39,310 bases of DNA from Acidobacteriota bacterium (lineage in GTDB: Bacteria > Acidobacteriota > Terriglobia > Bryobacterales > Bryobacteraceae), in contig JANXMS010000585.1 in the NCBI GenBank assembly GCA_025354525.1, positions 1 through 39,310 on the forward strand, in the 5' to 3' direction. The position numbers and the translations under genes are program-made. The first letter of the stretch is position 1; each line of letters begins with the position of its first letter. Shown here in pieces: positions 1 through 39,310 of this stretch. Under the pieces are notes generated by a model. That model did no database searches, was not told where the DNA came from, and worked only from the letters and a program-made list of their open reading frames with translations.

Positions 1-460
1 CTCCAGAGGCGCTCCCGAGTTAAGGTGGTTCGCGAGGGCTCGATCAGCACGAGCATTTTAACCTGCCGACCGTGTTCGCTGGCGGCGGGACCGGCAAGGT
101 CCACGGTGGCAGGCACATTCGGTTTAACGTTGGGGTGCGCCCCGAACGGATCGGCGATTCGACGGGCAAGATCGCACATCTCACCGAGCTGTAGAACCCA
201 TCCAGAGGCGCTCCCAAGTTAAGGTGGTTCGCTAGGGCGAGATCAGCACGGGCACTTGAACCTGCCGACGGTGCTCGCTGGCGGCGGGACCGGCAAGGTC
301 CACGGTGGCAGGCACATTTGGTTTAAGACGGGCACAACGTTGGAGTTCGGCCCGAGCGGATCGACGGGCAAGAACGAACATCTCACCGAGTTATAGGACA
401 CCCCAGAGGCACTCCCAAGTTAGGGTGGTTTGCTCGGGCTCGACGTGCAAGAGCAACCTT
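1..460. repeat. Degenerate ~200-bp tandem repeat, two full units and a partial third
   Basis: Unit 1 begins near base 2, unit 2 at 201 and unit 3 at 402, giving a period of 199-201 bp. Each unit opens with a version of ccagaggcgctcccaagtt. Units 1 and 2 also share long identical blocks, for example ggcgggaccggcaaggtcc and ggtggcaggcacatt, and both end with catctcaccgag. Unit 3 stays similar for only about 60 bp and forms the 3' end of the minus-strand frame 391-837. Read on the minus strand, unit 1 is open to the window edge, with a product containing VLIEPSRTTLT. The same frame of unit 2 has two stops. This suggests duplication and decay of a gene's 3' end rather than a regulatory array. There is no other gene in 1-390. 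Confidence 0.75.
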
Positions 461-837
461 AGTCCGAAGCCGGGCAGGTGGCCGACTGCCCCGATGTCTG
501 ACTCGCGCGGTGCTGGTTTGCGGGTTACGAGCAGCTTGCGACCCAACACGTCGAGGGAGATCGCTTTGACCAGCGGAACCAAGCCGGGCACGACCAGGAA
601 TTGCATGGCTTTGTCTTCACCCAGGAACCGCTCAATGCTTTTGTAGTCCTGTACGACGCGCTTGGACTCGCTAAGCACGACCTCGCCTTCGTCGGCAAAG
701 TAGCGAGCTCCGGGAAGGCCCGGCACGGGATCGTACACATGCCGAGCCGAACTGAGCCGGAGCAATGAGAACAGCCGAGGCTGGGCGAGAAGCGCCAAGC
801 GATTTACTGCATTTTGACTATCGAACAATTCACCCAT
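391..837 (-). CDS. Hypothetical protein, 148 aa, C-terminus inside the tandem repeat
   Basis: I do not recognise this product. It is a 148-residue frame with mixed hydrophobic and charged composition, no signal peptide, no membrane segment and no cysteine-based motif. Its last ~20 residues (around VEPEQTTLTWE) are encoded by the third copy of the 200-bp repeat, and related but decayed C-termini follow downstream at 201-400 and 1-200. The start lies only 26 bp from the tRNA-Leu gene, which reads the other way, so any promoter for it would overlap the tRNA or its promoter. It may be a decaying gene fragment or a non-coding frame. Confidence 0.35.
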   Translation of the reverse strand: MGELFDSQNAVNRLALLAQPRLFSLLRLSSARHVYDPVPGLPGARYFADEGEVVLSESKRVVQDYKSIERFLGEDKAMQFLVVPGLVPLVKAISLDVLGRKLLVTRKPAPRESDIGAVGHLPGFGLRLLLHVEPEQTTLTWECLWGVL

Positions 838-850
838 CTCCTGTTATACT
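822..850 (+). promoter_or_regulatory. Probable tRNA-Leu promoter
   Basis: A perfect sigma-70 -10 hexamer TATACT lies at 845-850, 12 bp before the tRNA 5' end. The hexamer 17 bp upstream (822-827, CGAACA) is a weak -35 with three matches. A better TTGACT at 814-819 is too far away (25-bp spacer). The call rests mainly on the -10 and its distance to the tRNA. Confidence 0.5.
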
Positions 851-862
851 GACAGGGTCAGG

Positions 863-951
863 GCCGAAGTGGTGGAACTGGTATACACAGCAGACTCAAA
901 ATCTGCCGGGGTTCACTCCCCATGTGGGTTCGACTCCCACCTTCGGCACCA
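863..951 (+). tRNA. tRNA-Leu (anticodon CAA)
   Basis: The acceptor stem GCCGAAG pairs with CTTCGGC and is followed by A and an encoded CCA (949-951). The anticodon stem GCAGA/TCTGC encloses the loop CTCAAAA, giving anticodon CAA, which reads UUG leucine codons. The long variable arm and the T arm GTGGG-TTCGACT-CCCAC fit a class II leucine tRNA. The gene is intact. Its last 21 bp form the attachment-site core of the element that follows, and its 3' two-thirds also encode, on the other strand, the C-terminus of the integrase. Confidence 0.97.
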
Positions 952-2095
952 ATTTATGTTCAACAATAGCGGCCTTTGGGGCCGCTTTTTCGTTGTGTGC
1001 CGCAGATGTGCCAAAACGCTTCTCATGTACTTTGTCCATGGCGGTTTGGGCGTTACGCTGGAGTTCTTGGCAGAACTTCGCGTAGTGTTTGCGAACGATT
1101 GCGGGATCATCACCTAGGGCGTTTGCTGCGTCCTCGATGGTCCCCCCGTTCACTAGAATATTGGTTGCCAGCGTATGCCGGAAGCGATGGCTGATCGCGT
1201 TCTCGACGCCGGACTTACGATAGACGGCTCTCAGCCCCTCGATAGCCACCTTCACAGCGTGAAGGGCTTGGCCGTTGCCGTTCCAGAAATAGTAGGGGCA
1301 GTCAGCGGTCGCGCCTTTGGGCGGCGGTAGCGCGGACAATGCTTCAGTGACCTGGGGGGTCAGCTTGCCCATGAAGTGTTTGCCCTTCTTGGTGGCGTAG
1401 AGTTCGATAGAGTCGCCCTTGACTTGGTCCCGACGCAATCGTACCACGTCGCCAATACGAAGCCCATAGGCGGCCAGGAGGTGAACCATGGCGGTTGCTC
1501 GTTTGCGCTCGTAATCGTACAGGCCATAGGTTCGGGCGGCTTCGAAGATGCGGAAAATCTCCTCATCGGAGTACGGCTCCCTCGGCTTCGCCTTCGGCTC
1601 TTTCGGCATCTTCATATCGCTTGCGATATCGGCCTCGCACCACTTCCGTTTCATGCGGAAGTCCCAGAAGCCCCGCAGGGTCTGAAGTTCCTTCTGCCAG
1701 GTCAGGGGAGATATCGGGCGGCTTTGCTTATAGCGGTCCAGGTGTTCCAGGGTGAAGGCGTCCACTTGGTCGACGTCGGCCGATTTCGAGAACTCAACCA
1801 AGCGGTTCATGATGCGGCGGTACTTGTGCATCGTCGTCGGCTGGGCGTCCTGGGCGGCGATGAAGGCGGCGGTTGCGTCGGTAACCGACTTGCGGACCTT
1901 GCCGGTCTCGATCTCGGCCTCAAGCTCGGCCATGCGGCGGCGGGCGCGGTCGTAGTTGGTCGTCTTCAGGCTTTGCCGGATGCGCTGGCCTCGCACGTCT
2001 CCATCACAATGAAGCGGGCAGTCGCACTTTCGATAGGCGCGGCCCTTCTCTTTGTGCGGGCAGGTCGGAAGATGGCGGCGGTAGAGGTCGAGCAC
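896..2095 (-). CDS. int: Tyrosine recombinase (integrase) of the element
   Basis: The 399-residue product should catalyse site-specific recombination between the tRNA-Leu attB and the element attP. The N-terminus has a Cys-rich patch (C12, C24, C26, C30), which I associate with acidobacterial integrases, followed by a SAM-like core-binding region (about 70-160). The catalytic domain shows R213 (GLRIGD), lysines around 236-239 (KKGK), H303-R306 in HRFRH and the nucleophile Y338 in RKHYAKF. The second active-site His expected in an LGH motif is replaced by Asp (LGDD), a variant I believe occurs in related integrases. The start is GTG at 2095, 2 bp after the excisionase-like gene. The last 19 codons lie within the tRNA gene, so the C-terminus depends on integration state. 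Function is near certain; directionality control is inferred. Confidence 0.95.
   Translation of the reverse strand: MLDLYRRHLPTCPHKEKGRAYRKCDCPLHCDGDVRGQRIRQSLKTTNYDRARRRMAELEAEIETGKVRKSVTDATAAFIAAQDAQPTTMHKYRRIMNRLVEFSKSADVDQVDAFTLEHLDRYKQSRPISPLTWQKELQTLRGFWDFRMKRKWCEADIASDMKMPKEPKAKPREPYSDEEIFRIFEAARTYGLYDYERKRATAMVHLLAAYGLRIGDVVRLRRDQVKGDSIELYATKKGKHFMGKLTPQVTEALSALPPPKGATADCPYYFWNGNGQALHAVKVAIEGLRAVYRKSGVENAISHRFRHTLATNILVNGGTIEDAANALGDDPAIVRKHYAKFCQELQRNAQTAMDKVHEKRFGTSAAHNEKAAPKAAIVEHKLVPKVGVEPTWGVNPGRF
931..951 (+). repeat. attL core (tRNA 3' end)
   Basis: These are the last 21 bp of tRNA-Leu, covering the 3' half of the T arm, the acceptor strand and CCA. They are identical to 8426-8446, and identity stops immediately after CCA. 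This is the classical tRNA 3'-end crossover region of tyrosine integrases. Confidence 0.92.
968..990 (+). terminator. Rho-independent terminator for tRNA-Leu, supplied by the element
   Basis: A 7-bp stem AGCGGCC/GGCCGCT closes a 5-nt loop and runs into a T tract at 986-990, 17 bp after the tRNA CCA. It lies inside the element and inside the integrase coding sequence of the other strand. In the integrated state it would end tRNA transcription and protect the convergent integrase mRNA from read-through. Confidence 0.75.
995..1013 (+). repeat. Candidate arm-type integrase site, left copy
   Basis: The sequence gtgtgccgcagatgtgcca matches 8302-8320 near the other end at 18 of 19 positions, in the same orientation. 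Each copy contains TGTGCC twice, 11 bp apart. One copy near each att core, in direct orientation, fits arm-type binding sites for integrase or excisionase. This copy also lies within the integrase coding sequence. Confidence 0.5.
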
Positions 2096-2097
2096 GG

Positions 2098-2313
2098 TTA
2101 GCGGATCCTCTCAGCGTACACCGATCGGGCGATGGACTCGGGAATACGAATCGTAATCTTTCGACGCTTGCCCCGCCCGGCCTCGCTGCCTTGCTTGAGC
2201 ACGCCGGGGACATCCTCGAACCATCGAAGGATAGTGTCCTCGCTAAAGCCCCACATTTCCGCCAGGGTACGCGGGGAGAAATGGCGGTCGAAAATGGCGG
2301 TATCGGTAGGCAT
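2098..2313 (-). CDS. Excisionase-like small helix-turn-helix protein
   Basis: This 71-residue protein has an N-terminal helix-turn-helix resembling HTH_17/excisionase folds (PRTLAEMWGFSEDTILRWFED) at residues ~13-33, followed by a basic stretch and a second short helix. Such proteins immediately upstream of a tyrosine integrase usually bend DNA to favour excision or act as AlpA-like activators. The frame is open further upstream to 2517, but that extension overlaps the capsid gene 3' end and lacks plausible protein character, so I use the ATG at 2313. The gene ends 2 bp before the integrase GTG, implying joint translation. The HTH class is well supported. The excisionase role is inferred from position. 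Confidence 0.8.
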   Translation of the reverse strand: MPTDTAIFDRHFSPRTLAEMWGFSEDTILRWFEDVPGVLKQGSEAGRGKRRKITIRIPESIARSVYAERIR

Positions 2314-2419
2314 GGTTCCGGTCGGGCTCCCTAAACTCAGTCGGTTAGTTTGCAAGGCCGGAGTTATGCCCCGGCCCCGCGTCAGACGGCAGGGTGCGAA
2401 CGTCCCTCCCGCCCTATGA

Positions 2420-2453
2420 CTGCATCGCGCCCCGTGGATGGCTATCGATGCAG
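2420..2453. repeat. Inverted repeat downstream of the capsid gene
   Basis: The 8-bp arms CTGCATCG and CGATGCAG are separated by 18 bp, about 12 bp past the capsid stop codon in the 151-bp gap before the excisionase-like gene. There is no U tract, so it may be an operator, a processing site or a Rho-dependent end rather than an intrinsic terminator. Nothing else was recognised in this gap. Confidence 0.4.
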
Positions 2454-2464
2454 CAATCTCGTGG

Positions 2465-4282
2465 TTAAGCTCCAGGGTTGGCGTAAATCCCGCGATGGTT
2501 GATCGCACCGGCCCCAAAGTCCAATCGAACCTTCATTTCGAGGCCGTCGACTTCGAAGCCCAACCGAGTCTCAATCTGCGGACCTTCGGCACCGGAGAGG
2601 TATGCGTATTCGAGCGCTCCATTCAAGTCGGGTGCGCTTGCCAAATACCAACGGGTGGCCGAAACCGCATCAAGTCTCGGTTCAACGATAAGGGTCAGCA
2701 ACCCGGCGAAGGCGTTTACGGTCGCGGCAGAGTTCGGCGTGATGGTCGCCAAGTACTTCATCGCAGTGTTTTCCAGGCTGGCTGGAACGATCAAGAACGC
2801 CGGGGAAACGTCGATGCTGGTAACGCCGTCAACCCCCTTCTGCGAACGCATCGAAAGCTTGGCAGCGGCCAGAGTGGTGTCGGAGATTACGGCCCCAGAC
2901 GCTGCCAGGTTCCCGTGCGACGCGTGGAACAGATTCACGCCATCGCTCATGGCAGGACCAGCGCCAGAGTTCGCCGCAAGCAGTGCCACCAAAGTCCGCG
3001 CTTCCAGATCGACAGCCGCCTGTGCAGCACCGGACGGCAGAGCATCGAACGCGCCCAGGTCGTCGTTGATGATGGCTTGGCGCGTCAGTCCGATGATTTT
3101 GCCGTAGGTCTTGACGGCATACGCTTCCTTGCCCTCAGCCATGGTTCCGTACTTAAATTCACCGGATTGGCTTACCTGTTCGAGCTGCGGGTGTTCGCCC
3201 AAGCGAACAAGGCTCAGGGTTCGAAAGTCTTGCGCTTGGCGCTTGCGGCAGATTTGTTTCAACGCGGCGGGCGCGGCCAGGTAGCGTTCCTGCAAAACGC
3301 GGGCGGCAACGTTGCCGAGGATGTTTGGGAAGTCGCTGGTACCGTGCAGGCCCGACAATTTGACCAGGCCCAGAGCAGCCCCGCTCAACCGCAGCGGATC
3401 GCTAGGGATGTCGGAATCACGCAAGCCGAACCCGTTACGCAAATACGAGCGGCTCATATCCAGCATGCTCATGGACACATACGGGCGCCCCGCGTCGCTG
3501 GGAGTCTTGCCGGTCGCTCGGGAGTAGATAGCGTCTTCCAAGCCCAGCCGCAATTTATCGGTCGAATCTTCCCCGAATCCCCAATGGATGCAGGTGGCGG
3601 TTTTGTCGCCTTCGTCCGCCAGATGGTCGATTACCTTAGCGCGGAAGGCGTCTAGGCTCATCCCGGATTGGACGGCATTACTGGCGAGGTGCTGGGTATT
3701 GGTTCGGTTTCCGAGCTGCATAATCTCGGCGGCGCGGGTGCGCTCCGCAGTGGTTTCGGTGCTCGGTTGGTTCAAGCTTAGTGAAGTCATTGGGTCTCCA
3801 GTGGAAAAGGCCAGCACGACGGCAGCGCCATCGGCAGGGATAGGAACAATCGAAATCTCGATTAGTTCGGATTGAGTCACAGTCAGGCGGCGTAAGCCGG
3901 TCGTCTCATTCGGTTGTTCGGCGACGGTGATAATGGCGAGTCCGATTGACACCGCTCGACGGATGCCAGCGGCCACGTCCTCGAAGATTTGCAAAGCCAG
4001 CGGGCTCGTACCAAATTCGAGTTCGGCCAGAATCTCAGGCCCTTGTCGCCAGACGCGGACCACGCGGCCCACCTGGGAAGCGGAGTCTTCTTTGTGGTCC
4101 AACAGCACCGGCATGGTGCCGATTGCGGCACGGGTCGTGTTCATGCCCTCGGGAGCGATGGATAGCTCGTACTGCCCCGACGCGTCCCGGCGTTGCACGG
4201 CGGCCCCGGAATAGGCCCTCACGGTGCACCGGCGGGTAGCGCGGTCAACGGTGGTGAGTTGGGCGGCTACGGTTTCAGTCAT
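2465..4282 (-). CDS. Prohead protease / HK97-fold major capsid protein fusion
   Basis: The product has 605 residues. Residues 1-155 are a caudoviral prohead protease: the catalytic His lies in LLDHKED (H63), the Ser in RRAVSIGLA (S112), and the typical ELIEISIVPIPA strand follows. Residues ~165-605 resemble Mu gpT/HK97-type major capsid proteins in the protease-capsid fusion family, with a helical region (~175-260) that could act as a delta/scaffold segment before the shell domain. The protein would form a procapsid and mature it. A strong Shine-Dalgarno (GGAGG) precedes the ATG, which overlaps the previous stop as ATGA. A second in-frame ATG at 3790 has its own GGAG five bases upstream, exactly at the domain boundary. 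No portal, terminase or connector gene accompanies it. Confidence 0.92.
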   Translation of the reverse strand: MTETVAAQLTTVDRATRRCTVRAYSGAAVQRRDASGQYELSIAPEGMNTTRAAIGTMPVLLDHKEDSASQVGRVVRVWRQGPEILAELEFGTSPLALQIFEDVAAGIRRAVSIGLAIITVAEQPNETTGLRRLTVTQSELIEISIVPIPADGAAVVLAFSTGDPMTSLSLNQPSTETTAERTRAAEIMQLGNRTNTQHLASNAVQSGMSLDAFRAKVIDHLADEGDKTATCIHWGFGEDSTDKLRLGLEDAIYSRATGKTPSDAGRPYVSMSMLDMSRSYLRNGFGLRDSDIPSDPLRLSGAALGLVKLSGLHGTSDFPNILGNVAARVLQERYLAAPAALKQICRKRQAQDFRTLSLVRLGEHPQLEQVSQSGEFKYGTMAEGKEAYAVKTYGKIIGLTRQAIINDDLGAFDALPSGAAQAAVDLEARTLVALLAANSGAGPAMSDGVNLFHASHGNLAASGAVISDTTLAAAKLSMRSQKGVDGVTSIDVSPAFLIVPASLENTAMKYLATITPNSAATVNAFAGLLTLIVEPRLDAVSATRWYLASAPDLNGALEYAYLSGAEGPQIETRLGFEVDGLEMKVRLDFGAGAINHRGIYANPGA

Positions 4283-4503
4283 CGAACCTCCAGGCCAGCG
4301 ATACGGGACGCGGTCAGGAACTCGGCATCCTTGGCGGCTACCGAAACCCTATCGGCGTCGGCAGCGGTCAGAAGCCCCCCGGCCATGCTGTCGGCTTGGT
4401 CGGGCGTAATCGCGTATTCCCAAGCCACCAGGCCCGCAGGGGTTTCGCCGCAGCAGACCAGGCGCAAGGGATTGGTAGCAATGCAGATTCCAGGGTGAAT
4501 CAT
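4279..4503 (-). CDS. Small protein of unknown function, 74 aa, coupled to capsid gene
   Basis: I do not recognise this 74-residue product. It has an N-terminal hydrophobic stretch with a CC pair (LVCCGETPAGL), then a mildly acidic Ala/Asp-rich segment, and no clear membrane helix. Its ATG overlaps the upstream stop (ATGA at 4500-4503) and its own stop overlaps the capsid ATG (4279-4282), so three genes are translationally coupled. Position directly before the capsid fusion would suit a head-decoration, connector or scaffold-assisting role, but nothing in the sequence proves this. Confidence 0.7.
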   Translation of the reverse strand: MIHPGICIATNPLRLVCCGETPAGLVAWEYAITPDQADSMAGGLLTAADADRVSVAAKDAEFLTASRIAGLEVR

Positions 4504-5036
4504 TTGGCAACCTCGTTCAGTTTTGGCAAGTTGGCCAGGTCAATGATTACGAACATGTACGGCCTGTTATCCCCGATTGGGCCCGATTTCCCTAGCCCTC
4601 CATCGGGTGCCGCCGATGCCCAATTCTCCCGGCTCCAATCGTTCGACTCAAATAGGGCGAGCGAACCAAAGCTACAGGGGCAGGCCATCGTCTCGCCTTC
4701 ATTTGAGAACAGCGCTATCCCAACAAAACGGAACCGCGTCTTTTGTTCGAAGAGGTATTGGATGATACACGGCTGGCAGATAGCCGCGGCTTGAATTGCC
4801 AGATGCGGGTGCAGGAACGCGGCGAACTCCTTGGCCACCTGAAGGGTCGCCATCAACCCCGAGGCGAATTGAGTTCGTGCGCCAGGCGGTCGAAACTCAG
4901 GCGGCGGCAATACGTGGTCTAGCCATCCCTTTTTAATCCAGGACTGGAGCGTGATTGGAACCATGCCGAGAGCTTTCGCCGCTTGCGTTGTGGTGAGCAG
5001 TGGTTGGTTTGTGGTGGTGGCCATCTTCAATGTCAT
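4500..5036 (-). CDS. MerR-like helix-turn-helix protein with unknown C-terminal domain
   Basis: The 178-residue product starts with a MerR/HTH_17-type winged-helix motif (residues ~12-38, containing TTTQAAKALGMVPITLQSW), so it should bind DNA. The remaining ~130 residues form a region I do not recognise, with cysteines (CQPC, CPC) that could bind metal. It is the first gene after the strong promoter at 5048-5077. With the ATG at 5036 the leader is only a few bases, so an almost leaderless message or use of the ATG at 5024 is possible. It may regulate the capsid operon through the palindrome in its own promoter, or act as a small-terminase-like DNA-recognition protein. The latter is speculation based only on its HTH and position. 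Confidence 0.75.
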   Translation of the reverse strand: MTLKMATTTNQPLLTTTQAAKALGMVPITLQSWIKKGWLDHVLPPPEFRPPGARTQFASGLMATLQVAKEFAAFLHPHLAIQAAAICQPCIIQYLFEQKTRFRFVGIALFSNEGETMACPCSFGSLALFESNDWSRENWASAAPDGGLGKSGPIGDNRPYMFVIIDLANLPKLNEVAK

Positions 5037-5042
5037 ATCCTG

Positions 5043-5077
5043 ATACTAGTATATAGCGAGATGCGAGTGGGTGTCAA
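5043..5077 (-). promoter_or_regulatory. Strong sigma-70 promoter with palindromic operator, capsid operon
   Basis: On the minus strand a perfect -35 TTGACA (5077-5072) is followed by TATACT (5053-5048, 18-bp spacer) or TATATA (5055-5050, 16-bp spacer). The perfect 10-bp palindrome ATACTAGTAT (5043-5052) covers most of the -10 and the start region, as an operator would. The 208-bp gap to the upstream gene (5037-5244) shows nothing else I can assign apart from a run of eight G. Confidence 0.8.
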
Positions 5078-5244
5078 ACGAAATCTTTTCGACGTGCAAA
5101 TAATTTCGGGGGGGGTTATCTGAATGCTCCATCTGAAATTTCCGTGAAAGTACTTTTTGGCACCACTACATTGAGGTGCTTGGCAGACACTCCACCCCCG
5201 TGCTTTTGCCCACCGGAGTACCTTTTTACCCCCGGGGCACCCTA

Positions 5245-5493
5245 TCAGCCCCCGATTTCGGCATATTCTGCCGTTCTCATGTCGCTCATTCGTTCCCGTT
5301 TGGAGTAGCAGCGCGTGCATAGTGGAACGCAGTAACTCAATCGCAGCTTCTCGGCTGGGTGCGTCCGCTCCCTCATCAGGTGGCATCGGTTCGCCGGGTT
5401 GATAAATCCCCTCGTTTCGCAATCCATGCAAATGTGATGCTCAGCCAGGAAACCGGCGACGTAGCGGCGCAATAGGGATGCATGATCGGTCAT
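5245..5493 (-). CDS. Small zinc-finger / HNH-like protein, 82 aa
   Basis: The product has two CxxC pairs (CMDC near residue 22 and CTRC near residue 61) separated by a segment with NRCHLMRE. This spacing and the central Cys-His resemble a reduced HNH/treble-clef zinc site, but the canonical HNH catalytic residues are not clearly present. Its ATG overlaps the stop of the upstream gene (ATGA, 5490-5493), so it belongs to the same transcript. HNH proteins often flank phage packaging genes. Here the protein could be a nuclease, a structural zinc finger or a host-takeover factor. Only the metal-binding prediction is reasonably safe. Confidence 0.65.
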   Translation of the reverse strand: MTDHASLLRRYVAGFLAEHHICMDCETRGFINPANRCHLMRERTHPAEKLRLSYCVPLCTRCYSKRERMSDMRTAEYAEIGG

Positions 5494-5693
5494 CGTTTTT
5501 CTCCATTTCGTTCTTGAAGGCGATCCAGTAGCGCGTGCGCTGGGTGCGGGTTGTTTCCTTCTCGGGCGTCAGCCAGGGCCAAGGCGAGCGTCAGAACGAT
5601 TACCTCGGGCGATTGGTCGCAGACAGGCGCGACGTATCGGCCCAGTCGCGCATCGGCCCGGAGGCCGGTCATGAATTGCTCGAACGGGGTCAT
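5490..5693 (-). CDS. Small protein of unknown function, 67 aa
   Basis: This is a mostly helical 67-residue protein (starting MTPFEQFMTGLRADARLG), without signal peptide or membrane segment. I do not recognise it. The reading frame is open upstream to 5906, but that part runs through the iteron field and has biased composition, so the ATG at 5693 with a nearby GAGG is preferred. It is the first gene after the putative origin and is coupled to the next gene by an ATGA overlap. The iterons end ~30 bp upstream and may therefore also control its transcription. Confidence 0.6.
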   Translation of the reverse strand: MTPFEQFMTGLRADARLGRYVAPVCDQSPEVIVLTLALALADAREGNNPHPAHALLDRLQERNGEKR

Positions 5694-5723
5694 CGGGGAG
5701 CCTCGGGTGTGGTTGGGCTTCCA

Positions 5724-5916
5724 TTCCACGTTCCACGTATTCCACGTTTTTTCCCTATATAGCCCCCCACCGATATCACCGTTTCTTGCATCTGTGCCTC
5801 TCCTATGAGAGAAAAACGTGAAATACGTGGAATCATTGGAAAATAACGTGGAACATACGTGGAATAATGGCCGGAAACCGTGGAACACACGTGGAATGAA
5901 TCGCACAAACGTGGAA
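5724..5916. repeat. Iteron field, probable replication origin of the element
   Basis: The octamer ACGTGGAA occurs exactly at 5825, 5846, 5857, 5889 and 5909. Variants lie at 5816 (ACGTGAAA) and 5878 (CCGTGGAA). Start-to-start distances from 5825 are 21, 11, 21, 11 and 20 bp, so all sites lie on one DNA face. The inverse octamer TTCCACGT occurs at 5724, 5731 and 5740. The two clusters face each other across a 68-bp spacer holding a T6 tract and CTATATAG. The field fills the gap directly after the primase-helicase gene. This is the organisation of plasmid and SaPI-type origins, in which a Rep protein binds iterons beside an easily melted region. Function is inferred. Confidence 0.8.
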
Positions 5917-5919
5917 CGC

Positions 5920-7980
5920 TCACGCTCCCTTCCTCTTAAAGAACCGGCCTTGGTTGCTGGTGCGTGTCGGCTCGAACCCCAAGAGGCGGAGACACCGGGC
6001 CACGCGGTTTCGGTCGACCTGCTTCATGTCCTTTAGGGGTATCCCCAACGCCGTAAGCACTTCTGTAGGGGTCACTTCATCGCGGGCGGTGGTGATTTCT
6101 TTGATCCTGTCAGCCCATAAATCGCCCTCGACTCGGAGTGATGCTTCAACAGCAGCTTGCTTGATCCAGTCCTCAGAGTCGGGCCACCAAATCGCCCCCC
6201 CCCGATACAGGGCGACGGCTTCGGCCCATAGCTGATCGCGGTCCCTCTTAAGTGCTTCGAGGTCGATTGACCCAACAAAGAACGGCCAGAATCGGCGGTT
6301 GCCGGTAACATCCCGCAGGTACTCGGAATCATTCGTGGAACCTCCGAAAATACACTGGCGCCGAACGTCCACGGGAATCTTTCCGTAAGGGCGGCGTAGC
6401 GTTTCAACACGACGTGAAACGAAGGTCTTCACGATCTCGACCTGGGAACGGGCCAACGTGTCCAGTTCGCCCCACTCGATAATCCACTTGCCAAAAAGTT
6501 GGAGGCTTGCATCTTTGCTGTGAAGATCCGGCAATTGATCCGTAAAGTATTGATCACCGGCCAGTCTCCGCAGCGCGGTTGATTTCCCCCTCCCTTGCGG
6601 CCCTTCCATAATCAACATGTGGTCTGCCTGACAACCCGGTTCCATGACGCGGGCAACTGCGCTTATCAGCCACCAGCGGCCAGCGTTCGAGGTATAGGAA
6701 CCCCCGGCCCCACCTAGGTACTTACTTACCCACGAATCCACACGCGGCACGCCGTCCCACTCCAGACCGTTGAGCCAGTCCCGGAGAGGATGAACCGTGT
6801 GAGCCATCGCGACGGCATCAGCAACGGCGCCAACCATTTCTTGGCCAACGAATAGCCCCTCTCCCTGCATCCAAATGGAAATGTTCATGATGTCGGCGTC
6901 GAAAAGGTCCCTCGGTACTGTGCCTCCAATCGGCGTATCGCGCACCAGGCGAACCCGCTGGGAGAACTCATCGAACTGGAGAGCTCCGGCCCACTCCGGC
7001 GCATTGCGGAGGGCGATGTCGGCGTTATAGTTGCATGACTTGATCCCACCGGGCTCACCCGTCTTTTTGTTGGGCTTGCCTCGCAGCAGCAGTTCTTTCC
7101 AGCCCTCGCGTTCTTCGTAATCGGGGTGCTCTTCGTCTTGGTTGGTCGCCCATTCCACGGCACGCGCCACCTGCCGATTGAACTCGGTAGACGGCCCCGC
7201 CGGGTACAGCTTACAAACGCTTGCGGCCATCGTCCGCATGTGCGACTCGGGCGGGATCTCCTCGCAGCGTGCTTTGCTTACCGCGATCAAAGCGGCTTCG
7301 ATCTCCGCTTGGTTCATGCCCTTACTTCGGTATGAACCAGCCAAACTGAGCAAGTCATTATGCTGGGTCGGGTGCTTGATCTTCTCCGGCATAACAAACG
7401 GTGCCTTCTTCGCCCCTGCCGGATTCAAGCTCAGCAGCCAATCGAGCGATTCTTGACATTCTTCCACCTCCAGAACCGAACCAGGCCAGAGGTCGCCGGT
7501 AACGCAGAAGTAGCGGCCATGAGGATAGATTTCAACCGCTCCGTCAGCATGCTTGAAGTTGGCCGAAGCTTCAACACGTCCCCGGCACCACATCTTGATA
7601 CCGCTCCCGCTCGGGGAGACTTCGGCGTAGGTGCCAGCGAAACGTCGCATGATGGGCACGGCCCAATCTTTCAGGCGTCCGGCATCGTCCAGGCAGTCAT
7701 CCAAGTCGACGCCGGTATATGGGTCGTCAGCGGTGAAGACGAACCCGATACCAGCGGCGTTTCGCAACGTCGGCAGTGCGTCCATGACGTCGGCGTACTC
7801 CGACCATGTGGAAGGGTCGTTAGACTTCGCCGGTCTGCCGTTCGTCTGGTAGGGAACTTTGCGTCCATCATCATAGCGCCAGAGAACCCACTGCCGGAGG
7901 TCGTACAGTTCGGACGGAACGCGGAACGGGCGAGCAGGCGGCAGCGTCACCGGCATCGGTTGAACCGACGCCGCGCTCAT
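5920..7980 (-). CDS. Primase / VapE-family replicative helicase
   Basis: The 686-residue replication protein has two parts. Residues ~20-190 resemble the prim-pol/phage primase N-domain, with VDLDDCLD (acidic motif) and SPSGSGIKMWCRG, the kind of motif seen in bifunctional primase-polymerases. Residues ~400-640 are a VapE-type (PF05272) superfamily-3-like helicase, with Walker A GPQGRGKST near residue 460, the EWGELD motif, RRPYGKIPVDVRR, and GSTNDSEYLRDVTGNRRFW. The protein should unwind and prime the element's DNA from the adjacent iterons. The ATG overlaps the preceding stop (ATGA at 7977-7980). The first iteron begins 4 bp beyond its stop codon. VapE-like proteins are typical of satellites and prophages. 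Confidence 0.93.
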   Translation of the reverse strand: MSAASVQPMPVTLPPARPFRVPSELYDLRQWVLWRYDDGRKVPYQTNGRPAKSNDPSTWSEYADVMDALPTLRNAAGIGFVFTADDPYTGVDLDDCLDDAGRLKDWAVPIMRRFAGTYAEVSPSGSGIKMWCRGRVEASANFKHADGAVEIYPHGRYFCVTGDLWPGSVLEVEECQESLDWLLSLNPAGAKKAPFVMPEKIKHPTQHNDLLSLAGSYRSKGMNQAEIEAALIAVSKARCEEIPPESHMRTMAASVCKLYPAGPSTEFNRQVARAVEWATNQDEEHPDYEEREGWKELLLRGKPNKKTGEPGGIKSCNYNADIALRNAPEWAGALQFDEFSQRVRLVRDTPIGGTVPRDLFDADIMNISIWMQGEGLFVGQEMVGAVADAVAMAHTVHPLRDWLNGLEWDGVPRVDSWVSKYLGGAGGSYTSNAGRWWLISAVARVMEPGCQADHMLIMEGPQGRGKSTALRRLAGDQYFTDQLPDLHSKDASLQLFGKWIIEWGELDTLARSQVEIVKTFVSRRVETLRRPYGKIPVDVRRQCIFGGSTNDSEYLRDVTGNRRFWPFFVGSIDLEALKRDRDQLWAEAVALYRGGAIWWPDSEDWIKQAAVEASLRVEGDLWADRIKEITTARDEVTPTEVLTALGIPLKDMKQVDRNRVARCLRLLGFEPTRTSNQGRFFKRKGA

Positions 7981-8216
7981 CGGCTAACCTCGGTATGCCG
8001 GATGCGGGCGCGTTTGGCGACGGCCCAAAGCTGACCGATAGCGGCCTGAAGGTCCTCGTCGTCAAGATTGCGTATCCACTGATAAGCCGAGAGCAGTTCG
8101 GCCTTCAGAGCGCCGCGTTTTGTCGGCGTCGGCTTCTTGGCGGCCCTAGGCGACGCCTTCGCCGAAACTTTCCTATTCCGCTTTTGCGCGGAGTCGGGTA
8201 CGATGGGAGTGTTCAC
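7977..8216 (-). CDS. Small basic protein, first gene of the replication operon
   Basis: This 79-residue protein has a strongly basic, Lys/Arg/Ala/Pro-rich first half (KRNRK, AAKKPTPTKR) and a helical second half (LLSAYQWIRNLDDEDLQAAIGQLW). I do not recognise a family. The start is GTG at 8216 with AAGGA nine bases upstream. Its stop overlaps the primase-helicase start, so the two are translated together. It might be a nucleic-acid-binding accessory of replication. It could equally be a regulatory leader gene. Confidence 0.65.
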   Translation of the reverse strand: MNTPIVPDSAQKRNRKVSAKASPRAAKKPTPTKRGALKAELLSAYQWIRNLDDEDLQAAIGQLWAVAKRARIRHTEVSR

Positions 8217-8229
8217 GGAAAAGTTCCTT

Positions 8230-8259
8230 AGGCCAGCCTTCCCGCTGGCCTTCTTTTTT
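8230..8259 (+). terminator. Rho-independent terminator facing attR, in the replication-operon leader
   Basis: The 8-bp stem AGGCCAGC/GCTGGCCT with a 6-nt loop is followed on the plus strand by TTCTTTTTT. No plus-strand gene ends here, so it either stops antisense transcription through the element or serves an unseen small RNA. On the minus strand the same hairpin sits in the 5' leader of the replication operon, 14 bases before its GTG, next to the Shine-Dalgarno. Confidence 0.7.
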
Positions 8260-8301
8260 GGAATTTTCTAGTGAACGGTTCAACCCTTCGCAAACTGAGC
8301 C

Positions 8302-8320
8302 GTGTGCCGCAGGTGTGCCA
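8302..8320 (+). repeat. Candidate arm-type integrase site, right copy
   Basis: The sequence gtgtgccgcaggtgtgcca differs from 995-1013 at a single position and lies in direct orientation about 105 bp inside attR. It shows the same internal TGTGCC pair. See the left copy for interpretation. Confidence 0.5.
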
Positions 8321-8371
8321 GAGATATGCGGATTGAGCGCTTTTAGCGCCTTAAGCCCCACATCGCCAGCC

Positions 8372-8401
8372 AATGAAAACAATAACTTACGTGTTTTCAT
8401 T
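8372..8401. repeat. 10-bp inverted repeat next to attR
   Basis: The perfect arms AATGAAAACA and TGTTTTCATT flank a 10-bp spacer, 24 bp inside the attR core. The position fits a binding site for excisionase, a host bending protein or a dimeric repressor of the leftward replication operon. I see no convincing sigma-70 promoter nearby. Confidence 0.5.
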
Positions 8402-8425
8402 AGCTTACATCCTCGTCACTTTCTC

Positions 8426-8446
8426 CGACTCCCACCTTCGGCACCA
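8426..8446 (+). repeat. attR core
   Basis: A perfect 21-bp copy of the tRNA-Leu 3' end (931-951) not attached to any tRNA body. Host sequence resumes at 8447, and the convergent aldolase stop codon lies just 4 bp further on. Before integration the tRNA gene would have abutted that gene. Confidence 0.92.
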
Positions 8447-8450
8447 TTGC

Positions 8451-9218
8451 TCATTTTCGTAGGCTTCCTACGATTTCCTTGCCCTTTTCGAGCATCATGG
8501 CCCATTCGGACCCTGTCCCTAAAAACCGGTAGCCCCGGTCGCGCCACGTTGTCGAGAGAGCTAGGTTTCGAGCCTGAATTCCCGGAGCGATGCCTTTGGC
8601 AACGCATGTGTCTCGGATCGCCTCAAGAGTTTCGACCATCTTCGGGTCGTCAAATTGCCCGGGGACGCCCAGCGAGATCGATAGATCCACAGGCCCTACC
8701 ATCACGACGTCGATCCCCGGCACGGAGAGCAACTCCTCGCGCGCTTCAAACGCCCGCTTGGTCTCGATCTGCAGAATTACCATGCCATTTTCGTTTCGGT
8801 GGGTCATCATCTGCGGGATCGTTACGGCTTCGTAGTCGGCCTGCATCGTCGTCAGTCCGAAGCCGCGAATGCCCACCGGCGGAAATTTGCACCAGCTAAT
8901 GGCTTGGGCCAATAGCTCCGGCGATTCGACGCGGGGGAAGATGATGCCATCGGCACCACAATCGAGTGATCGGGCGATCAGATCGTACTGCATGTCGGCC
9001 ACGCGAACGAAGACAGTGAGTCCGGCTAGGCCGGCCACACGACAGATGTCCTGCTGCGTTTCGATGCCGAAACAGCCGTGTTCGCCGTCGAGATAGGCAT
9101 AGTCGAAACCAGCCGCTTTCAAGATCCGCGCGATCTCAGGATCGCGGAGCTGTCCATAGGAAGTACCCAACACGGTCTTGCCAGCTTGCAAGGCCTGCTT
9201 TACGGGGTTCAAGCGCAT
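8451..9218 (-). CDS. HpcH/HpaI-family 2-keto-acid aldolase
   Basis: The 255-residue product belongs to the class II, metal-dependent aldolase family that includes HpaI (2,4-dihydroxyhept-2-ene-1,7-dioate aldolase), 2-keto-3-deoxy-L-rhamnonate aldolase and GarL. They split 2-keto-4-hydroxy acids to pyruvate and an aldehyde in the cytosol. Family landmarks are the YLDGEHGCF region, the metal ligands in LQIETKRAFE (Glu) and VGPVDLSISLG (Asp), and a (beta/alpha)8-like length. The ATG at 9218 is preferred over the one at 9257 because the latter would overlap bshC. Substrate cannot be read from the sequence. The 3' end lies 4 bp from attR, so element insertion has separated it from the tRNA gene it once adjoined. 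Confidence 0.88.
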   Translation of the reverse strand: MRLNPVKQALQAGKTVLGTSYGQLRDPEIARILKAAGFDYAYLDGEHGCFGIETQQDICRVAGLAGLTVFVRVADMQYDLIARSLDCGADGIIFPRVESPELLAQAISWCKFPPVGIRGFGLTTMQADYEAVTIPQMMTHRNENGMVILQIETKRAFEAREELLSVPGIDVVMVGPVDLSISLGVPGQFDDPKMVETLEAIRDTCVAKGIAPGIQARNLALSTTWRDRGYRFLGTGSEWAMMLEKGKEIVGSLRK

Positions 9219-9223
9219 ACGCG

Positions 9224-10756
9224 CTAGTGTATCGGAAGCACCTGGTGGTCGGGGCAACTTACTTCAACGTGTTCGTAAATCCGCTCCATCAAATCCATCC
9301 CGTGCTGGGCCAGGAACGGCAGAATGCTGTAGAAACGCTCTTGCATATGGCGATGCGGATAGAGGCCGTTGTGGAGGAATAGGGCGTGGCGCTGAGCCTG
9401 TTCGTCGCGTCGCAGCGCCTGTCGGGCGGTCTTGCGCTGCATTTTGTCGAGCTGATAGATCATTTTGGCGCTGCTTTTGGCGAGCACTTTTTGTAGGGTC
9501 GGGTCGAGCGCTTGGACGTCGGCGTAAAGCGCCTCCACCTCGCCGCCAATTCGTTGGCGGAGTTGCGCCACCTTTTCGATCACGTCGGACGGAATCAACT
9601 TCGCGGCCAAGCGCTCGCGCAGACCGGTCTCATGAATCAACGTGTCGACGATCGTCAAGCCGTAGCGCGACAAGATTTTTTCGGTCTGATCGTCGAGGAG
9701 GGTGAACCCGGCCCGATGGAGCATGACCGGCATGCGGCCTAACAGCCGGGTGTAAAGGACTTGCGATTGCGCAAAATAGGCCAGTTCCGCAGGGCCGCCG
9801 AAGTAGGCTACCGTCGGCAGAATGAAGTCCTGCAGCACCGGACGCAGCAGCGCGTTCGGCGAGAGTAGGGAACTGGCAATCGGCGTTTGCTTCCAAGGCG
9901 TCCGCTTGCCCCCTTCGAGCGAGAAGAGCAGGGAGCTGTTCGCTTCGACGTGGACTTGGGCGTGGTAGCCGGCTGCGGATAATTCTTGGTTGCGTTCGAG
10001 TAGAGCGGCGTTTAGCTCCGGCATCCGTTCTACTACCTGCTCGAGAAGCGGAACGCCGATGGCCCGAACGGAGGGGGCCAGCGGATCGAGAAACAAAATT
10101 GGCCACTTCGCCAGCAGCTTGCCGACCAACGCCCGAAACGCGCCGCCGAAGGTCGCCCCTGGAGCGTAGCACTCCTTCACGAGAGCCAGAACCTCATCTG
10201 CAAACGGAAACCCCGCCAAGGCGGTTTCTAGCTCTACCAATGGGGCATCGTTAAGGGCAATGGGTCCAACTGGGCCGCCGAACGGATTGGTGGCCGAGGA
10301 ATTCAGCCCCACCACCTCGTGGGCGGCATTGAAGACCCACGCCTGGTTGATCTCCACCAAGTCATGATCTTCTGTTGCCAGCCAGAAGACGGGCACGGCG
10401 GGCAACCCTTGGGCCGTCAGTTGCGCGGCTAGGCGAATCGCCGATAGGGCCTTGAACACCGTATAGGCAGGCCCCGAGAACAGTCCGACCTGCTGGCCGG
10501 AGACCACCGCAACCGTACCTTCCTCCGCCAACAAAGCGAGAGAGGGGTTCCCTGGATTCTGCTCTGCCAGGGCCGCGACCATCGCCGCCCGACGTTCGGG
10601 AGGGTATTGGATTTGCGCCGCAGCGACCGAAAACGACTCCGGCTCGTAAGGCCCATGGGCGTAAAAGCGCTCTACCCGGTCGTAGTGATAAACCAGATCG
10701 GTGAACAGCCGGGTTGTGTTCGGCAGCTCAGTATGCCGGATGCAGGTCGTTTCCAT
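9224..10756 (-). CDS. bshC: BshC, putative cysteine ligase of bacillithiol synthesis
   Basis: The 510-residue length matches the BshC family. The family's conserved N-terminal segments are present: VVSGQQVGLFSGP with the following YTVFKALSA (residues ~84-107) and VPVFWLATEDHDLVEIN (~122-140). A coiled-coil C-terminal half follows (region around LRQRIGGEVEALYADVQAL). BshC is assigned to the addition of cysteine to glucosaminyl-malate, the last step in making the low-molecular-weight thiol bacillithiol. bshA and bshB are not in this window. The gene ends 5 bp before the aldolase start, suggesting co-transcription, and starts 50 bp from the divergent frataxin gene. Confidence 0.92.
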   Translation of the reverse strand: METTCIRHTELPNTTRLFTDLVYHYDRVERFYAHGPYEPESFSVAAAQIQYPPERRAAMVAALAEQNPGNPSLALLAEEGTVAVVSGQQVGLFSGPAYTVFKALSAIRLAAQLTAQGLPAVPVFWLATEDHDLVEINQAWVFNAAHEVVGLNSSATNPFGGPVGPIALNDAPLVELETALAGFPFADEVLALVKECYAPGATFGGAFRALVGKLLAKWPILFLDPLAPSVRAIGVPLLEQVVERMPELNAALLERNQELSAAGYHAQVHVEANSSLLFSLEGGKRTPWKQTPIASSLLSPNALLRPVLQDFILPTVAYFGGPAELAYFAQSQVLYTRLLGRMPVMLHRAGFTLLDDQTEKILSRYGLTIVDTLIHETGLRERLAAKLIPSDVIEKVAQLRQRIGGEVEALYADVQALDPTLQKVLAKSSAKMIYQLDKMQRKTARQALRRDEQAQRHALFLHNGLYPHRHMQERFYSILPFLAQHGMDLMERIYEHVEVSCPDHQVLPIH

Positions 10757-10806
10757 CCCTAAAAGATCAGCCGTCTTAGTGATGCTTTCTGATACCGTGA
10801 AGATTC

Positions 10807-11138
10807 ATGCTCGACGAACAAGACTTCCGCCTGAAATATGAAGATGCCATGACGGCTCTGTTTAAGGCCCTCGCCGCCGCGTCTGACGAACACGATTTTG
10901 AGGCTGACTTCAATAATGGCACGTTGACGGTGGAGTTTGAAGAGCCCCGCGCCAAGTTCGTAATCAGCCCTCAGACGCCGGTTCGCCAAGTCTGGGTTTC
11001 GGCCCATTCCCGCAGCTTCAGCTCGATTGGGCAGTCGCTCGCGAGGCTTTCGTGCTGGCGGACTCCGGCCAAACGCTGGCCGAATTGATCGCGGCACACG
11101 TTAGCGAACACCTCGGCGAGTCCGTCGCCCTCTCCTAA
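10807..11138 (+). pseudogene. cyaY: Frataxin-like CyaY, apparent one-base deletion
   Basis: The first ~70 codons encode a CyaY/frataxin domain: acidic helix 1 (MLDEQDFRLKYEDAMTAL), then strands FNNGTLTVEF and WVSAHSRSF. After this the frame departs, giving Arg/Ser/Trp-rich nonsense that stops at 11088. Continuing in the next frame from ~11020 gives LDWAVAREAFVLADSGQTL and a proper second helix ending at 11138. One missing base, probably an A in ttcagctcgat near 11019-11021, accounts for the break and restores a 110-residue protein of normal family length. Frataxins bind iron and tune Fe-S cluster assembly. The gene lies 3 bp before hemW. It may be a true mutation or a sequence error. Confidence 0.85.
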
Positions 11139-11141
11139 ATA

Positions 11142-12212
11142 ATGCCAGGCGTCTACATTTCGTTTCCGTTCTGCGCCCAAAAATGCACGTACTGCAACTT
11201 CGCCTCCGGAGTGTTTCCGCGCGAGTTGGAGACGAGCTACCACACCGTTTTGCGAAACGAACTGGACCAAACCGCCTGGCCTTGGACCCCGAACACCGTC
11301 TATTTCGGCGGCGGCACCCCAAGCCAGATGGGAAATGACGACCTGCGGGCGCTGCTCGAACGCATCCCGGGTCGGCCTTGGGCTGAGGCGACTCTAGAAG
11401 CCGCTCCGGGTTCGTTTTCTCGCGAGCAGGTGGCCGCGTGGCGCGATGCCGGTATCAACCGGGTCAGCTTGGGCGTGCAGTCGTTTGTCGAAAACGAACT
11501 GCGGAGGACCGGCCGGAAGCACACGGCTGAGGTGGTGGCGGCGGATGTGGCCGTGCTCCGATCGGAAGGGATCACGAATTTCAACCTCGACCTGATCGCC
11601 GGGCTCGCTGGCCAGACGCCCGCCAGTTGGCAGGTCTCGCTCGATTGGATGGAGCGTCTCGCGCCGCCTCATGCGTCCGTCTACATGCTTGAGGTGGACG
11701 AGGATTCCCGCCTCGGCCTCGAAATCCTCAACAACGGGCCTAAGTATGGAGCCCGCGACATCCCGGACGACGACGCGATCGCGACGATGTATGAAAGCGC
11801 CGTCGACCGATTTTCCGCCATCGGACTACCTCGCTACGAGATCTCCAACTTCGGCCAGCCTTCGCTGCACAACTTGAAGTATTGGCGGCTCGAAGAGTAT
11901 CTCGGCTTCGGGGCCGACGCCCATTCTAGCGCCGGCGGCCAACGCTGGCAAAATCTGGAAAGCGCGCTCGCGTACGTAGAGTCCGGTCCTCGACGGGAGG
12001 AGGAGACCGCTGCCAACCCCACCGCGGAACGCTTTTTCGTCGGCCTGCGCCTGAGCGAAGGGATCATCCCCGAACCCGCCGAATGGGCGCATTGGGAGCA
12101 GCCGATTGCCCGCTTCCTTGCCGACGGATTGCTCGAACGTGACGGCCCCCGCCTTCGCCTGACTCCGCGTGGCGTGTTGATTTCAAACGACGTACTCCAG
12201 GAATTCTTATGA
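11142..12212 (+). CDS. hemW: HemW, radical-SAM heme chaperone
   Basis: The 356-residue protein starts with the radical-SAM motif C11-AQK-C15-TY-C18, followed by [11 protein letters not shown] (SAM binding, ~54-64), the RVSLGVQSF and DLIAGL segments of the HemN/HemW family, and a C-terminal winged region ([16 protein letters not shown]). HemW-type proteins were long annotated as oxygen-independent coproporphyrinogen oxidase, but lack the extra residues of HemN and act in heme delivery. The length is slightly short for the family but complete. The gene follows the frataxin gene closely and its stop overlaps the threonine aldolase start (ATGA at 12209-12212). The iron/Fe-S link between frataxin and HemW is plausible context. 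Confidence 0.9.
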
Positions 12213-13234
12213 TCGATCTCCGCAGTGACACCGTAACCAAACCCACACCGGCCATGCGCCGGGCCATGGCCGAAACTGAAGTCGGCGATGACGTCTATCA
12301 GGAAGACCCCGCGGTGAATCGCCTGGAGGCGCGCGCGGCGGCGATTATGGGCAAAGAGGCCGGCTTATTCGTCCCCACCGGCACGATGGGCAACACGATC
12401 GCCTTGAAGATGCACACCGTGCATGGCCAGGAGGTGATCTGCGAGGCCCGGGCCCACGTGCACAACTACGAACTTTCGATGATGGCTTGGTTTGCCGGTT
12501 GTCTGGCCCGTGCCATTCCGACGACGAACGGGTTGATGACCTGGGAGCAGATCGAGGCTGAGATCCGACCGATCGGTCCGCACGCCGCGCCCACCGGCCT
12601 GATCGCCGTCGAGAACACGCACAATGTTGCTGGCGGAACCGTCTATCCGCTGGACCAACTCGCCGCCATCAAGCGCGGTGCCGAGAGCCGTGGATTGCCC
12701 GTTCACATGGACGGTGCCCGCTTCTTCCACGCCGTTACCGCCCTGGGGGTGGCACCGGTCGAGATCGCCCAGCACGCCGACTCGGTCATGTTCTGCCTGT
12801 CGAAGGGCCTCGGTGCGCCGGTCGGGTCGATGCTGGTGGGCTCGCAGAAGCTGCTCGAAGAGGCCCGTCGGCTGCGGAAACGGCTGGGCGGTGGCATGCG
12901 CCAAGCCGGCATTCTGGCGGCGGCCGGCCTCATCGCCCTGGAAGAGATGCCCGGTCGCTTGGCCGAGGATCACGCCAATGCGGCATATCTCGCCGAGGCC
13001 CTGGCCGCGTTGCCCGGCATCGCGGTGGAGCCCTACGCGGGCACAAACATCGTCTTCTTTAACGTGACCAACACCGGGCGGACCGGCGAACAGTTGTGCG
13101 CTCGTTTGCTTGAAAAAGGCGTGGTTATGATCGCGATGGGCCCCTACCGAGTCCGCGCCGTGACCCATTTCGATGTTGACCGTGCGGCGTGCGAAGAGGC
13201 CGTGGCGATCCTCGGGCAGCTATTACACAACTAA
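12209..13234 (+). CDS. ltaE: Low-specificity L-threonine aldolase
   Basis: This 341-residue PLP enzyme of fold type I cleaves L-threonine or L-allo-threonine to glycine and acetaldehyde. It begins with the family signature [17 protein letters not shown], has FVPTGTMGN (~54-62), the PLP-contacting HMDGAR (Asp168) and the Schiff-base lysine K199 in [12 protein letters not shown]. Length matches the family. It is translationally coupled to hemW by an ATGA overlap. There is no obvious metabolic reason for that pairing, so the arrangement may be simply a packed operon. Confidence 0.93.
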
Positions 13235-13271
13235 TACATAGACTTGGGGGCATCGCTGATAGCGTGGAAGT

Positions 13272-14087
<816 letters not shown>

Positions 14088-14096
14088 TCTGGAAGG

Positions 14097-14987
14097 GTGA
14101 TGGTGACAGGCCGGCGTAGATCTATCGCGTTCTTCATCGCGCTGGGCGCCGGCCTTGTTTCGATTACGGTGCTGCTCTACGTCGGCTGGGTATTGCTCAA
14201 CTGGCGCACCGGCATCCTGTTATTTTTAGGCTTGGTCCTGCTGGCCATCATCATCAGCGGAGTGGTGCTGAATACGATTTTTTTGGTTCGGGAGATCCGG
14301 CGCAACGAGCAACACGATGCGTTTATCAACGCCGTCACGCACGAGTTGAAAACACCGGTCGCGGCCATCCGGCTGTATCTTGAAACGCTGCAGCAGAGGC
14401 CCGTCGAAGAGGCCAAGCGCCAGGATTTCTATCGCATCATGATGGGCGAGAATGATCGCCTCCTGTCGACCATCGAACAAGTGCTCCACACCGGTCGCCT
14501 CGGGGCCAGTCGGAAGCTCAACCTCTCCTCGTTCGACCTCAACGCGATGGTCGCCGAATGCCTGGACCGCCTCCGCACCACCCACCCGGAACCAGCCATG
14601 CATTTGTCGTTCGCCCCCGCCGAACCAATCGCCATGCGGGGCGATGCGGACGATGTCCGCGCGGCCGTTTCGAATTTGCTCGAAAACGCAATTAAGTACT
14701 CCGTCGGTCCGGCGCAGGTCGACATCGAAACGAGGGTGGTTGAAGGTAAGTACGCCCAGCTCCGCGTAAAGGATCAAGGCCCCGGCATCGCGAAAGGGGA
14801 ATTGAAGCAGATTTTCAAGCGTTTCTACCGGGCTCCTGGCACGCTGGCCACCCTCGTCAAAGGCACCGGACTCGGCCTATTCATCGTGCGGTCTGTGGCC
14901 CAGCGGCATGGTGGCAAGGCTTGGGCCGAAAGTGCCGGGCCGGGGAGCGGCAGCACGTTCGTAGTGCAGTTCCCCCTTAAGTCATGA
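14097..14987 (+). CDS. Membrane sensor histidine kinase
   Basis: The 296-residue kinase has two N-terminal transmembrane helices (~9-32 and 38-62) with almost no periplasmic loop, so it probably senses within or at the membrane. The HisKA box holds the phospho-acceptor H82 (THELKTPVAAIRL). The ATP-binding domain has the N box NLLENAIKYS, G1 DQGPGIA and G2 KGTGLGLFIV. The start is GTG at 14097 or ATG at 14100, with GGAAGG directly before. The last four bases overlap the response-regulator start (ATGA, 14984-14987). The lack of an extracellular domain would suit a membrane-state sensor acting on the adjacent desaturase, but no experiment or motif proves it. Confidence 0.93.
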   Translation: MMVTGRRRSIAFFIALGAGLVSITVLLYVGWVLLNWRTGILLFLGLVLLAIIISGVVLNTIFLVREIRRNEQHDAFINAVTHELKTPVAAIRLYLETLQQRPVEEAKRQDFYRIMMGENDRLLSTIEQVLHTGRLGASRKLNLSSFDLNAMVAECLDRLRTTHPEPAMHLSFAPAEPIAMRGDADDVRAAVSNLLENAIKYSVGPAQVDIETRVVEGKYAQLRVKDQGPGIAKGELKQIFKRFYRAPGTLATLVKGTGLGLFIVRSVAQRHGGKAWAESAGPGSGSTFVVQFPLKS

Positions 14988-15673
14988 TCAAGATTCTGGT
15001 GGTGGAAGACGAACGATCCTTGGCTGAGGGGCTTCGCTTCAACCTCGAAGCTGAGGGCTATGGGGTCGAGGTGGTAGAGACAGGGGAGGCGGCGCTGGAG
15101 GCCCTTTTGACGGAACGAACCCACTTCGATGTCGTCGTTCTAGACGTTATGTTGCCCGGCAAGGACGGCTTTGCGGTGCTGCGAGAGCTCCGGGCCGCGG
15201 CGCTGTTCGTGCCCGTGCTGATGCTCACCGCGCGGGGGCACGCCGAAGACGTCCTGAAAGGCTTCGCCGCCGGCTGCGACGACTACCTATCTAAGCCCTT
15301 CGAACTGGCGATCCTCATCGCCAGGATCGGCAGCTTGCTCCGTCGACGGGAGTGGCTGAGGAAACCGACCGGTTATTCGTTCGGCGACAAGTCGGTCGAC
15401 TTCGACCAGTTAGAGCTTCGCGTCGGCTCGGGTACATACCCTTTAACGCTCATGGAAGCGAACGTCCTTCGCTGCCTGATCCAGCACGAAGGCTCGCCCG
15501 TTTCGCGAAAGTTGCTGCTCGAAGAGGTGTGGGGATTGCACGAAGACACCGACACCCGGGCCATTGATAATTTCATCGTTCGGCTACGAAAGTACATCGA
15601 ATTCGACCCGGCCAAGCCGCGCCACCTGCTCACCGTCCGCGGCGTGGGCTATCGGTTTGTGAAAGCCCCTTAA
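14984..15673 (+). CDS. OmpR/PhoB-family response regulator
   Basis: The 229-residue protein has a receiver domain with the acidic pocket VEDE (8-10), phospho-acceptor D54 (VLDVMLPG), T82 and K104 (YLSKPFE). A winged-helix DNA-binding domain follows (about 130-228), ending with the recognition-helix segment TRAIDNFIVRLRKYIE and the wing VRGVGYRF. It is the cognate partner of the kinase immediately upstream by translational coupling. Targets are unknown; the neighbouring desaturase and the cytochrome-c/DUF1592 operon 21 bp downstream are candidates. Confidence 0.95.
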   Translation: MIKILVVEDERSLAEGLRFNLEAEGYGVEVVETGEAALEALLTERTHFDVVVLDVMLPGKDGFAVLRELRAAALFVPVLMLTARGHAEDVLKGFAAGCDDYLSKPFELAILIARIGSLLRRREWLRKPTGYSFGDKSVDFDQLELRVGSGTYPLTLMEANVLRCLIQHEGSPVSRKLLLEEVWGLHEDTDTRAIDNFIVRLRKYIEFDPAKPRHLLTVRGVGYRFVKAP

Positions 15674-15694
15674 CGGGTATATAGTAGGGATGCC

Positions 15695-17554
15695 GTGATT
15701 CGTCCGCTCGTCATAGTAGCGCTGTCCGCAGTGTGCGCCATGGGTGCGCCTGATTTTCAAGCGAGCCAAAAATTCCTCGCAACCTATTGCAAGAATTGCC
15801 ATTCCGGCAAATCGGCAGTGGGTGGTTTTCGGCTGGAAAAGGTTAGCGACCCGGAAAGCTTTGCTACCGATTCCCATTCCTGGACCCGCTTGGCGCTACG
15901 CGTGCGCAACGGCGAGATGCCTCCGAAGGGCCTGCCCGCCCCGGTGCTCAAGGCTCGCGAAGAGTTCTCCGCCTACGTTCATCAAACGCTGCGGACGACT
16001 GCCTGCGCCTCTGGCATCACAGCCGGCCCGTCCCCCTTGCGCCGCCTGAACCGCGATGAGTACACGGCTACCGTCCAGGACCTCCTCGATATCCACCTCG
16101 ACATCGGCCACGCGCTTCCCATTGATGGGGCCGGCGGCGAGGGCTTCGACAACGCCGCCGAGACGCTGTTCCTGTCTCCGCTGCATTCGGAAAAGTACAT
16201 GGAGACGGCCAAGCTGGCCATGGATTTCGCTGCCAAGGAATACAAGTCCCGCGCTCGCATCCTGGTGGCCAAGCCCGGCCCCGGGGTGACCGCGGACCAA
16301 GCCGCCCGCAAGGTCCTGGCGGCTTTTCTGCCGCGAGCGTTTCGCCGGCCGGTAGCGGAGGCGGATTTGCTTCCCTACCTCGACCTGTTCCGCGCCGCTC
16401 GCAAGGCGGGCGAAGACTTCGAACCGGCCATCTTCTTTGCCTTGCGCGGTGCCCTGGTCTCGCCGCTGTTCCTCTTCCGGACCGAACCAGTCGATAGGGT
16501 CGATAGTTACGCATTGGCCTCTCGCATTTCCTACTTCCTGTGGGGCAGCCAGCCCGATGAACTGTTGACCGATCTCGCCGCCTCTGGCAGATTGCAGGAC
16601 CCGGAAGTTTTGCGGCAGATCACAAGGCGGATGCTTAAGAATGATCGCTCCTGGAATATGGCAAAGCGATTCACCGAACAGTGGCTCCACACGCGCGATT
16701 TGACGGGCGACAAGGCACCCGATGCTAAACTTTTTCCGACCTACTCTTCCGACGAAGAGCTTCGCGGCGATATTCGCATTCAGCCGCAGCAGTTCTTTCG
16801 GGAACTCCTAGTACGGAACCTATCGGTGCTCAACCTGATCGATTCGAAGTACACCATCGGCACGAGCAACCTATCGAAGCACTTCGGGTTCAAACTCGCC
16901 GTCCGGGCAAACCAAGCCAAGCAGCCGCAGTGGGTGGAACTGCCGGAGAATACGAATCGCGGTGGTCTGCTGGGCATGCCGGCGGTGCTCGCGGTTTCCT
17001 CTTATCCCTACCGCACCAGCCCCGTGCTCCGAGGTACCTGGATCCTCGATTCTTTACTCGGCACCCCACCGCCACCGCCACCGCCCAACGTTCCACCGCT
17101 TGAAGAATCAGCGGCTGGGGCCGCCCCGAAATCGGTCCGGGAGCGCCTGGAAAAGCATCGTTCCAACGCTGTCTGCGCCGGTTGCCATGCCCAGATGGAT
17201 CCGCTCGGTTTTGCTCTTGAAAACTACGACTCCATTGGGCGTTGGCGAGACGAAGATGGCGGAAGGCCGATCGACAATTCCGGCGAGATGAGCGACGGAA
17301 CAAAGATCCAGGGCCCTGCCCAGCTCAAGGCCGCACTCATGGTCCACAAAGAGCTCTTCGTTCGGAACCTGACCAAGAAGTTACTCGGCTACGCGCTCGG
17401 CCGTGGCCTCACCCTACGCGATTCTTGCACGGTCGACGCCATCGTCGCCGAGGTCAAAGCAAAAGACTACAGCGCCCAAGCGCTGGTTGAAAGTATCGTC
17501 CTCAGTACCCCCTTTCGTCAAAAAGAGCGCCCCAAGGAGAAAAAGATCCTATGA
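15695..17554 (+). CDS. Secreted cytochrome-c / DUF1592-DUF1588-DUF1585 protein, copy 1
   Basis: The 619-residue exported protein has a signal peptide (cleaved near AMG-AP, residue ~17). A planctomycete-type cytochrome-c domain carries heme site C32-KN-C35-H36. PSD3/DUF1587-like (LRRLNRDEYTATVQDLL), DUF1595-like (FLPRAFRRPVAEADL) and DUF1592-like (RISYFLWGSQPDELL) regions follow. A DUF1588-type region has a second CxxCH (C494-AG-C497-H498) with MDPLGFALENYD, and a C-terminal DUF1585-like segment ends the protein. Such proteins are periplasmic or surface-bound, nearly always occur next to a DUF1552 protein, and have no established reaction. The start is GTG. The gene overlaps the DUF1552 gene by 4 bp. 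The two heme sites suggest electron transfer. Confidence 0.9.
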   Translation: MIRPLVIVALSAVCAMGAPDFQASQKFLATYCKNCHSGKSAVGGFRLEKVSDPESFATDSHSWTRLALRVRNGEMPPKGLPAPVLKAREEFSAYVHQTLRTTACASGITAGPSPLRRLNRDEYTATVQDLLDIHLDIGHALPIDGAGGEGFDNAAETLFLSPLHSEKYMETAKLAMDFAAKEYKSRARILVAKPGPGVTADQAARKVLAAFLPRAFRRPVAEADLLPYLDLFRAARKAGEDFEPAIFFALRGALVSPLFLFRTEPVDRVDSYALASRISYFLWGSQPDELLTDLAASGRLQDPEVLRQITRRMLKNDRSWNMAKRFTEQWLHTRDLTGDKAPDAKLFPTYSSDEELRGDIRIQPQQFFRELLVRNLSVLNLIDSKYTIGTSNLSKHFGFKLAVRANQAKQPQWVELPENTNRGGLLGMPAVLAVSSYPYRTSPVLRGTWILDSLLGTPPPPPPPNVPPLEESAAGAAPKSVRERLEKHRSNAVCAGCHAQMDPLGFALENYDSIGRWRDEDGGRPIDNSGEMSDGTKIQGPAQLKAALMVHKELFVRNLTKKLLGYALGRGLTLRDSCTVDAIVAEVKAKDYSAQALVESIVLSTPFRQKERPKEKKIL

Positions 17555-18882
17555 AGATCTCCCGTCGTACTATTCTGAGCGGAGCTGGCGTAGGCCTCGG
17601 CCTGCCTTGGCTCGAAGCAATGGCCGCGCCGCTTCCGACCGTTGACGGCATCGGCAAACCGCCCCAGCGCATGGCGATGCTCTACATGCCGAATGGGGTA
17701 AACCCGTGGGCGTGGACGCCTGAGGGCAAGGGTGCCGACTTTAAGCTCTCGCCGACGTTGCAGCCGCTGCAGGATCTGAAGAGTTACATTACCGTTCTGA
17801 CCAACCTTTGGAATGAGAACTCCAAGAGCGGCGACGGTCACTACGTTAAAGAGGCCGCGTGGCTAACCTGTCAGACGATCAAGAAGACTCCCGGCGAGGA
17901 TATCGCCAACGGAATTTCGGTCGACCAACTGGCCGCTCATCGTATCGCCGGGCAGACGCCGCTGCCGTCGCTCGAACTCGGAGTAACTCCGGTGGCCATC
18001 GGCGTCGATGCTGTCGTCGGCTATACCCGCGTCTATGGCTCCCACATCGCTTGGAGCAGCCCGTCGATGCCGCTCGCTCGTGAGCTGAATCCGCGCTCGG
18101 TTTACGAGCGGCTGTTTCGCGCCTCGTCCGGTCCGCAGGGCAACGAGGCCAAGATGGACGCGCTTCTCCTCGACCGGGTTCTGGGCGACGCCAAGCGCCT
18201 GCGGACACAGGTGGGCACGGCGGATCGGGTGCGGCTGGACGAGTATATGTCCGTGATGCGTTCGCTCGAAGAGCGGGTCCAACGCGCGACGAGCACGAAA
18301 GAACGAACCTGGAAAGCGCGGGCCGCGATGGACCCGAAGGCCATCCCCACGGATCGTCCGGCGGACCACTCTGAACACGTCCGTCTGATGCTCGATATGA
18401 TTGCGACGGCTTTCCAAACGGACACCACGCGGGTGGCAACGTTTATGTTCGGCAACGCTGTCAGCAACGTCAGCTTCCGATTCCTCGAAGGAGTCAGTGC
18501 CGGCCATCACGATGTGTCGCACCATCAGAAGGACGCCGACAAGCTTCGGCAGTATCAACTGATCAATCGTTGGCACGTTGAGCAGTACGCCTATCTCCTG
18601 CGCCGATTACGGAACATGCAGGAGGGCGAATCCAATGTGCTTGATAACTCGATGGTCCTATTCGGCTCAGCGCTCAGCGACGGGGACCGGCACTACCCGC
18701 ACAATTTACCCCTCGTTTTGGCGGGAAAGGGCGGAGGCCGCATCAACGCCGGGCAGCATTTGGTGTATGGCGAAGACACGCAAATGGCCAACCTGTACGT
18801 TTCCATGCTGGACGCCTTCGGCACCCCGGTGGGCCGGTTTGCCGACAGCACGGGCCCGCTGGCGGGGTTGCTCCGTGCGTAG
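17551..18882 (+). CDS. Tat-exported DUF1552 protein, copy 1
   Basis: The 443-residue protein begins with a twin-arginine signal (SRRTILSGAGVGLG, cleavage near residue 25), so it is probably exported folded and may bind a cofactor. The rest matches the DUF1552 family as I know it: MLYMPNGVNPWAW, a conserved GISVDQLAAH segment, a His-rich GHHDVSHHQ stretch and an NSMVLFGSALSDG motif recalling the DUF1501/alkaline-phosphatase-like fold. The activity is unknown. It always partners the DUF1592-type cytochrome protein, here by an ATGA overlap. Its stop overlaps the next gene by 8 bp. Confidence 0.88.
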   Translation: MKISRRTILSGAGVGLGLPWLEAMAAPLPTVDGIGKPPQRMAMLYMPNGVNPWAWTPEGKGADFKLSPTLQPLQDLKSYITVLTNLWNENSKSGDGHYVKEAAWLTCQTIKKTPGEDIANGISVDQLAAHRIAGQTPLPSLELGVTPVAIGVDAVVGYTRVYGSHIAWSSPSMPLARELNPRSVYERLFRASSGPQGNEAKMDALLLDRVLGDAKRLRTQVGTADRVRLDEYMSVMRSLEERVQRATSTKERTWKARAAMDPKAIPTDRPADHSEHVRLMLDMIATAFQTDTTRVATFMFGNAVSNVSFRFLEGVSAGHHDVSHHQKDADKLRQYQLINRWHVEQYAYLLRRLRNMQEGESNVLDNSMVLFGSALSDGDRHYPHNLPLVLAGKGGGRINAGQHLVYGEDTQMANLYVSMLDAFGTPVGRFADSTGPLAGLLRA

Positions 18883-19285
18883 CCTTTTGCTGTGTCTGAT
18901 CGCTAGTTCAGCGTGGGCCGCCGACCTCACCGGCATTTGGGTGGGCGAGATCGGGGCCGGTCGGCCGGATCGGGATCCCACTCCGATGGCGTTTCAGTTC
19001 ACGCAGAAGGGCTCGGCGCTCGGCGGCAAGCTCTACGGCGACTATCAAAGTACGCCGATTGCGACCGGCGTCGTTGCCGGTGATTTGGTGACCTTTGTGG
19101 TTGTGCTGGCCGAGCAAGCGGGCAACGAGATCAACGATACGAAAATCCGCTTCACCGGCCGGCTGGTCAGCGGCGAGCTGGAGCTGACCCGGGAGCGGGA
19201 GAGTTCCACCCGCGCCGGTGCCAAAAGTGGTGCCTTTGTGCGACCCGGGCCTGGCCAAGTCTTCCGTCTGAAGCGCCTCGTTTAA
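18875..19285 (+). CDS. Small secreted beta-rich protein
   Basis: This 136-residue protein uses GTG at 18875, which overlaps the DUF1552 stop and gives a clean signal peptide (RSLLLCLIASSAWA, cleavage before ADLTG). The mature part opens with LTGIWVGEI and alternates short strands, like a small calycin-like barrel, but I do not recognise a named family. The frame is open further upstream, inside the DUF1552 gene; that part lacks signal features and is rejected. Overlap with the preceding pair suggests it is exported with them and works in the same process. Confidence 0.75.
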   Translation: MRSLLLCLIASSAWAADLTGIWVGEIGAGRPDRDPTPMAFQFTQKGSALGGKLYGDYQSTPIATGVVAGDLVTFVVVLAEQAGNEINDTKIRFTGRLVSGELELTRERESSTRAGAKSGAFVRPGPGQVFRLKRLV

Positions 19286-19307
19286 CAATCTGCGATACTG
19301 CTTTACG

Positions 19308-20021
19308 ATGGCAACAGCGTCCAAATGGCCCAAGAGTTTTCCTCCGTTGACCCCCGAACAGGGGGTGATCAGCGACGACTTCATGAAGTATTGGCATGAA
19401 GTTCTGCCGAAGAAATTCGGGATGATTGATAAGTTTAATCATGGTGTGGTCGTTAAGGGCGCTGGTGAATTCACACGTACTCTCGAGATCGGGGCTGGCC
19501 TCGGCGAACATCTGGACTACGAGAAGCTGACCCCGGCGCAGGAACGGGAATATGTCGCCAACGACATTCGTGCGAATATGTTGGAGCAATTGCAGGAACG
19601 TTATCCGAAGGTGCAAACCGTCCTCGGTGACTGCCAAAAGGGCTTTGATTTCCCGGACGGTCATTTCGACCGGGTGCTGGCGATCCATGTGCTGGAACAT
19701 TTGCCCAATTTACCGGCCGCCGTGCGGGAGTTGCATCGGGTAGTGGACAAGAAGAAAGGCTTTCTGCAAATTGTAATCCCTTGTGAGGGCAGCTTGGCGT
19801 ACACTCTGGCCCGCCGCATTTCCGCCCAACGGATTTTCGAGAAGCGCTACAAGCAGCCCTACAAGTGGTTTATCGAGCGCGAGCACGTCAACGTGCCGTC
19901 GGAAATTCTCGACGAACTGCGTCAGAAGTTCGAGATTCGGTCCACTCGGTATTGGCCATTTCCGATTCCGCTGGAGATGGCGAACCTGGTGATTGCCCTG
20001 CGCTGCGTGCCCAAACAGTAG
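19308..20021 (+). CDS. Class I SAM-dependent methyltransferase
   Basis: The 237-residue cytosolic protein has the Rossmann-fold methyltransferase motif I LEIGAGLGEHL (residues ~57-67), the acidic loop VANDIRANML, motif II-like FDRVLAIHVLEHLPNLP and the GFLQIVIPCEG strand, so it falls in the Methyltransf_11 group. The C-terminal ~80 residues are a cap that may bind the substrate (REHVNVPSEIL). The substrate cannot be inferred. A -10-like GATACT lies just upstream (19292-19297). It ends 32 bp before the ABC-F gene, which may have its own -10 (TATACT at 20029-20034). Confidence 0.85.
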   Translation: MATASKWPKSFPPLTPEQGVISDDFMKYWHEVLPKKFGMIDKFNHGVVVKGAGEFTRTLEIGAGLGEHLDYEKLTPAQEREYVANDIRANMLEQLQERYPKVQTVLGDCQKGFDFPDGHFDRVLAIHVLEHLPNLPAAVRELHRVVDKKKGFLQIVIPCEGSLAYTLARRISAQRIFEKRYKQPYKWFIEREHVNVPSEILDELRQKFEIRSTRYWPFPIPLEMANLVIALRCVPKQ

Positions 20022-20053
20022 GGATTGCTATACTTGCAGACGAACCCCGCTGC

Positions 20054-21685
20054 ATGATTTCTGTAAGTTCCGTTTCCATGCGCTTCGGCGCAAAAGTACT
20101 TTTTGAAGATGTTTCCGTCGCCTTCGCCACAGGGCGCCGCTATGGCCTTACCGGCCCGAATGGTGCCGGCAAGTCGACTTTGATGAAGATCCTGTCCGGT
20201 GAGATCGACGCCCAAAAGGGGACCGTCTCTCGGCCTAAGAAGATGTCGGTGCTGAAGCAGGATCAGTTTGCCTTTGACGCCTATCGCGTCGTTGACACCG
20301 TAATCATGGGCAACGCTCGGTTGTGGAGTGCGCTCGAAGAGCGCGAAGTGCTCTATGGCAAGGCGGATATGACCGACGAGGATGGCATCCGGCTCGGGGA
20401 ACTGGAAGGGCTGGTTGGCGAAGAGGATGGCTATTCGGCCGACTCCGACGCCTCCATTCTATTGGGCGGCTTGGGCATCCCCGAGGCGCTGCACGAGCGG
20501 AAGATGAGCGAATTGCAGGGCGGCCAAAAAGTCCGCGTCCTGCTGGCGCAAGCGTTGTTTGGCAACCCCGAGGGCTTGCTGCTGGACGAACCGACGAACC
20601 ATCTTGACCTTGAGTCGATCCACTGGCTCCAGGACTCCCTCAACAATTTTAAGGGCTCGATGATCGTGATCTCCCATGATCGCCACTTCCTGAACTCTGT
20701 CTGCACCCACATCGCCGACATCGACTACCAGACAATCATCGTCTACAACGGCGGCTACGACGACATGGTGATGGCGAAGACGCAACTGCGCACCCGGATC
20801 GAGAACGATAACCAACAACGCGAGAAGAAGATCGCGCAGTTGAACGACTTCATCGCCCGCTTCAGCGCCGGCACCCGAGCCAGCCAGGTCCGCAGCCGCG
20901 CCAAGGAAGTAGAGCGGCTGGAAGTCTCGGACCTCAAACGTTCGAACATCGCCCGCCCATTCATCAAATTTGTCTCGAAACGTCCTTCCGGCAAGCACGC
21001 GCTCGAAATTAAGAACTTGACCCGCTCCTACGGCGACGAACTAGTTTTCAAACCCTTCTCGGCGCACATCAGCCGGGGCGAGCGCATCGCGATTCTCGGC
21101 CGCAACGGTGCCGGTAAAACAACTTTGCTCCGGGCGATGCTCGACAACGGGCCGGTGACTTCAGCGAGAGAGAAAGACCCCTCCACCGGGTCCGGCGAAG
21201 TGATCTGGGGCCATGAGACCAGCATCGGCTACTTTGCGCAGGATCACAAAGAATCCATCGAAAAGGGCACTACCGCTTTTGAATGGCTGCACACGTTTGA
21301 TCCGCAACTGAGCAGGGAAGAGGTCCGCGGCACGCTGGGGCAAATGTTGTTTACCGGAGAAGAAGGCGCTAAGCCGACCCACGCCCTCAGTGGCGGAGAG
21401 GCCGCCCGGCTGATCTTCTGCCGTCTGATGATCGAGAAGCCGAATGTCCTCGTCTTCGACGAACCGACGAATCACTTGGACCTCGAAGCGATCAACGCGT
21501 TGAACGTGGCGTTCCAGAAGTTTGACGGGACCGTCTTCATCGTCACGCACGACCATGATTTGATCGACGCCATCGCGACCCGCATCTGGGCCGTAGATGA
21601 GCACGAAGTGCTGGATTTCAAGGGACCGTACGAAGAGTACCAAGCGGTCCACGGTGCCGCTACGTCTGGTTCGAACCGCCGTTAG
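20054..21685 (+). CDS. ABC-F ATPase, YbiT-like
   Basis: The 543-residue soluble tandem-ABC protein has no membrane segments. NBD1 has Walker A GPNGAGKST, signature SELQGGQK and Walker B LLLDEPTNHLDLES. The linker (~255-305) is charged and helical, like a P-site tRNA-interaction motif. NBD2 has GRNGAGKTT, LSGGEAARL and VFDEPTNHLDLEA. ABC-F proteins bind the ribosomal E site and relieve stalled translation; sequence and length are closest to YbiT. The ATG at 20054 begins the family N-terminus MISVSSVSMRFG, so the upstream in-frame extension is rejected. An insertion of ~10 residues (around EKDPSTGSGE) lies after NBD2 Walker A. The 3' end overlaps the convergent SWIM gene by 26 bp. Confidence 0.92.
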   Translation: MISVSSVSMRFGAKVLFEDVSVAFATGRRYGLTGPNGAGKSTLMKILSGEIDAQKGTVSRPKKMSVLKQDQFAFDAYRVVDTVIMGNARLWSALEEREVLYGKADMTDEDGIRLGELEGLVGEEDGYSADSDASILLGGLGIPEALHERKMSELQGGQKVRVLLAQALFGNPEGLLLDEPTNHLDLESIHWLQDSLNNFKGSMIVISHDRHFLNSVCTHIADIDYQTIIVYNGGYDDMVMAKTQLRTRIENDNQQREKKIAQLNDFIARFSAGTRASQVRSRAKEVERLEVSDLKRSNIARPFIKFVSKRPSGKHALEIKNLTRSYGDELVFKPFSAHISRGERIAILGRNGAGKTTLLRAMLDNGPVTSAREKDPSTGSGEVIWGHETSIGYFAQDHKESIEKGTTAFEWLHTFDPQLSREEVRGTLGQMLFTGEEGAKPTHALSGGEAARLIFCRLMIEKPNVLVFDEPTNHLDLEAINALNVAFQKFDGTVFIVTHDHDLIDAIATRIWAVDEHEVLDFKGPYEEYQAVHGAATSGSNRR

Positions 21686-22799
21686 TCGGCCCCGGCAACG
21701 GCTCGCCGAGCAAGAAAACCACCGCATGTTGCGAGGCCCGTCGATAGACGGGCTCGAGCGTATCGAGCAGCGTCTTTTGGCCCTGCCAGAACGGGAACGG
21801 ACCAAGGCGGCGGGGCAAGGCAGCGGCGATCGCTGGCGGAGCGACATCGCCCATCGCATCTTCCGGCATGCGGAATGCGCCCTTCCAGAAGATGTCCGGG
21901 TCCAGTTGTAGCTCCTGCTTCGGATCCTCGACCGGTAGAACCTCTTCGTCCTCGCGCATCGCCTCAGCATCGAGTGCCTGCGGGAGATTCTTTTCGATAA
22001 TGGCCAGAAGTTTATCGCGACGCATACCGCGCAGCGTGAAGAGCAGAAACGGGTCGCGATCAAACTCCTCCCCGAGCAACAGATAGACGGAGGCCAAGTG
22101 CTTGCATGGGTTGGCCGTATCCGGGCACGTGCAGCGCGTTACTAAGTCCTGTTCGTTTTTCGGATAGAGCGATAGGCCCAACTCTTCGAAAATCTCTTCG
22201 ATGTCGCCCGGCATTTCACCGGCGAGAAGGGTCGCGGAAAACACCGCTTGCTCAGCGAGCTTTGCGCTGATCCGAGTCCAGTCGTCTTCCGAGATGGTGT
22301 TGATGTTGATATCGACATCGTAGGGCTTAGGCCGGGAGCCCCTAACCCTGGCGTGCACATGCCCTTCATCAATCGAGATCGCGAGCACATGGCCATTCTT
22401 GGCGTAGTCTCGGCCACGATTCAGCCGCGAACCCATCTCGAAGCTTTCGAGCACTTCGATCCAGCGTCGAGCCCACCAGTTCTCCCCAAAGTGGGCGCCC
22501 CTGGTCTGTGAACGGATCCCTCCGCCCGGGGCTCGGAAGCCACCGCTACGCCGCTGGGGGCCACGGCGCCGATTGTTGTTGCTGCGGGAATCGCGGTCGT
22601 TGCGGCCTCGGCCATTACTATTGCTATTGCTATTGCCGCCCTGCCCTGTACGCTGCGTCGGAGGCGCCGCTGAAGTGGGAGGAGGTGCGACCGCCGAAGG
22701 CCCTGCCGGACCGGCGGGTGACCCGTGTCGCCGATCGCCTGACTTCTTCCTTCCCCAGGAGCCTCGATTGCCCCCACCACCACCTGGCCGTTTACTCAT
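21660..22799 (-). CDS. SWIM zinc-finger protein with disordered N-terminus
   Basis: The 379-residue product (ATG at 22799; an alternative start at 22814 adds five residues) has a Gly/Arg/Asn/Pro-rich disordered tail of ~100 residues with a GNSNSNSNG microsatellite-like run. A folded region beginning GENWWARRW follows, then a SWIM finger CxCx6CxH (C223, C225, C232, H234). SWIM domains bind DNA or protein. In bacteria this type often sits beside a SNF2-family helicase, as here: its start overlaps the helicase stop by 8 bp. The RG-rich tail suggests nucleic-acid binding. It probably acts with the helicase on DNA or DNA-protein complexes; the exact task is unknown. Confidence 0.88.
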   Translation of the reverse strand: MSKRPGGGGGNRGSWGRKKSGDRRHGSPAGPAGPSAVAPPPTSAAPPTQRTGQGGNSNSNSNGRGRNDRDSRSNNNRRRGPQRRSGGFRAPGGGIRSQTRGAHFGENWWARRWIEVLESFEMGSRLNRGRDYAKNGHVLAISIDEGHVHARVRGSRPKPYDVDININTISEDDWTRISAKLAEQAVFSATLLAGEMPGDIEEIFEELGLSLYPKNEQDLVTRCTCPDTANPCKHLASVYLLLGEEFDRDPFLLFTLRGMRRDKLLAIIEKNLPQALDAEAMREDEEVLPVEDPKQELQLDPDIFWKGAFRMPEDAMGDVAPPAIAAALPRRLGPFPFWQGQKTLLDTLEPVYRRASQHAVVFLLGEPLPGPTNGGSNQT

Positions 22800-25700
22800 C
22801 CAAGGCCTCCGCACTCAACGCAAAAACGTTCTTCAGCTCTTCGTTCGATAGCTCGGTAATCCAGCCTTCGCCGGTCCCGATCACTTCGTTCACGATGCTC
22901 TTTTTGCTCTCGATCATTTCGTCGATTCGCTCTTCGAGCGTCCCTACGCAGAGATACTTATGCACCTGAACATTCCGCAACTGCCCGATGCGGAAAGCCC
23001 GGTCCGTGGCCTGATCTTCCACCGCGGGATTCCACCACCGGTCGTAGTGGAACACGTGATTGGCCCGAGTCAGGTTCAAACCAGTGCCCCCCGCTTTCAA
23101 CGATAGGATAAACACTCGCGGACCGTTCGGAGAGTTCTGAAAGCGCTCGACCATCATCTCGCGTTGGCGCATCGAAGTGCCGCCGTGCAGGTAGAGCACT
23201 TCGTCGCCGAAGCTATCCTGTAGATGCTTTTGCAGAATGCCACCCATCTCAGTGAACTGCGTAAATACAAGCGCCCGGTCTCCGCTCACGACTACCTCGT
23301 CGATCATCTCCGTCAAGCGCGTCAGCTTGCCGGACCGGTCGACGACTGGCGAACCATCGCCGAGGAAATGAGCCGGGTGGTTGCACACTTGTTTCAGCTT
23401 CGAGAGAGTGGCCAGAATCGCGCCGCGCCGCGCCATGCCGTCGGCAAACTCGATCTTCGAGTGGGCGTCCTTCAGCACCTGCTGATACATCTCCACTTGC
23501 TCGCGGGTGAGCGTGCAGTAAACCTTGTTCTCGAACTTCTCCGGCAAGTCCGCGATGATCTTCGTGTCCGTCTTCAAACGGCGCAACAGGAACGGCGAAG
23601 TCAGCCGCTTTAACTGGTTGGCGGCGTCGTTGTCGCGGTTGGTTTGAATCGGCAGGAAGTAGTTCCGGCGGAACTGTTCGCGCGTCCCGAGGAAGCCGGG
23701 ATTCAGGAACTCCATCACGCTCCACAGTTCGCCGACGTTGTTTTCAACCGGCGTACCGGTCAGCGCGACCCGATAATCGCTCACGAGGGCCCGCACCGAC
23801 TTCGCCTGCCGCGTGTCCGGGTTCTTGATATTCTGCGCCTCGTCGAGAATGGCCCCGCTCCACGTGACCTGCTTGAAGTACTCCAAATCCCGCTGGAAAA
23901 TCCCATAGCTGGTAATCACCAGATGGTACTTGTGCATCTGTTTGATGAACTCGTCGCCTTTCGAGCGGCTCACACCATGGTGCACCAGCACCTTCAGCTG
24001 CGGAGTAAACCGGGCCGCCTCTTTCTGCCAATTGCCCGCCACCGAAGTGGGGCAGATCAGCAGCGTCGGCATGGTGGTGCCTTCTTCTTTATCGAGTTGT
24101 AGCAGCGCCAAGGTCTGGATGGTTTTCCCCAGACCCATATCGTCGGCCAAGCAAGCGCCCAAGCCCCACTTGCGCAGGAACTTGAGCCAGGAGTAGCCGC
24201 GAATCTGGTACGGCCGCAGCGTGCCTTTGAAGCCCTTCGGCGGCTTTAGCTCTTCGAATACTTTGCGTCCTTCCAACTGGTCCAAAAGATCGCGGACCCA
24301 CCCCGTAGCCACCACGCCTTCAATCGGCAGTTCGTGGTTCGAATGGTAGTTGCCCAACGACATCTGAATGATTTCACGGACGGTCGCCGTGCCGCTGGAG
24401 TTCCGGCGCCAGAACTCCAGCGAGTAGTCGATCTCGTCCGGCGTCACGTGCGCCCACTGGCCGTGCACCTTGACGAGCGGCGACCGCAGCCGCTGGAGTT
24501 CAAGCAGTTCATCGCGCGTTGCCAGCTCGCCGGCCACCGCGATCCGCCAGTCAAACTTCAGAATCCAATTCAGCGAAAGCCCGCCTTTTGGCGGCTTCTC
24601 CGGGCTATCAACAATCGCCTTTACACTCAGTCGAGCGCGGGTTCCGTCGCGACTCCACCACTTTGGCAGCTCGACGGCGAAGCCGCCTTGCTCCAGGGCG
24701 ACAGCCTTCTGGTTAAGAAACTCATAGGCGCCATTCGTGTCGAGATCGAAACCCGTCGGCACACTGGCGCGGAGGGAACTTTCGATCCGCGTGACGATGG
24801 ATGTCGCCTGCGTGAGCGAGGTCAACAGGAACTCGAGGGTTGGCTGTCGGGTCACTCCCACCAAGCGTTCCCCTGTTCCGATGTGTTCAGCGCGCAGAAC
24901 GTTGTCCGGGTTGTCGACGCTTTGCACGAGATAACGGACCGTCCAAGCGGTGTTCGTTTCGCTGGGTTCTTCCAGGCGGAAGCAGAGCCGGAACGGCGCG
25001 TCTGCCGTAAGGGCCACCGGGCGACGCCACTGGCGGACTTGCTTCGTAATCCGGTCCAAAACGTCCGGATAACCATCAACTAGCCCATCTTCAGACGCGA
25101 GGGCGTACAACCATCGTTCGTGGGGACTCTTCCCGCGGGGAGGCTTGCCACCGTTGAAGCTGCCGCGGACGAGATCGTCGAGCATCCAGGCGACAAACGC
25201 ATCGAGCACGATGCGCGCCGGGGTGGAGGGCGCAGCCTTATCTTCGAAGGTGATAGCGCGCGCCGAGGCGGGCATCGCCGCAGCCAGGGCGGCTAGGCGG
25301 TGACCTTCGATACCCGGGTAAACAGGGGTCCAGTTGGCGGCGAAATCGCCGTCGACCTCATCCATGTCCGGCAAAAACTGTTGCCGGGCCACCAGCCCGC
25401 CCGCAAAGCGCAGGGCCGCCACCCAGAATTGCACATCAGGGGCCACCATCAGCCCGGGTCGTATGATCCGTTGGCCAAAAGTAGCTGCAAGAAAATCCAC
25501 GGTTTCTTTCGGCCCCAGCTGCATGGAAGCAACAGACCAGGGAGAGAGCACAAGGCTCTCATAAACGGGATGCTCGGCGATCAACGCGCTAGATGCCACT
25601 GGCCCTTCGGGCGCAGCTGGCGCCCAGAGAACGACTCGTTGCATCTGGGCCTTTGCCAATTCCCCACAGTAAGGCAGGGACGAAAGAATTTCGCGCAACA

Positions 25701-25851
25701 GAGCGGGCGGAGCTCCGAAAGGGTACTCCGGCGATCCGCTTCGTTGCGGACGCGCCACAGTAGGGGCCGCCTTCGCCTGTTTATGATCTGCCGATGCCTC
25801 CAGCCATATCGAAAAGAAGCCGTCGTGAACGCCGGCATGCAGGATAAGCAT
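22792..25851 (-). CDS. SNF2-family DNA helicase/translocase
   Basis: The 1,019-residue protein has an N-terminal ~500-residue region resembling the bacterial SNF2-associated domain (DUF3670-like), then a complete Swi2/Snf2 motor. The motor shows motif I DDMGLGKT (~570-577), the TSYGIF segment, motif II DEAQ instead of DEAH (~670), ALTGTPVEN (motif III), and in lobe 2 LVFTQFTEMG, LSLKAGGTGLNL (motif V) and DRAFRIGQ (motif VI). It should be an ATP-driven double-stranded DNA translocase, as in the RapA/HepA group. It is paired with the SWIM protein by an 8-bp overlap and transcribed divergently from the O-methyltransferases, with an 81-bp gap. Confidence 0.93.
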   Translation of the reverse strand: MLILHAGVHDGFFSIWLEASADHKQAKAAPTVARPQRSGSPEYPFGAPPALLREILSSLPYCGELAKAQMQRVVLWAPAAPEGPVASSALIAEHPVYESLVLSPWSVASMQLGPKETVDFLAATFGQRIIRPGLMVAPDVQFWVAALRFAGGLVARQQFLPDMDEVDGDFAANWTPVYPGIEGHRLAALAAAMPASARAITFEDKAAPSTPARIVLDAFVAWMLDDLVRGSFNGGKPPRGKSPHERWLYALASEDGLVDGYPDVLDRITKQVRQWRRPVALTADAPFRLCFRLEEPSETNTAWTVRYLVQSVDNPDNVLRAEHIGTGERLVGVTRQPTLEFLLTSLTQATSIVTRIESSLRASVPTGFDLDTNGAYEFLNQKAVALEQGGFAVELPKWWSRDGTRARLSVKAIVDSPEKPPKGGLSLNWILKFDWRIAVAGELATRDELLELQRLRSPLVKVHGQWAHVTPDEIDYSLEFWRRNSSGTATVREIIQMSLGNYHSNHELPIEGVVATGWVRDLLDQLEGRKVFEELKPPKGFKGTLRPYQIRGYSWLKFLRKWGLGACLADDMGLGKTIQTLALLQLDKEEGTTMPTLLICPTSVAGNWQKEAARFTPQLKVLVHHGVSRSKGDEFIKQMHKYHLVITSYGIFQRDLEYFKQVTWSGAILDEAQNIKNPDTRQAKSVRALVSDYRVALTGTPVENNVGELWSVMEFLNPGFLGTREQFRRNYFLPIQTNRDNDAANQLKRLTSPFLLRRLKTDTKIIADLPEKFENKVYCTLTREQVEMYQQVLKDAHSKIEFADGMARRGAILATLSKLKQVCNHPAHFLGDGSPVVDRSGKLTRLTEMIDEVVVSGDRALVFTQFTEMGGILQKHLQDSFGDEVLYLHGGTSMRQREMMVERFQNSPNGPRVFILSLKAGGTGLNLTRANHVFHYDRWWNPAVEDQATDRAFRIGQLRNVQVHKYLCVGTLEERIDEMIESKKSIVNEVIGTGEGWITELSNEELKNVFALSAEALDE

Positions 25852-25932
25852 CGAGTAAGACTAAACAATCAATACCACATCGGATGACCCTTTCGGGTGA
25901 ACCCGTTTCGCGTACAGTAGCAGAGAGGCTTT

Positions 25933-26928
25933 ATGCACACCCCTTCTCCTCAAGATCAGATCTTCGATTTGGGCCTCGGCCTGATGCGGGCCCGCCTTGT
26001 TCAAGTGTTCGCGGAGCTCCGTGTTGCGGACTATTTGTCCGCGGGCCAGCAGTCGGTTCCTGGCACTCACGCCCCGTTTCTGGACCGCTTCCTGCGCGCC
26101 TGCGCCACCATCGGCTTGGTCAACACCCAGCCCGATGGCACCTTCCTGCTCACGCCGCTTGGCGAGACGTTGCGCACCGGCGTCCCCGGCTCGATGCAGG
26201 CCATGATGGCCACGCTCTTAGGAGGCGGGCATCTACGCGCCTGGGGCAACCTGCGTGCTTCGCTCGAACGCGGGGTCACGGCGTTTGACGACGCGCACGG
26301 CGAGGATATATGGAGCTACTTCACGAAAACGAACCCAGACGAGGGCAACGTCTTCAACCAGGCCATGAGCGACTTTAGCCACGCCGTCATCCCGGCCATT
26401 CTCGGCAATTTTCAGTTCCCCGCCACGGGCACTCTCGTCGACGTCGCCGGCGGCAACGGAACGCTGCTCTGTGCCGCTCTCGGCCAACAGGCTGGCCTTC
26501 GCGGCATCGTCACCGACCTCCCGTTCACCATTCCCGCCGCCGAAGCCTACATCGCCGCGCAGGGCATGTCTGATCGCGCCACGGCGGTAGCGGCCGACTT
26601 CTTCTTAACCGTCCCAGCCGACGCCGACGCTTACATGATGAAGTTCATTCTGCACGACTGGAACGATGTCGACGCCGGTCGAATTCTCGACACGATCCGC
26701 AAGGCCGCCAAGCCGTCCAGCCAATTGCTGATCGTCGAGCAAGTGGTCCCGGAAGAAGACTTGCCTATCCCGGCTCGCATTATGGACATCAACATGATGG
26801 TGATGTGCGGGGGCAAAGAACGCACGATTCCGGAATGGACAGCGCTCCTGAGTGCCCACGGCTTCAGGCTTGAATCGAGCTCCCCCACCCCGTCGCCGGT
26901 GTTCGTTATCCAAGCGAAGTTAAGCTAA
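25933..26928 (+). CDS. O-methyltransferase family 2, first of a tandem pair
   Basis: The 331-residue SAM-dependent methyltransferase resembles the plant-type/polyketide O-methyltransferases. A winged-helix dimerisation domain (1-~100, with APFLDRFLRACATIGLV and GTFLLTPLGE) is followed by a Rossmann domain with LVDVAGGNGTLL (~174-185), and the catalytic His region MKFILHDWNDVDA. These enzymes methylate phenolic hydroxyls of small metabolites. The ATG follows AGAGAGG. It ends 3 bp before the second methyltransferase, so the two are co-transcribed. No polyketide or phenazine genes are nearby, so the substrate is unknown. Confidence 0.88.
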   Translation: MHTPSPQDQIFDLGLGLMRARLVQVFAELRVADYLSAGQQSVPGTHAPFLDRFLRACATIGLVNTQPDGTFLLTPLGETLRTGVPGSMQAMMATLLGGGHLRAWGNLRASLERGVTAFDDAHGEDIWSYFTKTNPDEGNVFNQAMSDFSHAVIPAILGNFQFPATGTLVDVAGGNGTLLCAALGQQAGLRGIVTDLPFTIPAAEAYIAAQGMSDRATAVAADFFLTVPADADAYMMKFILHDWNDVDAGRILDTIRKAAKPSSQLLIVEQVVPEEDLPIPARIMDINMMVMCGGKERTIPEWTALLSAHGFRLESSSPTPSPVFVIQAKLS

Positions 26929-26931
26929 GCC

Positions 26932-27924
26932 ATGGTTACCCCACAACGAATCTTTCAAATGATGAACGCCCACGTGGCCACGCAGGCCCTGCGCGGTGGC
27001 GTCGAACTCGGCCTGTTCACCGCCATCGGGGCTGGCCATACTTCCGTCGAGTCTCTGGCCGCCAACATCCAGGCGAGCGAGCGCGGCACACGGATCCTCG
27101 CCGACTACCTCTGCGTCACCGGGCTTCTCACCAAGGCTAACGACCACTACGCCCTTGCCCCCGACGCGGCCCTGTTCCTCGATTCCCGTTCGCCCGCCTA
27201 CGCCGGACTCGCCACCCGGTTCCTGAACCATCCCGTGCTGCTTCAGGCCGCCAGCAATATCGCTCAGGTGGTCCGCACGGGCAAGAGCATTCTGGGCGGT
27301 GAGGGTACCATCGAAGACGAAAGCCCTATCTGGGTGGATTTCGCGCGCGGCATGGCACCGTTGATGATGCCCTTCGCCGAGATCATCGCCGGCCTAGTCG
27401 GCCCCGGTCCGCACCGCGTTCTGGATGTCGCCGCCGGTCACGGAATGTTCGGCATCCAAATCGCGATTCAACATCCAGAAGCGCACATAGCCGCCCTGGA
27501 TTGGCCCGCCGTTCTCGCTGTGGCCGCCGAAAACGCGCAGCATTTCGGCGTGGCCGATCGCTGGACCGGCATCCCCGGCAGCGCGCTAAACGTCGACTAC
27601 GGCACCGGCTACGACGTAGTCCTACTGACGAACTTCCTCCACCACTTTGACGAAGCCGGCTGCGTCGATATTCTCCGTCGCGTCCACGCCTCGCTTCAGC
27701 CGGGCGGACGGGTGATCACGCTCGAGTTCGTTCCCAACCCGGACCGGGTCACGCCACCATCCTCAGCGGCTTTCAGCATGACGATGATGCTGAACACCCC
27801 CTCTGGCGACGCCTATACCTTGGCGCAGTATGAAACCATGTTCAGCGCCGCGGGATTCGAGTCAACCCATCTAATTCCAACCGGCGAACTGCCCGAACAG
27901 ATCCTGGTTAGCATTCGCCGTTAA
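26932..27924 (+). CDS. O-methyltransferase family 2, second of a tandem pair
   Basis: The 330-residue protein shares the architecture of its upstream neighbour: an N-terminal helix/winged-helix dimerisation domain (MNAHVATQALRGGVELGLF), then LDVAAGHGMFGIQI as motif I (~163-176) and TNFLHHFDEAGCVDILRRV at the catalytic position. The two proteins are clearly diverged, so they probably act on different positions or partners rather than being a recent duplication. It ends 11 bp before the second DUF1592-type gene and may be part of one long operon. Confidence 0.87.
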   Translation: MVTPQRIFQMMNAHVATQALRGGVELGLFTAIGAGHTSVESLAANIQASERGTRILADYLCVTGLLTKANDHYALAPDAALFLDSRSPAYAGLATRFLNHPVLLQAASNIAQVVRTGKSILGGEGTIEDESPIWVDFARGMAPLMMPFAEIIAGLVGPGPHRVLDVAAGHGMFGIQIAIQHPEAHIAALDWPAVLAVAAENAQHFGVADRWTGIPGSALNVDYGTGYDVVLLTNFLHHFDEAGCVDILRRVHASLQPGGRVITLEFVPNPDRVTPPSSAAFSMTMMLNTPSGDAYTLAQYETMFSAAGFESTHLIPTGELPEQILVSIRR

Positions 27925-27935
27925 AAACTACTAAT

Positions 27936-29876
27936 ATGGGGGCAGTGATCCTGCGCACTCTCATCGTCACTGCCTCTCTGTTTCTGCTCCTCAGCCAGAA
28001 GAGCATCAACACCCCGAACGAGACTTACTTCACCGCGAAGGTGCTGCCTGCGCTGGAAAAAAGCGGCTGCCAGAACTGTCACAATTCGAATGGAGTGGCC
28101 AGCGGCACGCGCTTCCGTCTGCCGGAAGAGGGCGCTGGGGCCGAGGAGCTTCAACTCTTCGGAAAATCACTTCACATTCTCATCGACCGCTCCGACCTTT
28201 CGAAATCGCTCTTACTGAACAAACCCACACGCCGAGTGGCTCATGGGGGCGGCCTTAAGATCAACCCCGGCTCGGCGGAAGAAGCCGCGCTCCGCACTTG
28301 GATCGACTACCTCGCGAGCCATACTAAGCCGGACGACCGCTTCCTGCTAGCGCAGCGCAAGTTTGAAGCGCGGCCAGTTCTGCGGCGGTTGACCCATCTG
28401 CAATACAACAACACAGCCCGCGATCTCCTCGGCGATGATAGCCGCGTGGCCGACCAGTTCCCTCCCGAAGACTTCGTCGGCGGCTACCGCAATCAGTTCC
28501 AATCGCAATCCATCTCGCCACTGCTCGCCGAAGCCTATGGTGCCGCCGCCGAAAAGTTGGCTCGTTCGGCCTTCCGCGGCGGCGATACCCACGGCCTCAT
28601 TCCCTGCAAGACCCAGGACGCCGCTTGCCGCCAAAAGTTTCTCCGAACCTTCGGCGCTAAAGCTTTCCGTCGGCCTTTACTCGAAGCGGAATTCGCCCGC
28701 TACGAGAAGCTGTTTCTGACCGAGCGGACCTTCCTCGGCGGCGCGCAACTGACGCTCGAAGCGATGCTCCAATCGCCCAACTTTCTGCTTCGTACCGAGA
28801 ACGGAGCGGAACCGACTTGGCGGCCGTACGAGACGGCTAGCCGCCTCTCCTACGCCCTCTGGAACTCGATGCCCGACGCCGAGCTTCTCAGCGCAGCCGC
28901 TCGGGGTGAACTGAACACCCGCGAGGCCGTCGAGAAGCAAGCTCGACGGCTTCTGGCGTCCTCTCGCGCGAAGACCACCGTCGACGAGTTTGTCGCCGAA
29001 TGGCTTCGTTTTGACCAACTCCTCGACGCCGTGAAGGAACGCAGCGAGTTCCCCATGTACTCGGCGGAACTCACCGTCGCGATGACCGAAGAGACGCGCC
29101 GCATGGTCGCCGACCTCGTCTGGCGCGACCAAGACTTTACGCAGCTCTTCTCGGCCGAACACAGCTTCATCAATACCAGCTTGGCGCAGCTCTACAAGCT
29201 GCCCGCCCCGAAGAACGAGTACGACCGGGTAGCTCTCCCGCCAGAGTCTGGTCGCGCCGGCATCCTCGGCCAAGCGATGTTTCTGTCGGCCACCTCGAAG
29301 CCGGCCGACACGAGCGTAACCCAACGCGGCCTCTTCGTCCGCGAACATTTTCTCTGCCAGGAAGTGCCCCAGCCGCCGCCCGGAGTGAACGCGAATCTGC
29401 CCAACCTCGACAAGGGAAAGCCGATGACGAACCGCGAACGCCTCGCTATGCACTTGAACAACGAGAGCTGCGCCAGTTGCCATACGCTCGTCGACCCCAT
29501 CGGCCTCGGCCTGGAAAAGTACGACGCCATCGGCCAGTTCCGTCCCAAGCAGAAGCTTACCTTTCGACCGGCCCGCAAAGAGGACGGCGATGTCGTCAAG
29601 ACCGAGCTCGACATCGACACGAGCGGCTACGTCTCCGGCATCCCGAACTCGGCTTTCTCCACGCCGCGCGAACTTGGTAAAATTCTTTCGGCTGCTCCGC
29701 AGTGCCAACAGTGCGTGGCCAAACAACTTTTTCGCTACTATACGGGCCGTCACGAGAACGCGCGGGACGCCGTCGTTATCGACCGGGCCTTTGCCGATTT
29801 CCGCAGCTCCGGATTCCACTTCCGCGAGCTGATGGTCAGCCTTCTCAAGTGGAGCGTTTTCCCCCCGGAGTCCTGA
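27936..29876 (+). CDS. Secreted cytochrome-c / DUF1592-DUF1588-DUF1585 protein, copy 2
   Basis: The 646-residue protein has an N-terminal hydrophobic export signal (~5-20), cytochrome-c site C45-QN-C48-H49, the DUF1587-like [20 protein letters not shown]1595-like [15 protein letters not shown] and DUF1592-like [16 protein letters not shown] regions. A second heme site C512-AS-C515-H516 precedes [12 protein letters not shown] (DUF1588), and a C-terminal DUF1585 part contains CQQC. It is a distant paralogue of the copy at 15695-17554. Unlike that copy, it stands at the head of a run with DUF1552, sulfatase and PQQ-propeller genes. Its task is probably extracytoplasmic redox chemistry, but no reaction is established for the family. 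Confidence 0.9.
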
Positions 29877-29878
29877 TT

Positions 29879-31192
29879 ATGTCTGCCGTCCACACCAAAG
29901 ACCGTTCCCTTTCGCGGCGCTTCCTCCTCCGCAGCCTGTCGGGCGTCGCCATCGGCCTACCCCCGCTCACGGCGATGTTCAACGCGAATGGCACCGCCTA
30001 TGCCGCCACGAAGGTCGCGCCGCCGAACCGCTTCGTCCTTTGGTTCAACGGCAACGGCATCCCTGAAAAATATTGGATCCCGACCGAAACGGGTGCCGAT
30101 TTCATGATGACGCCATGCTTGGCGCCCTTGGCTTCGTTCCGCAACGACATCCACATCGTCACCGGCCTCGACAATCCTTCCGCCCGCCTCCCCGGCCCCG
30201 GCAACGACCATCACCGTTCCATGGCCTCGCTGATGACCGGCACCCAGTTCACCGGCCGCGGCGCCGGCGGCCCGTCCATCGATCAAGTGGTGGCCACTAA
30301 AGTAGGCAGCGATACCCGCTTTCGGTCACTCCAGCTGGGCGTCTCCCAAGAGTCCTTCGGCGAAAGCATCCAGCGCAATATGAGCTGGGCCGGATACGAC
30401 CGTGCATTACCTCCCGAGATGCTCCCGAACAAGCTGTTCGACCGCCTCTTTGGAGCCCGGGAAGCAGGTTGGATCAGCCGCAAGAAGAGCGTCTTGGATG
30501 CCGTACAGGAAGACGCGGCCGGTCTGCGCAAAGCCCTCGGCAAAGAAGACGCGACTCGCGTCGACGAACACCTTTCGTCCATCCGCGATGTCGAACGCGC
30601 CATCGCCAGCCTGCCGCCTAACTACCGGCGGGTCGACCCGCCGGAAGTCGAAGGCGACATGAAAGATTGGCCCCGCATTGCGAAGCTGCAGAGCGAGTTG
30701 CTCGTCCACGCCTTCGCCAGCGGCCAGACCAAAGTCGCGTCCTACATGCTCACCAAGTGCCAAGGGTTGTCGCGCTTCCCCTGGCTCGGCCACACCAACG
30801 GCCGCCACCACGACTATTCGCACAACGTCGGCAAGGCTGCCACCAACAATGGCCTGGAAGGCCTCCGCATCCAGCGCGATATCTGCCGCTGGCACGCTGA
30901 AGAATTCGCTTGGCTCCTCGGGCGTCTGAAGTCGGTGAAGGAAGGGGACGGCAACCTGCTCGATCGTACGTGTCTAATCTACGTCCACGAACACGCCGAA
31001 GCCAACGACCACAAGAATAACGGACTCTCCGCCATCGTCGCCGGCCATGCCGGAGGCCTGCGGACCGGCCTGCACACCCGCACCACCGGCACCGTCGCCG
31101 ATCTCTACCTGGCGGCCGCAAACAAGGCCATGGGGGTGGGTCTCGCCAAGTTCCCCAGTGGCACCCGCGAGATTCCGGAAATCTTCGGATGA
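29879..31192 (+). CDS. Tat-exported DUF1552 protein, copy 2
   Basis: The 437-residue product, from the ATG at 29879, has a twin-arginine signal ([15 protein letters not shown]) with cleavage near the AYA-A site at about residue 42. The mature protein has the DUF1552 landmarks seen in copy 1: [25 protein letters not shown], a His-rich GRHHDYSHN stretch and a late [17 protein letters not shown] segment. It begins 2 bp after the cytochrome gene and overlaps the sulfatase by ATGA, so the order is fixed as a unit. Activity is unknown. An upstream in-frame extension to 29702 lies inside the cytochrome gene and is rejected. Confidence 0.88.
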
Positions 31193-32502
31193 ACCGCCGC
31201 CAGTTCCTCGGCAGCCTCGCCTCCGTCGCCGCCTTGCCCGCGCAGCCCAAGCGGCCCAACATCCTGCTGATCCTGGCCGACGACCTCGGCTACGAGTGCC
31301 TCGGCTGTTACGGCGGCACGAGCTATAAGACCCCGAACCTGGACCGCATGGCCGCCGATGGCATCCGCTTCCGTTATGCCTTCGCCCAGGCCCTTTGCAC
31401 GCCGACGCGGATGCAGTTGATGACCGGGAAATACAACTTCCGCAACTGGCAAGCCTTCGGCATCATCGATCCCAAAGAACGCACCTTTGGCCATCTTTTC
31501 CAGGACGGCGGCTACCGCACGGCCATCGCCGGCAAGTGGCAATTCTGGAGCTACAACCCGCCAGACTTCGAACCCGAATGGCGCGGCAAAGGCCAAAAAA
31601 TCGAAGACGCTGGCTTCGACGAACACTGCATCTGGCACGCCGCTCATACCGAAGACAAGGGCTCCCGTTACGGCGATCCGACCATCTATACGAATGGGAA
31701 ACTTGAGACCAAGTTGAAGGACAAGTACGGCGACGACCTCTTTGCCGATTTCCTCCTCAACTTCATCAAGAAGCCGGACCCCAAACCGTGGTTCGCTTAC
31801 TGGCCGCTCGCTCTGACGCACGATCCCTTCGTCCCCACTCCCGATAGCCCTGAATTCAATGGCCCGAACCGCCTCAAGGCCGACAATCGATTCTTCAAGG
31901 ACGAAGTCGAGTACATGGACAAGGTCGTGGGCCGCGTTCTCAGTCAGATCCCGGCGGACACGCTGGTCCTCTTCTTCGGCGACAACGGCACGAATGGTAC
32001 GATCACGAGCCAATTGAACGGCAAGCCGTATCAGGGCGACAAAGGGATGCCCACCGAAGCCGGCACCCGGGTACCGATGATCGTCCGCTGGAAAGGCGTC
32101 ACTCCGGCGGGCAAAATCAACGACGACTTGATCGATTCGTGCGATTTTCTCCCGACGATAGCCGCTGCCGCCAACGTTCCCACCAAGAGCATGGGACGCA
32201 TGGATGGCGTCAGCTTCCTGCCACAACTGCTTGGCAAGATCGGCGTTCCCCGGCCTTGGATTTACTCCTGGTACGACCCCCGCCCCGGCCACGGCAAAGA
32301 GCGTTGGACCCGCACGCAACGTTACGCCTTCGACCACGAATGGAAGCTCTACGATAACGGTCGTCTCGTCAATTGGGCCAAGGATCCGAAGGAGACCAAG
32401 CCCGTGCAGAACGCGGAAGTGCGGACCCGTCTTCAAAACGTGCTTGATCGCATGGCTGCGGTCGGCGGCCGACGCGAAATATCTGTATCATCCAAAAAGT
32501 GA
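31189..32502 (+). CDS. Exported sulfatase (formylglycine type)
   Basis: The 437-residue protein has a short Tat-like leader ([15 protein letters not shown]), the metal-binding ILADDLG (D31-D32) and the sulfatase signature C70-TPTR, in which Cys would be converted to formylglycine by a maturase (not in this window). The late metal site GDNGTNG is present. The segment that usually reads GKWHLG reads GKWQFW, so the second of the usual Lys/His pair is Gln118. The protein should hydrolyse sulfate esters, perhaps of a sulfated polysaccharide, outside the cytoplasm. Coupled to DUF1552 (ATGA) upstream and the PQQ-propeller gene (GTGA) downstream. Confidence 0.9.
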
Positions 32503-33893
32503 AATTTGCCTTCCTGTTCTTTCTGACGCTGTCCTCCGCTTCGGCGGAAGACTGGCTCCGCTTCCGCGGTCCCAACGGTTCGGGCATCGCCGAATCGACG
32601 CCGCTGCCGCGCGAAATCGGACCCGATAAGAACGTCATCTGGAAGCAGGCGATCCCGCGTGGAAAGTCCTCGCCGGTGGTCACCTCGAACCGCATCTTTC
32701 TCACCGGGCACGAAGGCGGAAAGCTCCTCACCTTCGCTCTCGACCGTTCCACGGGCGCGCTACTCTGGCGTCGCGATGCCCCCGCAAATCAGGACGAAAA
32801 GCGCCACACGCTGAACGACCCCGCCTCGCCTAGCCCCGTCAGCGACGGCGCGAACGTCTACGTCTTCTTCGCTGGCTACGGTCTGCTTTCCTACACCGCC
32901 GACGGCATCGAACGCTGGCGTCTCCCCCTCGGCCCCTTCACAAACTTTCATGGTATGGGCGCTTCGCCCATCCTCGCCGATGGCAAGCTGCTCCTCATCT
33001 GCGATCAGGATCAAGGCGCGTTCCTTCTAGCCGTCGACCAGAAAACCGGCAAGACGATTTGGAAGGCGGACCGCCCCGACAGCGTCCACAGCTTTTCCAC
33101 ACCAATTGCACACGGCCAGCAACTCATCGTTCCCGGCTCCTACCAGCTCGATAGCTACGATCTTTCGACTGGCAAGGTAGTCTGGCGGGTCGGCGGCCTG
33201 ACGTATCAGGTGAAGTCTGTCCCGGTCATCGAAGGCGATACGCTTTATTTCAATGGTTGGGCCCCGGGAGGCGAGGCCGGCGAGCGGATGGAACTCCCTG
33301 CCTTTGCCGAGATGATTCAGCGTTTTGACAAAAACGGCGATGGCAAACTATCGAAGGACGAAGTGCCGAAGCCCATGGTTCCAGGCAACTGGGAGATGCA
33401 GGACCTCAACAAAGACGGCCTCTTCGACAAACGGGACTGGCAGTATTATTCCATGCGGCGCACCTCCTCGAACGCGACCATGGCCATCCGTCTCGGCGGA
33501 AAGGGCGACGTCACGAACACCCACGTTCTGTGGCGCTACGAAAAGTCGCTCCCTGATGTCCCGGCCGTGCTGCTCTATCGCGGCGTGCTGTATTTGGTTC
33601 GCAACGGTGGCATCTTACAGACGCTGGACCCCGCGACAGGCAAGCTTCTCAAGCAGGGCCGTCTGCCGCAGGCGTTGGACGAATACTACGCCTCACCGGT
33701 CGCCGGCGACGGCAAGGTCTATTTCATCAGCCGCAACGGCAACGTCTCCGTGCTCGAAGCCGGCGCCCAGTGGGGTGTCGCGGCCTCCGCCGACCTTGGC
33801 GAAGAGGTCTTTGCCACCCCCGCCATCGCCGACGGCCACATTTGGGTTCGCACCGCTGGTCACCTTTACAACTTCGCGTTGCCTCGCCCCTAA
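32499..33893 (+). CDS. Secreted PQQ-type beta-propeller protein with two EF-hands
   Basis: The 464-residue protein, with a GTG start, has a clear signal peptide (FAFLFFLTLSSASA, then EDWLRFRG). Its blades resemble PQQ/BamB-like repeats (ALDRSTGALLWRRD, AVDQKTGKTIWKAD, YDLSTGKVVWRV, TLDPATGKLLKQG). Two EF-hand calcium loops are inserted between blades, DKNGDGKLSKDE at ~277 and DLNKDGLFDKRD at ~302. Such proteins are exported scaffolds or putative dehydrogenases. The PQQ-binding residues of true quinoproteins are not identifiable, so the enzyme activity is open. The stop codon overlaps that of the opposing leucine-rich-repeat gene (CTAA at 33890-33893). Confidence 0.88.
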   Translation: MKFAFLFFLTLSSASAEDWLRFRGPNGSGIAESTPLPREIGPDKNVIWKQAIPRGKSSPVVTSNRIFLTGHEGGKLLTFALDRSTGALLWRRDAPANQDEKRHTLNDPASPSPVSDGANVYVFFAGYGLLSYTADGIERWRLPLGPFTNFHGMGASPILADGKLLLICDQDQGAFLLAVDQKTGKTIWKADRPDSVHSFSTPIAHGQQLIVPGSYQLDSYDLSTGKVVWRVGGLTYQVKSVPVIEGDTLYFNGWAPGGEAGERMELPAFAEMIQRFDKNGDGKLSKDEVPKPMVPGNWEMQDLNKDGLFDKRDWQYYSMRRTSSNATMAIRLGGKGDVTNTHVLWRYEKSLPDVPAVLLYRGVLYLVRNGGILQTLDPATGKLLKQGRLPQALDEYYASPVAGDGKVYFISRNGNVSVLEAGAQWGVAASADLGEEVFATPAIADGHIWVRTAGHLYNFALPRP

Positions 33894-34708
33894 CGCTTGA
33901 CCGTCTCGAACTTCCCGGCCTCGATCCGCGTATTCGGCAGTGCCGCCTTCAGCTTCGCCACGCCGGAATCGGTCAGCAGCGTGTTCATCACGTTCAGCTG
34001 CTTCAGCCGCTGCAAGCCGAAGAGCTTGTCGATGCCAGCGTCCGTGATTCTAGCATTCCGCAGGTCGAGTAATTCCAGATCTTTCATCGTCCCCAGCAAC
34101 TCCAACCCCCGATCTGTAATCGTCACCTGCCACAGGCCCGAGTCCGTGCGCTGTTGCCCGGCCAAGTCGAGCTCACGCAGCGACGGGATAAGCTTTAGAG
34201 GGCTCAATCCGACGTCGGTCATCTTGTTACCGCCATAGGCGATGTGCCGCAGCTTCGGCATAGACGCCAAATATTCAACGCCATTGTCCGTAAACAGCGC
34301 GAAGCCGACGTCGATCGAAGCCATCTCCGAATGCCCGGCCAGATGGGCGACGCCCGTGTCGGTCACCTTAGTGCCCCGCATGTTCAACGTCTGCAACTTC
34401 GGCCAAAGCTTCATTACCGCGCAGGAGCCATCACCCACCAGTTCGGCATAGTACAGGTTCATCAACGTCACGTTCCGCAGCTTCTTCAAATGCACAAAGC
34501 CCAGGTCCGTCACCCGCGTGTGCGATAGATCCAGGCTGCGCAACTCGGTGAAGGTGCCCACCCGTTGCAAGTCCGAATCATTCACCCAGGTCCGGCTCAG
34601 ATCGAGCGATACGATCCGGCCCTGCCCGTCCGCCGCGGCCGTTCCGCCCAGTTCTTTGACCCAATCCAGCGGCGTCAGCGCCGCCAGCAGAAGCATCGTC
34701 GTCCACAT
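33890..34708 (-). CDS. Secreted leucine-rich-repeat protein, 272 aa
   Basis: The product has a short N-terminal hydrophobic leader (MLLLAALT) followed by about nine 23-24-residue leucine-rich repeats of the ribonuclease-inhibitor/cysteine-containing kind, with the recurring pattern L-x-x-L-x-L-x-x-T-x-(V/I)-T-D-x-G (LRSLDLSHTRVTDLGF, LQTLNMRGTKVTDTGV, LELLDLRNARITDAGI). Such solenoids bind proteins or surfaces. Its ATG overlaps the stop of the larger LRR gene by one base (TAATG), so it is translationally coupled. Its stop overlaps the convergent PQQ-propeller gene. Confidence 0.85.
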   Translation of the reverse strand: MWTTMLLLAALTPLDWVKELGGTAAADGQGRIVSLDLSRTWVNDSDLQRVGTFTELRSLDLSHTRVTDLGFVHLKKLRNVTLMNLYYAELVGDGSCAVMKLWPKLQTLNMRGTKVTDTGVAHLAGHSEMASIDVGFALFTDNGVEYLASMPKLRHIAYGGNKMTDVGLSPLKLIPSLRELDLAGQQRTDSGLWQVTITDRGLELLGTMKDLELLDLRNARITDAGIDKLFGLQRLKQLNVMNTLLTDSGVAKLKAALPNTRIEAGKFETVKR

Positions 34709-36669
34709 TAGCTCTTCCTCCGGCGCGGAATCGAAGACTCCCGATCAAACACCACGTCCAACTGCGGCTTCGCCGCCTTCAGCTTGTTGTATCCCGCCTC
34801 GGTAATCAGCGTGTGGTAAAGATTCACGCTCTTCAGTTTCGCAAATTTCGCCAGCGTCTCCACCGCCGCATCCGTTAGGTTCGCCGTGTCCAACCGCAGC
34901 TCTTCCAGTTCCGGCAGAAGCAGCGCCGCCAAGCCCTCGTCCGAAAGCCCGGTGTAGTCCAGGTTCAATCGCCGTAGTTTCGCGAAACCGTTCAAGTACG
35001 GCACGGCCTTATCGTCAAGCCGCGTGCGCACCGATTCGAACACCTGAAGGTTCGTCAGCCCGCTCAAGTCTGCCAGCCCTTTGTTCGTGTGTCGGCAGTA
35101 GCTCAGGTACAGCTCCTCCAACGTCGTCATCTTGCCGATGTGCACCATCGCTTCATCGCCGATGTCGTTCGAAAGGATGTCCAGCTTGCGAAGCGGCAAA
35201 GCGCTGAGTGCCTTCAAACCATCCGCGGTGACGTCAGTGTAGGCCAGCCGCAGCGATCGCAGCGTCGGCATCTTAGCCAGCGCGGCAGCGCTTTGGTCGT
35301 CAAAGGTCGTGTTCGAAATCTCCAACTCTTCAAGCGGCATCGTCATCGGAAGGTTGCCCTTGCTCAGCGTATGATTCAGCGTCAGCCGTTGTAGGCCGGT
35401 CAAGCCATTGAGGGCCGCCATGCCAGTATCAGAGACCATCGAATGCCCCAGATCCAGGTCCACCAACGTCTTGATCTTGCCCACGTGCACCATGCCGCCG
35501 TCGCCCACCTCCGTCGTGTTCAGCCGCAGCCGCGTCACCGCCGTCAGCCCGCTCAAATAAGCAAGTTGCGCGTCCGACACTGATGTCCGCGACAGATCCA
35601 CCGACCGAATTTTTCCGGCCTCAAGCGAACTCCTACCCCCCATCTTTTCTATCCACCCAGCGATCGCCGCGTCGGTCATCGTCGTCGGCTTTGCGCTCCG
35701 TAGGGCCGGGTCCGCCGTCTGCGGCGCGGCATCTTGAAACTCCACCCGCACCCGCGGATTCGCTGCCACCAGATCATCCACGCCGCCGCGCGTCACCCGC
35801 GCATACCGCACGTCCAACGATGTCAAATTCTTCAAGCCCTTTAGCTTGCTTAGCCCCGCATTCGTAATCTGAGTCCGATACAGATTCAATTCCGTCAACT
35901 CTTTTAACGGCTCCAGTGCCTCGACTCCGGCGTCAGTCAGAGCGGAGCCTAAAATGTTCAACCGCTTCAACTTCGTCAGTCCCCGCAAATGGCTCACCCC
36001 GCGATCCGTCAGCCGAAGCCCAAACAGGTCCAGCGTCTCCAGGTCCCTCAGCTCCGCCAACTGCCGCAACCCTTCGTCTGTCACTACGGTATCCCGCAGA
36101 CTCAGATAGCGGAGCTTCTTCATGCCCGCCACCTGCTTCATCCCTTCGTCGTTCATCCGCGTGTTGTTCAGATCGAGCTTTTCCACGTTGACGAAAGATG
36201 CTAGCCCCGTGCCGTTCACTCGAGCCATCGCGATGCGCATCTCTCGAATCTGCGTCAGATTGGCGAACTCCTTCAGCCCTTTGTCCTGCACGTTGATGTT
36301 CTCGAGAAAATGCAGCGAAAGGCTAAATTTCTCAAGCTTTGTCAACGACTTCAGCGCAGCAAGCTCCTTATTCGCATCCAGGTTTGAGCCTGCCCCCGGA
36401 TTGAAGATCGTGCCCGGCAGAATCAACTCCCGTAACTCCGTGCAGCCCGAAAGCAGCTTCAGGTCTTTGTGATCGACAATCGTCCCCGCCAGATCCACCC
36501 CGTCCAAACGGAATGCGCCCGCAGGCAACGCCTGTACATCGACCATCCAAGGCGCACCAGCGAGCCGAACTCGGCCCCCGTTGCGGAGCGCCCATTCGGC
36601 GGTACCGCGGTCGTCTCCCTGGGCCCAAACGGCGCAGGCGATCAGTAGGAACGGAACAAGTTTTTGCAC
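34708..36669 (-). CDS. Secreted leucine-rich-repeat protein, 653 aa
   Basis: A signal peptide (LVPFLLIACAVWAQ) starts this large LRR solenoid. Two blocks of 23-24-residue repeats are visible, ~50-310 and ~345-640, separated by a non-repeat linker (~315-345, around FQDAAPQTADPALRSAK). Typical repeats are LRYLSLRDTVVTDEGL and LKRLNILGSALTDAGV. Block 2 opens with a sequence (AGWIEKMGGRSSLEAG) that resembles the start of the 272-aa neighbour (DWVKELGGTAAADGQG), so the proteins share a repeating module of a short helix plus LRRs. Probably exported and binding a partner; the propeller operon on the other strand is a candidate. Confidence 0.87.
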   Translation of the reverse strand: MQKLVPFLLIACAVWAQGDDRGTAEWALRNGGRVRLAGAPWMVDVQALPAGAFRLDGVDLAGTIVDHKDLKLLSGCTELRELILPGTIFNPGAGSNLDANKELAALKSLTKLEKFSLSLHFLENINVQDKGLKEFANLTQIREMRIAMARVNGTGLASFVNVEKLDLNNTRMNDEGMKQVAGMKKLRYLSLRDTVVTDEGLRQLAELRDLETLDLFGLRLTDRGVSHLRGLTKLKRLNILGSALTDAGVEALEPLKELTELNLYRTQITNAGLSKLKGLKNLTSLDVRYARVTRGGVDDLVAANPRVRVEFQDAAPQTADPALRSAKPTTMTDAAIAGWIEKMGGRSSLEAGKIRSVDLSRTSVSDAQLAYLSGLTAVTRLRLNTTEVGDGGMVHVGKIKTLVDLDLGHSMVSDTGMAALNGLTGLQRLTLNHTLSKGNLPMTMPLEELEISNTTFDDQSAAALAKMPTLRSLRLAYTDVTADGLKALSALPLRKLDILSNDIGDEAMVHIGKMTTLEELYLSYCRHTNKGLADLSGLTNLQVFESVRTRLDDKAVPYLNGFAKLRRLNLDYTGLSDEGLAALLLPELEELRLDTANLTDAAVETLAKFAKLKSVNLYHTLITEAGYNKLKAAKPQLDVVFDRESSIPRRRKS

Positions 36670-36694
36670 GGCTAGGCCTACCTAATTGTATTCC

Positions 36695-39114
36695 TTACTC
36701 GTAGCGTAAAGCGGTCATGGGGTCGATCTTCGCCGCTTTTGCCGCTGGCAAATAGTCGGCGAGCAAAGCGACGGCGGCCAAAGCCGCCGTCGCTGCTCCC
36801 GCCGTTATCGGATCTTGCGGCTCCACCCCGTACAGTTGGCTCTGGACGTACTGCGAGGCGAACCAAGCCAATGGCAGGGCGATGAGCAAGCCCACGCCGA
36901 CCATCGTCACCACCTCCCGCATCACGAGCCAGACTACGCTTCCCGTCTCCGCCCCCAATGCGATTCGAATTCCGATCTCCCGCGTTCGCCGCGCTACTGT
37001 ATACGCCATCACCCCGTAGAGGCCAATCAGCGCCAGCCCTGTTGCTAACAATCCGAACAATGACGACAACATTGCCACCAGCCGCTCGTTGGCCAGCGAC
37101 TGGTCCAATTGCTGCTCCAGCGTCCGCATGTCGTAGATCGGCAGCTTCGGATCGAGGTCGTGAACGATCAACCGCACGACGTTGAACATCTGCTCGGGCG
37201 GTAGCGAAGTCCTAACATAGCCCGCCATGTCAGAGGCCCAACCCTCTTGGAAATATCCGCGGTAAACAATGCGCGGAATCTCCTCGCGAAAGCCTTCATA
37301 CTTCGTGTCCGAGACCACTCCTATAATCTCGATCTCCGTCTTCGTGCCCGGATCTCTGCCCCATCCAATGTGCCTGCCGACGGCGTCGCGCCCCGGAAAG
37401 TACATCTTGGCCATCTTGTCGTTAAGCAACACTTTCTTGCCGGAGGTCTTTGAATCTCGCTCGTCGAAATCGCGACCCGCAAGCAGCTTAATGCCCATCG
37501 TGTTGAAGTATCCGGGGGCGAGGATGTTGACGTGAGGGTTCATGTCTTCGCCTTGCTTCGCCTGATGGCCCTCCACCGTCACCGACGAATCCCGCTCCCT
37601 ACCTCGCAGCACCGGCATCACCGCCAGCGATGAGCTCTCCACCCCGGGTGCCGCGTTCAGTCGACGATTCAGCTCCCGATAGAAGGTTTCCGCCTGTTCG
37701 GGCTTGTATCCACTCAGGCCGGGGTCGATTATGAACGTCACTAGATTCGACACCGAGAACCCTGGATTCAGAGACTTCAAATTCTGCAAGCTCTTCAGGA
37801 ACAACCCGGCCCCGATAAGCAGCAGCAGCGACAGCGAGACCTGGGTCACCACGAGCGCCTTCCGTAACCACACCGAGCTATTGGGCTTCAACGCCAAAGT
37901 CTGCCGGGTCGCTTGCAGCGCGGGAACCAACCCGAAGGCCAAGCCCGCAACCAACGATATCGCGAAGTTGAACCCTAGAATACGCCAGTCCGGGTCTGCG
38001 CTCAGGTTCACTGAATCAAGGCAGCATCGCCAGGAAGACGCTCAGCACGGCGCCAGCCAACGATAGAAGAGAACTCTCGACCACCAGCAATCGAATGATC
38101 CGTCCGCGCGTCGCGCCGATCGACAGCCGAATTGCAATTTCCTTTTCCCGAGCGTTCGCCCGCGCGATCAACAGAATCGCCAGGTTGGCGCAGGCAATCA
38201 ACAACACCAGCCCAACTATCCCCATCAGGACCTGCAGCCGTCGTTCCATCTGTCGCCGCAAGTTGCCCGCGCCCTGTCCTCCCCGGCATTATCCGAATGT
38301 TCATTTGCAAGAACTTTTCTCGCGTGTAGCTCGAGGCCGTCGCAAACGCCTTCTCGCTTACTTCCCTGCTGATCACCTGCCGAAATACAGACTGCAAATT
38401 CGGCTTCACCTGATCCTTCGTCACCCCCGCTTTCCGCCTACCGAATACCTGCACCCAGCGCGACCGCCGCTCTTCCAATTGCCCTCCCCGTGGGTTGATC
38501 TCCTTCCGCATCGCTAACGGCAATCGGACCTTGGGCAGCACTCCCGGCGATAGCCCAGCAAACCCGGCCGCGCTGACGCCTACAATGGTCATCGGGTAGT
38601 TGTTAATCACGATCTTTTGCCCCACACTCTTCGGGTCCGCGTTGAACCGGCTCTGCCAGTAGTCGTACGCCAGCACCACCACGGGATGGCCGCCCGGTGT
38701 GCGATCATCCTCGGACGTCAACACCCGACCGAGCGTCGGCCCCACGCCAAGAGGTTGAAAATAGTTGCCAGAAACGACCTCGCCCAGCACCCGCTCCGAT
38801 TCGGTCCCGAACGAGACGGTCATCGAATCTTCGCGGCGAGCCAGCATCCCGACGAGAGTCTCGTTCTTGTCTCGCAGGTCGCGATACATCGGATGGGACA
38901 ACATCTCCCGGCCCTGATTGTTCCCGTAGTGCGACCCGCTCGAAGCCACCTGCACGATCTCGTCTGGATTCTGAATGGGCAGCATCCGAAGCAGCAATTG
39001 GTCGAGCAAAGTGAAGATCGCCGTATTTGCCCCAATCCCAAGCGCGAGCGACAGGATCGCGATCATCGAAAAGAGCGGACTCCGGCGCAGCGATCGGGCG
39101 GAGTATTGTAGGTT
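36695..39114 (-). pseudogene. ADOP-type ABC permease (MacB/FtsX fold), broken into three frames
   Basis: Joined, the frames give an acidobacterial duplicated-orphan-permease: an N-terminal [20 protein letters not shown] segment, GIGANTAIF, MacB periplasmic core, FtsX domain ([20 protein letters not shown]), second core and second FtsX domain ending TALRYE. The first frame (39066 to ~38270) is lost at a GGG run near 38265-38275, the second (to 38016) ends in a stop, and the third (from 38011) completes the gene. Around 38016-38030 about eight residues usual between the FtsX helices are also missing. A stop at 39115-39117 precedes the first codons, so no normal start is visible. Either a decayed gene or indel errors. 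It is followed by the LRR genes on the same strand. Confidence 0.85.
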
Positions 39115-39310
39115 TTACCAAAGGAAGGACATCGTCCCCTATACGGACGAGATCGAACGCTGTTACCTAAGCGAGTAACGGTCGAGCAAAGTGAAGATCG
39201 CCGTATTTGCCCCAATCCCAAGCGCGAGCGACAGAATCGCAATCATCGAAAAGAGCGGACTCCGGCGCAGCGATCGGGCGGAGTATTGTAGGTTTTACCA
39301 AAGGAAGGAC
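39000..39310. repeat. 180-bp tandem duplication at the 5' end of the permease gene
   Basis: Bases 39000-39130 recur at 39180-39310 with two mismatches (39055/39235 and 39061/39241). The repeated part encodes, on the minus strand, the permease N-terminus from ARSLRR to about residue 24 of the frame starting at 39066. The 49-bp segment between (39131-39179) is unique, with nothing recognisable. The second copy runs off the window, so it may belong to a neighbouring paralogue, a true tandem duplication or an assembly end artefact. Confidence 0.85.

What the first reader, a model, noticed from the sequence alone, without database searches (positions are those of the whole stretch)
931..8446. A 7.5-kb capsid-encoding satellite with no visible packaging, portal or tail genes
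Seen: perfect att repeats, integrase, excisionase-like HTH, primase-VapE helicase, an origin-like iteron field, and a full-length prohead-protease/major-capsid fusion, with only four small unassigned proteins besides. Known: capsid-forming PICIs of Proteobacteria and Firmicutes bring capsid together with other head and packaging genes, and most other satellites bring no capsid at all. Inference: this element may build its own (perhaps smaller) shell but borrow portal, terminase and tail from a helper, a more reduced design than I know, in a phylum where satellites are little studied.
Basis: partly seen in the sequence, partly recalled or inferred. Interest (0 to 1): 0.88.

Follow-up and report, generated by a model that had tools for sequence, protein, structure and literature searches.

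The report
Satellite carrying only its own shell
A small piece of parasitic DNA in an Acidobacteria genome carries a complete virus shell protein but none of the usual parts for loading or delivering DNA, and similar stripped-down elements turn up in unrelated bacteria, so this looks like a repeated way of living off viruses, with one partial precedent in Staphylococcus.

Summary
Window 931-8446 is a 7.5-kb insertion in tRNA-Leu(CAA) with perfect 21-bp ends; four congeners have the site empty. It carries integrase, AlpA-like protein, VapE-type helicase, an iteron field and a 605-aa protease-major-capsid fusion (catalytic residues kept, HK97 fold predicted). No portal or large terminase is found in the element or, with the families tried, in the host genome. 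It is not a one-off relic: a congener has the same P178-P74-capsid module (capsid 61% identical) in a different chassis at tRNA-Gly, and nine further tRNA-bounded 7.5-11.7-kb elements (eight alphaproteobacterial, one from another acidobacterial class) carry this capsid family without portal or TerL. Another congener has, at the same tRNA-Leu, a sibling with the same chassis but TerS, cement and gpW, apparently a capsid-forming satellite. Best reading: a shell-only phage satellite, related to capsid-forming satellites, that makes (part of) a small capsid and borrows portal, motor and tail. The mechanism is inferred. The idea is not wholly new: cos-type SaPIs carry Ccm, a capsid-protein homologue that co-assembles with helper capsid protein. 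New here: an intact protease fusion, repeated occurrence across the capsid tree, and Acidobacteriota/Alphaproteobacteria.

The parts
863..951 (+). tRNA-Leu(CAA), integration target
   Evidence: ARAGORN; Rfam
931..951 (.). att repeat, left copy (3' end of the tRNA)
   Evidence: 21-bp perfect repeat; empty site in four congeners
896..2095 (-). tyrosine integrase, 399 aa (the ORF runs into the tRNA)
   Evidence: PF00589 2.6e-9; 92.7% identical to the sibling at the same tRNA
2098..2313 (-). AlpA/excisionase-like HTH, 71 aa (named by eye and position)
   Evidence: no Pfam or PHROGs hit to the longer ORF; 72% identical to the sibling's 71-aa protein
2465..4282 (-). prohead protease-major capsid fusion, 605 aa
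   Evidence: residues H63/S112/E142 conserved; AF2 pLDDT 86.7, HK97-fold matches; third codon positions vary most
4279..4503 (-). P74, unknown, overlaps the capsid start by 4 bp
   Evidence: 45% identical homologue at the same place in L120
4500..5036 (-). P178, MerR-like HTH protein, first gene of the capsid operon
   Evidence: 40-42% identical homologue in L120; AF2 pLDDT 72.6 from two sequences, best PDB match MerR-type CvkR 7xn2 E 7.8e-4 (TM 0.42 by query)
5048..5077 (-). sigma-70-like promoter (TTGACA-18-TATACT) ahead of P178
   Evidence: the count is not above shuffles (1 found, 2.9 expected)
5245..5493 (-). P82, small Cys-rich protein, weak HNH relative
   Evidence: phrog_2323 1.9e-4; 63% identical to the sibling protein next to TerS
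5490..5693 (-). P67, unknown
   Evidence: 72% identical in the sibling, 57% in L120
5724..5916 (.). iteron field, origin-like
   Evidence: 8 ACGTGGAA copies; inverted arms
5920..7980 (-). primase/VapE-type helicase, 686 aa
   Evidence: PF05272 3.6e-75; phrog_256 4.1e-87
7977..8216 (-). P79, unknown
   Evidence: overlaps the VapE start; only Pfam matches far under their cut-offs, none in PHROGs
8426..8446 (.). att repeat, right copy

Best explanation
A tRNA-integrated phage satellite that brings its own protease-major-capsid protein and a MerR-like DNA-binding protein and takes portal, packaging motor and tail from a helper. Steps: helper infection or induction; excision by integrase and AlpA-like protein; replication from the iterons by the VapE-type helicase; expression of P178-P74-capsid; assembly of a small capsid from the satellite capsid protein (preferred: alone; possibly mixed with helper protein) on helper portals; self-cleavage by the fused protease; loading by the helper motor; joining to helper tails. 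Shown: insertion, gene content, absences within the searches made, conservation and predicted capsid fold. Inferred: every functional step. Historically it looks like one chassis whose head module has been exchanged or cut down relative to capsid-forming relatives.
For: Insertion with tRNA-derived ends and empty sites. A congener element (L120) keeps P67, P178, P74 and capsid in order (57, 42, 45, 61% identity) with an unrelated integrase and a Prim-Pol/D5-type replicase. Codon-position differences in the capsid gene 0.32/0.24/0.55, as under purifying selection. Of the 80 best capsid relatives kept from named genomes, 43 are tRNA-bounded; 32 of these carry TerL+portal, 2 one of them, 9 neither; L093 and the window make 11. 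No portal/TerL profile hit at E<=1 in the 11 bounded elements. Sibling at the same tRNA-Leu: integrase 92.7%, AlpA 72%, terminal 294 bp 90% identical, but with TerS, cement, gpW and, read by eye, a capsid C-terminus. Protease-to-capsid linker: window 175 residues; 26 capsid-forming-type elements 158-182; 31 phage-type loci 198-237.
Against: No helper known; no portal (PF05136, PF04860), TerL (PF05876, PF03354) or PF05065 capsid found in the own genome, so any helper must come from outside, be of another type or lie in a gap. No induction, transcript or particle data. A portal or motor too divergent for the profiles cannot be excluded. Linker length follows kinship: only 2-3 independent contrasts, and the cut-off was set after seeing the data. 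The sibling is read from unjoined contigs. P74 and P178 have no known function.
Confidence: 0.66

Rival explanations
1. Ccm-like size redirection (a narrower form of the best explanation, so the odds overlap): the satellite capsid protein takes only some positions (for example pentamers) in a shell built mainly of helper capsid protein, making small mixed capsids and hurting the helper.
For: Proven mode for SaPIbov5 Ccm, a capsid homologue found in pentamers only and unable to form capsids alone (PMC8569155, PMC5052747, passages).
Against: The protein here keeps an N-terminal protease with the catalytic residues and a full-length capsid domain, as its relatives in head-complete elements do; the SaPIbov5 paper reports no protease identified in that island.
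Confidence: 0.27
2. Decayed prophage or dead relic of a capsid-forming satellite.
For: The same-site sibling has more head genes; the capsid family is otherwise a phage and satellite family.
Against: Genes open, ends perfect, sites empty in four congeners, the same three-gene module kept in another genome with third-position-biased change; on the capsid tree the neither-portal-nor-TerL label needs 7 changes, at least 3 on well-supported branches.
Confidence: 0.1
3. Hyperparasite: the element uses a capsid-forming satellite such as the sibling, rather than a phage, for terminase and portal.
For: Shares ends, integrase, AlpA, P67 and P82 with the sibling, so shared regulation and packaging signals are plausible.
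Against: No such sibling was found in the own genome; capsid proteins of the two are only 25% identical.
Confidence: 0.07
4. The capsid protein is a decoy or compartment used against phages, not for transfer.
For: Interference by a capsid homologue is known for Ccm (PMC5052747).
Against: A protease domain is kept (catalytic residues in 9 of the 11 bounded elements; L171 has a Clp-type protease instead, L174 by similarity), and all 11 have an integrase inside their ends.
Confidence: 0.06

Closest known systems
cos-type SaPIs (SaPIbov5) with Ccm
   Same: Integrated satellite with a capsid-protein homologue, small capsids, helper portal, motor and tail (PMC8569155, PMC5052747, PMC10690885, passages).
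   Different: Ccm comes without a protease, cannot form shells alone and sits in pentamers of a mixed shell; here a protease-capsid fusion of phrog_4523, other hosts, a VapE replicase and a MerR-like partner gene. No direct sequence comparison with Ccm was run.
Capsid-forming PICIs (cf-PICI)
   Same: Own capsid and protease in a small integrated element; the congener sibling and 32 of 80 loci look like this type.
   Different: cf-PICIs encode TerS, TerL, HNH, portal and connectors as well (definition seen in PMC10690885); here all but capsid+protease (and perhaps a P82 HNH relative) are missing.
Streptomyces satellites MulchRoom/MiniFlayer
   Same: Satellites with own capsid genes.
   Different: They carry TerS, TerL, portal, scaffold and adapter (PMC10690885, passages).
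PICMI, P4, PLE
   Same: Small satellites (PICMI: integrase, AlpA, primase).
   Different: They bring no capsid protein of their own (PICMI: PMC10803314 passages; P4 scaffold Sid: PMC10690885 passage; PLE: abstract start of PMC10945586).
Phages with protease-capsid fusion (e.g. Rhodobacter phage RcKemmy, Stenotrophomonas phage S1)
   Same: Same capsid family, 29-41% identity in the 20 listed of 124 records.
   Different: TerS-TerL-portal-capsid plus tail genes in the four records opened (TerS unlabelled in one), and a longer protease-capsid linker.

Membership tests
Phage satellite (general) | Discrete integrated element with integrase and att repeats | tested here: met
Phage satellite (general) | Lacks genes needed to make virions alone | tested here: met
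   no portal, TerL or tail family among the nine proteins; no portal/TerL profile hit
Phage satellite (general) | Mobilised by a helper phage | not testable with these tools
   no particle or induction data
cf-PICI | Own major capsid protein and protease | tested here: met
cf-PICI | Own portal, TerL and connectors | tested here: not met
cf-PICI | Own TerS | tested here: inconclusive
   no profile hit in the window; P178 has only a phrog_57 match at E 0.49 and a MerR-like fold
cf-PICI | HNH endonuclease by the packaging genes | tested here: inconclusive
   P82 hits phrog_2323 at 1.9e-4 only
cos SaPI with Ccm | Capsid-protein homologue without portal/TerL | tested here: met
cos SaPI with Ccm | Capsid homologue without protease | tested here: not met
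   protease fused, catalytic residues conserved; no direct comparison with Ccm was run
cos SaPI with Ccm | Mixed shell, Ccm in pentamers only | not testable with these tools
   needs cryo-EM
PICMI | No capsid genes; integrated at fis | tested here: not met
   capsid present; tRNA-Leu site

The most novel reading that the evidence does not exclude
Shell-only satellites are a recurrent, separately evolved class in Acidobacteriota and Alphaproteobacteria: each builds a whole small capsid from its own self-cleaving protease-capsid protein, with the linker shortened relative to phages so that the shell fits its 7.5-12-kb genome, and plugs in a foreign portal, motor and tail; some also bring a tape-measure protein and so may set tail length.
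Probability: 0.42. Interest if true: 0.78.

Novelty: new variant of a known kind. Interest (0 to 1): 0.64.

Why it matters
It would fill the gap between satellites that remodel a helper's shell and those that bring all head genes, and suggest that capsid identity and the portal-motor unit can be uncoupled in evolution. It gives a natural test of whether a capsid protein can accept a foreign portal, and a set of self-cleaving capsid proteins in which linker length can be held against capsid size. It also points to capsid-bearing satellites in Acidobacteriota and, in number, in Alphaproteobacteria, which the cf-PICI host list in the paper seen (PMC10803314) does not name. A full-text search for 'phage satellite' with 'Acidobacteri' gave no paper, and none of the 12 listed of 553 papers is about such elements; the library is open-access only.

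Tried and rejected
P178 as a portal or TerL remnant: rejected; MerR-like wHTH with a beta C-terminus, best structural match CvkR; no viral-library match at E<=0.001. P178 as TerS: open; the sibling has a real TerS (phrog_57 1.5e-20) just after P82, the slot of P178 here, but contigs of that genome also carry another gene before the portal, HTH-like by eye in L221 (no family hit) and weakly MerR in L222 (6e-4). P178 shows no detectable relation to the upstream genes of the other elements, has no relative in viral contigs and only two short weak matches, besides itself, in 200 class genomes; its L120 homologue weakly matches PADLOC mad1 (2.8e-4). P74 as gpW: no match. Helper in the own genome: none found. 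The short-linker contrast is not significant once kinship is counted. L124, L130, L183, L185, L191 and L198 also lack both genes in the stretch held but have no bounding repeat (several cut by contig ends), so they are left out of the count of complete elements; L183 and L185 were used in the tree as MCP-only, L124 and L130 as other. Tandem repeats at the window start: none scored.
Full report
The element. The window holds a 7,516-bp insertion between perfect 21-bp repeats, 931-951 and 8426-8446, the first being the 3' end of tRNA-Leu(CAA). Eighteen of 19 genomes of the genus, the own one counted, match the right flank at least in part. Of six sites fetched, four (L210-L213) have the tRNA followed by the right flank, so the insertion is real; the other two (L209, L214) keep only 23 bp of the att beside the right flank. 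L209 proved to hold a sibling element; what fills L214 (L216) was not resolved. The organism is taken as Acidobacteria because a congener, G565, shares sequence with an Acidobacteria MAG contig, L120.

Genes. On the minus strand: P79, primase/VapE-type helicase, iterons, P67, P82, P178, P74, protease-capsid fusion, AlpA-like protein, integrase. Four-base overlaps tie P178-P74-capsid into one operon (read); a good promoter-like site lies just before P178, though the number of such sites is not above chance. Eight of the nine ACGTGGAA motifs of the window cluster in 193 bp; shuffles give 1.2 per window. PADLOC finds nothing in six small window proteins.

The capsid protein. It matches phrog_4523 (9.3e-164) and PF25209 with an S78 protease domain. 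Residues H63, S112 and E142 are conserved in 29, 30 and 30 of 30 aligned relatives, the one miss being a gap; that these correspond to the HK97 protease triad is recalled, not tested. In the wider set they are kept in 66 of 69 proteins; L171, L174 and the phage-type L008 differ. AlphaFold2 gives mean pLDDT 86.7 (pTM 0.58) and Foldseek returns HK97-fold capsids (TM 0.4-0.65 by target in the 50 listed), among them HK97, SaPI1 and cf-PICI EcCI2. Against the congener copy, codon positions differ by 0.32/0.24/0.55.

What is absent. My TerL and portal profiles, which hit one or both in 65 of 80 capsid loci, hit no ORF >=45 aa of the 11 complete elements at E<=1. A further 51 ORFs that I picked from 10 of the 11 elements (47 of the 94 left-over ORFs listed, plus four others; none from L120) gave no portal or TerL in Pfam (all 9 families seen) or in the 25 of 33 PHROGs families shown. 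The own genome (97% complete, 633 contigs) has no second phrog_4523 capsid and no PF05136, PF05876, PF04860, PF03354 or PF05065. PF05876 also missed G561, whose TerL is seen only as its nuclease half, so that negative is weaker.

A second copy and a sibling. In the genus, 3 of 19 genomes have a match to the capsid: the own one, G565 (63%) and G561 (27%). G565 (L120) carries P67, a zinc-type protein (weak PF09889), P178, P74 and capsid in the same order, bounded by a 47-bp repeat of tRNA-Gly, 7,958 bp. Its integrase is unrelated, and its replicase is of Prim-Pol/D5 type, with 34% identity to the window's over 247 aa only. So the capsid module occurs in two chassis. G561 has at the same tRNA-Leu an element with the window's integrase (92.7%), AlpA (72%), P67 (72%), P82 (63%), VapE (49% over 393 aa) and end sequence (90% over 294 bp). 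After P82 comes TerS (phrog_57 1.5e-20), where the contig ends. Next to AlpA come a cement protein (PF09956 3.9e-26), gpW (2.3e-14) and, read by eye, the end of a capsid gene. Two short contigs of the same genome hold a GpA-type TerL end (Pfam on one; the other 98% identical), lambda-type portal, a gene between them that is HTH-like by eye in one and weakly MerR in the other, and in one also a capsid. That these belong to the sibling is inference; the contigs are not joined.

How widespread. The genome-collection scan kept the best 80 of 523 relatives. Forty-three lie between a tRNA and a repeat of its end (14-63 bp): 32 with TerL and portal (9.9-16.7 kb), 2 with one of the two, 9 with neither; 37 have no such repeat. 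Repeats of 14-15 bp (e.g. L166, L195) are weaker evidence of ends. With the window and L093 (G379, same phylum but another class; found in a search of 396 phylum genomes with 7 hits, the own one counted) there are 11 complete elements with neither gene: window 7.5, L120 8.0, L093 7.5, L171 9.4 (to the inner repeat of a composite), L166 9.7, L174 9.8, L188 11.2, L199 11.2, L145 11.5, L135 11.7, L195 11.7 kb. TerS-like genes sit beside the capsid in L093 (weak) and L199, and in the cut or unbounded loci L185 and L005. L166, L188, L195 and L199 carry tape-measure proteins. I did not scan the 32 head-complete elements for tail genes beyond four tape-measure queries. As a contrast, 13 TerL+portal loci without a nearby integrase held no tRNA gene at all.

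Tree. On 79 capsid proteins (quick ML tree; 13 MCP-only, 28 capsid-forming-type, 31 phage-type, 7 other), the MCP-only label needs 7 changes, and starred branches force at least 3; window and L120 are sisters (100). Window+L120, L093 and L185 fall on the phage side (support 82, not starred); L166+L188 and L171+L174+L183 fall with capsid-forming-type elements (84, 87); L135, L145, L195 and L199 lie outside both. L094 and L199 have long branches, so their places are unsure.

Linker. Between the protease's E142 column and capsid D317, 31 phage-type loci (4 named phages; the rest contigs with TerL and portal and no integrase found near) have 198-237 residues, 26 capsid-forming-type elements 158-182, and the MCP-only set 166-230 (n 12; window 175, L120 181, L093 177, L185 166). 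L171 carries a Clp-type protease instead, L174 by similarity, so their 230 and 228 are not comparable. Without these two, 32 of 34 satellites but 0 of 31 phage-type loci lie under 195; L188 (210) and L199 (200) do not. The cut was chosen afterwards, and only 2-3 contrasts are independent. A link between this region's length and capsid size is stated, with citations, in PMC5052747 (passage), which also notes a shorter such region in Ccm. The result fits a smaller shell but does not prove one.

Reading. Known satellites either remodel the helper's shell (P4, PLE, SaPI1; the last recalled), bring a partial capsid homologue (Ccm of SaPIbov5), or bring the whole head (cf-PICI; MulchRoom/MiniFlayer). 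This element lies between the last two: an intact, probably self-cleaving capsid protein but no portal or motor. Because the protein keeps its protease and full capsid domain I favour an own shell over a mixed one, roughly three to two. Papers: passages only of PMC8569155, PMC5052747, PMC10690885, PMC10803314, PMC11389934 and PMC10187409; other titles from search listings; the original cf-PICI, VEIME and tycheposon papers were not seen. Among the titles and abstract starts listed by searches (several of them capped lists) I saw none describing shell-only satellites outside the SaPI case.

Noticed in passing
L122-L194 (32 loci): Many tRNA-bounded 10-13-kb (one 16.7-kb) elements, mostly in Alphaproteobacteria, with TerL-portal-capsid and, in most, TerS, gpW and integrase: capsid-forming satellites of cf-PICI type outside the host list of the paper seen. 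Tail genes not scanned for in full.
   Followed up: partly
L166 5203-7389, L188 4517-6556, L195 12387-14576, L199 6667-9996: Portal-less satellites carrying tape-measure proteins (and a phrog_52 tail protein in L195, a neck/tail-completion protein in L188), suggesting control of tail length.
   Followed up: partly
L171 9239-11227 (and L174 9197-11191): Capsid protein fused to a Clp-type protease instead of S78 (Pfam on L171; L174 by similarity); L171 looks like two satellites in tandem at tRNA-Arg.
   Followed up: partly
L221 2589-3281 and L222 1416-2060 (G561): Two nearly identical TerL-end and portal stretches differ in the gene between them: a variable cassette next to the portal.
   Followed up: no
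L135 12770-13606, L145 12897-13655: putAbiC abortive-infection-like and DprA/SLOG-like genes carried as cargo.
   Followed up: no
L094 7168-14025 (G319): Capsid fusion next to a VapE/D5-like gene and a large serine recombinase, no portal or TerL profile hit: possibly a serine-integrase version; ends not found.
   Followed up: no
window 1-420: Three diverged near-copies of a ~200-bp stretch just outside the element, seen by eye; Tandem Repeats Finder scored none.
   Followed up: partly
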